From a virus: a stretch of DNA of 64,000 bases. The notes below the pieces were generated by a model. The model did no database searches. It saw only the letters and a list, made by a program, of their open reading frames with translations, and was not told the origin of the DNA. Location of the stretch: the IMG/VR virus record IMGVR_UViG_3300025816_000006, positions 98,691-162,690 of that record; one strand, 5' to 3'. The translations under genes were made by a program, and so were the position numbers. Shown here one piece after another: positions 1 to 64,000 of the stretch; position 1 is the stretch's first letter; each line of letters opens with the position of its first letter.

Positions 1-218
1 GCATCCACTAAAAAATCTGTGCCTATCGTCTTCTTTAGTCTTTCAAAGTTATCCGGCAGCGCCTCATAAAACAAAAGATTGCTTATGTCGAACTGTTTGT
101 ACAGTGGGTATTCTTGACCTACGTGTGCGCCAATGTGAATACAACCTTTTATCTGTAGGTTTATGCCTTGATTTCTAATGTGTGCCATTAAATTTGGCAA
201 TTGTCCTAATATTTCCAC
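1..218 (-). CDS. FkbM-type methyltransferase, N-terminal part (runs off the window edge)
   Basis: The reading frame starts at a GTG at 218, six bases after GGAG, and stays open to the window edge. It begins MEILGQLPNLMAHIR, and residues 25-60 contain CIHIGAHVGQEY followed by LLFYEALPDNFERL. This has the shape of the SAM-binding start of FkbM-family methyltransferases, with a glycine loop and then an acidic end to strand 2. The gene is translationally coupled to the glycosyltransferase that ends at 228. Such enzymes O-methylate sugars or peptides, so it fits the glycan-modifying cluster. The C-terminal part is outside the window. Confidence 0.7.
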   Translation of the reverse strand, partial: MEILGQLPNLMAHIRNQGINLQIKGCIHIGAHVGQEYPLYKQFDISNLLFYEALPDNFERLKKTIGTDFLVD

Positions 219-227
219 AGCTTTCTC

Positions 228-929
228 CTAGTCGTTTGTTATTTTTTGTTTGGGAAATCCTAGCTCTTTTCTCTTTTCAAAAACCATTTGATCTCTTCCA
301 GAGTAATGTAAAGTTTTTACGGTAGCGTTATCATGCTGTGAATCTTTCTTGAGGCTATAATGGTCATGTTTAATTATTACTTTGTTTATATACTTCTCTT
401 TGTCTAAACGTTTTACTTCTTGTGTAAATTCGTCATCACAGTATAGGCTCTTATAATCTGGGTGATAGATGTAGCCAAAATAATCATACAGCTTCTTGCC
501 TAGGATAGAGAATGTAATAAGTTCGCCATTTGTGTTACCGTCGTTGAAGTGAACGCAACCATCTAGATCAGGAAAGTGTTGATTCATGGCGTTGGCGATT
601 TCTACGTCCCAATACCAAACCTTTGGAATCATGTCGTCTGACGCGCAAATAACAACGTCAAAATCTTTACCTTCTATGTGATCGTTGATTGCACTAATCT
701 TGTCTGTGTTTTTATCAAACCAAACAGTGCCGTCTACATTATTTTTAACTTTGAGTAACCTGTGAATTTCATTGACCACTTGCTGATCCGTCATTGTTAA
801 ATCATCCACATCGCAGTTAATATTAAAAAATATCTCATTCTTTTCGCTACAAGTCTCAATGTATTGCTTGAGTACATCTAAAAACTTTTTTGGTCTACTG
901 TAGGTGGGAAACTGTGTTAGTAATTTCAT
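228..929 (-). CDS. GT-A-like glycosyltransferase
   Basis: A 233-residue protein starting MKLLTQFPTYSRPKKF, the usual opening of family 2-like glycosyltransferases. The strand FDVVICASDDMIPKVWYWD near residues 88-106 resembles the nucleotide-sugar and metal binding region (DD). No signal peptide or membrane segment is visible, so it is cytoplasmic and may glycosylate a virion component, DNA or a surface precursor. It overlaps the upstream gene by four bases (ATGA). Substrate unknown. Confidence 0.6.
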   Translation of the reverse strand: MKLLTQFPTYSRPKKFLDVLKQYIETCSEKNEIFFNINCDVDDLTMTDQQVVNEIHRLLKVKNNVDGTVWFDKNTDKISAINDHIEGKDFDVVICASDDMIPKVWYWDVEIANAMNQHFPDLDGCVHFNDGNTNGELITFSILGKKLYDYFGYIYHPDYKSLYCDDEFTQEVKRLDKEKYINKVIIKHDHYSLKKDSQHDNATVKTLHYSGRDQMVFEKRKELGFPKQKITND

Positions 930-1801
930 ATCTGTTTTGCTATCTCCAGTAGAGTTTTTGAAACTTCTTCTTCTCCTAGCTCTGCCGCCAGTTGCGCCGC
1001 CCTATTGAAACAACTGTGATGTTTTTTTATCTGCTGTTTTATATTATCTATGTTTGGTGTGTCTTTTTCTTCGTAAAACAGAGTTGCTAGAACCTGATTA
1101 AAAAGTTCTTTTTGTTCTTCTGGAACTCTCACTGTTAGTTTTTCTGCTTTTACAAAACCGTCAAAAAATACTTGTGAACATGTAAAGTTTACATCGCCTG
1201 TTAATACTACTTCTTGGTATTTTTCATAAAGAGAATTCATATTCAGCACGTTTGCTTGTAAGTCAAAATTGGGATCTGGATTGTCTGCTAAGACAATCTT
1301 ATGATATGTGTCATACATCTTGCAAGCTTCTGAAAATTTGTCGCACACCCTGTTTGAAATAATTGCTGCTTTTATATTATAGTCAGGAGTAGGGGTTTTG
1401 TTAGAAAAAATATCGTAACAAGGCAAAATATTTACAATTTTTCTAGAGCCATAATTTACATTATTAAGAAATTTGTAATCTTGAGACATGAAGAAGGGAC
1501 ATTCTATCCCTTGGCTTGTCACTAATTGATTTAGATTATCAAAAATATTTTGATCTATACCTGTTATGTCTATAACAATTTTAATTTTGTTACCACTAAG
1601 ATATGAAATTAAATCTTGTTGTATCGTTTGAAAACTAGTGATCAGGACATCCGGGCGCTCCGAGTCTAGCTTGTCATATACACTAATTGGCTCATTAAGA
1701 TTCCATAGCTTACAGTCAACACCAATTTTAGAAAAGCACTCGTTCAGGTACATGGGCTGATTTGAGCATGAGTTTGAATAATTTTGAATTAATAGTTTCA
1801 T
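926..1801 (-). CDS. Putative GT-B-like glycosyltransferase
   Basis: A 291-residue protein starting MKLLIQNYSNSCSNQPMYLN. Residues 45-85 alternate strands and helices (DVLITSFQTIQQDL, IKIVIDITG) as in a GT-B N-terminal Rossmann domain. The C-terminal 60 residues are helical and acidic, ending LLEIAKQI. No catalytic signature is clear, so the call rests on fold impression and on its place between two sugar-pathway genes, overlapping both by four bases. Confidence 0.4.
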   Translation of the reverse strand: MKLLIQNYSNSCSNQPMYLNECFSKIGVDCKLWNLNEPISVYDKLDSERPDVLITSFQTIQQDLISYLSGNKIKIVIDITGIDQNIFDNLNQLVTSQGIECPFFMSQDYKFLNNVNYGSRKIVNILPCYDIFSNKTPTPDYNIKAAIISNRVCDKFSEACKMYDTYHKIVLADNPDPNFDLQANVLNMNSLYEKYQEVVLTGDVNFTCSQVFFDGFVKAEKLTVRVPEEQKELFNQVLATLFYEEKDTPNIDNIKQQIKKHHSCFNRAAQLAAELGEEEVSKTLLEIAKQI

Positions 1802-2541
1802 TGTTTAATTCTCTTTAAGGTTTTTATATTGTTTAGTTTTGTTATCTTGTTTTTACCGACATCTGTAACGGAAACCGTGTTGTTTTTAAGAAGTTCATTT
1901 ATTGCTTCAAACATAAACTTATTTTTAAAATCAGGATTTGATACTATTGAATAAAATTGATCCACGACCCCTTGGCCGTTTAAGTATAAATTTTCTGTCC
2001 AGAAATCAGCTTTTTCTCCTAAACAAAACGATTGTAGTTTTTTCTTATTTACTATAGCCGAAACAAAAAACTCTGATTTAAAATTTTCTTGCTGTACATT
2101 TATTGATGTTTTTTTATAGTCAATAGAAGATAAGTAAGAAGGCGTTAATAAGATATTGCCAGAGCATATCAATATCTTAGTATTCATAGTATTGTTTAGA
2201 CATAATCTTGCGCTTTCGCAGCAGTTTGAATTGTAATGTAATTGATTTTCTACAATCCTTATGTTTTCTTTTTTAAAATTATTTTTAACGTATTCTGTTG
2301 TTTTTTTAGCATCAAAGCCAGAGCATAATATTATTTCATATCTAGGAAATACTGCTTTTATTGCTTCTATTTGTTTTTGTAAAAGTGTTTTTGCGTCTAC
2401 TTTTAGCAATGGTATCGGCCCATAAGATTTCATCCTATGTCCGTGATTCTCGCCAAGTAAAACCACTGTCACATAGTCTTTTACTATGTCCTCTTTACGA
2501 TGCGGCTCTTTTGCTGATATTATGTACTTTTCTGTTCTCAT
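1798..2541 (-). CDS. Sugar nucleotidyltransferase-like protein
   Basis: A 247-residue protein. Residues 24-75 (VTVVLLGENHGHRMKSYGPI, then LLKVDAKTLLQKQIEAI) follow the N-terminal pattern of NTP-transferase enzymes that activate sugars or choline: a glycine-rich nucleotide loop, P(I/L)L, and a helix beginning TLLQ. The loop is not the canonical GxGTRxxP, so activity is uncertain. It could make a nucleotide-activated donor for the neighbouring glycosyltransferases. Start overlaps the upstream stop (ATGA). Confidence 0.5.
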   Translation of the reverse strand: MRTEKYIISAKEPHRKEDIVKDYVTVVLLGENHGHRMKSYGPIPLLKVDAKTLLQKQIEAIKAVFPRYEIILCSGFDAKKTTEYVKNNFKKENIRIVENQLHYNSNCCESARLCLNNTMNTKILICSGNILLTPSYLSSIDYKKTSINVQQENFKSEFFVSAIVNKKKLQSFCLGEKADFWTENLYLNGQGVVDQFYSIVSNPDFKNKFMFEAINELLKNNTVSVTDVGKNKITKLNNIKTLKRIKQ

Positions 2542-3065
2542 TTTATATTTTTAAATAAATTATCTTGTTTAGATTTTTCTATCAATTTGTCTGAAGTTTT
2601 ATCGTAGTCATTAAATAATAAATAGTTTCTTGAGACTAGTTTATAAGGGAGTGCCACTAAATCATTATAGACCAAGACCGTATCTTTTTTTGTAATATTC
2701 TCATTTATTTTTACAAAAAAATCTGATGGTATTTGTTGATCCACATTCATCTTGACTAGATAGTTTGCATGTTGACATAAAGAAAAAGCATTGTGTTCTA
2801 CCTCTGTCTTTGTCTCTAATCCATGATTCATTAGTAGTCTAGTGTGCTTAAATTTTTCTAGTAACGTGTTAATATAATTTATGTAAACATTTGGGTTTTT
2901 ATTGATGTGCGAAGACACTATTATTTTTAATTTCCCTGATGGATAATCTATTTTTAGTAAAGAGTCAATCGCTTCTTCTATGTTGGAAGCTTCTTTAGAA
3001 TCAAATAGCACCAACCCAAACAGTAGCTGTTGACTAAGACGCTCTTCTTTCTGCTGTGACTTCAT
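2538..3065 (-). CDS. Short family 2-like glycosyltransferase
   Basis: The start is placed at 3065 because GGAG lies eight bases before that ATG (MKSQQKEERLSQQ), whereas a longer frame has no ribosome site. The ~175-residue product has LLFGLVLFDSKEASNIEEAI and NYLVKMNVDQQIPSDF, resembling the strand plus DxD-like core of GT2 enzymes. It lacks the usual C-terminal half, so it is either minimal or degenerate. It overlaps the upstream methyltransferase-like gene by 32 bases. Confidence 0.45.
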   Translation of the reverse strand: MKSQQKEERLSQQLLFGLVLFDSKEASNIEEAIDSLLKIDYPSGKLKIIVSSHINKNPNVYINYINTLLEKFKHTRLLMNHGLETKTEVEHNAFSLCQHANYLVKMNVDQQIPSDFFVKINENITKKDTVLVYNDLVALPYKLVSRNYLLFNDYDKTSDKLIEKSKQDNLFKNIK

Positions 3066-3456
3066 AAAAAGCTCCGTTGATTGTAGAAGACTTGACAAAT
3101 AACCCAAAAGACCTAAGCTTGTTTTTTACTGAATCAATTGTTGACAAAGAAAGGCTTTTTCCAATAATTGCAGACGCGCTATCTTCATCTGTCATTCCGT
3201 TTATAACGTTTTTAAAGAAACATCTTAGCTCTACGCCAGAGACAACGACAGATCCTCCTGATCGTAACTTAGAGCATATCAAATTTAAAAAATCTGTTGG
3301 ACTAGGTGTGTTATCTAAAGCGCCCTTAGCTATTATTAACTCACAAGAATTATTAGCAACATTATCTAGATTTAGATTTTGATTTTGCTGGTTTAGGAAA
3401 ACAGTATCAAAGCCTTCAATTTTTTGTGACTCATCTTCTATAATTTGTAATTTCAT
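3034..3456 (-). CDS. Small methyltransferase-fold protein
   Basis: A 140-residue protein. The middle, CELIIAKGALDNTPSPTDFL followed by LRSGGSVVVSGVELRCF, matches the strand 4-strand 5 region of class I SAM-dependent methyltransferases. The N-terminal glycine loop that binds SAM is absent, so it may be a non-catalytic partner of the neighbouring enzymes. It overlaps the upstream glycosyltransferase by four bases. Confidence 0.45.
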   Translation of the reverse strand: MKLQIIEDESQKIEGFDTVFLNQQNQNLNLDNVANNSCELIIAKGALDNTPSPTDFLNLICSKLRSGGSVVVSGVELRCFFKNVINGMTDEDSASAIIGKSLSLSTIDSVKNKLRSFGLFVKSSTINGAFYEVTAERRAS

Positions 3457-4439
3457 TTTTTCATCCCGTATGCGAGGTCAAATACTTCGTTCCAATTGTT
3501 TATAAATTTATCTTCTGAAAACTTTTCTAAGATTGTTTCTCTTGCTGCCTGTCCCATTTTAGCTGCTAGCGAAGGATCTTCAAGTAGCTCCTTGGCGTAC
3601 CCCTTCAAGTCTTGCTCGTTGTTTGAGATATATCCATTAACGCCATTCTTTATTATTTCTGGTATCATACATGTAGCAGTAGACACAACCGCACAACCGC
3701 ATGACATGGCCTCTAAGAGCGATGTAGGCACAGGGCTTACTGTAGACGTATTTAAGAAAACGGACGCTTCCTGATACTCTGATGCTAGCTCATGGATGTC
3801 TTTTGCTGGCTTGGAAAGCCCCGGAGTGTTACCCACCAGTTTAACTGGTAGTCCTTCTGTAATTCTTTTCCAGCCAGAATAATTACAACAATAATCTCTA
3901 TTTACAAAATCGTTTACAACACTTAAAACTTTTCCATTCTTTTCTGTGTCATGTATTTTAAAAAGCTCTGTGTCTACTGAGTGATGGATAACTCTATTGT
4001 CGCAGTTCATGTTCCATTTGCCAGCAGAGTATTCTGATATAAATACATTAATATTACCAGCCATAGATCTAAAATTATTCAACTGACTTTCCGGCCAGTT
4101 GTCTATAGGTAGGGTATGCTCAAGAGAAACAATGGGTAAACCAAGTCTTTGATTAATACTGTGCGCTGCTTGAAATTGACCAAATTTACTATGAGATAAA
4201 ATAAAATCAAAATCTATACTTGTCATAATAGAATTTTTAGGCATAACGTAATAGTTTTCTGGAAGTTCTGAATAGTTGTTATCCCACTCTTTACATCCGT
4301 CATACCTAAAAGAAAAGAAATTATGACCAGTCTTTGCTTGTTGGTACTGGTATCTTTCATGTGTATCAAAAGTTAAAATATTGTATTTATCTTTCTTTTG
4401 TGTGGCTTTGCTTATAATAGAAGCTGTCTGACTACTCAT
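3453..4439 (-). CDS. GT4-family glycosyltransferase
   Basis: A 328-residue GT-B enzyme. The C-terminal half carries the GT4 signature: SVFLNTSTVSPVPTSLLEAM, CGCAVVSTATCMIPEIIKNG and NGYISNN, where the E of LLEAMSCG is the conserved donor-binding residue. The N-terminal half, with FDFILSHSKFGQ and LGLPIVSLEHTLP, forms the acceptor domain. No signal peptide. AAGGA precedes the start by eight bases. Confidence 0.85.
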   Translation of the reverse strand: MSSQTASIISKATQKKDKYNILTFDTHERYQYQQAKTGHNFFSFRYDGCKEWDNNYSELPENYYVMPKNSIMTSIDFDFILSHSKFGQFQAAHSINQRLGLPIVSLEHTLPIDNWPESQLNNFRSMAGNINVFISEYSAGKWNMNCDNRVIHHSVDTELFKIHDTEKNGKVLSVVNDFVNRDYCCNYSGWKRITEGLPVKLVGNTPGLSKPAKDIHELASEYQEASVFLNTSTVSPVPTSLLEAMSCGCAVVSTATCMIPEIIKNGVNGYISNNEQDLKGYAKELLEDPSLAAKMGQAARETILEKFSEDKFINNWNEVFDLAYGMKK

Positions 4440-5568
4440 TAATAATATCCTTCATCAATTTTCCAATGTTTTCGTAAGAGAACATCTCTGCTCTTTTTAG
4501 TCCTGCTGCTTGATTTCTGTTTTTATACATAATAGGATTTTTATTCCAAGAATCAAAATACTGTCTCATTTGCTTTCTAGTACCCATTTCGCATGGTTGA
4601 AACCAGTATTCTCTACCCGTAAAGATGTCTGGAAAAGCAGCATCTGAACATTTACAAACAGAAAAAGCGCCATCCACTAAATGTCCAGTTTTCCAGTCTG
4701 ATTTATCTATAAACTCTTTTGGTCCACCAAAATTACTACAGATGGGAGTGTTGCCAAAAGCCATAGCGTCAAAAGAAGGAATAGACCAAGCCTCGCCGTG
4801 GGTAGGACATAAGAAACAATCCATGTTTTGATGAATAGAACATATGTCTTCGTCGGATGTTTTATCAGAGATGATGACGAGCTTTTTGTATTCATTAACA
4901 TCTTGATGCATTCTAAGGGAGGATTTTACCTTTGTTGAAATTTTATCAACATGCTCTGATATTTGCTCTGGAGAATATCCGAATTTGTTTATTTTTAATA
5001 TTAAAGAAGCTTTTTCTGATCTATCGAACTCACTAAAGAAACAAGTAAGTATAGACTCTATATTTTTTCTGTCGTTAACGTCGCCAATATAGTAAAACTT
5101 AAAACAGTTTTCTGTATCTGGAATAGAAAGTTCTGTATATCTTTTTTTGTATTTAGCGGTATCGCAAGTATGTGGTACAATCTTTACGTTTTCTATTCCA
5201 TCTCCTTTTATCGCTTTTTCGGAGTCTTTATTTGCAACCCAGACTTGATCTACCTGTTTTAAAAATTCAGTCCAAGGTAAATGAGTAATATCTAGAGTTT
5301 CCGTTTCAACAAAGGCAATATTTTTATCAAAACCATCTGAACCCACAATATGATGCGGTAAGACGTGTTGAATACAAATATTACAACCTTCTGTGCTTTT
5401 TGATTCTAGCGCTAAAATTCTTTTGTCAACGTCTTTCCTATCCTGAGTTAGTGTGACATTTCTGCAAACAACATCTACGCCAATCTTATCTAAAGCCAAA
5501 ATGTTGTCTATTGCAGCTTGTGACCAGCCACCAAACTCTTTATAGTGTCCTATGTATAAAACTTTCAT
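4432..5568 (-). CDS. GT4-family glycosyltransferase
   Basis: The start is set at 5568 (MKVLYIGHYKEFGGWSQ), where ATGA overlaps the upstream stop. The N-terminus has the GT4 acceptor-domain pattern GG-(W)-SQAAIDNILAL. The C-terminal half has YYIGDVNDRKNIESIL, CFLCPTHGEAWSIPSFDAMA and GNTPICSNFGGPKEF, the donor-binding E-x7-E region. Four cysteines lie between residues ~305 and 330. Cytoplasmic. Confidence 0.85.
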   Translation of the reverse strand: MKVLYIGHYKEFGGWSQAAIDNILALDKIGVDVVCRNVTLTQDRKDVDKRILALESKSTEGCNICIQHVLPHHIVGSDGFDKNIAFVETETLDITHLPWTEFLKQVDQVWVANKDSEKAIKGDGIENVKIVPHTCDTAKYKKRYTELSIPDTENCFKFYYIGDVNDRKNIESILTCFFSEFDRSEKASLILKINKFGYSPEQISEHVDKISTKVKSSLRMHQDVNEYKKLVIISDKTSDEDICSIHQNMDCFLCPTHGEAWSIPSFDAMAFGNTPICSNFGGPKEFIDKSDWKTGHLVDGAFSVCKCSDAAFPDIFTGREYWFQPCEMGTRKQMRQYFDSWNKNPIMYKNRNQAAGLKRAEMFSYENIGKLMKDIINE

Positions 5569-6203
5569 ATATTCATTGTCTCCAAGCAATTAGCATATTC
5601 TTTTTGAATATCTTTATTTTTTTCAAATGTTTCTTCGTCTACAAACCAATCTTCTACAGGGCCGTATCCTTCCAAAGACACATTTCCCCAAAGTAATTTA
5701 TATCCATGTTTAGATAGTGTCTTTCTGTAGTGTGCATGTTCTTTTATAATATTCTTCCTGTGTTCCTCTGTTCTATTTTGTCCACAATTAGGATCTGATT
5801 GAAATAAATTATGCTCCAGAGTCAACACTTTAAATTTGTATTTATCAAAATCAAAATCGTTAAACACTTTCATTTGCGCATCATCTACGTCTATAGAAAG
5901 ATAATCAATTTCTGTAGGACAATTTGACTTGTCTAGCACTTCGTTTATGTTTTTTTCTAGTAAATCTACACATATACAATCTGCTAATCTTAACGGACTG
6001 ACTCTTGACCACCAACTACTATCGTAATCAATAGCTATACCTTTCCAGTTTTTAAATGTCTCAAAATAATAAGTATTACTATAGAAACCCGCAGCGTGAG
6101 TGGGTAGGCCGCCTGTACCTGCGCCTATATCAACAAAAAATCCTTCTGTTTTATTAAGAATTTTGTCAACAAATATATCTTGACATGCTTGAGCATTATA
6201 CAT
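5565..6203 (-). CDS. FkbM-family methyltransferase
   Basis: A 212-residue protein. EGFFVDIGAGTGGLPTHAAG is the SAM-binding glycine motif, GIAIDYDSSWW follows as strand 2, and DYLSIDVDDAQMKVFNDFDF is the FkbM motif (I/L-K/D-x-DVEG-like, here with DVDD). Predicted to O-methylate a sugar or peptide hydroxyl. It is the second FkbM-type gene of the cluster. Confidence 0.75.
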   Translation of the reverse strand: MYNAQACQDIFVDKILNKTEGFFVDIGAGTGGLPTHAAGFYSNTYYFETFKNWKGIAIDYDSSWWSRVSPLRLADCICVDLLEKNINEVLDKSNCPTEIDYLSIDVDDAQMKVFNDFDFDKYKFKVLTLEHNLFQSDPNCGQNRTEEHRKNIIKEHAHYRKTLSKHGYKLLWGNVSLEGYGPVEDWFVDEETFEKNKDIQKEYANCLETMNI

Positions 6204-7887
6204 TCGTCACCTGTTGTTGAGAAATCTGCTGAATTCTTTGAACTCTAGCTTGTTCCCAGTGATTTCTTAGATCGCACTGCATTTTCATTTGATCATAAGC
6301 AGAATCAAAGTTAAAAGGCTGTCTATGGTTTTGACCATCAAAAGCAGCAGAAGATTCATTGAAGTACATACCTCCAGTTGATTGTGTGGTCTGTTGATAA
6401 ATCAAGTCTCTGGTCATTCTTGATTCAAAATATGTATTCAGTTTACTTTGATCTCCTAAGACATTTGCTATAAGCCATTGACATAAACTAGAATGATTTT
6501 CATTGCCTTGAAGTTTAATTTTTTCTGCGGGTTGATGCAGCCTTGGTTGAGAAGCCCAACCATGCTCGAAAGACACTGGCTCTGTCTCGTCAAAATATTT
6601 TTCCCAAACAGAACCGCTCAGGTGCCACTGATAATATTCTTCAAACTTCTCTCTTGTTCGTTCGCCTTTAATAAGTCGCCATTCGTCGGATTCGTCAAAG
6701 AAATCCAAGAAAAAGTCTGCTGCCGCTTCATTATCTGGAACTGCGCGTAAGCACCCAGTTTCTAGCTCTTTATACAAAGCCGCTGGCTTGATGGGGTATC
6801 CGCCTAACTTCCGTAAAACACTTTCCATAGCAGAATAATCAGTTCCGCAGACGGGAACCCCACAAGCCGCAGCTTCTACTTGAGGTAGTCCAAATCCCTC
6901 ACAGTTTGCGTATTGAGCATACAAATCAAAACAGTTTACTACATTTGATAAATCTTCATAACTCAAACCATTTTTTACATTAGATAGTGTACAACCCCAT
7001 TTTCCGGTGTAAGGAGATTGCGCTATCGCCCCTCTGAACGTAGAGACAAAAGGTTTTTTTGTTTCTGGACAGATGTATGTAAACAGTACATTAGAAGCTA
7101 ATTCATGCTGATGTAGAAGTTCTGGTATATCCCAACCCAAGTCTGGATAAGATGTATGACAGTATAAGTAGTATTTTTTATTTTCTGACTTATCTAAGAA
7201 TAACTTGAATGCCTCGAATAAGTCTGGATACAGTTTACGTCTTTGGTTGCGCATAACTGTTCCGATTACTTTATAGTCTGGGTCAATTCCCATAGAGAGC
7301 TTGTGGGCGTTCTTATCTGGAACGGGTGCGTAGGCAGGGTGCGCAGAAGGAGGGGCGCTTCCAAGGTAATTAATCTTACCTCCAGATTGATCTTCTAAAA
7401 CGCCGCCAGCCCAATCTGAATATGTCAGACACGCATCTGCGTTTGCATAAGTGGCAATCCATTGCCTAGCTTGCGGCCTTGCGTCTACTGTTGGCATAAC
7501 AGCCCATTTAAAAAACGGTCTAAATGGAGATCTTTCCGCAAAATCAAGCATCCAAAAGTCACGAATATCGCATACGAAGTCTGGTAAGAAATCTAAGCAA
7601 ACATGCTCAAATGCCCATCCACCAAACTGATTGACAGGATTTGAGTTGTAAGAATTTATTTCTTCTTCGGATGCTTTTGGTTCACACTCTGTATTTGGCG
7701 CTACGCCGTAATATGTCCACGGAATGTTAGCCGCTCTTGGGTCGTTTTTTTGTCCATAGGATGCCATCTCAGCAATTTCATACTTACCTGTACCATGAAG
7801 GTAGTTCAAAATTTCTCTGGTGTAAGTTGCATACCCAGTGTTTAGAAAGGTAGCTTCGCTGCAAAACAGAATTCTTTTCTTTCTCAT
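6196..7887 (-). CDS. Large GT4-family glycosyltransferase with C-terminal extension
   Basis: A 563-residue protein starting MRKKRILFCSEATFLNTGYA, the GT4 acceptor-site pattern. DPDYKVIGTVMRNQRRKLYP opens the donor domain and CEGFGLPQVEAAACGVPVCG is the donor-binding signature. Residues after ~440 (about 120, rich in Q, N and S) are not part of the GT4 fold and could bind a partner. AAGGA precedes the start. Confidence 0.85.
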   Translation of the reverse strand: MRKKRILFCSEATFLNTGYATYTREILNYLHGTGKYEIAEMASYGQKNDPRAANIPWTYYGVAPNTECEPKASEEEINSYNSNPVNQFGGWAFEHVCLDFLPDFVCDIRDFWMLDFAERSPFRPFFKWAVMPTVDARPQARQWIATYANADACLTYSDWAGGVLEDQSGGKINYLGSAPPSAHPAYAPVPDKNAHKLSMGIDPDYKVIGTVMRNQRRKLYPDLFEAFKLFLDKSENKKYYLYCHTSYPDLGWDIPELLHQHELASNVLFTYICPETKKPFVSTFRGAIAQSPYTGKWGCTLSNVKNGLSYEDLSNVVNCFDLYAQYANCEGFGLPQVEAAACGVPVCGTDYSAMESVLRKLGGYPIKPAALYKELETGCLRAVPDNEAAADFFLDFFDESDEWRLIKGERTREKFEEYYQWHLSGSVWEKYFDETEPVSFEHGWASQPRLHQPAEKIKLQGNENHSSLCQWLIANVLGDQSKLNTYFESRMTRDLIYQQTTQSTGGMYFNESSAAFDGQNHRQPFNFDSAYDQMKMQCDLRNHWEQARVQRIQQISQQQVTNV

Positions 7888-7888
7888 T

Positions 7889-8209
7889 TTATTCCTTATC
7901 TAAACAACCAAAGTCAAATTCATTAATTCTAAATATAATATCGTCACTAGCTTCTGTTTTCATAAAGCTGTTTCTAGCAGAGGCATAGACGGTCATCTTA
8001 GTGCCTTTCCTGCCAAGTTTAAAGATGGTCTCTGCGCCGCTAGCCCAAGCCTGCAAGGTTATTGTAGTGGGAACTTTCTTCTTTTCTCCACGTTTATTTT
8101 TACGATACTCGTAAGTTACCATTTTTACAGTGCAACAGGATGGTTCATCTGCATCGCTGTCTATCTGTGGGTCATGTAAAAGATACCCGGTAAAAGTGCA
8201 ATTATTCAT
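7889..8209 (-). CDS. SSB-like OB-fold protein
   Basis: The start is the ATG at 8209, eight bases after AGGAG; an upstream TTG in frame is ignored. The ~106-residue product begins MNNCTFTGYLLHDPQI, the first strand of SSB proteins. It continues CCTVKMVTYEYRKNKRGEKK, ITLQAWASGAETIFKLGRKG and TKMTVYASARNS, the usual order of OB strands. There is no acidic C-terminal tail beyond FGCLDKE. It is the first gene after the promoter at 8241-8269 and a second SSB gene lies at 38.5 kb. Confidence 0.75.
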   Translation of the reverse strand: MNNCTFTGYLLHDPQIDSDADEPSCCTVKMVTYEYRKNKRGEKKKVPTTITLQAWASGAETIFKLGRKGTKMTVYASARNSFMKTEASDDIIFRINEFDFGCLDKE

Positions 8210-8240
8210 CAATTTCTCCTTTCAAGCTGTCTTATGTAAT

Positions 8241-8269
8241 ATTATAGCATAGAATTTTAAAAAAGTCAA
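8241..8269 (-). promoter_or_regulatory. Sigma70-type promoter for the SSB/glycosyltransferase operon
   Basis: On the minus strand, TTGACT and TATAAT are separated by 17 bases. It lies in the gap between the polymerase C-half and the SSB-like gene. It lacks the CGATA motif of the right-hand promoters. Confidence 0.75.
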
Positions 8270-9829
8270 TTATATTTCATGTATTTTATTAATAATAAAT
8301 GAGCCATCTTTTTCTACCTCTCCACAGAATAATAAGTTAAGACCTTCGTCTAGTATGTATTTAGTTTTCTCTGTGGTCTCTGGAAAGACTACCACGTTGT
8401 CAATAGAGCAGCTTTCATCTTCTAGTGTTAGAAAACACATATCCTTGCCTTTACTCTTGCCTTTTTTGCATTTATACTTCTGCAACCTGCTTACATTTGC
8501 TACTATACAAATATCTTTGCCGTGTTTGCCATTTAAAATCTCTTTACACGTAGTGTTAGAGTGAGAAGTGTCAGATGCTTCTACCTTAGATAGTGATATG
8601 GGGCATCCCAAAAACTTCTTTTCTTGTTCAACGATCCACTCTGGGTCGTCGGAAAGATCGTAAGGAGGATTTTCTATGAAAAACATCTCATTTTCTATGA
8701 CTTGCTTTCTATCAACCTTGCTTGTCCCACCGCCTTCTTTCTTTGTGGGCGATAGTGCTTTGAAAGCATCGTAAAGATTATTCCACTTTCGCACAGGGTA
8801 ATTTAATGTCAGCCACTTCAATTCTGCCTTTGTTAGATTTTTAAATATTAGATATTCGTAAAGAGCTTTATTTCTAGTGACGCCAATAGATTCCGTAGAG
8901 AAGAACCCTACAGAACACAGAGCTTTAAAGGCTGTTGCATTTATTTTAGGCGATAAATATACAAGTACATCCAACCAAGTAAAGTGCTTAGGCTTTTTAC
9001 TTGTAGTTGCGCAGGCTTCAGATATTGCGTTTATAACCTTGTCGCCATTTACACCAGTTAATGATTTTATATCTTTAAGACCAAAGTAAACATTGCTCTT
9101 ATAAACGCCAAAAGTTCTATTAAACAAACTGATCTTAGGAATTTTTACTTCAATGTCAAACAGCTTTGCCTCAGAAACAAGCTCGTATATTTCTTGGTGC
9201 GGATCTTGCTTTTCATTCGCATAGGTTAGGTATGACAGAAAGAATTGCTTTGTATGATTAGCTTTATACCAAGCGCTCTTATAAGAATTTTCTGCGTAGC
9301 AAATTGCATGAGACTTATTAAACGAATACCTAGAAGACTTCTCAATCCACCCAAAAATTTCTTCTGCGGTTTCTACGTCTACAATTGCTTGCGTCACACA
9401 CCCCTCTAGAAAGTCTTTTTTAACTTTAGCCATGAGGTCTGCTTTCTTCTTTCCAATCGCCTTGCGAAGCACGTCTGCTTCTTGTAGGTTGAAACCTGCA
9501 AGCTCTTGAGCAATGCGCATGGACTGTTCTTGATAAATCAACACACCCTTGGTGGACTGCAATACGTCTGTTAGCGACTCATGCAAATACTTAATTACAT
9601 CTAAGCCGCTTTTTCTATCAACGTAGTGCTGAGTCATAGACTTGCCATCTGTTATCGCTTTTAGCGATCCCGGTCTAATCAAAGCGATCAATGCTCCAAG
9701 TTCTTCAAGGTTGGTAGGTTGTAGTCTTTTGGACCAAGCGCGTCCAAGATTGCTTTCTAGTTGAAAGACACCTTTAGTTCTACCTTCTTTAAAAAGATCC
9801 CAAGTCTTTTCATCGTTATAATCAATCAT
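8270..9829 (-). CDS. dnaE: DNA polymerase III alpha, C-terminal half (split gene)
   Basis: A 519-residue protein matching the second half of DnaE. It opens with DLFKEGRTKGVFQLES and continues ALIALIRPGSLKAITDG, GVLIYQEQSMRIAQELAGFN, LRKAIGKKKADLMAKVKKDF and YSFNKSHAICYAENSY, the fingers and tau-proximal signatures of C-family polymerases. Residues ~430-519 form an OB fold (DICIVANVSRLQKYKCKKGK, then CFLTLEDESCSIDNVVVFP). No clamp-binding motif is obvious. The catalytic aspartates are in the N-half encoded at 10959-12626. Its start overlaps the HNH gene by eight bases. Confidence 0.9.
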   Translation of the reverse strand: MIDYNDEKTWDLFKEGRTKGVFQLESNLGRAWSKRLQPTNLEELGALIALIRPGSLKAITDGKSMTQHYVDRKSGLDVIKYLHESLTDVLQSTKGVLIYQEQSMRIAQELAGFNLQEADVLRKAIGKKKADLMAKVKKDFLEGCVTQAIVDVETAEEIFGWIEKSSRYSFNKSHAICYAENSYKSAWYKANHTKQFFLSYLTYANEKQDPHQEIYELVSEAKLFDIEVKIPKISLFNRTFGVYKSNVYFGLKDIKSLTGVNGDKVINAISEACATTSKKPKHFTWLDVLVYLSPKINATAFKALCSVGFFSTESIGVTRNKALYEYLIFKNLTKAELKWLTLNYPVRKWNNLYDAFKALSPTKKEGGGTSKVDRKQVIENEMFFIENPPYDLSDDPEWIVEQEKKFLGCPISLSKVEASDTSHSNTTCKEILNGKHGKDICIVANVSRLQKYKCKKGKSKGKDMCFLTLEDESCSIDNVVVFPETTEKTKYILDEGLNLLFCGEVEKDGSFIINKIHEI

Positions 9830-10298
9830 TAGTTTTATTACTTTTTCTTTTCTGTTGAGCTTTTTTAGAGTTAAAACCGTTTGTTACCCACTGTAAGTTT
9901 TCTACTCTGTAATCTGACTTATCATCGTTTATGTGATCTACTTCTAGTTTTTTAGAAGTGTCATCATTTTCTACAAATGCTAATGCTACTAATCTATGCA
10001 TAGCTATTACAACTCCACCCATACCTATGCAGGGGTACTGATTTCTAGTAGTGCTTATGGATAACTTTTTACCCTTTGTTCCTATTACATACGGAAAATC
10101 ACCAGTATTCTTATGAAGGAAATATTTACCAGAATTCATAGAGTTTAACTTAGAAATCATGATGTTGGATTTTCTATGCATCTCTTTGTCGCCAATAAAG
10201 TTAGCTTTTATCTTACTGACATCAATTACATCTTTATCAGAAACTTCATGGTTTGCAGTTTCTGGTAATTCAAACAAAGTTAGCTGTCTTAAATTCAT
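9822..10298 (-). CDS. HNH endonuclease inside the split polymerase locus
   Basis: A 158-residue protein. The C-terminal half has MHRLVALAFVENDDTSKKLE, VDHINDDKSDYRVENLQWVT, the HNH core (H, D-H-I-N, N) common in phage homing endonucleases. It sits between the exonuclease and the polymerase C-half, overlapping both genes by 4 and 8 bases. That placement is typical of freestanding homing endonucleases that have split a polymerase gene. The target site cannot be read from the sequence. Confidence 0.85.
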   Translation of the reverse strand: MNLRQLTLFELPETANHEVSDKDVIDVSKIKANFIGDKEMHRKSNIMISKLNSMNSGKYFLHKNTGDFPYVIGTKGKKLSISTTRNQYPCIGMGGVVIAMHRLVALAFVENDDTSKKLEVDHINDDKSDYRVENLQWVTNGFNSKKAQQKRKSNKTND

Positions 10299-10972
10299 AG
10301 GTAAGTATTCCCATCCGCAAATGCTTTTTCAAGTTTCAGGTTTCTATATACAGCGCGATGGGTCTTCATAAACTTAATCATTAGATTTGCCGTATCCTTT
10401 ACGTCCTGTAAGGCATCGTGAGCATTCTCTGTTGACATACCCATCCTGTCTCTAATCGCGTCCATGCTCCTAGATTTTACACTAGGATCTCCCTCTGTCC
10501 ACATATAATAGTTGTCCATCATGTCGATTTTATGAATTTGATGAAACAGCTTCTGTCTCTGTCTTTGGTCGTCCCAAGGTCCGTATTCTTTACAGAGTCT
10601 GTCTACGATAATCATATCGTATCCTAAAATGTTATATCCAGCAGCAATGGGTGCGAAGAACGAAGTTCCCTTCCAGTTATACTTGTCTACAAAAGCGCAA
10701 AACTTTTTCCATACAGCTTTTGGTTTAGGTGCTTTTGCTATTTCTTCTCTGGTTTGTCCTGTAACTTTTAGTGCGCCATCCTCAATAGGTCCAAGACCTT
10801 TCTTTGTGGCCTTTTCGTCGTCCGTTTCTGCCCAAATCTTGCTATTAAACTCACCTTTGAGTCTAAAGTTTCTTCCATCCAAAGCTATCGCCGCCAACTG
10901 AGTTGGCTGACATGTAACTGGATTTCTACCGCCTGTCTCAAAGTCAAAAACAATTATATCACGGTTCGACAT
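10295..10972 (-). CDS. DnaQ-like 3'-5' proofreading exonuclease
   Basis: A 225-residue DEDD exonuclease. Motif I is IVFDFETGG (D10, E12), motif II is AGYNILGYDMIIVDRL, and motif III is NAHDALQDVKDT with the histidine of the DEDDh class. It would supply the proofreading activity that DnaE-type polymerases lack, and it lies directly between the two polymerase halves. It overlaps the N-half by 14 bases. Confidence 0.9.
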   Translation of the reverse strand: MSNRDIIVFDFETGGRNPVTCQPTQLAAIALDGRNFRLKGEFNSKIWAETDDEKATKKGLGPIEDGALKVTGQTREEIAKAPKPKAVWKKFCAFVDKYNWKGTSFFAPIAAGYNILGYDMIIVDRLCKEYGPWDDQRQRQKLFHQIHKIDMMDNYYMWTEGDPSVKSRSMDAIRDRMGMSTENAHDALQDVKDTANLMIKFMKTHRAVYRNLKLEKAFADGNTYL

Positions 10973-12626
10973 TATTTTCCTTCATTTTTACGGAATCTGG
11001 ATTGGCTACTATGTAGTCAATATACATAAGTTTGTCCAGCAGGTTAATTGCTAGAACGTCAAACTTAACGTGACCAAGTGCCTCTAAGTCTGCCATTTCT
11101 AGTCCTGCTATCTTTTCATCACTACTTTTTGAGTTTACCATAGGGCAAACTTCTGATAGTTTGTTTGCTGATATAACAACACCCGCAGCATGTTTGCCTT
11201 GAGTTTTCAGCGTACCCTCTATCTTGATCGCTTGTTCAAAATATTCTGCATAGTCACCTTCTAAGTAACCCTTCTCATTTATGTGACAATAATCATACAA
11301 GTCTTGTTCGTTGTTTTGCAACGCCCACCTAATAATAGATCTGTCTTCCTCGTCCATCTGTGATAGTTGATCAGAGATAGCCGCTTCGTCTGGAATATAT
11401 TTTGTAATCTCGTTCATCACGCTAAACCCACACGCTTCGTTTACACGTAGGATTTCTTTGATTGCGCTACGCCCCTGTAGTCTACCGAACGTCACCATCT
11501 GACTAACATTGCCGTGTCCGTATTTATCTTTGATATACGATATGATCTTATCTCTTTTCTTGCCGGGGATATCTATGTCGATATCTGGAAGTGACACATT
11601 GTCTTTGGTGTTTCTGCCACTATTATAGAAGCGCTCAAACAATAAGTCAAACTCAATCGGATCAATTTGTGTGATTCCAATCAGGTAAGATATTAAACAT
11701 CCAGCAGCAGAGCCACGACCCGGACCTACCATCCAACCTTGATCTACCGCATACTTGATAATATCACGAACAATAAGAAAGTAACCAAACAAATCTGCTT
11801 CTTCAATAACTTCAAATTCTTTCCTGAATCTGTCTCCATACTTTTGACGACCTTCTTCTTCTGTGATTTTTTCTGCGAGTAGATTTTTCCATCCTCTTCT
11901 AGCCAGTGTCCTTAGATAATCTTTTTCTGACTCTCCGTTAGGGGTATCAAACTTAGGAAGAATAGGTTTGCTTAGAATGTTATAATCTTCACACTGATCG
12001 TATATATCGTCAAGATTCTGTGTTCCTACTGGGTCTTCAAGCATAGCTTCTGTTGCTCCAGTTTTATCTGGAACAAAAAAATGAGAGTAGTCAAAAAACT
12101 TTTTGTTAGGAAAATCTTCTTTGTTTTTGAACTTCCTTCTCAATTTGGGAAGAGTAGTCTTCATTTCAGAGCAAAGCAAAATCCTGTGTAGATTAGCGTC
12201 TTCCGATTCTGTGTAATGCGAGTCTTGGAAGCATCTACTTTTCTCGTACCAGCTTTTTTTGATTGGCGAATCCGCAGCAGATTCTGCCAGAACAATTAAG
12301 TTTCCTTTGTTGCAAATTTTAGATAAGTCGCTTGCATTGTAGTCTCCATTTTCATCTAACAAAGACACAATCTTTATAAGGTCAAACCATCCTCTTTCGT
12401 TCTTCGCAAACAACGTGAAGCTGTCGAACGAACAGCCTATAATTGGCTTGATGTTGTTCGCTACGCAAGCTTGATAGAAAGCCACAGCGCCAGATATAGT
12501 CTTGTAGTCAGCGATACCGCAGGCGCGGAAGTCGTTATCTTTGCATTTTGCTGCAAGTTCTTTGGGTTTAGAAAACCCTTTCAGCAGTGAGTAGTGCGTG
12601 TAATTACAGAGTGGGAACCAAGTCAT
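10959..12626 (-). CDS. dnaE: DNA polymerase III alpha, N-terminal half (split gene)
   Basis: The start is the ATG at 12626 after AAAGGAG. Residues 1-70 are a PHP domain (NYTHYSLLKG, ACGIADYKTISG), probably inactive because several metal ligands are missing. VGPGRGSAAGCLISYLIG is the polymerase PGRGS motif. SLPDIDIDIPGKKRDKII near residue 350 holds two catalytic aspartates, and HVKFDVLAINLLDKL near residue 525 the third. The protein stops about 30 residues later, just before the region where the C-half at 8270-9829 takes over. No intein sequence is present at the break. Confidence 0.9.
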   Translation of the reverse strand: MTWFPLCNYTHYSLLKGFSKPKELAAKCKDNDFRACGIADYKTISGAVAFYQACVANNIKPIIGCSFDSFTLFAKNERGWFDLIKIVSLLDENGDYNASDLSKICNKGNLIVLAESAADSPIKKSWYEKSRCFQDSHYTESEDANLHRILLCSEMKTTLPKLRRKFKNKEDFPNKKFFDYSHFFVPDKTGATEAMLEDPVGTQNLDDIYDQCEDYNILSKPILPKFDTPNGESEKDYLRTLARRGWKNLLAEKITEEEGRQKYGDRFRKEFEVIEEADLFGYFLIVRDIIKYAVDQGWMVGPGRGSAAGCLISYLIGITQIDPIEFDLLFERFYNSGRNTKDNVSLPDIDIDIPGKKRDKIISYIKDKYGHGNVSQMVTFGRLQGRSAIKEILRVNEACGFSVMNEITKYIPDEAAISDQLSQMDEEDRSIIRWALQNNEQDLYDYCHINEKGYLEGDYAEYFEQAIKIEGTLKTQGKHAAGVVISANKLSEVCPMVNSKSSDEKIAGLEMADLEALGHVKFDVLAINLLDKLMYIDYIVANPDSVKMKENNVEP

Positions 12627-12655
12627 CAATATCTCCTTTCAACATGGGTCTACTT

Positions 12656-12684
12656 ATAATAGACCGTAAATCAACTTTTGTCAA
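12656..12684 (-). promoter_or_regulatory. Sigma70-type promoter for the polymerase operon
   Basis: TTGACA and TATTAT on the minus strand, 17 bases apart, about 30 bases before the polymerase N-half. The -35 box overlaps the last codons of the upstream glycosyltransferase gene. No CGATA motif. Confidence 0.75.
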
Positions 12685-13802
12685 CCATCTTCTTTTCTTT
12701 GAGTAAAATACTCAACTAAATCTTTTTCTATGCCTTTTTTGTTACCCGTTAATTCTAGTATCCCGTCTTTATTTACAAACATATCACATCTAGGATCAAA
12801 ATTATGTTTTTCTAATATTTTATGCCTAGTCATATACTGTCTGTTTTTTATATCCCCATGCCAAAGATGATAACAAATTCCTTGCTGATAATCTATTTTA
12901 AGATTATTTTTTCCAATTCTTTTTACATATGATATCAAAAAATCTTGCACTTCTTTTGGATATGCTTCTAGGGTTGATTTTGAGGCTGGAGATATCCTAG
13001 TTGACCCATAAAGAGCATAAGCTAGCCATTCGTCACCGCTTCCTGTTATTATTGTGGGAGTCGGGAATATGTCTTTAAGCTTATCTACCCTTGCTATCCA
13101 AGCGCCACCCGGAGATCCATAAGGATTTCTAGACTTCTTATGAAATATGTTATCGTGCATAGTCTTAGCTCTGCCCACAGAATCAAAAAGAAATTCTCCT
13201 GACTTGTCTAGATAAGACACTTTTTCAAATAACTGCACAGCGTCATGGCCTGATTTTAATTTATCTATAGATTCTTTTAGCCAATTCCTTTCTTTGAAAA
13301 CCAGATCGTGATCTATCCAACAGAAGTATTTTTTGTGTTTTTCAAGATTGCGAAATGCTAGATTTAGTAAAGGCTCTTTCTGCCAGAGGCAGTGCTTGTC
13401 CGAATAGCCTTTAATTACTATTGAGTTTTCTATTTCTGGTTCAGCGTCGTCAAAAACAATTTCATAACACTTTACATATTGACCTAGAACAGAAAGAGAC
13501 TCTATCCACTCTTGGTAGGTTTCTTTTAATCTTTTTGATTTAGACAAATTAAAGTGAAATGTTACTATTTCAACTTCATCAATGTCTTTTGGCGTGTTGT
13601 AAAATCTTGCTATCTCATATTTTCTTTTTATATAATCAATATAACTTTCATCTGTATGGACCGCTTTGTTATTCTCTAAAAAATACTTTAATCTTTTTTC
13701 TTGCGTGGTATTTTTACACCAAGAGTAATTTACTTGGTCCATCTCCTTGCCAAACGTAGCGCAAAACCCTGCGCATTGGCATTCACATTTAGATAGCTTC
13801 AC
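12681..13802 (-). CDS. Glycosyltransferase-like protein with N-terminal cysteine cluster
   Basis: A 373-residue protein read from a GTG at 13802 (AGGA upstream). It begins with a cysteine-rich stretch (CECQCAGFCATFGKEMDQ) that may bind a metal. KYFCWIDHDLVFKERNWLKE is a GT-A style DxD-like strand, and NPYGSPGGAWIARVDKLKD and TGSGDEWLAYALYG resemble the acceptor loop of family 2 or DUF-type glycosyltransferases. It opens the accessory island between the polymerase and the nuclease/primase genes. Confidence 0.6.
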   Translation of the reverse strand: MKLSKCECQCAGFCATFGKEMDQVNYSWCKNTTQEKRLKYFLENNKAVHTDESYIDYIKRKYEIARFYNTPKDIDEVEIVTFHFNLSKSKRLKETYQEWIESLSVLGQYVKCYEIVFDDAEPEIENSIVIKGYSDKHCLWQKEPLLNLAFRNLEKHKKYFCWIDHDLVFKERNWLKESIDKLKSGHDAVQLFEKVSYLDKSGEFLFDSVGRAKTMHDNIFHKKSRNPYGSPGGAWIARVDKLKDIFPTPTIITGSGDEWLAYALYGSTRISPASKSTLEAYPKEVQDFLISYVKRIGKNNLKIDYQQGICYHLWHGDIKNRQYMTRHKILEKHNFDPRCDMFVNKDGILELTGNKKGIEKDLVEYFTQRKEDG

Positions 13803-13803
13803 T

Positions 13804-14067
13804 TCATCTTCCTAAAAAACAGCCTGTTAAAATCCCTACAACAAGGGAGACGAGAGTAGACACAACAAATACTTCCGTACAATCTAAAAATTTTAATTTA
13901 TACTTTGGCACTTTATGTGAATATCTTGATCCCCTTAGTCTACTTTTTAATATTTCTGAATTAGAAAAAACTAAATTGTGTAACTCCCCGTCACCATCCT
14001 CGACAACGACAAGGTTATAGTTGTCGCTAATTCCGTACAACTTTGTTGGAGATACGTTTGTAATCAC
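13804..14067 (-). CDS. Small protein with C-terminal membrane segment
   Basis: An 87-residue frame starting at a GTG (14067) with only a weak ribosome site. Residues 67-84 (VFVVSTLVSLVVGILTGCF) form a single membrane span ending in LGR, so it would be tail-anchored. It starts close to the end of the upstream gene and ends one base before the next. Not recognised; function unknown. Confidence 0.5.
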   Translation of the reverse strand: MITNVSPTKLYGISDNYNLVVVEDGDGELHNLVFSNSEILKSRLRGSRYSHKVPKYKLKFLDCTEVFVVSTLVSLVVGILTGCFLGR

Positions 14068-14071
14068 GGCA

Positions 14072-14743
14072 TCACCAAGCTCTACAAGACCAGTATCTTG
14101 CTTTCCAGCGAGGACCGGGATTACTACAGTTATGTCTTGCTCTGAAGTTTTTCCGGCGACCCGGAATATTCTTTTTAATTTTCATGTTTGGATCGCCAAA
14201 CCTAACAATGACCACTTTTCCACTACCATTCTTTACGTAGACAGCGCTTTTCTTTGGACCTCCGGGAGTCTTGAAGGGTTTGCCAAGCTTTACTTTTCGA
14301 CCCTGATACTCTGCTGACTCTGTGTAATCAAGCTCTGCTTTAGCAGGAATAAGTGTTCTTCCTTCTTTTTTATAGATACCTTTTTGTTCATACTCATAAA
14401 CCTGACCCGTTTTAGGATCTTTGTATTTATATTTAGACTGTGATTTCTTTAGTTGCTCTTGGGTGGGTCTACCCTCTTTTACAGTCTTGGCGGGTTTATA
14501 ATTTTTACCTTCTCGCTCTTTTTTTCTGCGAATATTTTCCCAGAGACCGGGACGATCTGCCGCCCAGTTCCACTCTTCTGATTCTTCTCCTAAATCTTCA
14601 TATTCTGCTTCTGACGGAATATAAAAATTTTCTTCTGTTACTTCTTCCGTCCATCCATGTTCATCCATATCAAAACCTAAGTTTTTATTGTAATGAAAGG
14701 ATTGATCCATGTCAAAAACGTAATTTTTTCTTTGATTAGACAT
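14072..14743 (-). CDS. Unknown protein with C-terminal RARHNC/YWSC domain
   Basis: A 223-residue protein. The N-terminal 60 residues are acidic and aromatic, the middle is lysine-rich, and the C-terminus has VIVRFGDPNMKIKKN, RRKNFRARHNCSNPG and ARYWSCRAW. I recognise this tail pattern (FGDPNM, RRK-FRARHNC, YWSC-W) as recurrent in proteins of marine and other large phages, sometimes near head genes, but its function is not known to me. The cysteines and histidine suggest a small metal or disulphide site. GGAG precedes the start. Confidence 0.65.
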   Translation of the reverse strand: MSNQRKNYVFDMDQSFHYNKNLGFDMDEHGWTEEVTEENFYIPSEAEYEDLGEESEEWNWAADRPGLWENIRRKKEREGKNYKPAKTVKEGRPTQEQLKKSQSKYKYKDPKTGQVYEYEQKGIYKKEGRTLIPAKAELDYTESAEYQGRKVKLGKPFKTPGGPKKSAVYVKNGSGKVVIVRFGDPNMKIKKNIPGRRKNFRARHNCSNPGPRWKARYWSCRAW

Positions 14744-15417
14744 TATCTGCTCCTATAATGTTGTAAATTTGGAAATAATTTATATCTAACATCTTGCCAA
14801 ATAGCACCGCTGATTACCATAGACGCTTCGTTGTCTGATGGATAATGGACACCTTGTAGGCAGCGAGCAAATCCGGCAAGATTTATCATTTTAAAAAACT
14901 CAGACGATTTATGTGGATACATGTCTGAAAAAAGGTAAGCACCCAAGGCCGCATAAACGGTATGACCCGATGGATAAGCCGGGGTGTGGTGTGTTTTTGA
15001 TTCTGTTACATTTATTTTGTAATTTAAAAGATCTCCTAACTGCTTGGGTCGCGGCCTATTAAACTTATGTTTCAAGTTCATTACAATAGGCTCTGATATC
15101 TTCCATATTTTTTCAAAATCTTTCTTTGGGATAGGCTTTCCCATTTTACTAAAGATTGGTTTATACAAATCTAAAGGTTCTTTGTCAACAAGATCTATTA
15201 GATTTTTTTCTTCATAGCCTAACTTACTTGTTAGTTTTTCTAAGTACTGAAGTTCTTTCTTTGTTTCTTCAGATGTGTTTTTAGGAGGCTCTGGTAAAAC
15301 GCCTTCCCAGTCTATGGTTATAATTTTTGGTACTTTCCAAGTTCTCGTTTTGTTTGTATAAACAACCGAGTCTAGCCTTGAAGAAAGTGACTTGTTAAAT
15401 TCTGATATAATATCCAC
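14743..15417 (-). CDS. PAP2-superfamily phosphatase
   Basis: A 224-residue protein with the complete PAP2/haloperoxidase signature: KHKFNRPRP, then PAYPSGHTVYAALGA, then ARCLQGVHYPSDNEA. These give the lysine, arginines, two histidines and aspartate of the phosphatase site. There is no signal peptide or membrane span, so it resembles soluble acid phosphatases. It starts at a GTG that shares a base with the stop of the DUF1501 gene, so it is coupled to two other phosphatase-superfamily genes. Substrate unknown. Confidence 0.85.
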   Translation of the reverse strand: MDIISEFNKSLSSRLDSVVYTNKTRTWKVPKIITIDWEGVLPEPPKNTSEETKKELQYLEKLTSKLGYEEKNLIDLVDKEPLDLYKPIFSKMGKPIPKKDFEKIWKISEPIVMNLKHKFNRPRPKQLGDLLNYKINVTESKTHHTPAYPSGHTVYAALGAYLFSDMYPHKSSEFFKMINLAGFARCLQGVHYPSDNEASMVISGAIWQDVRYKLFPNLQHYRSR

Positions 15418-16649
15418 TACACCAAACCTTCTATTATTTTGCCGTTGTTCGCAATTCTCATTGGGCGACCATTCTTTGCTGTATAACTTTTTTCTGTACT
15501 AATTCCAAGAGACTTGCAAATTGTCATCATTAAATCTTCTGACGAGTATACTAGATCGCTAGTTATTTCTTTTCCATCGTCGCTTGTTGAGCCAATCGCT
15601 TGACCACCTTTAATTAATCCACCAGAAACAAATGCAGACCAGCATCTTGCCCAATGGTCACGACCAGCGTTTTGATTAATTTTTGGAGTTCTACCAAATT
15701 CTCCCATCATAACGATAGCAGTATTGTTCCACATGTCAAGACGTTTTAAATCCAGCATAAGAGTAGAAACTACCTTGTCTAATTCTGGAAGTTTAGTTGA
15801 TAACGTTTCGTGCGTGTTTTGGTGTAAGTCCCAACCGCCAAAGCCAAGCTCTACAAATGGCACACCTGTTTGAAGCAACCTTCTCGCCATCAAAGCGCCC
15901 TTACCAAATCCTGTCTCGCCGTAAGCGTCAATTACATTCTTAGGTTCGTCTGTTGGTTTTAAGGCTTTCATTTGTGGGCTTGTATTAAGTCTAAATGTTT
16001 GTTGCAACATTTTCATATGACTCTTTGCCATGTCACTGTTGCTTCTTTTTACAAAACCTGTTTCTATCGCAGCAAGAGCTTGCATCCTTTCGTTATCTAC
16101 AGAATCGCCAAGGTTTCTAACTTGACCGTTTGAACTTACAACAAAAGGATTCCAAGCAGAACCCAGAAACCCGCCACCAATACTTCCTGTACTAATTGAA
16201 AAGAATGGCGGTATTTCTAGGTAGTCTCTATCTTGAGATAGTTCGTAAGATATTACAGATCCCATTGATGGGTGACTCATATTTGGATTTGGCTTGAAGC
16301 CTGTGTGCATATAGTAGCGACCTCGCATGTGGTCTGCTTCTCTTGTTGCCATATTTCTAACAATAGAAAAATCTTTTCCTTGCTTTGCAAGCTCTGGCAT
16401 AAGCTCGTTGATTTGGAAGTCGCCAGTTGTAGTGATAGGTCTTGTTGGACCGCCAGTAGGAGCGCCAAACTTTACATCCCACATATCAATAGTCGGAGGA
16501 CCGCCATTAAGCCAAATAAGGATTGCGCCCTTCTCGTTCTTTCCTAAATCCTCACGACTATCAATGATCTTTTGACCAAACGCAGTTGACGCTGCGGATA
16601 CAGACGCTAATCCACCCGCATGTTGTAAAAAATGTCTTCTGTTAATCAT
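15417..16649 (-). CDS. DUF1501 protein with Tat-type signal (copy 1)
   Basis: A 410-residue protein starting MINRRHFLQHAGGLASVSAA, a twin-arginine export signal followed by a hydrophobic stretch and AFG. The body has GAILIWLNGGPPTIDMWDVK, GGWDLHQNTHETL, VMMGEFGRTPKINQNAGRDH and WSAFVSGGLIKGGQ. These are the DUF1501 signatures, a family in the alkaline phosphatase/sulfatase superfamily that is abundant in Planctomycetes. The D-x-H and GRDHW residues would bind metal. Host-type gene carried by the phage; hydrolytic activity is inferred, not known. Confidence 0.9.
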   Translation of the reverse strand: MINRRHFLQHAGGLASVSAASTAFGQKIIDSREDLGKNEKGAILIWLNGGPPTIDMWDVKFGAPTGGPTRPITTTGDFQINELMPELAKQGKDFSIVRNMATREADHMRGRYYMHTGFKPNPNMSHPSMGSVISYELSQDRDYLEIPPFFSISTGSIGGGFLGSAWNPFVVSSNGQVRNLGDSVDNERMQALAAIETGFVKRSNSDMAKSHMKMLQQTFRLNTSPQMKALKPTDEPKNVIDAYGETGFGKGALMARRLLQTGVPFVELGFGGWDLHQNTHETLSTKLPELDKVVSTLMLDLKRLDMWNNTAIVMMGEFGRTPKINQNAGRDHWARCWSAFVSGGLIKGGQAIGSTSDDGKEITSDLVYSSEDLMMTICKSLGISTEKSYTAKNGRPMRIANNGKIIEGLV

Positions 16650-17920
16650 ACTATAATATCCTTAATTACTTCACCAAAATCTACAATTTCAATAGGTCTA
16701 TCTCCGGGAGCCATTAGTTCTTTATCGGCATTTATTCCCATTTGATGATAGATAGTTGTCGCCCAGTGTGGAATAGGAACTGGATTATCTTCTGGCTCTG
16801 TACCAGTAGCATCAGTTCTGCCGTAAGTCATGCCGCCTTTAATTCCACCTCCAGCAAGGATAGAACTAAACACCTTGGGATAGTGGTCGCGTCCAGCATC
16901 TTTATTTATTTTAGGAGTTCTTCCAAACTCCGACACTACACAAACCAAGGTAGATTCCAAAAGCCCTCTTTCGGTCAAGTCTTGAATTAGCGCAGCAAAC
17001 GCTTGATCAAATGGTGGAACTTGAGAATCTATACCGCCAAAGATATTTTGGTGCATATCCCAACTACCATAAGTCATCGACACAAACCTAGCACCCGCTT
17101 CAACTAATCTTCTGGACATAAGCATCCTTGCGCCAGCAGTATTGCGTCCGTACCTATCGCGTACTTCTGGTTTTTCTTTTTCTATGTCAAAAGCGTCTTG
17201 AGCTTTTTGATCTCCAACAAGATCGTAAGCTTTTTCATAAAAAGTATTCATAGCTTTTACAGCATCAGAATTAACTTTCTGATTCATGTTTTTGTTTACA
17301 ATCTCTAGCAATCTTTTACGCTTGATGAATTGTTCGTCAGTCACATTAAAAGATAAGTCTCTAACTTTGAATTTATCAGAAGCGGGATCAGAACCCAAAG
17401 AAAACGGAGCGTAGGCATTGCTTAAATATCCGGTTCCTGCAAACTCGTTGGGTTTTTCCGGCACACAAATGTAAGCAGGAAGATTATCCCTAGAACCGAA
17501 CTCATGAGACACAACAGAACCCATAGAAGGATACTGGAGTGCAGGACTAGGCTTGTAACCTGTGAAAATACTGTTTGTTCCTCGTTCGTGTGCAGCCTCT
17601 CCATGCGTCATGCTCCTGATAATTGTCAATTTATCCATGATCTGCGCGGTTTTTGTAAATCTTTCATTGATCTGAATTCCATCAACATTGGTGTTGATCG
17701 CTTTCATAGAACCACGATACTCTAGAGGGGCTACAGTTTTAGGGTCAAGCGTCTCTTGAGCGGCCATTCCGCCCGGAAGATATATGAAAATCATACTTTT
17801 TGCTTGACCTTCAACGCTTTCGTAGTGCTTTTGCTCGCCAATCGCATACTGGGTTCCAGCAGCAGCAAACAGGCTTGTTTGAAGAAAAGCTCTACGTCCG
17901 ATGTGAATATGGTTAAACAT
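16646..17920 (-). CDS. DUF1501 protein with Tat-type signal (copy 2)
   Basis: A 424-residue paralogue starting MFNHIHIGRRAFLQTSLFAA, again a twin-arginine signal. It has MIFIYLPGGMAAQETLDPK, YGSWDMHQNIFGGID, VSEFGRTPKINKDAGRDHYP and SSILAGGGIKGGMTYG, matching copy 1 motif for motif. Overall identity between the copies looks low, so they are either an old duplication or separate acquisitions. It overlaps copy 1 by four bases and both would be exported folded. Confidence 0.9.
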   Translation of the reverse strand: MFNHIHIGRRAFLQTSLFAAAGTQYAIGEQKHYESVEGQAKSMIFIYLPGGMAAQETLDPKTVAPLEYRGSMKAINTNVDGIQINERFTKTAQIMDKLTIIRSMTHGEAAHERGTNSIFTGYKPSPALQYPSMGSVVSHEFGSRDNLPAYICVPEKPNEFAGTGYLSNAYAPFSLGSDPASDKFKVRDLSFNVTDEQFIKRKRLLEIVNKNMNQKVNSDAVKAMNTFYEKAYDLVGDQKAQDAFDIEKEKPEVRDRYGRNTAGARMLMSRRLVEAGARFVSMTYGSWDMHQNIFGGIDSQVPPFDQAFAALIQDLTERGLLESTLVCVVSEFGRTPKINKDAGRDHYPKVFSSILAGGGIKGGMTYGRTDATGTEPEDNPVPIPHWATTIYHQMGINADKELMAPGDRPIEIVDFGEVIKDIIV

Positions 17921-18788
17921 TTATCTTCTCCAGCAATATATTCTGAAAATTATCCCTGATTTCTATTCTCTTGGCGTACCACCACTGGTGCAGCCTCATA
18001 GCAAAGTTGTAAACACCTTCTTTTATCACCTTATTATACACTTCTGGAAGCTCATTCCACGATTTAACAAACGGAATTGGAGAATCAAATCCATAAATTC
18101 TACAGTGCCAGTCGCGATTCCAGTACTCTTTCAAGACCGGTATGCCTCCTGAGTTTAAAATCTCTGCAAATCTATTACATTCTGGGTGGACATTGCCCAT
18201 AGGACAGGGGCAAATTACTGAATTTGCATACACATCCATAGATTGTTCTGGTGTTATCATGTCTTGAGAAAGCCAACCCTTGTTAAAATAATGAAAATGA
18301 TCTTCCATTTTCTTCATTACTTCTAGAACTTCTGCTCTGTCAGACTTCAATTCGCCTATCATGGCAGTTTTAAACTTTTTTGTCTCTTTTGTAGGCTCTC
18401 TCATTTCTCCATGACCTTTTCCCCAAAATAATGGCATAAATGTTACATTAGGTAAATCGAAGCTCGGCATCCAATTAGGTCTAAAGACATGGATGGCATC
18501 TTTATATAAATTTGCTTTTTGTTGAATAAATTGAGGATATTGTTGATATGGGAACTCGTTAGACTTATGATATATGAGATATCCATTAGGTAATTTTTCT
18601 GCAAAATTAGCAACTTCATCAGGGATACCAAATCCCATGTGAGAATATTCCAAAACTGGCCTATCTATTTTAGAGGGGTCGTCGTCATAGCTATATTCAT
18701 TTAATTTTACGCCGTGATATAGGTGGTCAAACATATCTCTTTCAAAACCACTTTCACCCTCATGTCCTACTATATTTATTTCTCTCAT
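17913..18788 (-). CDS. Exostosin-like glycosyltransferase
   Basis: A 291-residue protein. NVHPECNRFAEILNSGGIPV (near residues 200-220) is the donor-site motif of exostosin (GT47)-like and related GT-B enzymes, where a conserved E in the RFxE helix contacts the sugar nucleotide. LPNVTFMPLFWGKGH and KTAMIGELKSDRAEVLEVMK fit the preceding strands. Cytoplasmic. Overlaps the nuclease gene by four bases. Confidence 0.6.
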   Translation of the reverse strand: MREINIVGHEGESGFERDMFDHLYHGVKLNEYSYDDDPSKIDRPVLEYSHMGFGIPDEVANFAEKLPNGYLIYHKSNEFPYQQYPQFIQQKANLYKDAIHVFRPNWMPSFDLPNVTFMPLFWGKGHGEMREPTKETKKFKTAMIGELKSDRAEVLEVMKKMEDHFHYFNKGWLSQDMITPEQSMDVYANSVICPCPMGNVHPECNRFAEILNSGGIPVLKEYWNRDWHCRIYGFDSPIPFVKSWNELPEVYNKVIKEGVYNFAMRLHQWWYAKRIEIRDNFQNILLEKINV

Positions 18789-19822
18789 CCCGGTGCCTCG
18801 TAATATCCTATGGAAAAACCTTTTTTAGTGCAATCTTTTACTGTCTTTTTCATTCCGTCTGCTTTTAGCTTGTTGCCAACATGGATGCAGATAGGAGTGT
18901 CTGTACCTTCCCAGTTGTTTTTGTAAAAATGACACAGCTTCGTACATTTCCAGTGACTCCTGTCCTCCTTTAACGGTTTAGGAGATACATTGTCTCTTAT
19001 TCCCTCAAACTGTTTTCTAAGCATTTTTAAGAATCTTTTCTCATCTTCCGGCCCAAGACATATACTAAAAGGCATTGGGTCAACTTTACCATCTTTGTCT
19101 TTGTAAAAGAAAATGCTCATAATCCTATTAGGAAAATCTTTGTATAGTTTAGATATGGCATAGAAATACAGTAACAGTTGAGGGTCTTGTTCTAGCTTTT
19201 TATAGTCTTTTACCTCTCCTGTTATCCAGTCCATCCTACGACCGCTTTTCCAGTCAATGACTTCAATTGTATCATCTCCTATCAAAGTTGTCAAGTCGAT
19301 AGTTCCCTTGATTGCTAGTTGACCAGAGACTTTTTTTCCTTCTATTTCGTATTCAAACTTAGCCCAATCTTCTTCAATAGGAATGTCAAACTGCGCTTCT
19401 GGGTGGTAAATGTTTCTCTGTCTTGGGTCAAAAAGACTGTCTGAGTGATTAAGAAAAGTGAATACAGTATCTCTAACAACCTTCCTGTCTCCCCTTGTGA
19501 AGTTATGAATTGATCCCTCTGCATAATCTGTGACTGCTAATTCACACATTCTTTCCACGAACTCGTCCGTGTAAAGTTCGTCTTTTGTGATTCTAATCTT
19601 ACCGCATTTATCGTCCTCGATAACTAAATATTTTCTTTTAGGGTTATCCTGCTGAAACTTTTTTAGTCCAGCAAGAATTTCCATCACCTTATGGGCCATA
19701 GTTCCTAAGTCTGCTTTTTTATTACTATCAGACCTATGCCCCAAAACATAGGTTAGAAAGTACTGCATTTGACAGAAGTCGTAATTATTATAACTTGAAG
19801 ATCTTATATATGTTACTATCAT
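18785..19822 (-). CDS. PD-(D/E)XK nuclease, RecB/Cas4-like, possible Fe-S cluster
   Basis: A 345-residue protein. DLGTMAHKVMEIL gives the motif I histidine, IKGTIDLTTLIGDD and IEVIDWKSGRRMDW give D and D-x-K, and QDPQLLLYFYAI is the QxxxY motif. Cysteines at the N-terminus (FCQMQYF) and C-terminus (KCTKLCHFYKNN, then PICIHVG) are placed like the Fe-S ligands of Cas4/AddB nucleases. Predicted DNA end-processing exonuclease for recombination-dependent replication. No CRISPR is nearby. Confidence 0.85.
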   Translation of the reverse strand: MIVTYIRSSSYNNYDFCQMQYFLTYVLGHRSDSNKKADLGTMAHKVMEILAGLKKFQQDNPKRKYLVIEDDKCGKIRITKDELYTDEFVERMCELAVTDYAEGSIHNFTRGDRKVVRDTVFTFLNHSDSLFDPRQRNIYHPEAQFDIPIEEDWAKFEYEIEGKKVSGQLAIKGTIDLTTLIGDDTIEVIDWKSGRRMDWITGEVKDYKKLEQDPQLLLYFYAISKLYKDFPNRIMSIFFYKDKDGKVDPMPFSICLGPEDEKRFLKMLRKQFEGIRDNVSPKPLKEDRSHWKCTKLCHFYKNNWEGTDTPICIHVGNKLKADGMKKTVKDCTKKGFSIGYYEAPG

Positions 19823-20607
19823 TAAATCTGCTCCAATATTTTTTTGACTTCTATTATAGTATCGCCAATTGTCATATTACCGTTATCAAGAACACTCCAG
19901 AAATTAGCGTGATTATAGTTGTCTACGTCTAGCGCAGTCTCGCTATCGTGCTTGTCTTCGTGTACGTCTCTTTCTAGTCTTACGACTTTACCCCCCGCCC
20001 TGTTAATTGCTTCTACTTCGTTAGGAAATCTTACATCTGCAACAATAGAAAGTTCGCTACCTTCTTTTGTGATTTTGTTTAAGCAAGCATTGGTCCATAC
20101 GTTTGGATGAATATTACGCATAATATCAGTTCCAAAAAACTGCATGAATTCTCGCGCTGTCATTTCCCCTTCTCTCCAGCCCCAACTCTTTTTTGAGTCT
20201 ACTGGCATTTTCTTCATTATCTTCATGTTTTGATGCCTTGGCATATCTTCCCATCTTATATCGGAAAGTGTTTGATTTTTTTGTTCGTCTGTACCATAGG
20301 CTTGATCGTATGTAAACCCAAATAGATTTATACACATGTCTTTTAACGAATCGGCAAAATTATATAGTTTTACATTAGGCCACATGTTGTAATGAGCATA
20401 CTCTATGAACTGCTCGTCCTTTCTTTCTATTTCAAACTCACCCCAACCTTCCTGACCTTTAGAGTTACTTGTTTTGATCAACAACTTCCCTTGTTCGTTT
20501 ATGTTATAATCACCGATCATTTCTTTTTGAAGCAACACTTCGCCGTGGATTATATTAGCAACGGTTGTTTTACCTGCTTGCTTCTTTCCGGATATACCTA
20601 GAATCAT
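19822..20607 (-). CDS. Deoxynucleoside monophosphate kinase
   Basis: The start is the ATG at 20607. MILGISGKKQAGKTTVANII carries the Walker A loop. Later WGWREGEMTAREFMQFFGTD and LSIVADVRFPNEVEAINRAG followed by GKVVRLERDVHEDKHDSE match T4 gp1-type dNMP kinases, including the DVRF motif and lid arginines. It phosphorylates dNMPs to dNDPs, using products of the dUTPase, dCMP deaminase and ThyX encoded here. The start overlaps the primase stop (TGATG). Confidence 0.85.
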   Translation of the reverse strand: MILGISGKKQAGKTTVANIIHGEVLLQKEMIGDYNINEQGKLLIKTSNSKGQEGWGEFEIERKDEQFIEYAHYNMWPNVKLYNFADSLKDMCINLFGFTYDQAYGTDEQKNQTLSDIRWEDMPRHQNMKIMKKMPVDSKKSWGWREGEMTAREFMQFFGTDIMRNIHPNVWTNACLNKITKEGSELSIVADVRFPNEVEAINRAGGKVVRLERDVHEDKHDSETALDVDNYNHANFWSVLDNGNMTIGDTIIEVKKILEQI

Positions 20608-21620
20608 CAATAAAGTCCTTGTACTTGGGATAAAATATGTTTCTCTATTTTTTTAACAGATGTATCTCCTACGTCTTTTTTTGGCATAGGAGGATAAATT
20701 AAATTGAACATTCTATTTAACTCTCTCTGTATCTTCATTCTTCCTTCTCTACCTGCTTGGTCCATGTCTGTCAGTACAACTAAGTTTGTAACACCTGATT
20801 TTACAATGAGAGATTTTTGGGTTTCAGAGATATCTTTACCAAAAAGACCTACGCAATTTTTAACACCAGCTTCGTACATCCTCCAAACATCGCCTTGACC
20901 CTCTACAACAAAAAGTGTGCTTTTCTCTTGAGCAACCCCCATTGCATTGTCGTAATTATACAGATAGTCTGTTTTCTTAAAGCCTACGGAGAACAAATAT
21001 TTAGGTTGTATAAAATTCTTTGCCGCTCTCGCTATATATGCTATCTCTTTTTGTTTAAAAGTTACTGGGATGATAGCACGATTCCACATCTTTGAGTTTT
21101 TATCTATACAATCTTGTACTCCAAAATGCTCTAATGTGTCAGGTAAAAATCCTCTCTTTTCAAAATAAAAAGAATTATTTAACGTTTCTACATCTCTCAC
21201 ATACTCTGATTCTGTAGTCTTTTTCTTTTTACTAAATATATTAACTATCTCATCAAACTCACTTTTCTTAACTTTTGGCTTGGTTGATGTAGACCTGTAC
21301 TCGTTTCCAATGTTGTAAAGTTTACATATGTATCCTAGTGTTTCCGAAAACGTACCGTCCTCCCTGACGGCGCGAATAAACCCAAATATATCAGTACCAA
21401 AATCTTCTTGACATCCGCGAGTCCAACACCGCCAGTTCTTTTGAGTTAGGGATATTGACAAGCCTTTATCGTTGTCACCTCCGTGTATTGGGCATTTCAT
21501 AAAAATGTTATCGGATATCTGCTCGTACTCTAAGTCTAAATCTTCCAGCAAGACATCTATGTTATCAAGGATTAGATCTTTTACTTTATCTAAATCAAGC
21601 TTTTTCTTTGTGTTTGTCAT
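20607..21620 (-). CDS. dnaG: DnaG-type primase
   Basis: A 337-residue primase, short for the family. KCPIHGGDNDKGLSI and NWRCWTRGCQEDFGTD form the CHC2 zinc finger, with CGRC-like spacing. STLFVVEGQGDVWRMYEAG and NLVVLTDMDQAGREGRMKIQ are the TOPRIM motifs (E, then DxD). No helicase-binding C-terminal domain is apparent, consistent with its length. It is two genes downstream of the DnaB-like helicase. Confidence 0.9.
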   Translation of the reverse strand: MTNTKKKLDLDKVKDLILDNIDVLLEDLDLEYEQISDNIFMKCPIHGGDNDKGLSISLTQKNWRCWTRGCQEDFGTDIFGFIRAVREDGTFSETLGYICKLYNIGNEYRSTSTKPKVKKSEFDEIVNIFSKKKKTTESEYVRDVETLNNSFYFEKRGFLPDTLEHFGVQDCIDKNSKMWNRAIIPVTFKQKEIAYIARAAKNFIQPKYLFSVGFKKTDYLYNYDNAMGVAQEKSTLFVVEGQGDVWRMYEAGVKNCVGLFGKDISETQKSLIVKSGVTNLVVLTDMDQAGREGRMKIQRELNRMFNLIYPPMPKKDVGDTSVKKIEKHILSQVQGLY

Positions 21621-21841
21621 CTGGGGTCTCTGTTAAGGTGTGTTGTATACTTTACAAACACTTCTTCTTGTAAGTCGTAGAATAACTTTTCATCTTCTGT
21701 TTTAACTAGCCAATATGAAGATTGTGTCATTAGTCCACTTTCGTAAACTTTAGTAACCTTGTATACAGACTGTGCGTCAGGAAGTGGGATCACATCTCCA
21801 TGAGAAGGCCCACCATTAAATTGTGCTTCATATCTAGTCAT
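21617..21841 (-). CDS. Small unknown protein
   Basis: Starts at the ATG at 21841 (AGGA upstream), giving about 74 residues: MTRYEAQFNGGPSHGDVIPL and then alternating strands with SYWLVKTEDEKLFYDLQEE. It looks like a small beta-rich domain. It overlaps helicase and primase genes by a few bases and so is always co-translated with them, which may mean a replisome accessory role. Not recognised. Confidence 0.6.
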   Translation of the reverse strand: MTRYEAQFNGGPSHGDVIPLPDAQSVYKVTKVYESGLMTQSSYWLVKTEDEKLFYDLQEEVFVKYTTHLNRDPR

Positions 21842-23279
21842 TTTTTTCCTCGTCAAATGGTAATTCAGCGCCTTCTAGGGCATCGTCTGTTCCAGATTTA
21901 ATAAACTCATCTCTTGTTCTTAGTTCTGAAAGTTTAGCATAGTCGCCATCCATTCTGAGGTTTATGTAGTTTCCATCATGCATTCCGGGTCCATGTCTAG
22001 AGACGATGGGTACAAGTTTTCTATTGCCTGCCTTTGGACCATCTTCTGCAAGTTCCTCCGCTGACTTTTCTTTAAAGATGGAGAATGATGTACACAGCCA
22101 GATAAGTCTGTCAGAACCGCTTACAGCGTCTGTAGACTCTTTTGTGATACCATCTCTATTCAGTTGAACAAACGCAAGACACGCGAAGTCATACTTAACA
22201 GCAAGGTTGTGTAGGTTTGTAATTTGGAATCCAAGCGCTTGATATTCTTGAATGTTCCCAGATATACCAGCAGACGACATGAGTTTGAGATAGTCATAAA
22301 CAACTACACACTCGTTTGTTCTTCCGTTTTCATCTGTGCCGACTTCTTGAATTACCCATCGCTTGATATGATTTAGGATATTCTCAAATGGCGCTCCTGC
22401 CACACTAACGTATGTATATGGTATATCTTTTATTTCTTCCATTGCTGATTTAACAGCGATAAACTTTTCTTCATCTTGTGCAAATTTTCCTGTAGATATT
22501 TCACTAATGGGAACTCCACTCATACTAGATAAGATTCTGTTTAAGTGATCTTCTTTGCTCATCTCTGTATCTAGCATCAAAACGGGTACACCCTTTCTTG
22601 CTACAGACACGGCAACGTTGTCACCGAATACAGACTTGCCAACTTTAGGTCTAGCAGAAACTAGGTCTACACATTTACGTCTAAGACCACCGCCAATGGC
22701 GGCATCGTACCTATCAAACCCGCTAGGTACACCAATCTGGTCACACTTGTTTTCGATAAGAAAGTCAACATATTCTTCTAATCCTTCACCTATTTTTTCA
22801 GGTTTATCTCTAGTATCGTCGTCTTGAAGAAACTCTGTAATTGGATTTTCTACGATACCAATAATATCGTCAATATCTTCGTCACCTTTTATTTCTTCTA
22901 TATCTCTACCAATCTTGCTGGCAAGACTTCTAATCTTTCTGGCAAACTCAAACTTTTTAATCTGCGCAGCAAAGTGGATTACATTATCTTTCTTTACTGG
23001 GAACTCCATTAAAGAATTTATGTATTCAAGTTCTTGTTTGGTTTGTATGGTTTCAGAAAAACCCAACTGATCCGCAGCAGAAAGCAATGCGGGTAGGTCA
23101 ACCTGAGTTTCTTTTAGTAGTATTTTCTCAATGCATTTGTATATTAGCTGATTATTTTGATGGCAAAAGCTATTGTGATCTATTATATCACTTATTTCAA
23201 CGTATGATTCTAGACCGTAGGTAAAGAGACCAGCTAACACTGCTCTCTCTGCGCCTAAGTCTAACAACTTAGATTCCAT
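21834..23279 (-). CDS. dnaB: DnaB-like replicative helicase
   Basis: The start at 23279 (MESKLLDLGAERAVLAGLF) matches the N-terminal domain of DnaB. VSARPKVGKSVFGDNVAV is Walker A, PVLMLDTEMSKEDHLNRILS is H1a, CVVVYDYLKLMSS is Walker B, and FVQLNRDG plus VSGSDRLIWLCTS are the later RecA-fold motifs. About 481 residues, the normal family length. Works with the primase and the split polymerase. Confidence 0.92.
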   Translation of the reverse strand: MESKLLDLGAERAVLAGLFTYGLESYVEISDIIDHNSFCHQNNQLIYKCIEKILLKETQVDLPALLSAADQLGFSETIQTKQELEYINSLMEFPVKKDNVIHFAAQIKKFEFARKIRSLASKIGRDIEEIKGDEDIDDIIGIVENPITEFLQDDDTRDKPEKIGEGLEEYVDFLIENKCDQIGVPSGFDRYDAAIGGGLRRKCVDLVSARPKVGKSVFGDNVAVSVARKGVPVLMLDTEMSKEDHLNRILSSMSGVPISEISTGKFAQDEEKFIAVKSAMEEIKDIPYTYVSVAGAPFENILNHIKRWVIQEVGTDENGRTNECVVVYDYLKLMSSAGISGNIQEYQALGFQITNLHNLAVKYDFACLAFVQLNRDGITKESTDAVSGSDRLIWLCTSFSIFKEKSAEELAEDGPKAGNRKLVPIVSRHGPGMHDGNYINLRMDGDYAKLSELRTRDEFIKSGTDDALEGAELPFDEEKND

Positions 23280-23704
23280 TACTTGCCCCCACACCGATTA
23301 CATCGGTGATACTCTCCATAAACTAAACTAGCATGTTCCATGTATTTTTTTCCACAAACAGAACACTCAAGCTCAAGCTTCTTGGTTTTACCTCTATTTC
23401 TAGAACTTCTTTTTCTGTCTGAAGAAAACTCTTCTTCGCCTTCTAGTTGAAAGCTACCATCGTCAACCCATTTATTCTTCTTGGCTTTCACCGGATTTCT
23501 CCTTGTAGAATCATTTATCTTTCTAGTAACAGTAAAATCTTCATTTACTTCTATATTAGAAGAGGCTATCTCTTCTTTTTGTTCGGGTTCTTCTTTTGTT
23601 TCTACACCCATCGTATCACCGATAGTTTTAAACACCTGTTGAAATTGAGACATTTGCTCTGGGCTAAGTGATTCAATAAAATTAGCCATATCTTCTGAAT
23701 TCAT
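23279..23704 (-). CDS. Zinc-ribbon protein, acidic N-terminus
   Basis: A 141-residue protein. Residues 1-80 are acidic and probably disordered, followed by a basic stretch (SSDRKRSSRNRGKTKKLE). The C-terminus LECSVCGKKYMEHASLVYGE YHRCNRCGGK has two CxxC pairs, a zinc ribbon. Shares a start/stop base with the helicase gene. Possibly a DNA-binding or helicase-loading accessory; that is inference from position only. Confidence 0.6.
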   Translation of the reverse strand: MNSEDMANFIESLSPEQMSQFQQVFKTIGDTMGVETKEEPEQKEEIASSNIEVNEDFTVTRKINDSTRRNPVKAKKNKWVDDGSFQLEGEEEFSSDRKRSSRNRGKTKKLELECSVCGKKYMEHASLVYGEYHRCNRCGGK

Positions 23705-24165
23705 TTTCTTTTACCTTTTTCAAATAGTATGTCAGCCTTCCTTCTTATATTATACTCTCTAGACTTGATATTTTCAAGCCTTCCTTGAGCAGTTATTTTC
23801 CAGTCATTAATTTTTCTCGCTAGATCGTCATTTCTAAGAATAGTAGCCACCTTGGTTTCGTGCTTGGCGTATGTATCCCAGACACCACTACTTATCAATT
23901 CAGATATAATACTTTGAAGAGAGTTCTCGCACCACCGTATTACGTTTTCGCAGTTGGCGCGTTCTGAACCTACGTGGTCTACGTACTGCATTAGTTGGTA
24001 AGCATGACCAAAACATTCTTCCTGAGTTAACTTTTGCATACCATCTAAAGAAAGCGTTTCTGCTATGGCGAACTCTGGGTTAAACTTTGTTGGCGTTATG
24101 TTTTTAGCGGTTATGTAATTTTCAATACCATCTAAAAACTCTTTCAATCTTTCAGCGGCTGTCAA
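23701..24165 (-). CDS. Helical protein, candidate UvsY-like recombination mediator
   Basis: A 154-residue all-helical protein. The C-terminus (RLENIKSREYNIRRKADI, then LFEKGKRK) resembles the C-terminal helix of T4 UvsY (IKSR, then a basic amphipathic stretch ending in GK). It is encoded between the helicase and RecA, where a mediator would be expected. Similarity elsewhere is not visible, so this is only a candidate. Confidence 0.4.
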   Translation of the reverse strand: MTAAERLKEFLDGIENYITAKNITPTKFNPEFAIAETLSLDGMQKLTQEECFGHAYQLMQYVDHVGSERANCENVIRWCENSLQSIISELISSGVWDTYAKHETKVATILRNDDLARKINDWKITAQGRLENIKSREYNIRRKADILFEKGKRK

Positions 24166-24574
24166 TTTGTTTTCTCCAATCTTCTATACTTTCTGAATAC
24201 TTTAATACAATTAAATCTATTTTGTTTAAGTTACACCAATCTTCTTTTACACTATCTCTTTTCAAAGAGGTTAAGAATCCGGCTTTAGTTTTATGAAAAA
24301 ACTTACAAAATTCGTAGTGCTGTTGCCCATGAACCTCTATCCCTAATGACAAGTTGGGTATGAAAAAATCCAAGAACAATACAGATTTTTTACTAGGACA
24401 CCTAGAACCCGGAAGTTTTACCTCTTCTAATATAGAATAACCAGAAAACATTTCATGTAACAGATCTCTTGCTACCATATGATAGCGAGATTTCTTTGTT
24501 TTGTCATCTTTTTTTATAATATATTTTTTAAGGTCTAGATTGTAGCCTCTACCGTTTAAACCCGTAACTTTCAT
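24152..24574 (-). CDS. Vsr/DUF559-like PD-(D/E)XK endonuclease
   Basis: A 140-residue protein. VLFLDFFIPNLSLGIEVHGQ QHYEF gives the D, E and V-x-G-x-x-H pattern of Vsr-like nucleases, and SLKRDSVKEDWCNLNKIDL follows as the KRDxxKxxW helix. The family includes mismatch nicking enzymes and Vsr-like homing endonucleases. It overlaps RecA by four bases. Could be a recombination resolvase-like enzyme or a mobile homing enzyme. Confidence 0.7.
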   Translation of the reverse strand: MKVTGLNGRGYNLDLKKYIIKKDDKTKKSRYHMVARDLLHEMFSGYSILEEVKLPGSRCPSKKSVLFLDFFIPNLSLGIEVHGQQHYEFCKFFHKTKAGFLTSLKRDSVKEDWCNLNKIDLIVLKYSESIEDWRKQIDSR

Positions 24575-25677
24575 AGAACACTTTTGATTTCATCGTACAG
24601 AAACTCTTGTATCTCTTTGTTCTCTTTTATGAATTTACTCAGGTTCGCCATACCTTGAAACTTAAAGAATTTCTCTAGAGCTTCTTGATTTTTTGCGTCT
24701 ACTTCGTGTTTTTTCAGTAGCGATAAAATTCTTTTGTCTTCAGATCCTATAGCAGATGATACGGTGTACCAAGCGCCAGCTTGTTTAATAAAGGTTAGTT
24801 CGTTTGCTATTTCACAAAGTTCTCTAACCTCATCAATGCCTGTTCCATACTTGATATAGGATACAGCGTTTGAGTTAGGTTTACCTCCAGACGCAGAGGT
24901 TTTTACTAGCCAGTTAGCAACCTGACCTACATCGTGACCATTCTCGTCTGTCTCTTCCCACTTGCCCCTGTGGGTAATTACCATGTTGGTTCCAGCTTGA
25001 TACTGAATCATGTTTCCTCCATCTGCCATTTTAGCGGGCGACCATCTTGAACCCCCTGTGTTAGCTATGTTGTGCAAGATGCAAACCAGCATAGCTCTTG
25101 TTCTTGAAACATCATTAGAAATTCTTTTGAAAAACATGGAGTTTAGGCGAGGTAACTGATTCCTGACACCTGTCCGAATCTCACCATCTAATTCGTCTTG
25201 GGGGACCATGCTAGAAGATGAGTCTACAATTCCAAAGAAATCTGGTGTATTTTTGACGTAGGTTTCTATTACATTTAAAAAGGTTTCTGCTGACACTACA
25301 GGTTGAGCATCTGTAGCTTGGACAATCTTAATTTTTTCTACATCTAAACCTTTAATACCTTTGAAGTTTTCTTTTGTTAGCCTACCCTCTGTATTAAAAT
25401 AGACAACAGTTTTGCCTGCTTGTTGAGCCTTTGCCGCAGCATAAAGCGCCGTGGTTGTTTTTCCGGTCTTGGGGTCGCCAGCCATCAAGGTTACACTACC
25501 CTCTCTTAGTCCACCGCCTAGCGCTAGGTCTAAGGCTGGAGAGATTGATAGGGTTTGGAAATTTTCTAGATCTTTAAGCACCTTTGTGCCTTCTTCTACA
25601 ATGTCTCCATATTTTTTAATAATCCCATTGCTTACAATGTCGTCTTCAAATTTATTCTTGGCTTTCTTCTTTGCCAT
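24571..25677 (-). CDS. recA: RecA/UvsX-type recombinase
   Basis: A 368-residue protein. ALGGGLREGSVTLMAGDPKT GKTTTALY is Walker A, VVYFNTEGRLTKENFKGIKG holds the catalytic glutamate region, FGIVDSSSSMVPQDE is Walker B, and QYQAGTNMVITHRGKW lies where RecA has the L2/DNA contacts. It is closer to the phage UvsX/RecA hybrid type than to bacterial RecA in length. Drives strand exchange with SSB, the nuclease and perhaps the UvsY-like neighbour. Confidence 0.9.
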   Translation of the reverse strand: MAKKKAKNKFEDDIVSNGIIKKYGDIVEEGTKVLKDLENFQTLSISPALDLALGGGLREGSVTLMAGDPKTGKTTTALYAAAKAQQAGKTVVYFNTEGRLTKENFKGIKGLDVEKIKIVQATDAQPVVSAETFLNVIETYVKNTPDFFGIVDSSSSMVPQDELDGEIRTGVRNQLPRLNSMFFKRISNDVSRTRAMLVCILHNIANTGGSRWSPAKMADGGNMIQYQAGTNMVITHRGKWEETDENGHDVGQVANWLVKTSASGGKPNSNAVSYIKYGTGIDEVRELCEIANELTFIKQAGAWYTVSSAIGSEDKRILSLLKKHEVDAKNQEALEKFFKFQGMANLSKFIKENKEIQEFLYDEIKSVL

Positions 25678-26107
25678 TGTCTAATCCTCTAAGTTTGTTT
25701 AGTCCAGATTTCTTTCCGTAAGATTTCTTCCTAGTCTTTGCTTCTTTCTTTACGTCTAATTCCTGATTAGGTTTCTTGTCTTCTTCTTCTATTATTTTTT
25801 TCTGTTTAATTATTTCTGGGACAAGACGTTTGTTCTTTAGAGAGAACACGGATTTTTGATTAGCAACCGCCTTTAGTACAGCTTTCTCGCCGTACTTCTT
25901 TATTAGACTATTTGCAGCAAACATTTGCTGCTTAAAAGTCCAATCCCAAGGTTTCTTGTTCCAGAATTTATATGTAAGATTGCCTTCGTTCTTGTACTCT
26001 GCTAGGCGAAGACACATCATTTCCGCCAAATAAGAAGCGCATGTGCAATGATCACCAGTTGTTTGGTGTTTATACTTACTCTTGTCTGTTCTCTTTCGTT
26101 TTGTCAT
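25652..26107 (-). CDS. Basic protein of unknown function
   Basis: Begins MTKRKRTDKSKYKHQTTGDH and has about 151 residues. CTCASYLAEMMCLRLAEYKN and WNKKPWDWTFKQQMFAANSL suggest a helical domain, and the C-terminal third is highly charged. The C-terminus overlaps the start of recA by 26 bases. Widespread in large phages is possible but I do not recognise a named family. Confidence 0.55.
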   Translation of the reverse strand: MTKRKRTDKSKYKHQTTGDHCTCASYLAEMMCLRLAEYKNEGNLTYKFWNKKPWDWTFKQQMFAANSLIKKYGEKAVLKAVANQKSVFSLKNKRLVPEIIKQKKIIEEEDKKPNQELDVKKEAKTRKKSYGKKSGLNKLRGLDNGKEESQE

Positions 26108-26501
26108 AGATGATTGCTTCTTCAAAACAGTTTTCAATTTCATCTTCATATTCTTTATCTAATACAAGTTCTGGTGTAATCCACATTTTTTTAGAGACAT
26201 TAGACCCTTTTACTAAACCAATCGTGTAGTATTCTTTAGAGTCTGAGCCTAATGCACCCAGCAATGATCTAATTAAATAGACACCATCTACCGCATCGCT
26301 TATATCTATAGTAGCCTTATGAGAGCGATATTGCAAGTACAATTCTAATAAAAATAAATCTTCTTCATCACACTTGGCTTTTAACTCTCTCCATCCTTCA
26401 AATTTATCATAGTTAAATTCTTCGCCATTTGTTAGCTTACACCTAATCCAAACCGCTTGTTTATTTTTTCTATAGTCTTTCAACCATTTTTCCCTATCCA
26501 T
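26076..26501 (-). CDS. Unknown protein
   Basis: A 141-residue protein with a good ribosome site (GGAG, six bases). WIRCKLTNGEEFNYDKFEGW and YTIGLVKGSNVSKKMWITPE suggest a small beta-barrel or Sm-like core with helices. Overlaps the next gene by 32 bases. Not recognised. Confidence 0.55.
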   Translation of the reverse strand: MDREKWLKDYRKNKQAVWIRCKLTNGEEFNYDKFEGWRELKAKCDEEDLFLLELYLQYRSHKATIDISDAVDGVYLIRSLLGALGSDSKEYYTIGLVKGSNVSKKMWITPELVLDKEYEDEIENCFEEAIIYDKTKENRQE

Positions 26502-26502
26502 T

Positions 26503-26823
26503 CTATCTCCTTATGGAAGTTGTACACTCACTTCTTTTTCCTAAGAACTGTGATTTTTTTCTGAAATCATCTGAAATTGTAGATCCATTTTCTGTCATTA
26601 CCGTAGAACCTCTACTGGAAGGTATTTGAGATGCTAGGTGTGTAGGCTCTTTTTTTTGTTTAGTGTCTTCTGTGTTCTTTTTCTTTTTTTGACACTTGCT
26701 GGCATAGGCTTTAACTACACTTTTTGCTCTATCTAAATCTGACGATAGTACATCTAGATCTACGTCACAGTTGTTTTCTATGTAAAATTTTTCTATCTTA
26801 CTTAATGGTCCTCGTTTACTCAT
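26503..26823 (-). CDS. Unknown protein, HTH-like N-terminus
   Basis: A 106-residue protein starting MSKRGPLSKIEKFYIENNCD with a helix-turn-helix-like N-terminal 45 residues (DVLSSDLDRAKSVVKAYASK). The middle is lysine-rich and the end has STVMTENGSTISDDFRKKSQ. It could be a small DNA-binding regulator, by shape only. Confidence 0.5.
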   Translation of the reverse strand: MSKRGPLSKIEKFYIENNCDVDLDVLSSDLDRAKSVVKAYASKCQKKKKNTEDTKQKKEPTHLASQIPSSRGSTVMTENGSTISDDFRKKSQFLGKRSECTTSIRR

Positions 26824-27142
26824 TTATAAATCTCCTGTTTGTCCTTGTTAAATAAATTGAATTTTTTGTTTGTAAGTAAATTAAATAAAAATCGAATGTG
26901 TCTTTTGACACTCTTTTAAGTTTTGTTTCTAAGTAATTTTCTCTAGTTGCCGCTGACCCCATAGGATCAAATGGTTGGTTTTGATAAATTTTTATTAAGT
27001 ATGTTTTATCTTTTTCAGATTCTACAATTTTTGCGTATGTTTTTTCTTTACCTTGAGAAACAGTTCCGTTCTTATTAAAATCTATCTCCTTTTTTATATT
27101 TATTTCTTGCATATTTTTTGTATCTTCGTTTATGTACTTCAT
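26816..27142 (-). CDS. Unknown protein
   Basis: A 108-residue protein. KTYAKIVESEKDKTYLIKIY and DTFDFYLIYLQTKNSIYLT suggest a beta-rich fold. GGAAG precedes the ATG closely. Overlaps its downstream neighbour by eight bases. Not recognised. Confidence 0.5.
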   Translation of the reverse strand: MKYINEDTKNMQEINIKKEIDFNKNGTVSQGKEKTYAKIVESEKDKTYLIKIYQNQPFDPMGSAATRENYLETKLKRVSKDTFDFYLIYLQTKNSIYLTRTNRRFINE

Positions 27143-27492
27143 CTTCCCTCCATGATGTATTTAGTTTTTTGATTCTCTGACATTTTATTTATATCTTTCA
27201 AAGACTTATCTCCCTGTTTATGATGCCAAGGTTTTTCTGGTGGAGGATTCTTTTCTTTTTTCATAGCCTCCATCTCGTTTATCTTATTTTTATTGGTGCG
27301 AGTGTTCTTATCTGCAATGCTACCTATTGTGTTGCTACCCGCCATGAAACTGTGAAGCCCGCCTGTAACAACCCTGTAAAGTCCGCTTGTTCCACAAGCC
27401 TCACATTTTTTTAACTCTGGGTCTGTAACTTTTTGAAACACGTCAGTTACTTCTGCTCCACAGTCTTTGCATTCGTAATCATATATCGGCAT
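27139..27492 (-). CDS. FmdB-family zinc-ribbon protein
   Basis: A 117-residue protein starting MPIYDYECKDCGAEVTDVFQ, then LKKCEACGTSGLYRVVTGGL. This is the FmdB-type putative regulatory zinc ribbon (two CxxC knuckles after MPxYxYxC). Phage versions carry a long polar tail as here. Role in phages unknown; transcription regulation is the usual suggestion. Confidence 0.8.
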   Translation of the reverse strand: MPIYDYECKDCGAEVTDVFQKVTDPELKKCEACGTSGLYRVVTGGLHSFMAGSNTIGSIADKNTRTNKNKINEMEAMKKEKNPPPEKPWHHKQGDKSLKDINKMSENQKTKYIMEGR

Positions 27493-28157
27493 TAATTCTC
27501 CAATCTATTTAATATATTTCCTAATATTCCGTTCCTTTGGATGTCGCTATATCCTAATCTACACACACCGACACCCTCTAGTCCATCTAACTTATCTATA
27601 ATTTCTTCTAGACCACTCTTTCTGTTTAGGTCCGTTTGTCTTACGTCCCCGTTTATAATAACCTTACTGCCCTGTCCCATTCGGGTGATAAACATTTTGA
27701 TTTGTTCCCAAGTACAGTTCTGTGCTTCGTCTAATATCATATATGAATTATGAAACGTAGACCCTCGCATGATTTCTAGTGGCGCATATTTAATCTTACC
27801 TTCATTACTATAGTGTCCATAGTAAGCTCTTCCAAGGAAAAACTTGAAATTTTCTTGCATTGGCAGGAGATAAGGCGCTATCTTATCGAGAAGTTCTCCC
27901 GGTAGCGACCCTATTTCCTTACCAGTACATACCAGCGGACGGGTTACAACAACTTGGTCTATGTCTTCACGGTGTAAGTGTTCTGCTGCTATGCCCGAAG
28001 CTATGAAAGACTTACCACAGCCAGAGGGACCGGTACAGAATATCACATCGTTTTCTATGATTGCTCTTATATAGTCTTTTTGTCTGGGTGTTTTAGCCTC
28101 TACTATTTTAACTTTTTGTGGTGCTAAGTTTTCTTTTCTGGTTTTTCTCTTGGTCAT
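27492..28157 (-). CDS. phoH: PhoH-family ATPase
   Basis: A 221-residue protein. VIFCTGPSGCGKSFIASGIA is Walker A, VVVTRPLVCTGKEIGSLPGE is the PhoH-specific loop, YMILDEAQNCTWEQIKMFIT is Walker B, and VIINGDVRQTDL the sensor. PhoH is common in marine and large phages. Its job is unsettled, with RNA metabolism and phosphate stress both suggested. Confidence 0.9.
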   Translation of the reverse strand: MTKRKTRKENLAPQKVKIVEAKTPRQKDYIRAIIENDVIFCTGPSGCGKSFIASGIAAEHLHREDIDQVVVTRPLVCTGKEIGSLPGELLDKIAPYLLPMQENFKFFLGRAYYGHYSNEGKIKYAPLEIMRGSTFHNSYMILDEAQNCTWEQIKMFITRMGQGSKVIINGDVRQTDLNRKSGLEEIIDKLDGLEGVGVCRLGYSDIQRNGILGNILNRLEN

Positions 28158-28178
28158 CTGTTAGCCTTATTATTAGTG

Positions 28179-28691
28179 TTATGAGCCAGAACTTCCAAAC
28201 CCTCCCGATCCTCTATTTGTATCGTCCAAGTTGTTTACCAACTGTAAGTCAAAATCCTCTACTTTTTGAAATACTATTTGTGCTATTCTGTCGCCTTTTT
28301 GTAACTTGTAGTCGTTATACTGAGAGTTGTATAGTATAACCCCAATATCACCTCTATAAGACGAATCTATGACGCCAGCGAACACGTCTATTCCATGTTT
28401 ATACGCCATTCCAGATCTAGGCCAAATTAACCCAACGTAACCTTCTGGAATAGCCATAGCGATCCCTGTCTTAATTAGTTTATGGCAGTGTTTTTCAATT
28501 ATAGCCCCATGTAAAGCATAAAGGTCGTACCCAGCGTCCGATCTGTTTGCTTTGGTTGGGACAATTGCCATGCCGTCAAGTTTTTGCACTTTTAACTGTG
28601 GCCCATTCCAACTAGGAAATGGCGCTCTATGTTTATTTTGTGATTTTCTTAACATTTTCTCTCTGGCTAATTCATCTGGATGGGTACTCAT
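28179..28691 (-). CDS. dut: dUTPase
   Basis: The start at 28691 overlaps the ribonucleotide reductase stop (ATGA). All five trimeric dUTPase motifs are present: SDAGYDLYA, PRSGMAYKHG, GVIDSSYRGDIGVILYN, KGDRIAQIVF and RGSGGFGSSG. It hydrolyses dUTP to dUMP, feeding ThyX and keeping uracil out of DNA. About 170 residues. Confidence 0.95.
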   Translation of the reverse strand: MSTHPDELAREKMLRKSQNKHRAPFPSWNGPQLKVQKLDGMAIVPTKANRSDAGYDLYALHGAIIEKHCHKLIKTGIAMAIPEGYVGLIWPRSGMAYKHGIDVFAGVIDSSYRGDIGVILYNSQYNDYKLQKGDRIAQIVFQKVEDFDLQLVNNLDDTNRGSGGFGSSGS

Positions 28692-30877
28692 ATTTCGCAC
28701 TTTCCTCCTGCGCAGGCAAGCTCCTGCTCTGGTTGAACATTGTTAGTTTCCTCGATAACATTTGTAAAATCTACATCTTTATATTCACGATTCATGTCAA
28801 CCCACTCTTTCCAGTTGTATACATCTTTCATGCAGTAGGTTAATTGTCTCAAGTCTCCATTGAAATATTTACCGGCAAATTTCTTGCATCGGTCTTTCCA
28901 AGCTTTTTTTCCATTACCTTTGATCTTTTCACCTACGCCAAGCAAGCTATCACATGCGGTCCATAGATTGTCTTCCCAAAGCGTAAGGGCGACTTCGATC
29001 AGACCGCTAACAAACAAAGATGCGTCACCGTAGTGTGCAACTTGTTCGCTTGGCAGATATACGGTAGTAAAAGGGGCTTGAGGATAGTCTTTATCTCCAG
29101 AAATAGGAAGTAAAGAAATGCCACAGAAATATTTTCTATTCTTATAAATATACTTTTCTACTTCTTGCCATTCGTCTGGCTTAACATTGATAGTATTACT
29201 TACATTATGAACAAGCCAAGGTTGTGTACATAGTTCTTTATTAGTACCGTTAATTACCCAGTTTTGCTGTGTAGACTTTACATAGTCCAACAACTGAATA
29301 GCATCTACTGCATTTTTAGTTTTACTTCCGTCTGGAACTTCTACGCAAAAACCAACAACGTCATCGCTATCATTATTACTCCAAACGCTTTCTTCACATG
29401 CTCTAGGGTTAATTTCTTTCATGTAATTATAGATAGGTTCCATCTTATTTGCCTGTACTCGCCTAATGTAGCGTTTGGCGTGATGTGGATGGATGCCGCT
29501 AGATGTACCAAGGATGCAGCTAGAAGTACCTTCTGGTTTGATACAGGTAGTGCGAGCGGCTTGATTGACACCGATCATTTCTGCAATCTTTTTGTTTGTT
29601 TTCTTTACAATAGTAGCGCCACGCTTTTGTGCAGTTGCGTCTAAGCAAATTTGATGCTGCTCCATTATACCCGTCATACTTACACCAAGCAAAGCTTCTC
29701 TGGAGATAATTCTTTCTGACGCCTTGCCCAGATATTCAAACTCCGAAAAACCCGCCTGTAGAGTGCCTATGATGGTGGCGGCACGACAGGCATCAAAAAA
29801 GTCTTGTTCTGTTTTAATTTTTGCACAGTTGATTGTACTAAGATTACAAGCCTGCCATCCTGACTCTTTTGTTTTTTCGCACACAGGCCACATACCAATC
29901 TCAACGCAGGGATTGACTAGCAACTCTGTACTGTCTGACCAAACAAATCCCGGTTCTCCAAACTCTTTGACAGATTTCATTAATTCTGCGAATTGCTCTT
30001 TGCTCGTTTCGTCCCTGAGTAGAAGCGCCGAGTTATTGGATCTTCCTCTTTGTGGGTTGTCGATGAACCAAGTTCCTGTTTTAGCGGTCGCCATCTCAGT
30101 GTCGTCAGGGCTAAATACGCAAATGGTAGCACTACGGCGGACCCCGCCAGAAATAACAGCGTCAGCGGTATGCATAACAATGTCATAAGCTTGGATGGGT
30201 GAGAGTTTTGTTTGTCCATCTTTCAATGCCTTGTCTAAAATTTTTCTAATGTTTGTAAGTGCTTTTTTAAGCGGCTCTGGTCCCGGTGCTTTGCCTCCAC
30301 TAGATTTAAGGTATGCTCCAGCAGGGCGAATCTCGCTATAGTCGAAGTTTACATTCTTGCCAGAATATTCTACAAACAACTCTTCATCAGCAAATTGATT
30401 AAAATAACTTGATACGAGGACTCCGACAGCATCACTCCACCCCTCAATCGTGTCAGGTATGACATATTTTTTACTTCCTTCTTTTTTAGGTAGTAATTCT
30501 GGTAGTTTGTCTATGTGGTGTTTTTGTACACTAAACCCTGTTCCACAGCCGCACAGAAGAAGATACATACATTCTTGAAAGAATCTTGTTCTGTCACAGA
30601 AAGATACAATGCAATTATACATTCTTGCATTGTGTTTAAAGATTGGCTTGCCGCCAAATTGTAGAGCGCGCTGACTACCAAGCACTCTCTTTTTACGCAT
30701 TTGTTCGTATGCCCATTCTACTTCTGGTAATACTTCTGGTTTGTCTGCGTATTTCTCAAGCATCATTTGCTTGACTCTATCTACAGCCTCGTTCCAAGTT
30801 TCTCTTCTTTTCTTTTCCGGTATCCATCGTGCATATTTGCTAACAAAAGTATAATCCATAAGGGACTTCAATGACAT
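28688..30877 (-). CDS. nrdJ: Class II (B12-dependent) ribonucleotide reductase
   Basis: A 729-residue single-chain enzyme of the monomeric RTPR type. ALQFGGKPIFKHNARMYNCI opens the catalytic barrel, CGCGTGFSVQKHHI, GGVRRSATICVFSPDD, WQACNLSTINCAKI and TCIKPEGTSSCILGTSSGIH are the substrate and radical motifs, and the C-terminal CAGGKCEI holds the redox cysteine pair. No small (NrdB) subunit is encoded nearby, which fits adenosylcobalamin use. It converts ribonucleotides to deoxyribonucleotides and requires B12 from the host. Confidence 0.93.
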   Translation of the reverse strand: MSLKSLMDYTFVSKYARWIPEKKRRETWNEAVDRVKQMMLEKYADKPEVLPEVEWAYEQMRKKRVLGSQRALQFGGKPIFKHNARMYNCIVSFCDRTRFFQECMYLLLCGCGTGFSVQKHHIDKLPELLPKKEGSKKYVIPDTIEGWSDAVGVLVSSYFNQFADEELFVEYSGKNVNFDYSEIRPAGAYLKSSGGKAPGPEPLKKALTNIRKILDKALKDGQTKLSPIQAYDIVMHTADAVISGGVRRSATICVFSPDDTEMATAKTGTWFIDNPQRGRSNNSALLLRDETSKEQFAELMKSVKEFGEPGFVWSDSTELLVNPCVEIGMWPVCEKTKESGWQACNLSTINCAKIKTEQDFFDACRAATIIGTLQAGFSEFEYLGKASERIISREALLGVSMTGIMEQHQICLDATAQKRGATIVKKTNKKIAEMIGVNQAARTTCIKPEGTSSCILGTSSGIHPHHAKRYIRRVQANKMEPIYNYMKEINPRACEESVWSNNDSDDVVGFCVEVPDGSKTKNAVDAIQLLDYVKSTQQNWVINGTNKELCTQPWLVHNVSNTINVKPDEWQEVEKYIYKNRKYFCGISLLPISGDKDYPQAPFTTVYLPSEQVAHYGDASLFVSGLIEVALTLWEDNLWTACDSLLGVGEKIKGNGKKAWKDRCKKFAGKYFNGDLRQLTYCMKDVYNWKEWVDMNREYKDVDFTNVIEETNNVQPEQELACAGGKCEI

Positions 30878-30918
30878 TAATTTGTTCCTCTGTATATTAA
30901 ATGTTTAGTAGATAGTAT

Positions 30919-30947
30919 ATTATAGATTGAGAACTGTAAAAAATCAA
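30919..30947 (-). promoter_or_regulatory. Sigma70-type promoter for the nrdJ-to-primase operon
   Basis: TTGATT and TATAAT on the minus strand, 17 bases apart, about 40 bases before nrdJ. No further promoter was seen leftwards until 12.7 kb, so it may drive about 20 genes. Confidence 0.65.
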
Positions 30948-30959
30948 GCACAATTTGTG

Positions 30960-31265
30960 TTACTGTCTCATTAATTTTGTGATGTAATTTTCTACAACCC
31001 ACTCTATAATTAACTTCACGATAAGGCTAACTAGCATAGTGACAAGAGGGTTTCCTGCTATCTCTTCCTTTAGGTTTTCTTTTATATATTTTTTACATGC
31101 TTTTTTTGCTTGCGACTTTGTAAAGTCTTGAATCGCATCGCCCCTTACTGTTGCCCATTCGTCTGCGAGCAGCAGACAAGACTCGGCTATTCTTTTGTTT
31201 CTACTTCTTCCTTTAAACTTTTTTTCAATATCTAAACCTACTGTAGTTTTAATTTCACTGTTCAT
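30960..31265 (-). CDS. Small tail-anchored membrane protein
   Basis: A 101-residue protein, basic and helical, with residues 72-95 (PLVTMLVSLIVKLIIEWVVE) forming an amphipathic membrane segment near the C-terminus. The first gene of the envelope cluster in the 3' direction. Not recognised. Confidence 0.5.
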   Translation of the reverse strand: MNSEIKTTVGLDIEKKFKGRSRNKRIAESCLLLADEWATVRGDAIQDFTKSQAKKACKKYIKENLKEEIAGNPLVTMLVSLIVKLIIEWVVENYITKLMRQ

Positions 31266-31542
31266 TTTCTAACCACTCGTATTTAAAAGGTATATTAGGG
31301 AAGTAATCCAGTTTAAGTATCCCGCCGTCTTCCCTTAGCTCGATACCTTCTACGGTTAATTTAAGTCTTATTATCTTTTTTATTGTTACCGTTGGTTGAT
31401 TTTCCTGAAAGTCTATAACGATAGACTCGTCATTCTTATATATGTCTATAGAGGTTTCACTCTGAACCTTCAGGGTAAAGTCTAAGATTTTTAGACCGTC
31501 TTCGGAAAAGATAGAAGACATCGCTTGGTATGGATTCACCAT
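31255..31542 (-). CDS. Unknown beta-rich protein
   Basis: A 95-residue protein; residues 25-85 alternate short strands (SIDIYKNDESIVIDFQENQP, TVTIKKIIRLKLTVEGIELR). Overlaps the thioredoxin-like gene by seven bases. Not recognised. Confidence 0.5.
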   Translation of the reverse strand: MVNPYQAMSSIFSEDGLKILDFTLKVQSETSIDIYKNDESIVIDFQENQPTVTIKKIIRLKLTVEGIELREDGGILKLDYFPNIPFKYEWLENEQ

Positions 31543-32270
31543 TGGTTATACATACGTCCTACAGTTTCAGCAGACTGATAACCAGTTTTATGGGATTTAT
31601 ATTTACCGTTTACCATTAGAACAAACTCAGGCACTACCCTAGTTTGTTTATTAAACATTAGCTGTTTGTTAGATGGTTTGTCGATGTCTACAATCCTTAT
31701 CATGGCCTCTGGCTCTTCTGAAATCTTCCACTTAGGGTTGGTTTTAAATCTTGCCAACTCTTTTTGTTTCCAACTCTGGCAGGGTCCACACCAACTTGCT
31801 GTAAAAAATAATATTTGTTTTTTCTTAGATTTATTTAAACCATCTTGTTGATCTATTCCAGACTCTTTGCGTTCTTGTTCTCTGACTACCTGAGAAACCA
31901 CAAGAGGGGGCGTCTGTTCTTTTTTTTTTAGATCCCCCACTTGCGGTATTTGTTTAACTTCCTGTTGGGTTACGGGTTTGGCGGGTCTACACTGACAGCC
32001 CTCTGGACTCTCTGAGCAGGGACATGGCGTTTTATGACCATCTCCGTGGATAAGTTCTTTCGTGCCGTTACATTCGCATTCATTTTGAACATCACCTCCC
32101 TCCGTGTCAAACGATTTCTCGTTGACAATAAAAGCTACAAAACCTTCTGACCTTGCCTTATCAATACTAAATTCTGTTGGTAGTGCTGAATTTCCAGCAC
32201 CAACAAAAATAGACAAAGCAAACACTATTAAGACTACTACAGTAGTAGTGCTTAGTTGTAAGTTTTTCAT
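31536..32270 (-). CDS. Membrane-anchored thioredoxin-like protein with cysteine-rich insert
   Basis: A 244-residue protein with an N-terminal hydrophobic segment (TTTVVVLIVFALSIFVGAGN), a cysteine-rich middle (ECECNGTKELIHGDGH, then PCPCSESPEGCQCRPAK) and a C-terminal thioredoxin fold with ILFFTASWCGPCQSWKQKEL. The CGPC active site and VPEFVLMV (cis-proline) are intact. Predicted to act outside the cytoplasmic membrane in disulphide exchange. The cysteine-rich insert may bind metal. Confidence 0.75.
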   Translation of the reverse strand: MKNLQLSTTTVVVLIVFALSIFVGAGNSALPTEFSIDKARSEGFVAFIVNEKSFDTEGGDVQNECECNGTKELIHGDGHKTPCPCSESPEGCQCRPAKPVTQQEVKQIPQVGDLKKKEQTPPLVVSQVVREQERKESGIDQQDGLNKSKKKQILFFTASWCGPCQSWKQKELARFKTNPKWKISEEPEAMIRIVDIDKPSNKQLMFNKQTRVVPEFVLMVNGKYKSHKTGYQSAETVGRMYNQW

Positions 32271-33175
32271 ATTATTCTCGTATTTAGTTCGCGGGGTTTA
32301 AAACCTTCATATCCACTAAACGCCCAAGAGTCACCTTTCTTGAGAATACGTCTTTCTATTTCGTCTGCGTCAACCCAGAATGATCCATCTGGCTGATCGT
32401 TTCTTTTTGGTCCACCATTCCAAGTACCCCAAGAGTTTTGAACAAGCACTCCGGGACGTTTGTACTCGTCGTCTACGCCCAATATAGACATTTGATGCGC
32501 CCAACTACCTTTTGGCGAAGCGAATCCTTCGCTATCTCTTCTAGAGCTAAACCCTTGACTGCTTGCTATTGTAACGGCATATCCGTTAGAAATCAAGTCT
32601 CTAACTTCTTCGTATGTAGTTACTTTTGAGACGGTTAATATAGGGTGTTGTTTCGCTTTTGGTATTAAAGATTTAGGAACCCCTGCGCCCCCTCTTCCCC
32701 AACTTCTTGCTTTTGAGCCACTATAAGTTGTTAGGTCTACGTTTCCGTATTTACCTCTTGGTAGCGCTCCGTACTCGTTTACATATCTTGCCGCCCAAGC
32801 GCCAATAGATCCGTCTCCACGTATTCTACCTTTGCCTATCTGAACGCGACTTCCTGCATAAATATCTTCTGTTGCAGTTTCCGCTACCCATTCTTCAAAT
32901 TCTTTATTTAGAATTATGTCTACAGATTTAACAGCATCTACAGCATAAGCCGCCCCTTGAGCAACGCAGTCGCCAACGGTTTGTTTTCTTTTTGGAAATT
33001 TGCCGCCAGAAGCTTGCTTGATATAGTCGTAGAGTAAAACTTTCTTCCCTTTACCTGAACCCTTTATGGGAGTCCAAACATCTTGAAATACGGGAAATGG
33101 TAAGTCGTTCATTACCGCCTCTACCGCTGCCGGATCATCAACCCAGCCGTCATTACCGCCAAGAAATTCACTCAT
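32267..33175 (-). CDS. Papain-like (C1) cysteine peptidase
   Basis: A 302-residue protein with the C1 triad in order: Cys in KRKQTVGDCVAQGAAYAVDA, His in KGSWAHQMSILGVDDE and Asn in VLVQNSWGTWNGGP. NGYAVTIASSQGF lies between, as in papain-fold enzymes. There is no signal peptide. It overlaps a secreted protein gene and sits with small membrane proteins, so it may act on envelope or virion proteins. Endolysin-like use is speculation. Confidence 0.8.
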   Translation of the reverse strand: MSEFLGGNDGWVDDPAAVEAVMNDLPFPVFQDVWTPIKGSGKGKKVLLYDYIKQASGGKFPKRKQTVGDCVAQGAAYAVDAVKSVDIILNKEFEEWVAETATEDIYAGSRVQIGKGRIRGDGSIGAWAARYVNEYGALPRGKYGNVDLTTYSGSKARSWGRGGAGVPKSLIPKAKQHPILTVSKVTTYEEVRDLISNGYAVTIASSQGFSSRRDSEGFASPKGSWAHQMSILGVDDEYKRPGVLVQNSWGTWNGGPKRNDQPDGSFWVDADEIERRILKKGDSWAFSGYEGFKPRELNTRII

Positions 33176-33590
33176 ATTTAGTTGCCTCTGCTAAAGACTT
33201 AAATATATTGGCGAAGTCTTTTCTTTGTTGGTCTGTAGTCAGCGGTTTTGGCTGATTGTAACCAACGGAAACAAGATATTCTGAAACGGCATCAGTAAAC
33301 GCTGGGTACTTTTCTCTATTCCAACCGTATGACGATTGAACTCTACCAAGAATGGGATCAAACTGCTGTGTTGCTTGTAAAGACTTGCAGTTGTTTAAAT
33401 ATTCAGCAGAGCCAGCAAAAAGTTTGTAAATAGTTAGCTTATCTTCTTTAGATTCTATGGAAGAGAAAGCTTGAGATACATTACCTATAGCGGAATCGTT
33501 CGCTACAACCTGTGGGGTTGCGGCTGTATAGTTTTCATAGCCCGCAACGCCCACAAGTATCGCTACAATTAAGATTGCTTTACTTTTCAT
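33168..33590 (-). CDS. Secreted protein of unknown function
   Basis: A 140-residue protein with a clear signal peptide (MKSKAILIVAILVGVAGYEN) and a helical mature part (QAFSSIESKEDKLTIYKLFA). SLQATQQFDPILGRVQSSYG is notable but unrecognised. Encoded between the peptidase and 2-TM proteins. Confidence 0.55.
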   Translation of the reverse strand: MKSKAILIVAILVGVAGYENYTAATPQVVANDSAIGNVSQAFSSIESKEDKLTIYKLFAGSAEYLNNCKSLQATQQFDPILGRVQSSYGWNREKYPAFTDAVSEYLVSVGYNQPKPLTTDQQRKDFANIFKSLAEATKYE

Positions 33591-33927
33591 CTAATTCTCC
33601 AGAAAATATTAGTGTATTTAACTTTACAACTAAATCAAAAGCTTCTTCTGACTCTATTTCTTTTGCTCTATCTTTTAAGTAGTTTAAAGCTTTAAAGTCT
33701 TCGTAGTCCTTGTTGTTTTCTGCTTCCTCGTCTTCTGAGTCTTGTTCTGGAAGTTCAAAGTTTAGAACAAGGTTTAGAATCTTTGGACCCAGTATAACCA
33801 GTGCGCCCACCCCAGCAACGGCAACCTGAATCATAGCCTGAGAGGTTAAGCCGTCAGAAAAAAACTGCTTAAAGATTAAAAGACCGAACGACCAACACAA
33901 AAGAGCCACACCTATTAGTAAATCCAT
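33580..33927 (-). CDS. Two-TM protein with acidic cytoplasmic tail
   Basis: A 115-residue protein. Residues 3-21 (LLIGVALLCWSFGLLIFKQF) and 31-55 (MIQVAVAGVGALVILGPKIL) are membrane segments; the rest is a charged helix (EDEEAENNKDYEDFKALNYL). Could be a holin partner or envelope protein. GGAG precedes the ATG. Confidence 0.55.
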   Translation of the reverse strand: MDLLIGVALLCWSFGLLIFKQFFSDGLTSQAMIQVAVAGVGALVILGPKILNLVLNFELPEQDSEDEEAENNKDYEDFKALNYLKDRAKEIESEEAFDLVVKLNTLIFSGELDEK

Positions 33928-33928
33928 T

Positions 33929-34168
33929 TTACTCTCCTTCTGGTGAGTCGGGTTTTACTTCTTCTTTTGAGTTATCTTTTGCCCATTTAACAATCGTGTC
34001 TAATACCAAGGTGACGATTGGAATAACTAGCGCTGTGTACGTTCCTAAGTCAATAATATGAAGATTATTCATAATATATGTGATAAACGCCGCCACTGCA
34101 ACAAGTAGCCCGTTTTTCAAAACATTCATCAAATCGCCAGTGTTTATCTTAAATTTGTCCGAACCCAT
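33929..34168 (-). CDS. Holin-like two-TM protein
   Basis: A 79-residue protein with two membrane spans (NGLLVAVAAFITYIMNNLHI, TALVIPIVTLVLDTIVKWAK) and a charged tail. Size, topology and position beside a peptidase and other membrane proteins fit a holin, but no family was recognised. Confidence 0.5.
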   Translation of the reverse strand: MGSDKFKINTGDLMNVLKNGLLVAVAAFITYIMNNLHIIDLGTYTALVIPIVTLVLDTIVKWAKDNSKEEVKPDSPEGE

Positions 34169-34169
34169 T

Positions 34170-34724
34170 TCATTCTCCTTCTAAGTAAATTAAAAAACCA
34201 AAATTCTTGTTGTTGTCTCTGTATGGGAATCCTGTGTACTTTATCTTCTTTCCTTCCGTAGAAACAGTTTCAAATTTTAATTCTCTAAGTTTTTCTGAAC
34301 ATGATTCAAATTCTCTTAGGAAATTTTCTCTTTGAGGTTCGTCTATGTATGAAACCCAGTCTAATCCCTTTAAATTCTTTGTACCCATCACATTGTGGAA
34401 TTGTTCATTTGCCCACAATATGTTTCCACCTTCGTCTACTTCTAGTATTGCTTTCTCTATGTTATAAAATATTGCTTTGGATCTTTTGTCTAGCATGACT
34501 TGACGACGATCAATTCTGTTGACCGTATCTTTTATTGAAGATCCACCATTTGTTGTTAGTTCTTTTTTAATATCTTCTACAGAAGATACTAAAGTTTGTT
34601 GATTTTTATACAGTCTTATGGTTGGTTTTATTATGTATTTCCAGCCCCAAGCCAAGCTTGCGCAGAGTCCTCCCGCCAGCGATAATACTATTCCTACTAT
34701 CTCTAAACTCATACCAAAATTCAT
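34170..34724 (-). CDS. Membrane-anchored PAS-domain protein
   Basis: The start is the ATG at 34724 eight bases after GGAG; an upstream TTG is not used. Residues 5-28 (LEIVGIVLSLAGGLCASLAW) are a membrane segment, followed by a coiled-coil-like linker and a PAS domain (AILEVDEGGNILWANEQFHN, then MGTKNLKGLDWVSYIDEPQR and FGFLIYLEGE). No kinase or GGDEF output domain follows. A phage-encoded membrane sensor is unusual. Confidence 0.75.
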   Translation of the reverse strand: MNFGMSLEIVGIVLSLAGGLCASLAWGWKYIIKPTIRLYKNQQTLVSSVEDIKKELTTNGGSSIKDTVNRIDRRQVMLDKRSKAIFYNIEKAILEVDEGGNILWANEQFHNVMGTKNLKGLDWVSYIDEPQRENFLREFESCSEKLRELKFETVSTEGKKIKYTGFPYRDNNKNFGFLIYLEGE

Positions 34725-34734
34725 TTGTATCTCC

Positions 34735-34763
34735 AAGAAAATACCCCTCCCCGAAAGGAGGGG
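34735..34763 (-). terminator. Rho-independent terminator after the 34.8-35.5 kb gene
   Basis: On the minus strand a 7-bp GC stem (CCCCTCC with GGAGGGG, loop TTTCGG) is followed by TATTTTCTT. It lies 30 bases after the stop of the repetitive protein gene and would separate it from the membrane-protein genes. Confidence 0.85.
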
Positions 34764-34792
34764 CGTTTATGCTGCTTAATAAAGATTAAGTA

Positions 34793-35527
34793 TTAAGCTT
34801 CACGTAAATTCTTGGCTTTGTACTCATCAGTTGTTGGAGCAGCAAGTGCGCCAAAGTGGTAAGTAAGTTCACCGGGAACTGCCTTACTAGGAGCAATCTC
34901 AGCCTTCTCAGCAGCACTACCGTCAGCAGGATTGACCATAGTAGATGCATTACCTGCATTGCTACCTTTGGTGCGACCCGGAACGATATTTGTGCTAGGC
35001 ACAGCGTAGATGTCAAATGCTTCGTCTGCTTTAGATCCAATAAGTCTGTCAGTAGTTTTGGTTCTACCAACCTTAGTCGCAACATCATTAGATCCACCAT
35101 CAGAGTTAACAATCTCTCTAGCTGGACTGGCGAGACGAGTGTTTGCGCTTCCTGCAAGAGTGGTCGTTACGTTTCCACCCTGCATAACCCACTGGGTTGC
35201 GCTAGCGTTGAAACCCAAGACTGCGCCGTCAGCGACATTTGCTGCAATAGCTCCAGAAACACCAACTCTATCCGTTGTCGCAGCGCCAGTACCAGCGTTT
35301 GCTACAACTTTAGAGCCAATTCTTCTTTCGCCAAGGTTATCAGCTAAAGTATTGATGGAAAGATCGTTAGTTACTGGGCTGTCTGAAGCCTTGTTTCCAG
35401 CTTTGATGATTGTACCACCATCAACGACAGCGCCGGATACTGTGTTGGTAATGTCATAACCAGCAGCAAAAGTTGCGCCTTTTGTACCAGCCAAAAAAGC
35501 AGAGCCGTACCTTGAAGGTAATGCCAT
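34793..35527 (-). CDS. Ala/Gly/Thr/Ser-rich protein, possible virion protein
   Basis: A 244-residue protein of low complexity, starting MALPSRYGSAFLAGTKGATF and rich in short A/G/T/N motifs (GGNVTTTLAGSANTRLASPA). No cysteine, no signal peptide. It has its own AAGGAG site and a strong terminator, the pattern of a highly expressed structural gene. It may be a decoration or fibre-like protein; no family was recognised. Confidence 0.55.
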   Translation of the reverse strand: MALPSRYGSAFLAGTKGATFAAGYDITNTVSGAVVDGGTIIKAGNKASDSPVTNDLSINTLADNLGERRIGSKVVANAGTGAATTDRVGVSGAIAANVADGAVLGFNASATQWVMQGGNVTTTLAGSANTRLASPAREIVNSDGGSNDVATKVGRTKTTDRLIGSKADEAFDIYAVPSTNIVPGRTKGSNAGNASTMVNPADGSAAEKAEIAPSKAVPGELTYHFGALAAPTTDEYKAKNLREA

Positions 35528-35598
35528 ATCTAAACTCCTTAGAGTTAAATTTTATTTTCCTGTGTATCCCGTAAAATGTTATTCCTATTTCCTTATTA

Positions 35599-36081
35599 TT
35601 ATACACCAGAATACAATCTGGATTTTATAATTTTAAGATTTTTTTTGATTCTTAGTCTCACCGCTTCCTTTGTGATAGATTTCTCTTTTGCTATCTCGCT
35701 TAGGGTTTTGTTTTCGTAGAATCTTCCGTACATAATGTCGGGATCTTTGCAGTTTTTTATTTCGTCCATTATATCTATGTTACTTGTGTAACCGCTTTTG
35801 TCTTCTATTAAATTAAATCCGCTATAATTGATAACTTTTAACTTTTTATTCTTGCCGTTATTATTTTTTATTTGCTTTGTACACTCTATTACTACTCCTT
35901 TATACAAAAATGTGGTTAATTTTGTATTTTTTTCTGGATTAAAGGACTTAACCGAGTTCCAAGCGGCATTTGTGATACAGCAATTTATCTCATCTTGAGA
36001 AAGAACTCCAGAGAAAGGTATTGATGCCTTTTTTGCAACATTAAGACAGTCCGAATCACTCAATATATCTTCAATTTTCAT
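35599..36081 (-). CDS. Sigma-factor-like protein
   Basis: A 160-residue protein. Residues 40-75 (AAWNSVKSFNPEKNTKLTTF, then LYKGVVIECTKQIKNN) match sigma region 2 (F-D/N-P-x-K-x-x-K-F/L-x-T-F/Y). Residues 118-150 (FYENKTLSEIAKEKSITKEA, then VRLRIKKNLKIIKSRL) match a region 4 helix-turn-helix. Its size is near that of T4 gp55, a late sigma factor. It lies directly upstream of the possible virion gene. Likely directs late transcription; promoter sequence unknown. Confidence 0.7.
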   Translation of the reverse strand: MKIEDILSDSDCLNVAKKASIPFSGVLSQDEINCCITNAAWNSVKSFNPEKNTKLTTFLYKGVVIECTKQIKNNNGKNKKLKVINYSGFNLIEDKSGYTSNIDIMDEIKNCKDPDIMYGRFYENKTLSEIAKEKSITKEAVRLRIKKNLKIIKSRLYSGV

Positions 36082-36088
36082 AATTTCC

Positions 36089-36496
36089 TCAATTAATAAT
36101 TTCTTCTATTCTTTTTCTTACATCCTTGAAGTCAAACATCTGCCCAACTCCGACAAAAAAACGATACCTACTGCAAATTTTTAGAACCTCCACTCCTTCC
36201 ACTTCTTCAAACTCTTTCTTTATCATGGGTGTGACGTTAAAATTTGTATGTCCTAGCCAGCAGTCATAGTTTGTGACAAGAGAAACCTGTTCGTAAAACG
36301 AGTTTGGAACTGGTACTGCCAATATCTCTTGCGATTCTAGCGCCTGTTCTAATTCTTCTTGGTATACCTCGTCTTCTTCCGTTTCTAGGTTTAGGTCTAG
36401 GTCTAAGTTCGCTGACATCATTAGAGAAGCTAAAGGTGAAGAAATCTGTTTCTTTATCATGTCTTCGTATTTTTGCCAGCCTATTTTTTTTGACAT
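36089..36496 (-). CDS. Acidic protein of unknown function
   Basis: The start is the ATG at 36496 after GGAGGTTGAT. About 135 residues: a helical N-terminus (KYEDMIKKQISSPLASLMMS), an acidic linker (LETEEDEVYQEELEQALESQ) and a C-terminal domain NFNVTPMIKKEFEEVEGVEV, then RYRFFVGVGQMFDFKDVRKR. Not recognised. Confidence 0.55.
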   Translation of the reverse strand: MSKKIGWQKYEDMIKKQISSPLASLMMSANLDLDLNLETEEDEVYQEELEQALESQEILAVPVPNSFYEQVSLVTNYDCWLGHTNFNVTPMIKKEFEEVEGVEVLKICSRYRFFVGVGQMFDFKDVRKRIEEIIN

Positions 36497-36507
36497 ATCA
36501 ACCTCCA

Positions 36508-36846
36508 TTATATCATATCGGACGGGTTTATACAAGGTTCTTCTGAGTAATCCGCTTCAATATCTTCTTCGTCAAATGTTATCATTCCTGCTGCTTTTTC
36601 TATTATTTTTACATATAAGTCTTGTTTTCCTGCTGATTCTAACTGAGTTTTAATTACGGATGTTACTTGAAAAAATGAGCTTGGAGAATACATACAAATT
36701 AAAGAAGCTAGGCACTCTACTGTTTCGTCTGAATCGTCTATTATTCTTACGTCTACATATATCTGACCATCTTTTTCCACGTATATAGTAATTCCTGCTT
36801 TTACATCGCTCTTTTTAGAAAAAAGACTTTTTATTTTTTTAAACAT
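36508..36846 (-). CDS. Unknown protein
   Basis: About 112 residues from the ATG at 36846 (GAGA upstream): MFKKIKSLFSKKSDVKAGIT, IYVEKDGQIYVDVRIIDDSD, then helices and an acidic tail. It overlaps the glycosyltransferase by 16 bases. Not recognised. Confidence 0.5.
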   Translation of the reverse strand: MFKKIKSLFSKKSDVKAGITIYVEKDGQIYVDVRIIDDSDETVECLASLICMYSPSSFFQVTSVIKTQLESAGKQDLYVKIIEKAAGMITFDEEDIEADYSEEPCINPSDMI

Positions 36847-37913
36847 CTTATCATCTCTCTTGCTGTATTTTGCCAAGAGAATCTTTTAGCGGTTTCTATT
36901 CCTGCTAGATTTACAGTACCCTTCTTGTCAAGGATATATTTCATCATTTTCATGTACAGATCCATTTCTTCGTGCGCTCCAATCTTCGCCCAGTTACCCT
37001 GACCAAAGAACCATTTGTTGTCAAACGCTGGCTCTACGTCAGTTATCGACACAAGACCTGCGTTTTCTTTAGTACAAAATTCAGTGTGCGCTGAATAATC
37101 TGTTGCTACAACGTGCTTTCCTGCCGCCATCATCTCTAGTAATTCTAGATTCCAGCCTTCTCCGCGAGAAGGAAATACACCGCAATCTACTTGGGACATT
37201 ATATTATACACTTCTGCCTGTGTATCAGCCCTTGGAATTAGTTTGACTTTAGGGTGATTGTATAGCTGATGCCATTTTGCATCTTCTTCGGGCGAGTTGA
37301 ATGGATTTGTACACATCATCCACAATTCAGCATCTTCTCCGTGTTCAAGCACCTTTTTGAAGGCATTGATGAGAATATCGTGACCCTTGCGGATCTCCCA
37401 CTTGCCACAGTTGAAGAAAATCGTTTTGTCGTCCTGTCTTACTAGTGCTGGCGGGAACAGTTCTGCGTCTACGCCAAGGGGTACAACGTGAACTTTTGCG
37501 TCAGCATCTAAGTATGTATGACCATTGGGAGACATATACAACTGATCCAGACATACCTGTTTCGCCCACTGAGAGCAAACCATCAATTCGTCACAGGAAT
37601 TTAGATGATGCTTCTCCAATTCGTTAAAAGTATCCAACTCAAAGATAGGAAATCCAATAAATTTACCTGACCCTATGCGTTCTGCCATCTGGTTCTGATG
37701 CCATATTTTTACGCAGGGTGCTTGTGGGTCAAATGTCTGAGCTAATCTCATCCCTCTTCTAACCGCATAGGCATCTTCTTCGTTTGTTACTTGAGGTTGA
37801 CCAATAGGAAAGAATGAAACCTCTACCTCCTCTTCGTAAAGCGCTTTAAGGATATTCAAACCAGCAACGCCATATCCTAACTGATTGATTGGTGCTTGTA
37901 GATTTAATTTCAT
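36831..37913 (-). CDS. GT4-family glycosyltransferase
   Basis: A 360-residue GT-B enzyme. INQLGYGVAGLNILKALYEE is the acceptor-domain start, IFFNCGKWEIRKGHDILINA the donor-domain start, and CGVFPSRGEGWNLELLEMMA followed by GKHVVATDYSAH the GT4 signature. Far from the left cluster, so it may act on a different acceptor. Confidence 0.9.
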   Translation of the reverse strand: MKLNLQAPINQLGYGVAGLNILKALYEEEVEVSFFPIGQPQVTNEEDAYAVRRGMRLAQTFDPQAPCVKIWHQNQMAERIGSGKFIGFPIFELDTFNELEKHHLNSCDELMVCSQWAKQVCLDQLYMSPNGHTYLDADAKVHVVPLGVDAELFPPALVRQDDKTIFFNCGKWEIRKGHDILINAFKKVLEHGEDAELWMMCTNPFNSPEEDAKWHQLYNHPKVKLIPRADTQAEVYNIMSQVDCGVFPSRGEGWNLELLEMMAAGKHVVATDYSAHTEFCTKENAGLVSITDVEPAFDNKWFFGQGNWAKIGAHEEMDLYMKMMKYILDKKGTVNLAGIETAKRFSWQNTAREMIRCLKK

Positions 37914-38377
37914 CGCTTTCCATACTCCGTAATAAAATCTTGTACCGTTTTAATGTTAGGGGTTTTCTCAAAAATAGTCTGCGCTTCTGCTTTTGCTTTT
38001 CTTGCTGGCGTTCCAAGTCCAGTAAGCGCGTCTACACAATCTTTCATCAGATTATTATCAAACGCTGGCTTTTGTAATTCTGCTAACTGTTTTTTCAGTT
38101 TAGCAATCTCAACCTGTCTTTTAAGTTCTTTTAGTTCGTCTTTTTCTTCCACAACGATTTTAACTTCTTGAGGTTGTTCAATCACCTCATCGTCTGTTAT
38201 ATAACCTAGATCAAAATTATTGCTAAGTTGTAAAGGCTTTTCTGTCTTTGAAAGAAAACCTCCGATTGCGGATAAAGTAAATATTACAACTAATGATCCT
38301 AGTATTAACTGCGCTATTATATCTCTTGTTTGGTGATCTGAAAATAATTCTATATTTGTGTAGTCTGCTAATATCAT
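37910..38377 (-). CDS. TM plus coiled-coil protein with RuvA-like C-terminus
   Basis: A 155-residue protein: a membrane segment at residues 20-45 (IAQLILGSLVVIFTLSAIGG), a charged coiled coil (EEKDELKELKRQVEIAKLKK), and a C-terminal domain MKDCVDALTGLGTPARKAKA that resembles the RuvA domain III helical hairpin. Occurs in large phages; function not known. Confidence 0.6.
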   Translation of the reverse strand: MILADYTNIELFSDHQTRDIIAQLILGSLVVIFTLSAIGGFLSKTEKPLQLSNNFDLGYITDDEVIEQPQEVKIVVEEKDELKELKRQVEIAKLKKQLAELQKPAFDNNLMKDCVDALTGLGTPARKAKAEAQTIFEKTPNIKTVQDFITEYGKR

Positions 38378-38390
38378 TTTGATGCCTAGA

Positions 38391-38427
38391 TAAAAAGACC
38401 CCCGCCAAGAGCTTGCCTGACGGGGGT
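38391..38427 (-). terminator. Rho-independent terminator after the second SSB gene
   Basis: On the minus strand ACCCCCGTCA pairs with TGGCGGGGGT (one G-U pair) and is followed by CTTTTTAT. It ends the short operon that starts at 39.07 kb. Confidence 0.85.
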
Positions 38428-38452
38428 GTGGTTTGCCTTAGAGATTGATGGT

Positions 38453-38785
38453 TTACTGGTTGAGATTTACGATAGAGCTTGGGTCTGGACCAAGTGAGAT
38501 TTCGTCTGCCATGATGCAAACAGAACTTCTCTTAACCTTGTTCTCGTCCTCGTAGTCATCTACCTTAACTTTACCCTGAATTGATACAATCCTACCCTTC
38601 AGTAGTCTTGGCTGTAGACTTTCCGCCATCTTACCAAAACATAAAACATTTACAAACAATGTGTCATCGTTACGACGATCATTTACTGCTAGGCGAAACT
38701 TACTCATAGCCGTACCCTTCTTGGTGGTAAGAAGTTCTGCGTCTTTAGTGAGTCTACCGCAACCAAGCCAACAATTCAAGTTCAT
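38453..38785 (-). CDS. ssb: Single-stranded DNA-binding protein
   Basis: The start at 38785 follows GGAG. The ~110-residue product MNLNCWLGCGRLTKDAELLT has the SSB first strand, then KFRLAVNDRRNDDTLFVNVL, CFGKMAESLQPRLLKGRIVS and IQGKVKVDDYED, the canonical SSB order. It lacks the long acidic tail. It is a better SSB match than the gene at 7.9 kb. Confidence 0.88.
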   Translation of the reverse strand: MNLNCWLGCGRLTKDAELLTTKKGTAMSKFRLAVNDRRNDDTLFVNVLCFGKMAESLQPRLLKGRIVSIQGKVKVDDYEDENKVKRSSVCIMADEISLGPDPSSIVNLNQ

Positions 38786-38822
38786 CTTTTTCTCCAATAC
38801 TAAAACTAAATTAAATACAAAA

Positions 38823-39020
38823 TTAAGGGGTGTTCTCGACGGGCGATGCGTTTTCTTGCGATTCTGCCCTATGAGAATCAAGAACTTTAACCCCTTGTTC
38901 TAAATAATCATTGAGTCTTACGATCTCATCTGATATTTGTTCTCTTTGTAGAGATAATCTTTCAATCTCTTGTTTTACGTTTGTAAGGTGCGCTTCTGTC
39001 ATGTCTAATAGTTCTTTCAT
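38823..39020 (-). CDS. Short coiled-coil protein
   Basis: A 65-residue protein: MKELLDMTEAHLTNVKQEIE, then RLSLQREQISDEIVRLNDYL form heptads over residues 5-45, followed by a polar tail. Co-transcribed with ssb from the promoter at 39.07 kb. Not recognised. Confidence 0.6.
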   Translation of the reverse strand: MKELLDMTEAHLTNVKQEIERLSLQREQISDEIVRLNDYLEQGVKVLDSHRAESQENASPVENTP

Positions 39021-39040
39021 AGTTTTCTCCTTTCTACATT

Positions 39041-39069
39041 ATTATAGCTCGTAGGCTATGTTTTGTCAA
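39041..39069 (-). promoter_or_regulatory. Sigma70-type promoter for the ssb operon
   Basis: TTGACA and TATAAT on the minus strand, 17 bases apart, 20 bases before the coiled-coil gene. No CGATA motif. Confidence 0.8.
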
Positions 39070-39123
39070 TACAAATATTAAATATTATTCTTAACACTGT
39101 AAATCTACACCGACTACGTTTAT

Positions 39124-39229
39124 ACCTGTGAAGAACCTTGTGTCCCGCAGGTAATCAGTAGTGTTTATGAGCAGTATCTTACAGACTAATATAAATTTTT
39201 ACGCTTCGGCTTACGCCGTCTTCACAGGT
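39124..39229 (-). ncRNA. Structured RNA candidate in a 370-base gene-free region
   Basis: An 11-bp stem (ACCTGTGAAGA with TCTTCACAGGT) closes a 106-base segment that contains a GGC-GUAA-GCC hairpin with a GNRA-type loop on the minus strand. The flanking 39230-39446 has more inverted repeats, for example GAGTG with CACTC around 39278. A 68-residue open frame on the other strand has no ribosome site. No known RNA family was recognised. Confidence 0.5.
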
Positions 39230-39446
39230 CCAAGTTACTCGCCAGTATTGCTTGGATTTTTATTTCGATACCTTGGAGTGGTCGTACACTCACCTCTAAC
39301 TCATGATCTTAAATGGATAAGACTACAAACTTCATCCAATGTTAGTTTTATAAATTTTTTAAGATAGCCGACACTGTACTACCATTGCCGACATCAATAT
39401 TATAATCTAAAAACTAAATTATTTCAACACTTAAATATAATTTTTA

Positions 39447-39908
39447 TCAACAACATCTCGATCCCTTCGCTTCAGGTAAGACAAAACCTGTATAAGAAAC
39501 TATTTCAATTCTAGCTTCTGTCATCATGTCGTGCGCTAGTTGAAAATTGCTAGACCATTTCTGATCCTTGTTCTCAACGGTCACAACGCGCCGTATACCC
39601 GCTTGAATAATAAGTGACGCACATCTACTACAGGGTTGAAACGGCCATGTATAGATCGTACAGCCCTTCACAGGAGCGTTTGCAAACAGAAGCGCGTTTG
39701 CCTCTGCGTGTACTACCATTTCATACTTTAACTCTCTATTATCTAATCGGTGATCGTCCTTGATACCTTTAGGGAAACCGTTGTATCCGATAGACACAAC
39801 TCTGTTGTCATCATCAACAATGACTGCACCCACTTTTGTAGACGGGTCTTTGCTAAACGTAGATACAGTTTTAGCTAACTCTAAAAAGTTCTTGTCCCAT
39901 TTATTCAT
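39447..39908 (-). CDS. dcd: dCMP deaminase
   Basis: A 153-residue protein. DPSTKVGAVIVDDDNRVVSI, GYNGFPKGIKDD, VVHAEANALLF (zinc-binding H-A-E) and WPFQPCSRCASLIIQAGIRR (PCxxC) are the deoxycytidylate deaminase motifs. It makes dUMP for ThyX. The symbol is tentative. GGAG precedes the start. Confidence 0.92.
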   Translation of the reverse strand: MNKWDKNFLELAKTVSTFSKDPSTKVGAVIVDDDNRVVSIGYNGFPKGIKDDHRLDNRELKYEMVVHAEANALLFANAPVKGCTIYTWPFQPCSRCASLIIQAGIRRVVTVENKDQKWSSNFQLAHDMMTEARIEIVSYTGFVLPEAKGSRCC

Positions 39909-40154
39909 TTAACACTCCGTATCGTCTTCGTCCCAAGTATAATACCTATCTAAGAATCTATCATAAGTATTAGCTGCTGTCAAGTCTTTACAAATCAATT
40001 TATACAATTCTTTGGGAAACATCATCATTCCCCTATCTTTAAAAAGTTTTGTCTTTACAGACTTAATTTCTTTGTCGGCTTTATAAATGTATATTCTACA
40101 TTCACGCTGCTTGAGTTTTACAACCCAGTCCTGTATCTTACACTGTACTAACAT
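39909..40154 (-). CDS. Small unknown protein
   Basis: An 81-residue protein: VQCKIQDWVVKLKQRECRIY, IYKADKEIKSVKTKLFKDRG, then a helix and an acidic tail. GGAGGAG precedes the start. Abuts dCMP deaminase. Not recognised. Confidence 0.55.
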   Translation of the reverse strand: MLVQCKIQDWVVKLKQRECRIYIYKADKEIKSVKTKLFKDRGMMMFPKELYKLICKDLTAANTYDRFLDRYYTWDEDDTEC

Positions 40155-40172
40155 TTCTCCTCCTTATTAGTA

Positions 40173-40245
40173 TGACCCTACGGGAACTCGAATCCCGATT
40201 GCCGCCGTGAAAGGGCGGTGTCCTAACCGATTAGACGATAGGGCC
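40173..40245 (-). tRNA. tRNA-Glu(UUC)
   Basis: A full cloverleaf: 7-bp acceptor (GGCCCTA with TAGGGTC), anticodon stem CCGCC/GGCGG with loop CTTTCAC giving UUC, and T-arm GGGATTCGAGTTCCC. No encoded CCA. Confidence 0.95.
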
Positions 40246-40249
40246 GCAA

Positions 40250-40325
40250 GTGAGTGACGGGATTTGCACCCGCGAATCTAGTCTTGTCGATCTGTCTAAT
40301 CGCTCTAGGCTTCCGACTTCACTCA
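40250..40325 (-). ncRNA. tRNA-like structured RNA, possibly a decayed tRNA
   Basis: A perfect 7-bp acceptor stem (TGAGTGA with TCACTCA) and a T-arm (CGGG, loop TGCAAAT, CCCG) enclose 76 bases. The middle cannot be folded into normal D and anticodon arms; the best hairpin is CGAT-TAGACAG-ATCG with A instead of U before the anticodon. Its T-loop is nearly the same as that of the adjacent tmRNA. It may be a decayed tRNA or a functional tRNA mimic. Confidence 0.45.
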
Positions 40326-40334
40326 TTTGTGCTA

Positions 40335-40583
40335 CGATATAGTAAAGCCCCGTTTGGATAATAAGGACGAGGCGACTCCCCAGACAGCTTACGCTGCCAA
40401 TGCGAGACTTTCATCTGCAATTAAAAGGTTGATAGATTTTTAACGTAGCCCTTCTATCAACTACGGCATGAGATACATTACGTCATATTGTATGTCGAAT
40501 CTAAGTCATCCCCGTAAGTGGAGATGGAGGGAATTGCACCCTCGTCCATGACAACATCAATAATAATCTTTATACATGCTTGT
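40335..40583 (-). ncRNA. ssrA: Circularly permuted tmRNA
   Basis: The 3' half comes first: AAGCATGTA, GGACGAGGG, a T-arm and CATCTCC-A at 40519-40583. Five bases later the 5' half begins GGGGATGACTTAGATTCGAC (40513), pairing CATCTCC with GGGGATG as the acceptor stem. A pseudoknot follows (GTAG/CTAC and TTGATAG/CTATCAA), then the tag frame GCA...TAA at 40389-40418 encoding ADESLALAA. A hairpin GGCAGC-GTAA-GCTGTC closes over the stop, and a further pseudoknot uses CGGGGC. The usual tmRNA gene order is reversed, as in two-piece tmRNAs. The 3' boundary near 40335 is approximate. Confidence 0.88.
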
Positions 40584-40957
40584 TAAAATGGCCCATCGTC
40601 TGCGCTATCATGAAATCTTGTGATAGCTTTCTCTAACGCTCCCTTAAACTTACCTGTAACAACATAAGAAAAACTACCGTCTGCTTCCACCATCTGCTCT
40701 AGCATCCCTTGGTGAAACATCATAAACAATTCTTCGCCAACATATTGCATGGCGACTTCTTTCATTTTTAGTATTGATGGCTTATCGTTCATTTCAAATT
40801 TCATTATGTTAAAGGAAACGCTTTCTGATTCTGGTCTTATATTCTCCACTTTATTCAAGTGGGACTTTGCTTTTCTCATAGTATCATACACGCCAAGTGG
40901 CTCAGAAACAACTCTTTCAGGCGTACTAATCAACATTTCTAATAAATATACTGTCAT
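40583..40957 (-). CDS. Unknown protein
   Basis: A 124-residue protein: MTVYLLEMLISTPERVVSEP and FNIMKFEMNDKPSILKMKEV suggest a beta-alpha sandwich; C-terminal half helical. Its stop abuts the tmRNA acceptor piece. Not recognised. Confidence 0.5.
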   Translation of the reverse strand: MTVYLLEMLISTPERVVSEPLGVYDTMRKAKSHLNKVENIRPESESVSFNIMKFEMNDKPSILKMKEVAMQYVGEELFMMFHQGMLEQMVEADGSFSYVVTGKFKGALEKAITRFHDSADDGPF

Positions 40958-40961
40958 TTTT

Positions 40962-41291
40962 TTATCCTTTGTAGGGCCATGTCTCTCTTAGTATATCGGT
41001 AACTCCGGGGATGTCAACCAGCCATCTTCCATATTTTCCTGTTTTTGTTGTTCTTATTTTTACCCACCATTCTTCATCTGGTAAATCCTCAAAGTTTATT
41101 TCTGCGACAGACTTTAATAATCCCGCACAGACAGCGGTAGCCTTTGACCAATCTTCATGTCCTCGTTCTGGCGTATCAACACCAATAAGTCTAGTTCTGA
41201 TCTTTATATTGATATTAAATCCAAGATCAACAATAAAGTCTACAGTGTCTCCATCAACAACACGATCAACTTTAGCATTATATTCATACAT
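40962..41291 (-). CDS. Staphylococcal-nuclease-like thermonuclease
   Basis: A 109-residue protein with YNAKVDRVVDGDTVDFIVDL, TRLIGVDTPERGHEDWSKAT and TTKTGKYGRWLVDIPG, the SNase motifs carrying the catalytic D, R, E and R. No signal peptide. It would degrade DNA or RNA in the cell, perhaps host nucleic acid. Confidence 0.85.
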   Translation of the reverse strand: MYEYNAKVDRVVDGDTVDFIVDLGFNINIKIRTRLIGVDTPERGHEDWSKATAVCAGLLKSVAEINFEDLPDEEWWVKIRTTKTGKYGRWLVDIPGVTDILRETWPYKG

Positions 41292-41596
41292 TAATCTATA
41301 TTCCTTATAATATTATTATCAAGTTCAGGCATAATTCTGGCACTAGGTGTAGCCATAAATGAATAAAATGAATACACCAGCATACAAAATGCTATCGTAG
41401 CGAGAAGTGACGCACCAATCATTTTCATACCCTCAATATCTAAACTAAGTTTTAGTTTTACTTTTTTCGCTGTTCTTTTATATTTAAACTTTGCTGGCAG
41501 CTTTTTAGGTGGAGGTTTGTTTCGTCGAAACATGTCCTCCAAACCCTTTTCTGCTGCCCTTTGGGTTTGAGATTTAACCCTTGCGTCAGTTTTCAT
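41291..41596 (-). CDS. Basic single-TM protein
   Basis: A 101-residue protein: a very basic N-terminal 50 residues (FRRNKPPPKKLPAKFKYKRT), then a membrane segment at ~58-80 (MIGASLLATIAFCMLVYSFY). Not recognised. Confidence 0.55.
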   Translation of the reverse strand: MKTDARVKSQTQRAAEKGLEDMFRRNKPPPKKLPAKFKYKRTAKKVKLKLSLDIEGMKMIGASLLATIAFCMLVYSFYSFMATPSARIMPELDNNIIRNID

Positions 41597-41822
41597 TTAA
41601 CGGCAACCAAGACCCAAAGTTTCGCTTCAATGTTTCAATCCTGTCCTCTGCATCAGCAAGACTAGAAAGCGCCTCGTTTAGATTGTTATGTAGATCGTCT
41701 GTGCTATGATCTCCAATACCTGCTGGGTGATCCAGCATAATCTCCAAACTTGTCATTGCCTCTGCTCTATCTGATGCTGCTTTCATCATCAAAGAATTTA
41801 ATGCCTGTGCTTTAAAACTCAT
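41586..41822 (-). CDS. Small helical protein
   Basis: A 78-residue protein, MSFKAQALNSLMMKAASDRA, then EAMTSLEIMLDHPAGIGDHS and two more helices. It resembles a type of small conserved protein seen in T4-like and cyanophages, though I cannot name a function. Overlaps both neighbours by a few bases. Confidence 0.6.
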   Translation of the reverse strand: MSFKAQALNSLMMKAASDRAEAMTSLEIMLDHPAGIGDHSTDDLHNNLNEALSSLADAEDRIETLKRNFGSWLPLNEN

Positions 41823-42699
41823 TTAACCAATCCTCCAATTTAACTTTAGGTTTCCAATTTAAAATATGTCCCGCCTTACAGGTGTCGGCTTGAGTGTCAC
41901 GCGCCTCTCCAAGTCTAGGTGCGATATGTGTTACTTCTCCACCAATCATTCTCGCAATATCATTTACAGAATGATTAACTCCTGTTCCGATGTTAAACAA
42001 TTCGCCACATGCTTCTTCTGGCGCAGTCATAGCCGCGATATTTGCCGCCACAACGTCTGAAACATGCGTGTAGTCTCTTGTTTGTTCTCCGTCACCCACT
42101 ACGGTCATTGGTTCGCCAGCAGCAGATTGTCTCTGGAATAGCCCAACTACAGGCGCATACTGACCCTTGGTTGGTTGTCGTTCGCCGTACACATTAAAGT
42201 ATCGGAATGTCACTGTTTCTAATCCATATAAATTAGTATACATCTTACAAAAATCTTCGCCAGCAGTCTTTGTAATAGAGTAAGGATTCAAGCAATCCTT
42301 CTTCATGTCCTCTCTATGAGGTATAGGATTTACAAGACCATACGCAGATGATGTAGATGAATACATCACTCGCTTTACACCATAGTCTAACGCATACTTT
42401 AGTATTCTGCAAGTGCCTAATTCATTAGTTTCTATCGCGAGTTCTGGATTTTCTAATGCTGGTTGAATCCTAGACTCTGCTGCTAGATGAAATACATAAT
42501 CTACATTTTGAAATAACCCAGAAATATATGAGTTCGTTATGGATATACAATGATACTCTGCTTTATCATTGAAATAAAATTGATCGTGAGCAGTGGCAGA
42601 TTGATTATCAATAACAATAACGGTATGTCCCAGATCAACCAGTCTGTCTACAACATGAGAACCAATAAATCCTGCTCCACCTGTTACTATACATTTCAT
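41812..42699 (-). CDS. NAD-dependent sugar epimerase
   Basis: A 295-residue extended SDR protein: MKCIVTGGAGFIGSHVVDRL (GxxGxxG), YVFHLAAESRIQPA, MYSSTSSAYG and NPYSITKTAGEDFCK (the YxxxK catalytic pair), then RYFNVYGERQ. UDP-sugar 4-epimerase type. It could prepare a nucleotide sugar for the glycosyltransferases. Confidence 0.9.
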   Translation of the reverse strand: MKCIVTGGAGFIGSHVVDRLVDLGHTVIVIDNQSATAHDQFYFNDKAEYHCISITNSYISGLFQNVDYVFHLAAESRIQPALENPELAIETNELGTCRILKYALDYGVKRVMYSSTSSAYGLVNPIPHREDMKKDCLNPYSITKTAGEDFCKMYTNLYGLETVTFRYFNVYGERQPTKGQYAPVVGLFQRQSAAGEPMTVVGDGEQTRDYTHVSDVVAANIAAMTAPEEACGELFNIGTGVNHSVNDIARMIGGEVTHIAPRLGEARDTQADTCKAGHILNWKPKVKLEDWLNEF

Positions 42700-42700
42700 A

Positions 42701-43414
42701 TTATGTCTCCCTGTTCAACTTAAAAGCATCAAGCGTACACTTGAATGGGTTTCCTTGTATATTCTCAACCAACTCTAACATTTTAGCAGCAATCTCGCGT
42801 ATTTCAACCTGTGCATGTTCAGAATTACGAAGTTTCTGGAAATTAGCAAAGGATCGCATATTAAAGGAGATGTCTGCCTGAATCTGACTGTTGTACGTCT
42901 TGAAGAATCTCGCTGACTCTTTTGCTCTCTTACGCCCCAGTGCAGGGGTCAAGTCCTCTACGCACTGGTGATAAAGTTTATTGCCTAATTCAGTATAATC
43001 TTTTAATATATCGCTCCACTTATCACCCTCTATAAAGCATGAATTAAAGAGCGTATCTGCATGTGGTAAGTTCACAACAACCTCTGCATCTTTTGATAAT
43101 TTTACATCACCCCAATCTTCCGGCAGGAAGTATTTATCTTCTTTTAATTCCTTGTACCTAGCTGACTCAGCATTAAGACTACTAATGCGATGTTTAAGCA
43201 AATGAATATGACTAGCAATGTCTGTGTCAACAAGAAAGTGAACCGAGCCTTTTTCAAAAGGCGTTTCATGTCCGTTGATCCAGAGCATCTCAATAAGTCT
43301 TTGTATTCGTCCTCGTTTTTCATCCGTAAGATTCCTGCTTGTACTCGTCCATGCTGAACAGGCGATGACCTCATCGCTGCCGTAGTGTCCTAAAAGTTCT
43401 ACTTTATTGTCCAT
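42701..43414 (-). CDS. thyX: Flavin-dependent thymidylate synthase
   Basis: The start at 43414 gives MDNKVELLGHYGSDEVIACS. The ThyX motif is LLKHRISSLNAESARYKELK (RHRxxS class), preceded by TPFEKGSVHFLVDTDI. ARFFKTYNSQIQADISFNMR is the FAD/dUMP-binding helix. It methylates dUMP to dTMP, completing the pathway from dUTPase and dCMP deaminase. Confidence 0.93.
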   Translation of the reverse strand: MDNKVELLGHYGSDEVIACSAWTSTSRNLTDEKRGRIQRLIEMLWINGHETPFEKGSVHFLVDTDIASHIHLLKHRISSLNAESARYKELKEDKYFLPEDWGDVKLSKDAEVVVNLPHADTLFNSCFIEGDKWSDILKDYTELGNKLYHQCVEDLTPALGRKRAKESARFFKTYNSQIQADISFNMRSFANFQKLRNSEHAQVEIREIAAKMLELVENIQGNPFKCTLDAFKLNRET

Positions 43415-43847
43415 CTTTAACCTTTTGCAAGAGAGTGCTTGATGATTCTGTTTTACCGCCACCTACATTGTAAAGCAAGTGGATGTCATTCTGCTGACAG
43501 AACTCTGACTCTGGCGTGTTTCCTTCTTTTCTGTCTCCACCATTCATAAAGTAAAGACCAATCATAAATGGATCATCAGCGTATCGTTTATGTATCTGTG
43601 CGATAGACCTTACTACCGTTCCATCTTCGTCAACAGAAACCATAGCTTTGTCTACACAAGACAAGGCATTAACAATTCTAAGCCTAGCGTTATCATCCAT
43701 AAACTGCTTAGAACCTTTAAGTGCAACCTGATGATCGTTATTAACAATTACATACAGTATGTCACACTCCCGCCTTGCTCCTTCAAGATAGTCCAAGTGT
43801 CCTGTGTGAACTGGATTAAAATATCCAGATACAATTCCTACTCTCAT
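43404..43847 (-). CDS. Cytidylyltransferase-like nucleotidyltransferase
   Basis: The start at 43847 follows AAGGAG. MRVGIVSGYFNPVHTGHLDY has the HxGH motif, ILYVIVNNDHQVALKG the next strand, and KTESSSTLLQKVK the ISSTxxR-like signature. It belongs to the family that includes TagD, RfaE-type and NadD-like enzymes. It may activate glycerol phosphate or a sugar phosphate. Overlaps thyX by 11 bases. Confidence 0.8.
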   Translation of the reverse strand: MRVGIVSGYFNPVHTGHLDYLEGARRECDILYVIVNNDHQVALKGSKQFMDDNARLRIVNALSCVDKAMVSVDEDGTVVRSIAQIHKRYADDPFMIGLYFMNGGDRKEGNTPESEFCQQNDIHLLYNVGGGKTESSSTLLQKVKDGQ

Positions 43848-44014
43848 GTAAAAATCTCCTTTACTCTTTCCCAAAGTGTTTTCTTTTTACCTTTGCCTGA
43901 CTCCCAACGCTCTCGCATCTCTCTTATTCTATACTCTTTATCGAGTTTGTCAATGTTGTCCTTTAGTTTTTTACTGACAATCTTTTGACTTTTCATAAAA
44001 CGACTGTCAGACAT
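43844..44014 (-). CDS. Small basic helical protein
   Basis: From the ATG at 44014: MSDSRFMKSQKIVSKKLKDN, then a charged helix ending LWERVKEIFT, 56 residues. A longer start at 44047 is possible. Not recognised. Confidence 0.5.
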   Translation of the reverse strand: MSDSRFMKSQKIVSKKLKDNIDKLDKEYRIREMRERWESGKGKKKTLWERVKEIFT

Positions 44015-44028
44015 ATTTGAATCGCCTC

Positions 44029-44349
44029 TCATTCCAACGGACTCCAATTATTTTCTAAGTACCAGTCATCCTTGTCTATTTTAACCTCAGTAAAGCTAAT
44101 CTCTACGTTACCAATCCACACAGCACTTATTCTGTAGTGCCGTGTTTCTTTTACGCGAGCGCATTTTCCATTCTCATTGATAAGTTTTTTAAAACCCTGA
44201 TAATTCATCTTGATTTCACCACCAAAGAAGTCACTGGGTCCATACCCAGACTCCACTAGATAATCCCAGACTTCAATAGTTTCTTTCCACAACTCTTTTT
44301 TGTTTATGGAATGTATTGGTTTATCACAAACTATTTCTTCCACGTTCAT
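44029..44349 (-). CDS. Unknown protein
   Basis: A 106-residue protein with GYGPSDFFGGEIKMNYQGFK and YRISAVWIGNVEISFTEVKI, suggesting a beta-rich fold. GGAG lies eight bases before the ATG. Not recognised. Confidence 0.5.
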   Translation of the reverse strand: MNVEEIVCDKPIHSINKKELWKETIEVWDYLVESGYGPSDFFGGEIKMNYQGFKKLINENGKCARVKETRHYRISAVWIGNVEISFTEVKIDKDDWYLENNWSPLE

Positions 44350-44485
44350 CTTCTACTCCGTTAGAGACAACAAAAGACCACTGGAAGCTTTCTACTTCCG
44401 AGTCAGTGGCTTCTTTAACAACTTCGTCATCATACCTGCCTTCTTCTATGGCATAGTATGTTTCTTCTTCATTTGCTTCGTCCAA
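44324..44485 (-). CDS. Small acidic protein starting at TTG
   Basis: A 53-residue frame starts at TTG (44485), with GGAG seven bases upstream and the stop of the previous gene just before it. It reads MDEANEEETYYAIEEGRYDD, then EVVKEATDSEVESFQWSFVV, ending NSL. It overlaps the next gene by 26 bases. It fills the only gap in this operon. Unknown function. Confidence 0.5.
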   Translation of the reverse strand: MDEANEEETYYAIEEGRYDDEVVKEATDSEVESFQWSFVVSNGVEDERGRNSL

Positions 44486-44487
44486 TT

Positions 44488-45015
44488 TTATTCTCCACTT
44501 GAAATTCTTTGGTAAATTAAATCTAAACTTTGTTTTTGAAACAAGTTGTTAGAAGCAAAGGCTCTAACAGACAAATCTATTCTTCTTAAATCTTCTATGA
44601 CCTGATCGAACGTAGCAGGTACAACCTCATTGCCATCTTTGTCTGATTTAAATTCAGAGAAGGGTTGCTGGACGTAGGATTCTTCCATACCCTCTGGCAT
44701 CTTTGGTTTATCTGGTATGGGACGACCCAAATCATCCACATCCAACCCACTTTGCAGCGAAACAAACACGCCACCCTTACTACCGAAATCTTCTTCTCCT
44801 ACACCTTCTTCGTCCATTTTCTTTATAATATCCATCAAAACGTCTGCGTTTTGCGACTGAGTGAAAGAAACCACTCCTATAGAGTTGATTATCTTAGTAT
44901 TCCACTGGATCATTTCTTTTGCTTTGTCGTTCTTAATCTTAATCCACCAACACAACCCTAGTATTACCAACAAGTTCAACACTCTCAAAACATTAGTTTT
45001 AGTTGAGCATTTCAT
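44488..45015 (-). CDS. Single-TM protein of unknown function
   Basis: A 175-residue protein with an N-terminal anchor (VLRVLNLLVILGLCWWIKIK) and a periplasmic or cytoplasmic domain with NSIGVVSFTQSQNADVLMDI and a C-terminal helix. First gene after the promoter at 45.09 kb. Confidence 0.55.
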   Translation of the reverse strand: MKCSTKTNVLRVLNLLVILGLCWWIKIKNDKAKEMIQWNTKIINSIGVVSFTQSQNADVLMDIIKKMDEEGVGEEDFGSKGGVFVSLQSGLDVDDLGRPIPDKPKMPEGMEESYVQQPFSEFKSDKDGNEVVPATFDQVIEDLRRIDLSVRAFASNNLFQKQSLDLIYQRISSGE

Positions 45016-45066
45016 ACCGCTACTCCATATATGAGGTTTATTTAGTGTATCGTATTATACACCATC

Positions 45067-45095
45067 AGTATAACATTAACACTTATACTTGTCAA
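45067..45095 (-). promoter_or_regulatory. Sigma70-type promoter for the 40.6-45.0 kb operon
   Basis: TTGACA and TATACT on the minus strand, 17 bases apart, about 50 bases before the TM-protein gene. No CGATA motif. It would drive epimerase, thyX, nuclease and tmRNA genes. Confidence 0.7.
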
Positions 45096-45122
45096 CACCT
45101 ACCTTATGTTAATTTATATTCC

Positions 45123-45707
45123 CTACTGATGGAACTGCGGAACCAACCTGTCCACAAACTCGCGCCACTCCTGAGTAATCACCGGAGGCTTCTGATTTGG
45201 TAATTTTGTAAGCCCCCTCCTGAACTCGCTGCGAAAAAACTCTCTGTCTGCTGTCTCTGGGTCGTACTGGGTATATGTTTCTACAAATATCTTTGACTTT
45301 ATAAGTCTGGGAAAACCCTTGTCTAAAAACTTTACCTCCCAGTATCTTGTTTTAAAGTTCTTGAATGGATAATACTTACCTCCAACAAAATCTCCACGAT
45401 AGGCACTGGCGTTTAAAAAGTCTCGTCTAACTTCCCAGTCTCTAATTTTATCTGCATAAGCCCTTATACCCTTGTCCCACTTCTTCTTACCTTCCTCTGT
45501 CTTTTTGTAAGCATCTTTCATCATAATCCAATGCTGAACACGAAACACGCTCTTTCTACCATACCAATCCCAACAGATTAACTGGGACCAGACCTCAACA
45601 CCCCACTCGTTATGATAGTGGTTTACTTCAATCCTACTAAAAGTATCGACTATAGTTGGGTCGTTGTCAATCCTAAAACACAATAAAAGTAAAATTAACT
45701 TAACCAT
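45123..45707 (-). CDS. Exported or membrane-anchored unknown protein
   Basis: A 194-residue protein with a short hydrophobic N-terminus (MVKLILLLLCF), then an aromatic, basic domain: VEVWSQLICWDWYGRKSVFR, GGKYYPFKNFKTRYWEVKFL. Ends VPQFHQ. Not recognised. Confidence 0.5.
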   Translation of the reverse strand: MVKLILLLLCFRIDNDPTIVDTFSRIEVNHYHNEWGVEVWSQLICWDWYGRKSVFRVQHWIMMKDAYKKTEEGKKKWDKGIRAYADKIRDWEVRRDFLNASAYRGDFVGGKYYPFKNFKTRYWEVKFLDKGFPRLIKSKIFVETYTQYDPETADREFFRSEFRRGLTKLPNQKPPVITQEWREFVDRLVPQFHQ

Positions 45708-45844
45708 CTGACTACGGACCCCACAGCAAAAAGGTAAACAAACAAAACATTAAGCATGGCGATTAGTGCCACTAGCGAAAGCGCGATAGACTTCCAACTA
45801 AACTTATCTCGGTTTTCAATTCTTGGAGGTTGATACGGATTCAT
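45695..45844 (-). CDS. 49-residue single-TM protein
   Basis: A short frame, MNPYQPPRIENRDKFSWKSI followed by a membrane helix (ALSLVALIAMLNVLFVYLFA) and VGSVVRWLS. It overlaps the next gene by 13 bases. The N-terminal PYQPPR motif followed by one TM is a common form of small envelope protein. Confidence 0.6.
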   Translation of the reverse strand: MNPYQPPRIENRDKFSWKSIALSLVALIAMLNVLFVYLFAVGSVVRWLS

Positions 45845-45845
45845 C

Positions 45846-46181
45846 TCATTTTATTCCTTTGTGTTTAATTCCAAAACCTGTGCAGATAATTCTAATTGTT
45901 TTGCTTTGCTTGTTCCAAACGTAAATGAATGGACCCTTCTTTTTCGCTGACTCTACAGGTACAAGTTTAATCTCTTTTTGAGAAAGAAGTCTCAACGCTG
46001 TAAGCTGTCTACCGTCTTTGTGCTTCCACTTTTTAATTTTGTTGCTCCAAGTCCAATTTTCTTTAAACTCAACAACCTGCTTGTATTTGCTGGGTATTGA
46101 GTTGTTTTTAACGGTTTTGTACTCTGCTGCCTGTGAAAAAGATGCGGCAAGTGCGACTGCGATTACGATTAGATTTCTCAT
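45846..46181 (-). CDS. Secreted protein of unknown function
   Basis: A 111-residue protein with a signal peptide (MRNLIVIAVALAASFSQAAE) and a small basic mature domain (VVEFKENWTWSNKIKKWKHK, then FIYVWNKQSKTIRIICTGFG). GGAG before the start. Not recognised. Confidence 0.55.
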   Translation of the reverse strand: MRNLIVIAVALAASFSQAAEYKTVKNNSIPSKYKQVVEFKENWTWSNKIKKWKHKDGRQLTALRLLSQKEIKLVPVESAKKKGPFIYVWNKQSKTIRIICTGFGIKHKGIK

Positions 46182-46207
46182 AGTTCTACTCCTAAGTAAA
46201 GAAAAGT

Positions 46208-46234
46208 TTAATTCAGGACACTATCGTCACTCAT
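46208..46234 (-). other. Eight-codon minigene (MSDDSVLN)
   Basis: After the repeated junction AAGGAGTTGACAAATGAG an ATG opens a frame of only eight codons ending in TAA. The start overlaps the stop of the gene at 46231-46452. It looks like the stub of a lost cassette or a translational pause site. Confidence 0.4.
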
Positions 46235-46452
46235 TTGTCAACTCCTTTGGGGCGGAAGTCATTGTTAATATCTAAATCATATTTAATTCTAATTTCACCC
46301 ATTATTCGATGGCACTTCTCGTAAATGTCATACATAAACCTGTTATCTTCGTAAGAAAAGTCTTGTTGGTAGTGCATAGACTTTGCGATTTGCTGCATCT
46401 GCTTTAAAGACTTACAAAGACTTCTTGGTGTGTGGGATTTTTGTTTACTCAT
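46231..46452 (-). CDS. Small helical protein
   Basis: A 73-residue protein (MSKQKSHTPRSLCKSLKQMQ, then a helix and RPKGVDK). Its start and end lie in copies of the junction AAGGAGTTGACAAATGAG. Not recognised. Confidence 0.6.
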   Translation of the reverse strand: MSKQKSHTPRSLCKSLKQMQQIAKSMHYQQDFSYEDNRFMYDIYEKCHRIMGEIRIKYDLDINNDFRPKGVDK

Positions 46453-46636
46453 TTGTCAACTCCTTCAAAACCCACCACATACGACCATCACCGTTCTCAT
46501 AAGATTCGTTGTTTTTGTTATCATCTTCTTCAAATACTAATCCATAATCTTGTAAAAGATAATTAACACTATCAACAACACTATCAAGTTGATCGTCGTA
46601 ATCTATTACTAAATATTCTACATCATCTTCACTCAT
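46445..46636 (-). CDS. Small acidic protein
   Basis: A 63-residue protein, MSEDDVEYLVIDYDDQLDSV, then SVNYLLQDYGLVFEEDDNKN, ending WWVLKELTNE. Start lies in the same junction repeat. Not recognised. Confidence 0.6.
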   Translation of the reverse strand: MSEDDVEYLVIDYDDQLDSVVDSVNYLLQDYGLVFEEDDNKNNESYENGDGRMWWVLKELTNE

Positions 46637-47070
46637 TTGTCAACTCCTTCAAAGATATTACCGATTACTTCTTTATATTCAGGATGAATGCCGCCATAAT
46701 AGTCATTTGGCTCGTCTGACTTCACATCTTTTCCGTTATAATCTCGGATGTTAAATTCACACCACTGTTCTCCCGAATATGCTTTTGCCCACTTTATTTC
46801 TGTTCGCTCCTTTGAACCGAAAGATTCTCCCTTTTTGTTGTTATTTACAATAGCGTCGAAATAACCCAAGATGTCGCCCTCGTAAATCTCCACACCATTC
46901 TTGTCTTTAAGTCCTGTGTATTGTTGAACAGCCCATTCTGCTTGAGTTTCTAAATAACGACTACCAAGAGGTGTGGTAGTCTCAACCATAGCCAAGCCGT
47001 TTGCTTGATGAATAACAAAAGACTCTCTAAACTTTTCACCATCCCACGCCCTAAACTTAATCTCTCTCAT
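46633..47070 (-). CDS. YopX-family protein
   Basis: A 145-residue protein: MREIKFRAWDGEKFRESFVI, AVQQYTGLKDKNGVEIYEGD and ILGYFD, then YKEVIGNIFEGVDK. This is the YopX pattern (R-x-WD, YTGLKDKNGxEIYEGD), common in phages, function unknown. Starts and ends in the repeated junction. Confidence 0.85.
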   Translation of the reverse strand: MREIKFRAWDGEKFRESFVIHQANGLAMVETTTPLGSRYLETQAEWAVQQYTGLKDKNGVEIYEGDILGYFDAIVNNNKKGESFGSKERTEIKWAKAYSGEQWCEFNIRDYNGKDVKSDEPNDYYGGIHPEYKEVIGNIFEGVDK

Positions 47071-47125
47071 TTGTCAACTCCTTTCAGGGTACAAAACCCC
47101 TCCACTTATAAATATCTGGCGGTAA

Positions 47126-48196
47126 TTAGTAAGACCTATCTTCTCGGTATCGTGGGTCGGCAATTCTTGCAGTTCCTTCTTCATATCTCTTGAGAACTTC
47201 CTTATCTTCTTCCATTACTTTATTAGCAACCTTCATTTGATCTTCCTGTCCCATCAAACTTCTCAAAGGTTGAGCAAGTGCCTCGCCCAGTTCTTGAAAA
47301 GCAGCACAGGCACGAATCGCTGCGTCCTTGGACTTGAGTTCTATGTCCCAGTCGTATGCGTCACTGACAGGATGACCTGTAGGCATGTCTGCATGTTTGC
47401 GTGGATTCTTATGATCTGGCATAGACTCGCTGTAGTGGAACAGAGGTTTGATCTTACCCCAAGTCTTAACACATTCCTCCATAGGATAAAAATAATCTCC
47501 ATTAAAAGGAAGAAACTGTGAGGGATTACACTTGTCGTGTAGGTTATCGTAAGTAATTGGAATATCAAAATGTTCTAGCAAATTAGCAACAGTCCAACAA
47601 CCTTTGTCCTCGTTCTCAATCACTAGCCTGCTGGTTACGCTCTGATCGCACTTGTTTAGGTTGGACATGAAGCGAGCAGCAATATCGGCAAGGTCGCCCT
47701 TGGTGCAGTTGACATGAATATTCATAGGATTGTAGTAACTACGCTCACAACCCAGCATGTCCATGACCCAACCGTGATGGTTGAGTTCTGCAATAGTCTT
47801 GTCTACTGACGCTTGATTCTCGCTGGCAAGCACGTTGAACTGGTCTGGATGCGTAGACAAACGAACCTGCCATGTCTCGTTGTAATAAACGATGTCACGA
47901 AATTCCTCGATGATCTGCTCGTACTGAGGTACGTTATGTACGCCATACTCAAACTCTGGATGAGTCAGGCATGGAAACAATGCGCTTGATACACGGTATC
48001 CCCAGCCGTTGTCTGCACAGTGTTCTATGCAAAGACGAGTTACCTCCACGTTATTAAGCCAACGCTGGCCTAACTGATCTAGTGCGTACTCTGCACCATG
48101 CTCGTCACGCAGTTGGTTAAATCGCTTCCAAGTCATAGTCTGAAACTTGTAGCCTTGCTCTTTGAGTTCGTTGCTAATACAGCATAAGTTATACAT
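47126..48196 (-). CDS. UV damage endonuclease (UvdE/UvsE)
   Basis: A 356-residue TIM-barrel protein. YRVSSALFPCLTHPEFEYGV, RLSTHPDQFNVLASENQASV, SYYNPMNIHVNCTKGDLADI and RLVIENEDKGCWTVANLLEH carry the metal-binding H, E and D residues, followed by DIPITYDNLHDKCNPSQFLP. It nicks DNA 5' to UV photoproducts. Confidence 0.9.
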   Translation of the reverse strand: MYNLCCISNELKEQGYKFQTMTWKRFNQLRDEHGAEYALDQLGQRWLNNVEVTRLCIEHCADNGWGYRVSSALFPCLTHPEFEYGVHNVPQYEQIIEEFRDIVYYNETWQVRLSTHPDQFNVLASENQASVDKTIAELNHHGWVMDMLGCERSYYNPMNIHVNCTKGDLADIAARFMSNLNKCDQSVTSRLVIENEDKGCWTVANLLEHFDIPITYDNLHDKCNPSQFLPFNGDYFYPMEECVKTWGKIKPLFHYSESMPDHKNPRKHADMPTGHPVSDAYDWDIELKSKDAAIRACAAFQELGEALAQPLRSLMGQEDQMKVANKVMEEDKEVLKRYEEGTARIADPRYREDRSY

Positions 48197-48236
48197 AGTT
48201 GATTCCTAAATGAGATAAACCCGATGACACACTATC

Positions 48237-48264
48237 ATTATATAGTATGTATCGGGCATGTCAA
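48237..48264 (-). promoter_or_regulatory. CGATA-type promoter for uvdE
   Basis: TTGACA and TATAAT on the minus strand, 16 bases apart; CCGATA begins three bases after TTGACA. Confidence 0.85.
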
Positions 48265-48283
48265 GCATAAACTTTAAAAATAG

Positions 48284-48356
48284 TAGTGCGAATGGGAGTC
48301 GAACCCATACTGGATAGATTTTAAGTCTAGTGTCTCTGCCGTTGGACTACCGCACC
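48284..48356 (-). tRNA. tRNA with UAA anticodon, short variable loop (Leu by anticodon)
   Basis: Acceptor GGTGCGG pairs with TCGCACT; anticodon loop CTTAAAA gives UAA; T-arm ATGGG-TTCGACT-CCCAT. At 73 bases with a short variable loop it is class I in size, while most tRNA-Leu are class II. Its 5' end directly follows the T-tract of the rIIB terminator. Confidence 0.85.
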
Positions 48357-48386
48357 AAAAAAAAGGGAGCAGGCGAACCCACTCCC
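48357..48386 (-). terminator. Terminator after rIIB
   Basis: Stem GGGAGTGGG with CCTGCTCCC around a TTCG tetraloop, then eight T residues, all on the minus strand. It ends the rIIB message 20 bases past its stop codon. Confidence 0.9.
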
Positions 48387-48407
48387 AACCACCAACCACA
48401 GTGGAGT

Positions 48408-49256
48408 TTACCAAGAATCGTTGATTACATCACCATCTTCTAGTTCGTCGAGGTAATCTTCCTCGTCACAGTAATCATCAACGACTGCTGTTTCAATAAT
48501 GTCTCTAGCGACATCTACTACCTCGTAGGTACGGCAGCGAAGTTTCTGGAAATCGCAATCCGTAGGGATGCTGACCACATCGCGTGGATCAATCTTAACC
48601 AAAACAACTTTACCGTCACTGCCTGCCCAACCGCTGGCATATTCAAAAGTACCAGCGTGAAGTCCAGAGCCGCAACCGTTGTTGCAGTTGTCGTCTACCT
48701 TGCGGCGTTTCATCGCTGGTGCATCGCCAACATTATTGCGATGCGAACAGCCAGTATATCGGTCAACCAAATCACCCTCTTTAAGAGTGTTACCATCCAA
48801 ATCATCTTGCTCTGGACCCGAATAAACTACTACACCCTTGTAGCCAAGGATGTAACCATCTGGCGTGATAGCAAGACCCTTATGCTGAATCCAATCGTAG
48901 AACTCAGTGACCGCACGATGACTGACGTTCTCGTACAGGTTTTCCAAGAACTTGAGCATGGGCTTATGATCCCATCCTTCTTTGAGCATCTGCACGATGC
49001 GACTGGTGATGACCTTGCGTACAGGTTCATCGTCATAGAACAGAAACCCGTCCACAAACCGGAAGTCGCCTTCCGACCAGTTCTCAATAGTATGACCAGT
49101 TTCCAGAAGTCTAATAAATTCTTCTGCGTCACCAGTCTTTACGCACTCTACCAGATTGATATATTCTGGATGAGTGGGATCGAAGATTACTGGCTTGTTT
49201 TCTACAGTAACGTGCCAGTGACCTTTTCCATCTTTGATGTGTGGAAGATGCGACAT
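48408..49256 (-). CDS. rIIB: rIIB-like protein
   Basis: A 282-residue protein. The central GLAITPDGYILGYKGVVVYS, DLVDRYTGCSHRNNVGDAPA and NNGCGSGLHAGTFEYASGW, then VVLVKIDPRDVVSIPTDCDF match the conserved domain of T4 rIIB. With rIIA just upstream it forms the pair that in T4 protects against host defences and prophage exclusion. Confidence 0.85.
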   Translation of the reverse strand: MSHLPHIKDGKGHWHVTVENKPVIFDPTHPEYINLVECVKTGDAEEFIRLLETGHTIENWSEGDFRFVDGFLFYDDEPVRKVITSRIVQMLKEGWDHKPMLKFLENLYENVSHRAVTEFYDWIQHKGLAITPDGYILGYKGVVVYSGPEQDDLDGNTLKEGDLVDRYTGCSHRNNVGDAPAMKRRKVDDNCNNGCGSGLHAGTFEYASGWAGSDGKVVLVKIDPRDVVSIPTDCDFQKLRCRTYEVVDVARDIIETAVVDDYCDEEDYLDELEDGDVINDSW

Positions 49257-49298
49257 TCTAAATTCTCCTAAAAGTGATTGACCGAAAGTTATGTTTTA

Positions 49299-49326
49299 AT
49301 TATACTACTGTTATCGGATATGTCAA
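49299..49326 (-). promoter_or_regulatory. CGATA-type promoter for rIIB
   Basis: TTGACA, three bases, CCGATAA, then TATAAT 16 bases from the -35 box on the minus strand. Confidence 0.88.
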
Positions 49327-49520
49327 TACATATCTTTAAGATTTTCTGTGGATTTTTCTACATCTTCGTAGTAGCGATCCATGTTGTCATCCACTCCTGC
49401 GTCCCATGCGTCATGGTCTAAAATATCTACAACATATGTTTCATCTGGACAGTAGACCGATTGAATGATTCCATCGTGAATCTCTACGACGATATGTTTA
49501 TCACTGTTTGTTTTACTCAC
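49323..49520 (-). CDS. Small acidic protein
   Basis: A 65-residue protein, VVEIHDGIIQSVYCPDETYV, then a tail rich in D and E. Its end overlaps the rIIB -35 box. Not recognised. Confidence 0.6.
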   Translation of the reverse strand: MSKTNSDKHIVVEIHDGIIQSVYCPDETYVVDILDHDAWDAGVDDNMDRYYEDVEKSTENLKDMY

Positions 49521-49846
49521 TTGAATAACCCTTTCTTTTTCTTCTCTACATATCTTCCTAAAGTTCTATCCTGTATCGTCTTGTTGGTGGGATTGTAGTG
49601 TAGAAAATAACTACGCTCTGCAATCCTATTTGTCCAACAAAACTCACCTTCGCCTTCTACTTCATACTTCTCAAAAACATCAAGACGATGACGCTCGTAG
49701 TCTCCTTGGGTCCAGAGGTGAGCATCACGAATCTTTACGATATTTACTCCATCTGTGTTTACATTATTCTCTACCCATAACATTAACTCGTCCCTTGGAA
49801 TAATCTTCTTGTCTTTACGCATTGGTACTGGTGACGGTAAACCCAT
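49517..49846 (-). CDS. Unknown protein
   Basis: A 109-residue protein starting after AAGGAG inside the end of rIIA. VKIRDAHLWTQGDYERHRLD and CWTNRIAERSYFLHYNPTNK are distinctive but unrecognised. Confidence 0.6.
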   Translation of the reverse strand: MGLPSPVPMRKDKKIIPRDELMLWVENNVNTDGVNIVKIRDAHLWTQGDYERHRLDVFEKYEVEGEGEFCWTNRIAERSYFLHYNPTNKTIQDRTLGRYVEKKKKGLFK

Positions 49847-51788
49847 TTACTTTCTCCTTAATGTGGTTGATTAAAATGTCTAACTGACTGTCGCTGGCGT
49901 GAGAACCATTCCAGTGTAGCAATTCTACAACAGGATACTCAGCAACAAACTTGTCTGCAATCTGCTGCAACTTATCTTCTGACTTGATCTTGTGACCAAG
50001 ACCCAAGACGTTGTAAGCAAACTTGTCAGAGTGTTCTGCTTTTGCCAACTCTACAGTGTCATTATACTCCTTGACAATCTCGTTGTCAAACCTGTTTCCA
50101 AGTTTTCTGAATAATTCTTGATACGGATTTTCACTATTTCTATTTTTCTCGATTACCTCGATGTCTAGCATACTTACTGACTCTCGCTGGATGTACTCGC
50201 CAAGACTAATCCAGTTGCCCTGCTTGAACGCTTTGGTTTTCAGGAAAGCAGTCTTGAGTCCGTAGATAGAATTGATAGCAACACTAAGATGCTCAAGACT
50301 ATCCATGATATTCTTAAATTGATCCATGCCGTAACTTTGCGATTCATACCTGTTGATCTCAACATACACTCGCTCACTACCATCGTTGTCAATCTCAACG
50401 TCATCCCAGCACTCATTTGCCTTGACTCTCCATCCAGTAGTCTTGCCGTTCCACTCAGCAACCTTTGATCTTGTAGGAGTTGATCCTCCGTAGCTATTGC
50501 TACTTTTCGGCACAACTTCTTCCAAATCTTCAATTAAATCGGCAGGAATACCAAACAAATCAATTTGCTCCTGCTTGAGCAGCACAATTTGTAAACCTCT
50601 CTTGTTGCGCATCCATTCCATGATACGAGTTTTCATGCGGTCTTTGTGCAGGAAGTACCTAATATCCCAATCGTTACTGTTTACAAGTGGCAACCTAGTA
50701 AGACTCTCGATGTCTGGTGAATCTCTGTGCCAAGTGCCTCGCTTGTACGCAGCAATACGTTCTTCGCCCTCTTTGACGGATGGTAGGCTGAACTTATCAA
50801 AGTCTAAGCTAGAACTTCTTAAAACGCTACGCATAGAACCTGAGTAAACTTCTTCTTTCTTCTTTGCTCTTGCGAAAGCACATTGCTCTGCTTCTAGTTT
50901 ATCGTAAACAACCTGTGAAAGACTATCCTGAACCTGCTGGATGCGAGACTTGAGCAATTTCTTGGTGCTGTCGTCCATCGACAATTCTTCTCGACCAGCA
51001 TTGAAAGACAGATCGCCAATGTTGAAGTTAATAAATCCAGACAGATCGCTTTTGTAATCGCTTGGAATCTTGTACGCGACATTACCCATACGAGCATACA
51101 GACTACCATAACCAGTATTGAACGAACCCTCATCGCAAACAAATTTGTAATATCCTTTGGATTTGAGAATATACTTTACTACTTCTTTGTCATTGATATT
51201 TGGCAATACATCAAAATATTTGAATACATTTACTGCTTCGTCCTCAAAGTCATCTTGCCTACCTTCTACTGACATGCTGACCTCCAAACCGTTTGGTTCG
51301 TCAGTATCGCTGGATGCAAGCGTGGCGATTTGTGGTTCACCATACTCGTCCTTGTAGCAGCAGTAGTCGGTCTTGACTCCGTTGTAATAACTTACAACAG
51401 TAAAACTGTCAACAAGAGAGAACGCTGACTTGCTGCCTAAACCCAACGCTCCCACAAAATCATTACTATTAGTTTTAGTAGAATGAAAGTAAGTAGTGAA
51501 TATTTCACGAACCTGCTGGTCCGAGAGTCCAGTCCCATAATCACGAACTGAGAAGTAAGGCTCAAGCAGAGTAGGAAGGTGAACATCCCAAGGTTCCCCG
51601 TTACCAGCAGCAACATGAGCATCATACGCATTGCAGTTGTATTCGCGAATGACGGCACGAACCTTGTTAGTGTAAATGTTACTGGACAGAATCTCAAATG
51701 CCTTGGCACTTGCCTGAATCTTGAAACCAGATGTTTTGAAGTCATTTGAAACGCTAACATCACGCTTATCATTTGAAAGAATCGCCAT
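49815..51788 (-). CDS. rIIA: rIIA-like GHKL ATPase
   Basis: A 657-residue protein. VRAVIREYNCNAYDAHVAAG is the N-box, YFSVRDYGTGLSDQQVREIF the G1 box and GALGLGSKSAFSLVDSFTVV the G2 box of GHKL ATPases, in the order of T4 rIIA. The C-terminal two thirds are helical. Its own promoter is at 51.84 kb. Confidence 0.88.
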   Translation of the reverse strand: MAILSNDKRDVSVSNDFKTSGFKIQASAKAFEILSSNIYTNKVRAVIREYNCNAYDAHVAAGNGEPWDVHLPTLLEPYFSVRDYGTGLSDQQVREIFTTYFHSTKTNSNDFVGALGLGSKSAFSLVDSFTVVSYYNGVKTDYCCYKDEYGEPQIATLASSDTDEPNGLEVSMSVEGRQDDFEDEAVNVFKYFDVLPNINDKEVVKYILKSKGYYKFVCDEGSFNTGYGSLYARMGNVAYKIPSDYKSDLSGFINFNIGDLSFNAGREELSMDDSTKKLLKSRIQQVQDSLSQVVYDKLEAEQCAFARAKKKEEVYSGSMRSVLRSSSLDFDKFSLPSVKEGEERIAAYKRGTWHRDSPDIESLTRLPLVNSNDWDIRYFLHKDRMKTRIMEWMRNKRGLQIVLLKQEQIDLFGIPADLIEDLEEVVPKSSNSYGGSTPTRSKVAEWNGKTTGWRVKANECWDDVEIDNDGSERVYVEINRYESQSYGMDQFKNIMDSLEHLSVAINSIYGLKTAFLKTKAFKQGNWISLGEYIQRESVSMLDIEVIEKNRNSENPYQELFRKLGNRFDNEIVKEYNDTVELAKAEHSDKFAYNVLGLGHKIKSEDKLQQIADKFVAEYPVVELLHWNGSHASDSQLDILINHIKEKVNGFTVTSTNA

Positions 51789-51823
51789 AGTTAAATCTCC
51801 TAGTAAGTGGTTGGTATGTCTCT

Positions 51824-51851
51824 ATTATACAGTGGTTATCGTCACTGTCAA
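51824..51851 (-). promoter_or_regulatory. CGATA-type promoter for rIIA
   Basis: TTGACA, three bases, ACGATAA, then TATAAT with 16-base spacing. The leader starts ACATACCAACCACTTAC, a sequence shared by several of these promoters. Confidence 0.88.
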
Positions 51852-52228
51852 GTGGTTTCTTTAGAAATTTCTAAATATCTTTCAATATCTTTTACAACAT
51901 CCTCATACAAATGACCATCCATATGAACGACACTACCTGCCGACACACAATCCTTGCTTTCTAGTAATTCTTTCAAGATATAGTTGATATTTCGTTGTGC
52001 TTCTTTTTTACGCATCGCCTCGCTCTTTCCCTTCCTAAAGACGGATTCTTCCATTATGGTAAACGACTGGTCGCAAGAGCGTCCAAGGATAAACCAAGTC
52101 TTTCCCTCTGCCGAAAAAGTATCACCTTCCGCAAGGTGGTCCCTCTGACTGCCCAAGTTCCAAAGGTCACTATGCAAGTCGTAGTAAAAAACTGTGTCGT
52201 CATATAGGTCGCGTTGTAATCCACTCAT
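51848..52228 (-). CDS. Unknown protein
   Basis: A 126-residue protein: VFYYDLHSDLWNLGSQRDHL, AEGDTFSAEGKTWFILGRSC, then helices. Coupled to the gene upstream by four bases. Not recognised. Confidence 0.6.
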   Translation of the reverse strand: MSGLQRDLYDDTVFYYDLHSDLWNLGSQRDHLAEGDTFSAEGKTWFILGRSCDQSFTIMEESVFRKGKSEAMRKKEAQRNINYILKELLESKDCVSAGSVVHMDGHLYEDVVKDIERYLEISKETT

Positions 52229-52545
52229 CGTAATTCTCCTTCAAGTCGATCTATCAATTCGCGCATTTCCATGTTTTCTTCTGTATCTTCTTCTTCTTCC
52301 TGTGGGCAAGAGAAATGCTCCTTAATCATATGGAGCAACTGCAAAGATTTACTGACCTCTGCTAGTGCCTCATGTGCCTCTTGGTAGGAGAAAACTCTGG
52401 GGGCATCGGCTGAACCCAGATTATCGTAATATTCATCTACAGTCTGGCAAGGTCGGGCGTCTATACCAAAAAGCACCTCAAAAACCTCTTTTTCAAATTC
52501 ATCCCGTTCTTCTTGCATACAAGCAAATTCTTCATCGTCGGTCAT
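52225..52545 (-). CDS. Acidic helical protein
   Basis: The ATG at 52545 follows GGAGATTGAAG, one of the recurrent junction sequences; an upstream TTG is ignored. About 106 residues, MTDDEEFACMQEERDEFEKE, ending MRELIDRLEGELR. Mostly helical. Not recognised. Confidence 0.6.
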   Translation of the reverse strand: MTDDEEFACMQEERDEFEKEVFEVLFGIDARPCQTVDEYYDNLGSADAPRVFSYQEAHEALAEVSKSLQLLHMIKEHFSCPQEEEEDTEENMEMRELIDRLEGELR

Positions 52546-52645
52546 CTTCAATCTCCTGTGGTTGGTAAATAAATAAGAGGTGGGAATCCAACTTCATCGG
52601 GTTATGGTTTGGACGACACCCTGATCGCGCCTCACCCACACTCTC

Positions 52646-52673
52646 ATTCTAATATAGTTATCGGAACTGTCAA
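52646..52673 (-). promoter_or_regulatory. CGATA-type promoter with structured leader
   Basis: TTGACA, three bases, CCGATAA, then TAGAAT with 16-base spacing. The ~95-base leader before the gene at 52545 can fold into several hairpins (for example GAA-GTTGGA-TTC). Confidence 0.85.
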
Positions 52674-52675
52674 TA

Positions 52676-53464
52676 CTAATCTTCAATTAAATATGGGAAT
52701 AATGTTGGCATAAAGTCTTGTAAAACACTATCTGGTACTTCGCTTTTTAATAGTTTACCGTTAGCTTTACTTGTGCCAATATATTCTTTTTTTATTCTAT
52801 CAACTAAAGTTGGTTTTAAAAGTTTACCAGTAATTTCGCATTGTTCAACATCTAAATTCTGACTCTTAATAATTGTAAGGATCACTTCTGCAAATTGTTG
52901 TTCTTTGACCTTTTTAAAAGAATTTATGGTATGGTGCTTTTTTTGACTTCTGAAAAAAGCTAAAATCTCATCCAATTTCCCGCAATCTTCTGCCGTTCTT
53001 AACATAGTAATACAACCAAGTTTAATGTCTTGTGTTGCAGATTCCATCAATGAAAATCCACCATGATGAACCTTTCCTACAATCGACATCGCTGTTCGAT
53101 CTCCATGACAGAACTCAGCCATTATTAAAGCATTGTTATTTAATCCAGATCGCTCTTTATTAAGCTGTACAAATAGTTTTGCTTCTTCTTGAACCGGATC
53201 GGGGACTGATGTGAAGTCATACAGCGCTATTCTTACGAGCTTGTTTTTCATTTGTGCTGCGCTTTTCCTGTGCTGACCTTCAAATACCGATTTGGTTCCG
53301 TCTGCTCTGTGTGATACCTGTAAGACACCAGCCATAACATCGTTAAAATTTTTAGCTATTTTTCTAACTTTAGCTTTTGACACTTTTCTTTGGTAGCTTG
53401 TATCTACAGTTAAAGTATTTGGATCAACCCCGTCAATCAACTTGCACTTCAAATTATTTAACAC
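52676..53464 (-). CDS. ParB/DUF6551-like protein
   Basis: A 262-residue protein starting at GTG after GGAG. VDTSYQRKVSKAKVRKIAKN, VLQVSHRADGTKSVFEGQHR and KLFVQLNKERSGLNNNALIM match the ParB N-terminal-like domain used by many phage proteins with a DGQHR motif. It could modify nucleic acid or act as a CTPase-like switch; the exact activity is not known. Confidence 0.8.
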   Translation of the reverse strand: MLNNLKCKLIDGVDPNTLTVDTSYQRKVSKAKVRKIAKNFNDVMAGVLQVSHRADGTKSVFEGQHRKSAAQMKNKLVRIALYDFTSVPDPVQEEAKLFVQLNKERSGLNNNALIMAEFCHGDRTAMSIVGKVHHGGFSLMESATQDIKLGCITMLRTAEDCGKLDEILAFFRSQKKHHTINSFKKVKEQQFAEVILTIIKSQNLDVEQCEITGKLLKPTLVDRIKKEYIGTSKANGKLLKSEVPDSVLQDFMPTLFPYLIED

Positions 53465-53503
53465 TTCAAAATTCTCCTGTGGTTAGTAATAAGTAACACT
53501 CTT

Positions 53504-53531
53504 ATTATAATACTGTTATCGGAACTGTCAA
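53504..53531 (-). promoter_or_regulatory. CGATA-type promoter for the ParB-like gene
   Basis: TTGACA, three bases, CCGATAA, then TATAAT with 16-base spacing on the minus strand. Confidence 0.88.
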
Positions 53532-53540
53532 GTAATTACT

Positions 53541-53696
53541 TTACCAATTTCTTAAAATATTCCACATGATTAAGATGTTACAGATTATTGCCTGTAAAAC
53601 TATAATGGTTCTAATCAAAGCGATTGTATCCGCTTCTTTGTTATCACCGATCTTTTCGCCAAGGGCTTTTGCCCATAATTTCCAAAACTTTTTCAT
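53541..53696 (-). CDS. 51-residue membrane protein
   Basis: MKKFWKLWAKALGEKIGDNK, then EADTIALIRTIIVLQAIICN and ILIMWNILRNW. The pattern (MKKFW..LGEK, R-T-x-I-V-L-x-x-I, xRxW) recurs in small membrane proteins of T4-like and cyanophages. It starts three bases after tRNA-Arg with no clear ribosome site. Confidence 0.6.
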   Translation of the reverse strand: MKKFWKLWAKALGEKIGDNKEADTIALIRTIIVLQAIICNILIMWNILRNW

Positions 53697-53698
53697 AG

Positions 53699-53772
<74 letters not shown>

Positions 53773-53982
53773 GTAAAGGGCGCAAACAGTACAAACGTAA
53801 ACACTGGTCTGCTGACAGACAAACCTTTCCTGATTCCCGCTTCCAAGCGATACAGCGAACCCAAGACTCAGGGAGGATCACTTACAGCCTCCCGTCTTAT
53901 CTCAGTAATGACTAGCCCTGTCAAGCCGGTCATCGTTATTACGCAAAGTTACGTTCAATTACTCCTGTTTACAAACCCTAAG
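53773..53982 (-). other. 210-base inter-tRNA region with hairpins
   Basis: No convincing gene. On the minus strand it can form GTCTG-TCAG-CAGAC, CGCTT-GG-AAGCG and GGGAGG/CCTCCC hairpins. It may be a processing spacer or an unrecognised RNA. Confidence 0.4.
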
Positions 53983-54056
53983 TAGACTCGGAGTGACTTG
54001 AACACTCGACCTGCCGATTATGAGTCGGATGCTCTAACCAACTGAGCTACGAGTCC
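53983..54056 (-). tRNA. tRNA-Met(CAU), probably elongator
   Basis: Acceptor GGACTCG/CGAGTCT, D-loop AGTTGGTTAGAGC, anticodon loop CTCATAA and T-arm GAGTG-TTCAAGT-CACTC. An Ile tRNA with modified CAU is possible, but a separate Ile(UAU) gene follows. Confidence 0.9.
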
Positions 54057-54061
54057 GTAAG

Positions 54062-54132
54062 TAGTGCAGGTAGGAGTTGAACCTACGGAGGCGAGTATAT
54101 AAGACTCGCGTGGATAACCGATCCTCCGCACC
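54062..54132 (-). tRNA. tRNA-Ile(UAU)
   Basis: Acceptor GGTGCGG/CTGCACT, short D-arm GGAT-CGGTT-ATCC, anticodon stem CGAGT/ACTCG with loop CTTATAT (UAU, reads AUA), T-arm GTAGG-TTCAACT-CCTAC. AUA is frequent in this genome. Confidence 0.9.
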
Positions 54133-54143
54133 ATGTTGTCCCT

Positions 54144-54171
54144 ATTATAACATCGGGACTTCGTATGTCAA
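54144..54171 (-). promoter_or_regulatory. Promoter for the tRNA group, shifted CGATG motif
   Basis: TTGACA and TATAAT with 16-base spacing, about 12 bases before tRNA-Ile. CCGATG lies nine bases after TTGACA instead of three, an exception within the family. Confidence 0.85.
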
Positions 54172-54187
54172 ACTTTAATCAAAAAGT

Positions 54188-54391
54188 TTAGCAGCATCGT
54201 CGAACACGATTTAGCAATCGTTGAAGTGGTCGCATTGCACGAACACGGCAGACTGTCGATCTTACAGGTTGAGCAGAGACAACTCTCGAAACAACCGTTC
54301 GCACTGGCGTACATCCACTGGTACACTCGCCAGCATCAGCAGAACCAGCCATCAAAGCACAACTCAAAACCGCAGCAGCAACAAATTTCAT
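54188..54391 (-). CDS. Small secreted Cys/Arg-rich peptide
   Basis: A 67-residue protein: a signal peptide (MKFVAAAVLSCALMAGSADA) and a mature part GECTSGCTPVRTVVSRVVSA, then QPVRSTVCRVRAMRPLQRLL, ending NRVRRCC. Strongly cationic with five cysteines in the mature part. The style matches small secreted peptides of Planctomycetes as I know them. It has its own promoter. Possible toxin or envelope-binding peptide; unproven. Confidence 0.65.
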   Translation of the reverse strand: MKFVAAAVLSCALMAGSADAGECTSGCTPVRTVVSRVVSAQPVRSTVCRVRAMRPLQRLLNRVRRCC

Positions 54392-54433
54392 CCTAAAATC
54401 CTTTTCTAAAGAGTAACTTCAAACAACACATAT

Positions 54434-54461
54434 ATAATAGCACTGAACAGCGCGATGTCAA
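54434..54461 (-). promoter_or_regulatory. Promoter for the secreted peptide gene
   Basis: TTGACA and TATTAT with 16-base spacing on the minus strand. The spacer has no CGATA motif (it starts TCGCGC). Confidence 0.75.
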
Positions 54462-54488
54462 CAGCAAAAAACAACATTTCTGTTATTT

Positions 54489-54677
54489 TCATGGATGCAC
54501 CCCCAACTCTGTGTCAAGGGTAGACAACATTTGTTCAATGTTAAAACTTTCTTCCTCTACAGAGGTAACATCGTCACAATACGCCGACAACTGAATCAAA
54601 GTATTCCACAAAAGAAACTTTAGTTCGTCAGTATTTGGTTCAATGTCACCTTTAATTAGTTTATCTGCAATATTCAT
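54489..54677 (-). CDS. Small acidic protein
   Basis: A 62-residue protein, MNIADKLIKGDIEPNTDELK, then FLLWNTLIQLSAYCDDVTSV. Helical. Single-gene unit with its own promoter. Not recognised. Confidence 0.6.
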   Translation of the reverse strand: MNIADKLIKGDIEPNTDELKFLLWNTLIQLSAYCDDVTSVEEESFNIEQMLSTLDTELGVHP

Positions 54678-54711
54678 TTTAAATCCTTTGGTAAGTGGTT
54701 CGTATGTTCCT

Positions 54712-54739
54712 ATTCTACATCAAGTATCGTCATTGTCAA
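54712..54739 (-). promoter_or_regulatory. CGATA-type promoter
   Basis: TTGACA, three bases, ACGATAC, then TAGAAT with 16-base spacing. The leader has ACATACGAACCACTTAC. TTGACA overlaps the stop of the gene at 54736. Confidence 0.88.
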
Positions 54740-54879
54740 GAGGGTTCTTCATCTTTTTTACTATTTTTCAACCATTCTTTCACTAGGTCTTTATAAAGAC
54801 AATGTGCAGAAAATGATGACCAAAAACCTATCTCCAATCTTGTTTTTTTGGGTGCGACAACGGTATCAGACTTTTTCAT
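54736..54879 (-). CDS. 47-residue basic protein
   Basis: MKKSDTVVAPKKTRLEIGFW, then SSFSAHCLYKDLVKEWLKNS. GAGGA lies eight bases before the ATG inside the end of the upstream gene. Its TGA stop is part of the next promoter. Unknown function. Confidence 0.6.
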   Translation of the reverse strand: MKKSDTVVAPKKTRLEIGFWSSFSAHCLYKDLVKEWLKNSKKDEEPS

Positions 54880-55066
54880 TGGTAAAATCCTCTGGTTCCA
54901 TGTCTAGTGACTCTAGTTGAGCGTGGAATACCTCATCGTCCTCTAGCATAATAGAGTAAATGTCATCATATACAAATTGTTTAAGTTCTGGTAAGGTCAT
55001 GCCATCAACAACAAACTCTGTCAAATTCTTAATCATCTCATGTGTAGGTACTGTAGTATTATCCAT
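54866..55066 (-). CDS. Small acidic helical protein
   Basis: A 66-residue protein: MDNTTVPTHEMIKNLTEFVV, DGMTLPELKQFVYDDIYSIM, then LEDDEVFHAQLESLDMEPED. It resembles the next gene upstream in layout. Not recognised. Confidence 0.6.
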   Translation of the reverse strand: MDNTTVPTHEMIKNLTEFVVDGMTLPELKQFVYDDIYSIMLEDDEVFHAQLESLDMEPEDFTNEKV

Positions 55067-55259
55067 TATCTAATTCCTCAAGAGTATAATCTTCTGCATC
55101 CTCAACGGCACGATCAATGTCGTACTGATAGTCTTGAAACAATGCCAGTTGAGCATAGTCTAGTAGGCACTCCATATCCCAACTATCTATTACCAGTTTA
55201 GCAAGGTTTTCGAGTCTGTCAACATTTAAATCTGTATCTTTAATTTTTTCTTGGTTCAT
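55059..55259 (-). CDS. Small acidic helical protein
   Basis: From the ATG at 55259 after GGAGATTGAAG: MNQEKIKDTDLNVDRLENLA, KLVIDSWDMECLLDYAQLAL, then an acidic tail. Member of a cassette-like run. Not recognised. Confidence 0.6.
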   Translation of the reverse strand: MNQEKIKDTDLNVDRLENLAKLVIDSWDMECLLDYAQLALFQDYQYDIDRAVEDAEDYTLEELDNG

Positions 55260-55338
55260 CTTCAATCTCCACTATTGTTCCCATAATAACAAGTGTCATC
55301 AAAAAACCTATCGCAGTCATCAAAATTATATTACTCAT
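55240..55338 (-). CDS. 32-residue single-TM peptide
   Basis: MSNIILMTAIGFLMTLVIMG, then TIVEIEDEPRKN. A membrane helix with the common EIEDE ending. Starts in the junction GGAGATTGAAGATGAGTAA and overlaps the next gene by 20 bases. Confidence 0.55.
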   Translation of the reverse strand: MSNIILMTAIGFLMTLVIMGTIVEIEDEPRKN

Positions 55339-55471
55339 CTTCAATCTCCTTAATAGCCAGCTTCGCCTTTTCTAAGATTTCCGACAATGACCAATTTAAC
55401 TCACAAATATCGTCAGAATCATCTTGAGCTAAACCGGCGATGTCTTTCAATAATTCCTTTACTTTACTCAT
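55331..55471 (-). CDS. 46-residue cassette protein
   Basis: MSKVKELLKDIAGLAQDDSD, then DICELNWSLSEILEKAKLAI, ending KEIEDE. Both ends lie in the repeated junction. Unknown. Confidence 0.6.
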   Translation of the reverse strand: MSKVKELLKDIAGLAQDDSDDICELNWSLSEILEKAKLAIKEIEDE

Positions 55472-55595
55472 CTTCAAGTTCTCCTACAACATTTGCTAAA
55501 ATCATAGCGATATGGTTTGGAATTGGTGCTTCAACGATCATTACGTTTAGATCACTGATAACGTCCTCAACAGTTTTGTATTCTCCACTACTCAT
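55464..55595 (-). CDS. 43-residue cassette protein
   Basis: MSSGEYKTVEDVISDLNVMI, then VEAPIPNHIAMILANVVGEL, ending EDE. Both ends lie in the repeated junction. Unknown. Confidence 0.6.
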   Translation of the reverse strand: MSSGEYKTVEDVISDLNVMIVEAPIPNHIAMILANVVGELEDE

Positions 55596-55749
55596 CGTCA
55601 ATCTCCACCATTGTCCAATCCCAGCAGTCAAAAATATCAAGTATCGCCACTGCTTCTTTCTCCGCTTCCCTCTCTGTTCTATTTTCTATTACGAAAGTTT
55701 CAAGCACTTCGTTATCTTTATCGTAAGTAGTTACTCGCCAGTTACTCAT
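55588..55749 (-). CDS. 53-residue cassette protein
   Basis: MSNWRVTTYDKDNEVLETFV, then IENRTEREAEKEAVAILDIF, ending VEIDDE. Both ends lie in the repeated junction. Resembles small phage proteins that describe a beta hairpin plus helix. Unknown. Confidence 0.6.
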   Translation of the reverse strand: MSNWRVTTYDKDNEVLETFVIENRTEREAEKEAVAILDIFDCWDWTMVEIDDE

Positions 55750-55760
55750 CGTCATTCTCC

Positions 55761-56147
55761 TTATGTGTACATTTTACTATATTCAACAGAAAAGTCAACT
55801 GCTAAATTGTAAACACTTTCAAAAAATGACGCACGATTGAAAGCATCGTAAGCATCCGTAGGAGAATCACCCCAAGACATACCACCAGTGACGTTGAGTT
55901 CGTACCTCTCGCCCTTGTCATTGTAGGTGGTTATTGTGGTAGTCTCGCGACTAACAGTAGAACAAGAACTCTCAATATCTTCTAGTAGTTGTTCTAAACT
56001 ATAATCTTCGTCATCAAGACCGTACCACTCTTGAAACTCATCGGTTTCGCTGGCTGGAAGATTGATAATCAACTCGCGGAAACGCTCGCGGCGATCATCT
56101 GTCATGTCGAAGTAAGGAAAAGTCGCCAAAGTAAAGTCAGCACCCAT
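55761..56147 (-). CDS. Unknown protein
   Basis: The ATG at 56147 follows GGAG by eight bases. About 128 residues: MGADFTLATFPYFDMTDDRR, ERFRELIINLPASETDEFQE, then TYNDKGERYELNVTGGMSWG and DSPTDAYDAFNRASFFESVY. Starting GADFTLATFPYFDMTDDR is distinctive, but I do not know the family. Confidence 0.65.
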   Translation of the reverse strand: MGADFTLATFPYFDMTDDRRERFRELIINLPASETDEFQEWYGLDDEDYSLEQLLEDIESSCSTVSRETTTITTYNDKGERYELNVTGGMSWGDSPTDAYDAFNRASFFESVYNLAVDFSVEYSKMYT

Positions 56148-56187
56148 CGAAAATTCTCCAGTTTTTTGTGAAAATGTGTATAATATA

Positions 56188-56207
56188 GTGACGATTCGCG
56201 CCGTCAC
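56188..56207. promoter_or_regulatory. Operator-like inverted repeat
   Basis: GTGACG and CGTCAC, six-base arms eight bases apart, just downstream of the promoter at 56218-56246 and overlapping a second possible promoter (TTGTGA-N16-TATATT). Confidence 0.5.
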
Positions 56208-56217
56208 AACGATATAT

Positions 56218-56246
56218 AATATAACTCCACTTTCTGAACCTGTCAA
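56218..56246 (-). promoter_or_regulatory. Promoter for the 55.2-56.1 kb gene run
   Basis: TTGACA and TATATT with 17-base spacing on the minus strand; no CGATA in the spacer. Confidence 0.7.
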
Positions 56247-56288
56247 GGTTGTGCGAACAGATTGTGGGGTTTTTTTTATGGATTAACT

Positions 56289-56813
56289 ATGAATACTAAA
56301 ACCTGTACGAAATGTATAATTGAAAAACCAGCAACAACTGAATTTTTTGGTAAAATGCGGAGGGGGAAGTATGGGTTAGACTCAATGTGTAAATCCTGTA
56401 AATGTAAAGCTATGCGAATATACAAACAAAAACCAGAGGTGAAAAGTCGAAGAAACGAAATTGCTAAAGAAAGACGAAAAAATGATACACGTTTTAAAAT
56501 CTTGGGAAATTTAAGGACTCGCTTATACAATGCCATTAAAGGTAACGTAAAATCCGAACCAACTCTTAAACTTCTAGGTTGTACGGTTGAATATCTTGTG
56601 TCTCACCTAGAAAACCAGTTTGCAGAGGGGATGAATTGGGATAATTACGGTGAATGGCACGTTGACCACATTACGCCCTGCGCGTCATTTGATCTGTCAG
56701 ACCCCGAACAACAGAAGCGATGTTTTCACTACAGTAATCTTCAACCGCTTTGGGCGGAAGAAAACCTTTTAAAAAGCGACTCAATCACCTATCTGTCCAA
56801 ACACTGTCACTAA
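56289..56813 (+). CDS. HNH endonuclease, the only plus-strand gene
   Basis: About 174 residues from the ATG at 56289. Two zinc knuckles (TCTKCIIEKP and MCKSCKCKAMRIY) precede the HNH core EWHVDHITPCASFDLSDPEQ and FHYSNLQPLWAEENLLKSD. This layout is typical of phage homing HNH enzymes. It runs against every neighbour, between two minus-strand units, and has no ribosome site, which suggests an inserted mobile gene. Confidence 0.85.
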   Translation: MNTKTCTKCIIEKPATTEFFGKMRRGKYGLDSMCKSCKCKAMRIYKQKPEVKSRRNEIAKERRKNDTRFKILGNLRTRLYNAIKGNVKSEPTLKLLGCTVEYLVSHLENQFAEGMNWDNYGEWHVDHITPCASFDLSDPEQQKRCFHYSNLQPLWAEENLLKSDSITYLSKHCH

Positions 56814-57042
56814 AAGTAAGTTTACCAAATTGTTCCCAACTGCCTTCCATTTTAACAGTTATCGGTTCTTTGTCAAGTGATTCCTCAACTTTTTTCTCAA
56901 GATTCTTGATCTTTTTCTTGAGATTATTTGTCTTGTCTCTTTCAGCGAGTACAAAGACTATTCCACAAATTAAGATCAACCATATCAATAAAATATGTAC
57001 CTCATTCCATACCCCAAACAGCCCTTCTTCTTTTTCATTCAT
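56785..57042 (-). CDS. Single-TM coiled-coil protein
   Basis: From the ATG at 57042: MNEKEEGLFGVWNEVHILLI, a membrane segment (WLILICGIVFVLAERDKTNN) and a coiled coil (LKKKIKNLEKKVEESLDKEP). Its end overlaps the HNH gene and it contains a promoter at 56849. Possibly the original 3' end was replaced. Confidence 0.5.
   Translation of the reverse strand: MNEKEEGLFGVWNEVHILLIWLILICGIVFVLAERDKTNNLKKKIKNLEKKVEESLDKEPITVKMEGSWEQFGKLTFSDSVWTDR
56849..56876 (-). promoter_or_regulatory. CGATA-type promoter, orphaned by the HNH gene
   Basis: TTGACA, five bases, CCGATAA, then TAAAAT with 16-base spacing. It points leftwards into the opposing HNH gene, so it has no direct target now. Confidence 0.75.
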
Positions 57043-57108
57043 ATTTTGTCCCACAAATACCAGATAAAGTATCCTACTGTTAAAGCCTCGACCACAAACA
57101 ATACGTCA

Positions 57109-57136
57109 AGTATATCAAACTTATCGTCCATGTCAA
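57109..57136 (-). promoter_or_regulatory. CGATA-type promoter
   Basis: TTGACA, three bases, ACGATAA, then TATACT with 16-base spacing. A 30-codon frame (57039-57131) starts inside it, but it would begin upstream of the transcript start. Confidence 0.8.
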
Positions 57137-57648
57137 CCTTTATATTCAAAGATTCTTGCTACGCACTTACAATTTGCGCCACAAATCTTGCAGGGGAAAG
57201 CCTTGTTATGGTCTTTGTTCCAATATCCCCTAATATCGTCCCTTGGCTCGAATCCGTTATTCATTAGCATTTTTTGTGCAGGAACAACACCGTCCACAAA
57301 CCAAGCGTATGATTTGATGGTCTGAACATTTTGCTCTTGTAACCACTTTATTCTGTGTTTGACCATAGCATCCCCGAAACCTGATCTCGTCATGTTTACT
57401 ACAGAGGTTTTGAGGATTCCTAGCGATCCTTCTTGTTTAATTTGCACAGAACAGTAACCCCCAAGGAATTGCTGGCTAGGATAAACAGAATATGGAAGTT
57501 GGTCATTGTTAAGAAGAAACCATTGATGAATACTACTGTCCCAAGTTTGCTTGAAGAACATTCCCTCACCAAAAGTATCATCTACTAATTCCTCTGCCTG
57601 AATAGCATAATATATAGGTAGGTCTGATGGTACTTTAATTATCTTCAT
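57133..57648 (-). CDS. GNAT-like acetyltransferase with zinc-binding tail
   Basis: A 171-residue protein: VNMTRSGFGDAMVKHRIKWL (acetyl-CoA helix region), KSYAWFVDGVVPAQKMLMNN and GFEPRDDIRGYW match the GNAT fold; the tail CKICGANCKCVARIFEYKG has four cysteines. Target unknown. Confidence 0.7.
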   Translation of the reverse strand: MKIIKVPSDLPIYYAIQAEELVDDTFGEGMFFKQTWDSSIHQWFLLNNDQLPYSVYPSQQFLGGYCSVQIKQEGSLGILKTSVVNMTRSGFGDAMVKHRIKWLQEQNVQTIKSYAWFVDGVVPAQKMLMNNGFEPRDDIRGYWNKDHNKAFPCKICGANCKCVARIFEYKG

Positions 57649-57730
57649 CGTCTACAATTCCTAAACATAAGACCACTACTGTCAATAATACCGTTAAGCC
57701 AAACATCATTGAAAATGTTAATATGTTCAC
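57635..57730 (-). CDS. 31-residue single-TM peptide
   Basis: From GTG at 57730 with GGAG five bases upstream: NILTFSMMFGLTVLLTVVVL, then CLGIVDDEDN. It overlaps the next gene start. Similar in form to the peptide at 55240-55338. Confidence 0.55.
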   Translation of the reverse strand: MNILTFSMMFGLTVLLTVVVLCLGIVDDEDN

Positions 57731-57762
57731 TCGCGCTCCTTGGTTCCTTGTAGTATGCCCCA

Positions 57763-57790
57763 ATTATACTCTAAGTATCGTCTTTGTCAA
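57763..57790 (-). promoter_or_regulatory. CGATA-type promoter
   Basis: TTGACA, three bases, ACGATAC, then TATAAT with 16-base spacing, 33 bases before the TM peptide. Confidence 0.88.
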
Positions 57791-57792
57791 CT

Positions 57793-58035
57793 CTAATCTT
57801 TACTTCTTTTCCAAGAGAATAAATTGTTAAGCCACTTCTTTCTTTTATTACAATTACATTCTTTAAGATTAAACCATTCTTTGAATCTTTCTTGAGTGAT
57901 TCCCATATTTGTAAGTACACTTTCCACAACATCGCCCAAGCCCGTCATGTCCTCGCCGTGATTAAATTTGACTCCACGTTTTTCCAACTGATTGATTACT
58001 TCGTCCATTTCGTTTTTTATGTCTTGTTGTGGCAT
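57793..58035 (-). CDS. Unknown protein with C-terminal CNC motif
   Basis: The ATG at 58035 has GGAG six bases upstream. About 80 residues: KFNHGEDMTGLGDVVESVLT, then KECNCNKRKKWLNNLFSWKR. The GLGD and C-x-C-x-x-RKxxLNxLF pattern recurs in small phage proteins of unknown role. Confidence 0.65.
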   Translation of the reverse strand: MPQQDIKNEMDEVINQLEKRGVKFNHGEDMTGLGDVVESVLTNMGITQERFKEWFNLKECNCNKRKKWLNNLFSWKRSKD

Positions 58036-58106
58036 TTTTTTCTCCATTTTTCTTTTTTTTGTATTTTTTCTACAATTAGAGACATTTTACAGAGAACTAT
58101 ATCTCC

Positions 58107-58134
58107 ATTGTATTATACACTTTGTGTTTGTCAA
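58107..58134 (-). promoter_or_regulatory. Sigma70-type promoter
   Basis: TTGACA and TACAAT with 16-base spacing; no CGATA. A TATAAT at 11 bases is too close to serve. Confidence 0.65.
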
Positions 58135-58395
58135 GAGGTAAAATCTCTATGTTTTAGTATAGATATATAACACACGCTTACTATACGAGAATGTACGTTT
58201 TCTTTATACTGTTAATACTACTGTATATATACTATGTACTAATACTACTATATAAGGAATAGAAGATGGTGATATGGAGATGTATTTATTAAGAATTGTA
58301 GATTACACCTCGTCCCCCTGCACCAAGCGATAAACATATTCATGTATATATGAAAATCATCAGTGTCTATAGGTGTATATCGGCATATATGTATA
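58135..58395. other. AT-rich gene-free region
   Basis: About 260 bases with many TATA and ATAT runs, short alternating purine-pyrimidine tracts and no gene. Possible unwinding region or regulatory spacer; no initiator-binding repeats were clear. Confidence 0.4.
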
Positions 58396-58695
58396 TCAGT
58401 CTATATTGTATTTGTCCTTTAGTATAATAGTAATCATATTTATATAGTAGTCTACTTGTGATGGAGTAAGCTCGACTCCAGTCTCGGCAAGCTCCCTTCG
58501 ATACCGCAAGCGTCTACTTGCGTCGAACGAGGCGAAATTCCTCATGGTCTTTGCCATATACTTACTGTTTATTAGTTTATATGTAGCAGAATACTTCTCA
58601 AAGAAATATATTAACTCATTTAATGATGGGTGATTTTGCTCGTTTTTATCACATAATTCATACATTTTTACCTTAAAATCATTATAATTTATCAT
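58396..58695 (-). CDS. Unknown helical protein
   Basis: From the ATG at 58695: MINYNDFKVKMYELCDKNEQ, then helices ending IITIILKDKYNID-like sequence; about 99 residues. An in-frame ATG at 58725 lies in a sequence that is duplicated at ~58.9 kb. Not recognised. Confidence 0.55.
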   Translation of the reverse strand: MINYNDFKVKMYELCDKNEQNHPSLNELIYFFEKYSATYKLINSKYMAKTMRNFASFDASRRLRYRRELAETGVELTPSQVDYYINMITIILKDKYNID

Positions 58696-58793
58696 TTTTG
58701 GGCCTTTTTCGCTGGCTATAGGCATCTTGGCGATCCGCTTTGATTAGATAAGACACTCCCCTGTTTGTATATATGTATTAGTATATACTATAT

Positions 58794-58822
58794 AGTATAA
58801 TATACACTTATATGAATGTCAA
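58794..58822 (-). promoter_or_regulatory. Sigma70-type promoter
   Basis: TTGACA and TATACT with 17-base spacing on the minus strand, without CGATA. Confidence 0.7.
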
Positions 58823-59075
58823 GCAAAAACCGCTGACTGTTTACATAATTCCGATTTGTATATATTTGGTGAGACAAAACTCGAAAGCCGCTGACTGTAG
58901 GCATCTTGGCGATGTCTTTAGATAAGATAAGACAAATATGTCTTTTTTGGCTGACTCTACACAGACACACGATGGGCGCGGATCGGCAAAGACAGCCGCC
59001 CATAGTATTAGAATATCTTAATATAAGTATATGTGATAGTGACCAGACGTGTCAAGCGCAGCATTAGAGAATCTA
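58823..59075 (-). other. Duplicated promoter/start region, decayed
   Basis: The minus strand has ATCGCCAAGATGCCTACAGT around 58.9 kb, matching ATCGCCAAGATGCCTATAGC before the gene at 58.7 kb. The copy opens MPTVSGFRVLSHQIYTNRNY and ends after 38 codons. It looks like a partial duplication of the neighbouring gene's 5' region; a second TTGACA (59048) lies upstream. Confidence 0.45.
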
Positions 59076-59103
59076 ATTATACCATTATATCGTCATATGT
59101 CAA
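59076..59103 (-). promoter_or_regulatory. CGATA-type promoter
   Basis: TTGACA, four bases, ACGATAT, then TATAAT with 16-base spacing. Confidence 0.85.
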
Positions 59104-59193
59104 TACATACTTTACATAAACCGTTGATATATATAGACTTACAACGAATACATAAATATATATTTGAATGGTATGATATTTGCGTCTTGATTT

Positions 59194-59280
59194 GACGTAA
59201 CCCTATGGTATGAAAGGACTTAGGGCGATGGGGGCGGCCCCGCCCGCCGTAAACCCTTACTGCGTAAGGACTTACGTCAG
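59194..59280 (-). repeat. Three-hairpin intergenic element, copy 1
   Basis: On the minus strand: CGTAAGTCCTTAC with GTAAGGGTTTACG, a GC-rich palindrome (GGGGC/GCCCC), then CCTAAGTCCTTT with a partial partner. Upstream flank shares ATTTTATxGGATTT with copy 3. Confidence 0.8.
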
Positions 59281-59367
59281 AGCGCGAATCAGTCACCAGT
59301 CAGCCAGTACACCCAAATCCACAAAAATAAAATAATAAAAAAATGAATCATGTCAACCCCCAAGGTA

Positions 59368-59400
59368 GAAAATCCCGCACCCCCAACGGGGGGATGCGGG
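59368..59400 (-). terminator. Rho-independent terminator after the DUF932 gene
   Basis: Stem CCCGCA-T-CCCCC with GGGGGTGCGGG (one bulge), loop CGTT-like, then ATTTTCT on the minus strand. Confidence 0.85.
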
Positions 59401-59417
59401 TAACACACCTTGATCGA

Positions 59418-60308
59418 CTACGCAGCAGCAGCGAGAGCGAGCGTCTCAGCCGTTCTGACTGCTCTGTTGTCCGATGCCTTGAGGATACGGTCAAACTCGC
59501 CTTTGAACCCCTCACGCCTCGGAGCGTCCCACTGGTTGAACCCCTGAACGGCATTGTATGCCTCCCAAGCGGAAACCTCAAAACCTGAACCGATAGCAGG
59601 TCTGCCGGTCTTGATTCTCTCACGCTGCAAACGCTGGAAAATCTTTTCAGTGCGATTCTTGTGAATCGTTACCGCACGTTGACCAGCATCGGCATCCGGT
59701 TCTGGATACACAGCGTTCAGGAAGTCTACCATCTGAACGGGTGCTGCCTGCATACCGTGGACGAGATTCTCCAAGGTTTGCCAACCATCTTTCAGACTTT
59801 GAAACTGCCCAATCAGTTCATCCATCGCGAAACGCAACCCGCTAGTATGGCGGATCGACTGGTAAGTCTCGGAAACGCTGCGAAGCATTGCGAGATTTGA
59901 GCAAGCATCGCGATAAATGCCCAAAGTGACGTTGAACGCACTGCGATCATAACCGCCACGGATGATAAGACGAGGGAAAATGTTGTCGTTGGACCCATAA
60001 ATGGACCGGCGATAGTCGTCAGACGGTGCGATGGAAACATAGTGACCATTGCGGAAATGCGTCTTGACTTGTGATGCCTCGTCGAATACACTTTCGCAAG
60101 CGTCAACGAGAGCAACCACATCCTCCGTTTGGTGAGGAGTGTAACGGTCAGTAACCGAACCCTCCCCAACAACCTCGCTGGAATCGGATCGGAACATAGC
60201 GTACCAAGGTGTACGCATACCGTCAGGACCGGACAAGGGAAACTTGTCAACGGTGAAATCGAAAGCGGCAGCAACTTGGTCAGCAGCAGAAATAGTAGCG
60301 TTACTCAT
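59418..60308 (-). CDS. DUF932 phage/plasmid-like protein
   Basis: A 296-residue protein: VVGEGSVTDRYTPHQTEDVV, FRNGHYVSIAPSDDYRRSIY, DNIFPRLIIRGGYDRSAFNV, TLGIYRDACSNLAMLRSVSE and the C-terminal NRTEKIFQRLQRERIKTGRP match the DUF932 family found in phages and plasmids. Function unknown. Its higher GC than its neighbours may indicate separate acquisition. Confidence 0.85.
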   Translation of the reverse strand: MSNATISAADQVAAAFDFTVDKFPLSGPDGMRTPWYAMFRSDSSEVVGEGSVTDRYTPHQTEDVVALVDACESVFDEASQVKTHFRNGHYVSIAPSDDYRRSIYGSNDNIFPRLIIRGGYDRSAFNVTLGIYRDACSNLAMLRSVSETYQSIRHTSGLRFAMDELIGQFQSLKDGWQTLENLVHGMQAAPVQMVDFLNAVYPEPDADAGQRAVTIHKNRTEKIFQRLQRERIKTGRPAIGSGFEVSAWEAYNAVQGFNQWDAPRREGFKGEFDRILKASDNRAVRTAETLALAAAA

Positions 60309-60358
60309 AGGAAAATCTCCAAAGGTGTGAAAAACAAAATCGTTCGTGTTATGCCCCC

Positions 60359-60386
60359 ATTATACAGTATTCATCGTCCATGTCAA
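60359..60386 (-). promoter_or_regulatory. CGATG-variant promoter for the DUF932 gene
   Basis: TTGACA, three bases, ACGATGA, then TATAAT with 16-base spacing. Confidence 0.85.
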
Positions 60387-60453
60387 CCCCCAAGCTACAA
60401 TCTTTTGTGGTATTTTGCCGGAAATCTTTTGGCACAGTATTTGCACTGGTGAT

Positions 60454-60538
60454 TTGTCGTAAGTCGTTGCCACCAAAGGACTTAGGTCCGGCGGGGCGGC
60501 CCCAATCGCCGTAAGTACTTACAGCGAAAGGGTTTAGG
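60454..60538 (-). repeat. Three-hairpin intergenic element, copy 2
   Basis: Same layout as the others but with a diverged first hairpin; GGGGCCGCCCC palindrome, then CCTAAGTCCTTT and AACGACTTACG. It begins directly after the stop codon at 60539. Confidence 0.75.
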
Positions 60539-61315
60539 TTAAAGGGCTAACTCTTTTTCCTTTTCCTTAATAAACGAATCAAGCAGAGAATAGTTGATCG
60601 TTTTCTGATCTTTATATCCAATGTTCCTAAGATCAAAGTCAAAACCGAACTTACAAGAATCTGAATAGTTTGTCTGAAGGCATAGGTTCATCGGCACACC
60701 TTGACCACTTTCTTTGTATGTTAGCAATTCATACACTGGATCACCAACACTTAGACTGAGCGCATTAGCGTATCTGCCAGCCGCATTGTTGGTAGACCAT
60801 CTTGCCGCTGGATGATGGTCACTGTAATCCCAAGTAGAATTAGAACGATCTGCACCACACCAATTTGACGCAAGAAAATAATCATCTGCTAAACTAGGTA
60901 CAAGTTGATCCCTGAGCCAATTTCTGTTTTCTAGAGTTGGTTCGCTACAGCTATCAATATACGCAAAATCAAAACCGTTTGGTGCATATTTCCTGAACGT
61001 ATCGTTACTTATTTTGTTCAGATCGTCACAGATAACAGTGACATTTTTGTATCCACGTTCTCTTAGGGTTGTGCGGATATGACCAGCAATCCGTCCCTTC
61101 TTTTCTACCGCTACAATATTTGTTCTCTTGCCTACCATTCTTAGCTTTTCCATAACTCTTAGGTCAAGCATACCAATAGAAGGCAAGATCAATAAATTCT
61201 TGATATTATATTGGGAGCCATAGTGGTGTTTTTTTCTGGCACACTTTACAATGTTAATTAGATTGTATGTTACTTGCTCTTTAATATCTCGCTGCTTTAG
61301 TGGGTTGTAATCCAC
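60539..61315 (-). CDS. SAM-methyltransferase-fold protein
   Basis: A 258-residue protein starting at GTG after GGAG. IKNLLILPSIGMLDLRVMEK, NIVAVEKKGRIAGHIRTTLR, NVTVICDDLNKI and NGFDFAYIDSCSEP follow the strands of class I methyltransferases; E in VAVEKK and D in ICDD would bind SAM. Substrate unknown. Confidence 0.6.
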   Translation of the reverse strand: MDYNPLKQRDIKEQVTYNLINIVKCARKKHHYGSQYNIKNLLILPSIGMLDLRVMEKLRMVGKRTNIVAVEKKGRIAGHIRTTLRERGYKNVTVICDDLNKISNDTFRKYAPNGFDFAYIDSCSEPTLENRNWLRDQLVPSLADDYFLASNWCGADRSNSTWDYSDHHPAARWSTNNAAGRYANALSLSVGDPVYELLTYKESGQGVPMNLCLQTNYSDSCKFGFDFDLRNIGYKDQKTINYSLLDSFIKEKEKELAL

Positions 61316-61352
61316 GGTAATCTCCTTTTTGTAGTGTGTTAGTTATGCTTTA

Positions 61353-61380
61353 AGTATACAACTATTATCGTCACTGTCAA
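61353..61380 (-). promoter_or_regulatory. CGATA-type promoter
   Basis: TTGACA, three bases, ACGATAA, then TATACT with 16-base spacing. Confidence 0.88.
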
Positions 61381-61414
61381 GCCTGAAGATTAAACTTTCT
61401 TGATAAATTGTAGA

Positions 61415-61506
61415 TTGTCGTAAGTCGTTACTGTCAAAGGACTTATGGCTCGTCGGGCTGCCCCGCCGCACCTAAACCCTTACCACGTAAGGACTTAGGA
61501 CGACGA
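61415..61506 (-). repeat. Three-hairpin intergenic element, copy 3
   Basis: CCTAAGTCCTTAC pairs with GTAAGGGTTTAGG through two G-U pairs, then a GC hairpin (CGGG/CCCG), then ATAAGTCCTTT with AACGACTTACG, on the minus strand. Confidence 0.8.
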
Positions 61507-61580
61507 ATGCTGATTAGTCAAACTCCCAAAAGCTACCCAAAAAAATCCATAAAATAATCATAATAAAAAATAATATCACA

Positions 61581-62369
61581 CTACACCCCTACAGTGGGGG
61601 TACTCTTTTTACTGTAGGAAAATTTAACTTTATTTTTCTTGAGTTCTCTGATTGCCTCGCTCGCCTTGCTTCCCTTGGGTTGTGTTCCGTGAATCAGTAG
61701 AGCGAACGAATTTTTACGCTGCGAAGGAATAGCGGCGTGTGAATCGTCGTGGTCGATGATCAAACCGAGATCGTCGGCCTGCTCTTGAGAATAAACCACG
61801 ATAGCCTCCCGTAGATTATGCTCGTCGATTTTGTGATCCAAGCGACCACCACGCGATGCCGTCAATACCAAGTTTTTTGGTAGGTGTGGCTCATCGTCTA
61901 GCCAGTAGTTGAGGGATTTTGTATAGGCATAGAATAAACGGTCTGGATTCCATTCTGCGACATATTGCCACGCTCGGAAATACTTTTGATTGAAGAAGTC
62001 GCCCGCAACGTGAATCCGGCAGATACCAAGATTTGCAGGCATAACGTCGGCAATCGCACAAGCCATATCGTAAGATGATCCCATAGATTTTAGGTCTATA
62101 AAGTTTGCCATTCTTTTGTTGTATACGTTGGGTAATAAAGCCTCTTGTGATGCAGAAAAACAACGAAACTCGCACTTCTTGCCGTCTTTGATTTTGCTCT
62201 TGCCGTTGATCTTGTGGACTTTTGACAGACAAGCCTCAGCTTGTGGGCATGACCACCCGCTGATTAGGTCAAAACTGTGAACCTTACGGTTATTCTGCAA
62301 CCAATATTGCAATTCGTCAACGCTGTGTAGTTGGTCAAGTTTGGCGTTTGCCTTAGAAAATTTAAGCAT
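61581..62369 (-). CDS. gp88-family protein
   Basis: A 262-residue protein. FDLISGWSCPQAEACLSKVH, KKCEFRCFSASQEALLPNVY, ICRIHVAGDFFNQKYFRAWQ and ENPDRLFYAYTKSL-like sequence match the phage gp88 family (C-P-x-A-x-x-C, C-x-A-S-x-E). Several cysteines suggest a metal site. Function unknown. Confidence 0.8.
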   Translation of the reverse strand: MLKFSKANAKLDQLHSVDELQYWLQNNRKVHSFDLISGWSCPQAEACLSKVHKINGKSKIKDGKKCEFRCFSASQEALLPNVYNKRMANFIDLKSMGSSYDMACAIADVMPANLGICRIHVAGDFFNQKYFRAWQYVAEWNPDRLFYAYTKSLNYWLDDEPHLPKNLVLTASRGGRLDHKIDEHNLREAIVVYSQEQADDLGLIIDHDDSHAAIPSQRKNSFALLIHGTQPKGSKASEAIRELKKNKVKFSYSKKSTPTVGV

Positions 62370-62401
62370 TTTAACTCCGAGGTAGTGGTTGGTACTGTTC
62401 T

Positions 62402-62429
62402 ATTTTATACTATATCGGCAGAATGTCAA
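62402..62429 (-). promoter_or_regulatory. CGATA-type promoter for the gp88-like gene
   Basis: TTGACA, five bases, CCGATAT, then TAAAAT with 16-base spacing. The leader continues with ACCAACCACTACC. Confidence 0.85.
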
Positions 62430-62432
62430 GAC

Positions 62433-62855
62433 TTATTTACTTTTATGTGACATAATGTGAGAATCTTTTTCATCCACCCAAATATCCACGAATTTTGCAC
62501 TGGCAATGGGTTGTCCTGTTTCTCTTTCTTGGAAGGTGTCGGAGAAATAGGGATTATAATAACTTTCGGTCCATGTAAAACCCGCTTGCTTGTCGGTCTC
62601 ACGCACGTCAGCCAAATAGCCCTCAACGAACGCATGAACGTTTTTTCTTTTCTCATCCCTGACTCTCTTTTGTCCTGCCTTAGAAATTATAAACTTACAA
62701 TCCTTTAGAACTATGTTAGTAGTCCAACATTTTACGATCCCGCCCTGTTTTACGCTTATGCACTTGCGGTGAAGGTTACGATATACGCGAACCTTTTTGG
62801 TTGGGTCGATGTGCTGGATAACGTCGCGATTTGTTTCGCATACTGGTTTTTTCAT
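62433..62855 (-). CDS. Phage protein of unknown function
   Basis: A 140-residue protein: VRVYRNLHRKCISVKQGGIV, KAGQKRVRDEKRKNVHAFVE and PYFSDTFQERETGQPIASAK. The VYRNLHxKC plus AGxxRVxxEKRKNVHAFV pattern occurs in phage genomes; role unknown. Confidence 0.75.
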   Translation of the reverse strand: MKKPVCETNRDVIQHIDPTKKVRVYRNLHRKCISVKQGGIVKCWTTNIVLKDCKFIISKAGQKRVRDEKRKNVHAFVEGYLADVRETDKQAGFTWTESYYNPYFSDTFQERETGQPIASAKFVDIWVDEKDSHIMSHKSK

Positions 62856-62885
62856 GTTTTCCTTTCGTGTTGTTGATACTCTCCC

Positions 62886-62912
62886 ATTATACCCTTATAT
62901 CGTCAATGTCAA
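62886..62912 (-). promoter_or_regulatory. CGATA-type promoter
   Basis: TTGACA, three bases, ACGATAT, then TATAAT with 15-base spacing. Confidence 0.85.
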
Positions 62913-62941
62913 TGGGTAAACTTTAGGAAATACAAGAATAG

Positions 62942-63026
62942 TTGTAAGTCGTTATAGAGAAAGGACTTACGTCGGGCGGGGGCCGCCCCGCCGCACCTAA
63001 ACCCTTGTCAGATAAGGACTTAGGTC
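62942..63026 (-). repeat. Three-hairpin intergenic element, copy 4
   Basis: ACCTAAGTCCTT with AAGGGTTTAGGT, GGCGGGG-CGGC-CCCCGCC, and CGTAAGTCCTTT with AACGACTTAC on the minus strand. It follows the tRNA-like sequence at 63027. Confidence 0.8.
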
Positions 63027-63245
63027 AAAAGTACCTCGCGAGGGAATCGAACCCCCGCGCCCCCCGCTAATCGCATCATGCACAACACTTTTAGCTTCGG
63101 ACTGTCCGCGAAACAGTCATCGGAATAACCCGCAGGCGACCCACCAAGGTCAAGGCGAATCAAAAAGAAAGAAGCGGCCATCTCTTGCACCGATACCCCG
63201 CAGGGCAGAGGGAAAGACTTACAGGATGACCGCCACTCTCCATTC
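63027..63245 (-). ncRNA. Structured RNA candidate ending in a tRNA-like T-arm
   Basis: The minus strand ends with CGCGGGGG-TTCGATT-CCCTCGCG-AGGTA, a T-loop consensus on an extended stem. Upstream are GACTGT-TTCGCGG-ACAGTC and a 9-bp stem GCGGTCATC/GATGGCCGC. No 5' acceptor strand for a normal tRNA was found, so this may be a remnant, a tRNA mimic or an attachment-site core. Confidence 0.45.
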
Positions 63246-63250
63246 ACAAC

Positions 63251-63279
63251 ACAACAACAACAACAACAACAACAACAAC
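63251..63279 (-). repeat. TTG trinucleotide repeat after a stop codon
   Basis: Nine TTG units follow the TAG stop of the gene at 63279 on the minus strand. Likely a slippage-prone simple repeat. Confidence 0.7.
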
Positions 63280-63482
63280 TAGCTCAGACCGGCCACGATC
63301 TTGGACACGGAAAAGGACTTGTGAAGCCCGTTATCCTCTGCGACAGTGATACCCTTGCCGCTTGGACCGGTGAAGGATCGAACCTTCTTACCGTTTACCG
63401 TGCGGAGGACGTTCTTGTTCCCGTTGACAGGATACAAGAAAGAAACCTTGCGACCATTACGCTTGTTTGACAGATTAACCAT
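63279..63482 (-). CDS. Small basic protein
   Basis: A 67-residue protein: MVNLSNKRNGRKVSFLYPVN, then RTVNGKKVRSFTGPSGKGIT. Beta-rich and basic, possibly nucleic-acid binding. Not recognised. Confidence 0.6.
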   Translation of the reverse strand: MVNLSNKRNGRKVSFLYPVNGNKNVLRTVNGKKVRSFTGPSGKGITVAEDNGLHKSFSVSKIVAGLS

Positions 63483-63633
63483 TACTCAATACCTCTTTTT
63501 CTACAGTTGCGAATGTGAGAGACTGAACGCCAGCCTCACCAAGTACCTCAATTTTACCACGAAAAATGCCAGTTACAACACCTTTCTTCAATTTTGTGCC
63601 AAGTTTTACAACTGGCGTTTGTGGATCAACCAT
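63475..63633 (-). CDS. Small SH3-like or KOW-like protein
   Basis: From the ATG at 63633 (GGAG seven bases upstream): MVDPQTPVVKLGTKLKKGVV, then TGIFRGKIEVLGEAGVQSLT. Short beta strands around glycine turns; 52 residues. A longer start has no ribosome site. Confidence 0.55.
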   Translation of the reverse strand: MVDPQTPVVKLGTKLKKGVVTGIFRGKIEVLGEAGVQSLTFATVEKEVLSNG

Positions 63634-63868
63634 CCTCATTCTCCTTTTCGAGTTTTGCTGCTTCTGCCCTTGCTGCTTCCGCAGCTTCCTCGGCACGATC
63701 TTTACGGATACGATCCGCTTTACTGTTTAGTGTCTCTGCTAGTGAGAGATACTGATCGTCTGTCATTGTAACACAGACTTCGTTCTGATCGGAATCGTTG
63801 AACGTCAGTGCTTTCCAGCCAGTGTAAGCGTGATCGAATTTTAACTCTACGGTAGTTTTGACTTTCAT
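63626..63868 (-). CDS. Small protein with Ala/Glu-rich coiled-coil tail
   Basis: From the ATG at 63868 after GGAG: MKVKTTVELKFDHAYTGWKA, VCVTMTDDQYLSLAETLNSK, then RAEEAAEAARAEAAKLEKEN. Beta domain plus a helical tail. Not recognised. Confidence 0.6.
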   Translation of the reverse strand: MKVKTTVELKFDHAYTGWKALTFNDSDQNEVCVTMTDDQYLSLAETLNSKADRIRKDRAEEAAEAARAEAAKLEKENEDG

Positions 63869-63905
63869 AAGTCTCTCCAAAAGGGGTTGTGAACTGAACT
63901 CTTCT

Positions 63906-63933
63906 ATTATACTATACTTATCGGGCTTGTCAA
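63906..63933 (-). promoter_or_regulatory. CGATA-type promoter
   Basis: TTGACA, three bases, CCGATAA, then TATAAT with 16-base spacing. Confidence 0.88.
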
Positions 63934-63942
63934 GAAAAAACT

Positions 63943-64000
63943 TTAGAATCCATGTTGATATTTCTCAGGTAATTTGCAGTACCAAGACAGCATATCTTTC
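63943..64000 (-). CDS. C-terminus of a gene running off the window
   Basis: An open frame enters from the right edge and ends KDMLSWYCKLPEKYQHGF with TAA, ten bases before the promoter. It is placed like the end of another single-gene unit. Too short to identify. Confidence 0.4.
   Translation of the reverse strand, partial: KDMLSWYCKLPEKYQHGF

What the first reader, a model, noticed from the sequence alone, without database searches (positions are those of the whole stretch)
59194..63026. Four copies of a three-hairpin element between single-gene units
Seen: at 59194, 60454, 61415 and 62942 a ~90-base element follows a gene and precedes the next promoter. Its first arm pairs CCTAAGTCCTTA with TAAGGGTTTAGG using two G-U pairs, which work only in minus-strand RNA. 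The centre is a GC palindrome and the third arm reuses TAAGTCCTT. Co-variation of the stems across copies supports RNA structure. It could be a terminator, an RNase site, or a recombination site that moves gene cassettes.
Basis: partly seen in the sequence, partly recalled or inferred. Interest (0 to 1): 0.75.

Follow-up and report, generated by a model that had tools for sequence, protein, structure and literature searches.

The report
Paired operator sites before phage promoters
A ~100-base two-part DNA signal, wrongly suspected of being an RNA hairpin, sits at a fixed helical distance upstream of the early promoters in one gene array of a large, uncultured group of phages, and is most likely the docking site of an unidentified protein that switches these exchangeable one-gene units.

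Summary
The four copies are real, and the contig holds ten, in one array across its ends. Each is two ~33-bp imperfect dyads (GnCGTAAGTCCTT-N7-AAGGACTTACGnC), 52-53 bp apart, around a GC palindrome.

The element is widespread in IMG/VR phages: ~1,250 distinct half-sites and 523 pairs in ~200 loci. It occurs as one array per phage, 1.5-5 kb from a late-sigma-like gene in most members checked.

The RNA reading fails. There is no covariation in shuffle tests. Perfect arms are avoided tenfold (12 vs 117) and sense-strand G-U is not favoured. T-runs are absent.

The DNA reading is strongly supported. 74% of elements have an outward sigma-70-type promoter within 300 bp. The distance from dyad to -35 is helically phased (20, 30-31, 41, 52, 61; Rayleigh p ~1e-29, replicated at 8e-6 in independently recruited loci). 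The two dyads are 4, 5 or 6 turns apart, and the promoter-facing arm is distinct.

Best reading: an oriented upstream operator, probably an activator site, on modular early-gene cassettes. It works like a PeSL but is built differently. The protein is unknown.

The parts
59186..59287 (-). Element copy 1: dyad cores 59198-59222 (promoter-proximal) and 59250-59274 around GC palindrome
   Evidence: Repeat search, alignment, PWM positions
59076..59103 (-). Sigma-70-type promoter TTGACATATGACGATATAATGGTATAAT, -35 94 bp from dyad edge of copy 1
   Evidence: Promoter score 17.4
60448..60549 (-). Element copy 2: dyad cores 60460-60484 and 60512-60536 (outer arm reversed relative to the other copies)
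60359..60386 (-). Promoter TTGACATGGACGATGAATACTGTATAAT, 73 bp from dyad edge (in phase), drives 59418-60308
59418..60308 (-). Cassette gene, DUF932 protein (296 aa)
   Evidence: Pfam PF06067 1.5e-13
61409..61510 (-). Element copy 3: dyad cores 61421-61445 and 61473-61497
61353..61380 (-). Promoter TTGACAGTGACGATAATAGTTGTATACT, 40 bp from dyad edge (in phase), drives 60539-61315
60539..61315 (-). Cassette gene, 258 aa, no family match
61581..62369 (-). Cassette gene, GP88 family (262 aa)
   Evidence: Pfam PF17338 6.4e-36
62433..62855 (-). Cassette gene, mycobacteriophage L5 gp82 family (140 aa)
   Evidence: Pfam PF25735 1.1e-28
62886..62912 (-). Promoter TTGACATTGACGATATAAGGGTATAAT (15-bp spacer; read by eye), 32 bp from dyad edge, drives 62433-62855
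   Evidence: Sequence; the automatic scan with spacers 16-18 did not report it
62933..63035 (-). Element copy 4: dyad cores 62945-62969 and 62998-63022

Best explanation
The element is a double-stranded DNA regulatory site, not an RNA structure. [quoted passage not shown] The complex sits upstream of an early sigma-70-type promoter, at distances that keep it on one face relative to RNA polymerase, and the promoter-facing arm carries a distinct base, so the site points at its promoter. I think it most likely acts as a class-I-like upstream activating site for early genes (activator about 0.5, repressor or silencer about 0.25). Element, AT-rich linker, promoter and gene form a portable unit, and the repeated element also serves as a joint at which such units are exchanged. 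Shown: the sites, their symmetry, spacing, promoter association, helical phasing, polarity, single array per phage and absence of covariation. Inferred: protein binding, activation, and early expression. The protein is unknown.
For: Phasing: dyad-edge to -35 distance peaks at 20, 30-31, 40-42, 51-53 and 61, with near-empty troughs between. Rayleigh p ~1e-29 for 319 promoters; independent replication in 59 loci recruited by the sigma protein gives R=0.73, 22 promoters, p 8e-6, similar phase. Outward promoters on 376 of 936 flanks against 128 inward and 83-95 shuffled; 346 of 468 elements have one. Dyad-dyad spacing 53/52/50, 41-42 and 60-64 with a trough at 43-47. Polarity: promoter-proximal dyad 95 vs 14 (p 6e-16); promoter-facing arm C at position 18 in 177/286 vs 54/286 for the mirror arm, replicated 15/21 vs 4/21. 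Spacer inside the dyad is always 7: spacer-6 pattern 1 chance hit, spacer-7 at least 119 stretches. One array per phage, beside the sigma-like gene in most, with the array promoters on one strand in most phages. Found upstream of sigma in 17/21 independently recruited loci with at least 4 kb of upstream sequence.
Against: No binding protein was identified: no core gene separates element-bearing phages from the element-free relative G451, which keeps the same promoter array. The promoters are near consensus and might need no activator. Some distances in the window's own genome are out of phase (49, 110, 111). The 4-turn and 6-turn classes rest on few phages. Promoters and ORFs are predictions; no expression data exist. 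Sampling is by sequence pattern and phages are related, so p-values are approximate.
Confidence: 0.68

Rival explanations
1. Repressor or silencer operator: a phage protein made during infection binds the paired dyads and shuts early promoters by looping or by blocking polymerase, as GalR does at gal or stoperators do in cluster A mycobacteriophages.
For: Paired dyads on one helix face suit cooperative binding or looping; strong consensus promoters next to the sites would need shutting off. Helical phasing is also required for looping repression at gal (PMC4693257).
Against: The sites lie upstream of -35 (mostly 20-62 bp), not over the promoter; no partner operator downstream of the promoter was noticed; no phage gene tracks the element.
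Confidence: 0.22
2. Selfish or structural joint: a recombination hot spot or mobile element whose main role is to move gene cassettes, promoter proximity being secondary.
For: Element versus longer interval that still holds the element in 128 comparisons, most often element-cassette-element; homology breakpoints fall in elements 1.76 times expectation at 85% identity (83 vs 47, p 3e-7).
Against: No tyrosine recombinase in 49 records or the own contig; no clean empty site or target duplication, and the element is retained in 482 of 492 comparisons; helical phasing and polarity toward promoters are not needed for a joint.
Confidence: 0.12
3. RNA element at the 3' end of the upstream transcript: terminator, RNase site or stabiliser.
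For: Hairpins can form on either strand, shuffled-sequence z about -2.5; lies after genes; terminators reading toward the element are enriched nearby, 55 vs 16 shuffled.
Against: No covariation (0.140 vs 0.135 shuffled; both-sided changes 12 vs 15.5, below all shuffles); anti-covariation at core positions (z -5 to -8); perfect arms depleted tenfold; G-U 271 vs A-C 318 on sense strand; terminator calls in only 9 of 936 element strands; no Rfam family.
Confidence: 0.04
4. Binding sites of a host nucleoid or replication protein (for example an origin or partition array) that happen to lie between genes.
For: One array per genome at one place, at the switch between early and late transcription.
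Against: Sites follow promoters one by one over 8-17 kb, with phase and polarity; not found in 398 Pseudomonadota genomes beyond one chance match.
Confidence: 0.06

Closest known systems
PeSLs (promoter early stem-loops) of T4-type phages (Arbiol 2010, Comeau 2014; both read only as cited in PMC4503421 and PMC3950731)
   Same: Repeated intergenic element next to an early promoter, in a plastic region of small genes, linked to shuffling of gene units.
   Different: PeSLs pair a stem-loop (terminator) with the promoter; here the conserved part is two dyads phased to the promoter, with no terminator and no covariation. The element-free relative G451 looks more like a classical PeSL (GC hairpin plus T-run, then promoter).
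17-bp palindromic repeats of cluster O mycobacteriophages (PMC4351075)
   Same: About 34 dyad sites, the intergenic ones mostly in the leftward-transcribed region, no clear site orientation; proposed dimer binding; insertions and deletions between repeats.
   Different: Single 7-3-7 palindromes with invariant arms, about one third inside genes, no reported pairing, promoter phasing or polarity; here arms must differ and sites come in phased pairs.
SAS/ESAS of cluster K mycobacteriophages (PMC3203893)
   Same: Imperfect 17-bp inverted repeats associated with a subset of genes.
   Different: Tied to translation start sites, with a variable spacer; here tied to promoters with a fixed 7-bp internal spacer.
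Class I activator sites (CRP) and gal operators (PMC4693257)
   Same: Dyad upstream of RNA polymerase whose effect depends on helical face.
   Different: Sequence, tandem phased dyads and phage-wide array are different; no protein known.

Membership tests
PeSL (T4-type) | Early promoter adjacent to the repeated element | tested here: met
   346/468 elements, outward only
PeSL (T4-type) | Stem-loop that works as terminator of the upstream gene | tested here: not met
   Terminator calls in 9 of 936 element strands; no covariation
PeSL (T4-type) | Located in a T4-type phage genome | tested here: inconclusive
   RIIA/RIIB-like protein present but terminase nearest to Bacillus Slash-like and Microcystis MaeS phages at about 27%
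PeSL (T4-type) | Sites of module exchange | tested here: inconclusive
   Element versus element-cassette-element; breakpoints 1.4-1.8x
Integron attC / tyrosine recombinase site | Integrase in the same genome | tested here: not met
   0 of 49 records and 0 in own contig
Integron attC / tyrosine recombinase site | Conserved R box GTTRRRY/RYYYAAC | tested here: not met
   Arms are TAAGTCCTT variants; attC consensus from own knowledge
Intrinsic terminator | GC stem followed by U-run | tested here: not met
Structured RNA family | Compensatory changes or Rfam match | tested here: not met
MITE-like insertion | Empty sites with target duplication | tested here: not met
   482 of 492 flank-matched places keep the element; no clean empty site
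Class I upstream activator site | Helical-phase-dependent position upstream of -35 | tested here: met
Class I upstream activator site | Binding of an activator and stimulation of transcription | not testable with these tools
   No protein known; no expression data

The most novel reading that the evidence does not exclude
A large uncultured phage lineage controls one array of exchangeable early genes through oriented, enhancer-like pairs of dyads read by a dedicated, still unknown protein (host or phage), so any gene dropped behind such an element joins the same regulon.
Probability: 0.4. Interest if true: 0.82.

Novelty: new variant of a known kind. Interest (0 to 1): 0.68.

Why it matters
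Phages swap early genes constantly, yet the new genes must be expressed at the right time. This element suggests a standard plug-in regulatory address shared across a widespread lineage that has no match in the isolate-phage collection searched. The helical phasing makes a sharp, cheap test possible (5-bp versus 10-bp insertions), the element marks where fast-evolving host-takeover or defence genes may sit in metagenomic phages, and its protein partner would be a new regulator to identify.

Tried and rejected
Two collection scans used a pattern with a 6-base internal spacer by mistake. They returned only chance hits and became a negative control, but spent the one genome-contig scan, so host genomes were searched only in 398 Pseudomonadota, 4 other genomes and 2 plasmids.

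RNA structure: rejected by three tests. An early apparent covariation at loop positions 10/14 vanished under within-genome shuffling. Randomly flipping sites gave an artefact of general negative covariation, replaced.

Phage-coded tyrosine recombinase: none. Isolated phages and plasmids: no DNA match to the array in the phages, and only weak or chance hits to a 37-base consensus in either. Printed sequence in papers: none found.

Search for the cognate protein by comparing element-bearing phages with element-free G451 gave one candidate, a glycosyltransferase that G451 also has by tblastn. Planctomycete host idea: a recalled resemblance only, could not be tested at phylum level.

G032 showed no sites in its first 180 kb; its last 14.5 kb was not fetched.

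Full report
Setting. The window is the last 64 kb of a 162,690-b IMG/VR virus contig. The phage encodes an RIIA/RIIB-like protein, a permuted tmRNA and a late-sigma-like region-2 protein. Its terminase resembles Bacillus Slash-like and Microcystis MaeS phages at about 27% identity, and its probable major capsid protein has no match among isolated phages, so it is only distantly related to isolates. The contig ends overlap by 473 b at 94%, which suggests a circularly permuted genome; the array crosses that junction.

Observation. The four copies exist where stated and six more lie in the first 8 kb of the contig. Each element is two imperfect dyads, TAAGTCCTT-like arms around exactly 7 variable bases, 52-53 bp apart, with a GC-rich palindrome between.

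Spread. The pattern TAAACCCTT-N7-AAGGACTTA finds at least 119 stretches in IMG/VR, as does TAAGTCGTT-N7-AAGGASTTA, while a spacer of 6 finds one. In 1.92 Mb of fetched loci a weight matrix finds 1,358 sites against 1 in shuffled sequence; about 83% have a partner at a preferred distance. Spacings are 53, 52, 50 (five turns), 41-42 (four) and 60-64 (six), with almost nothing at 43-47. Nothing comparable was found in isolated phages, plasmids or 398 Pseudomonadota genomes.

One array per phage. In the own contig and in 16 of 17 other phages fetched largely whole, the sites form one main cluster, mostly 7-17 kb long. Most of these phages share terminase, a sigma-like protein, RecA, an ERCC4 nuclease and other core genes, so they form one lineage. 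In most the array sits beside the sigma-like gene, at the turn from early leftward to late rightward genes. As an independent test, loci recruited by the sigma protein alone have the array upstream in 9 of 11 cases with over 8 kb of upstream sequence and 8 of 10 with 4-8 kb, while 699 kb downstream hold 2 sites.

RNA or DNA? RNA fails. On 50 gapless elements the three-hairpin structure has a covariation score of 0.140 against 0.135 shuffled, and fewer both-sided changes than any shuffle; the alternative long hairpin is no better. With shuffling inside each genome, no symmetric pair shows strong positive covariation (best z +2.5) and core positions 3-6, 9 and 11 show z of -5 to -8. Perfect arms occur 12 times against 117 expected (p 2e-37), again 1 against 9 in the replication loci. 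G-U is not favoured over A-C on the sense strand (271 vs 318), and the two strands fold equally well.

DNA holds. Sigma-70-type promoters point away from the element on 376 of 936 flanks against 128 pointing toward it. Measured from the dyad edge, the -35 hexamer begins at 20, 30-31, 40-42, 51-53 or 61, one helical turn apart. Rayleigh R is 0.46 for 319 promoters, and 0.73 for 22 promoters in independently recruited loci at a similar phase (p-values). The promoter-proximal dyad has a fixed polarity, 95 to 14, with AACGACTTA facing the promoter, replicated in new loci. If the -35 hexamer starts at -35, the proximal dyad is centred near -68, -79, -89 or -100 (inference). Helical face dependence is the mark of activators and of operator pairs (PMC4693257).

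In the window's own genome the distances are 94, 73, 40 and 32 for the four window copies. On the other side of the junction they are 32 and 41, then 49, 110 and 111, which fit less well, and 175 for one copy (the 32 for copy 4 read by eye).

Modularity. When flanks match between phages the element is kept in 482 of 492 comparisons. In 128 the second phage has a longer interval that still contains the element, most often element, extra cassette, element. Homology ends fall in elements 1.4-1.8 times more than expected, against 1.0-1.3 for other intergenic DNA. This supports exchange at elements, modestly.

The partner. No tyrosine recombinase is encoded. A relative, G451, has no element at all but keeps 21 promoters of the same class, most of them in the same place, with GC hairpins and T-runs upstream of promoters. 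No core gene separates it from element-bearing phages. So the reader of the site is a host protein, an accessory or fast-evolving phage protein, or a protein with other duties.

Unexplained. Why two identical arms are avoided is not settled. Polarity explains part of it for the promoter-proximal dyad; avoidance of hairpins in single strands is an alternative.

Verdict. An ordinary-looking RNA repeat turns out to be an oriented, helically phased, paired operator that marks early-gene cassettes across an uncultured phage lineage. It works like a PeSL and like a class I activator site, but is not shown to be a member of either on the tests made.

Noticed in passing
L007 5916, 6138, 7432, 7629 (minus); about 40 related loci: A second array-specific motif, TGACCTAACGTGTCA, lies at or near the -35 region of other array promoters; all four L007 copies lie on the same strand.
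   Followed up: partly
window 59076-62912 promoters; 196 of 333 element-linked promoters: Early promoters of the array often carry CGATA inside the -35/-10 spacer (TTGACA..CGATA..TATAAT), also in the element-free relative G451.
   Followed up: partly
L357 1-10000, L403 1-10000 (G451, G452): Relatives that lack the element but keep the promoter array; L357 has GC hairpin plus T-run terminators before promoters, a classical PeSL layout.
   Followed up: partly
window 63528-64000 and L007 1-464: Contig ends overlap by 473 b at 93.7% identity: circular permutation with strain variants, or a duplicated cassette.
   Followed up: partly
window 63040-63160; L007 4600-4760: Non-coding stretches with tRNA T-arm-like sequences (GGTTCGATTCC and similar) that ARAGORN does not call as tRNAs; possible tRNA-mimic cassettes.
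   Followed up: partly
L007 10758-11270 and 11251-12042: A sigma region-2 protein followed by a 263-aa protein with a region-4-like helix-turn-helix by eye: possibly a split late sigma factor.
   Followed up: no
window 40298-40612: Phage-borne permuted tmRNA with tag ADESLALAA.
   Followed up: no
sigma-recruited loci L333-L411: Many contigs end 1-3 kb upstream of the sigma gene, as if assemblies break at the repeated array.
   Followed up: no
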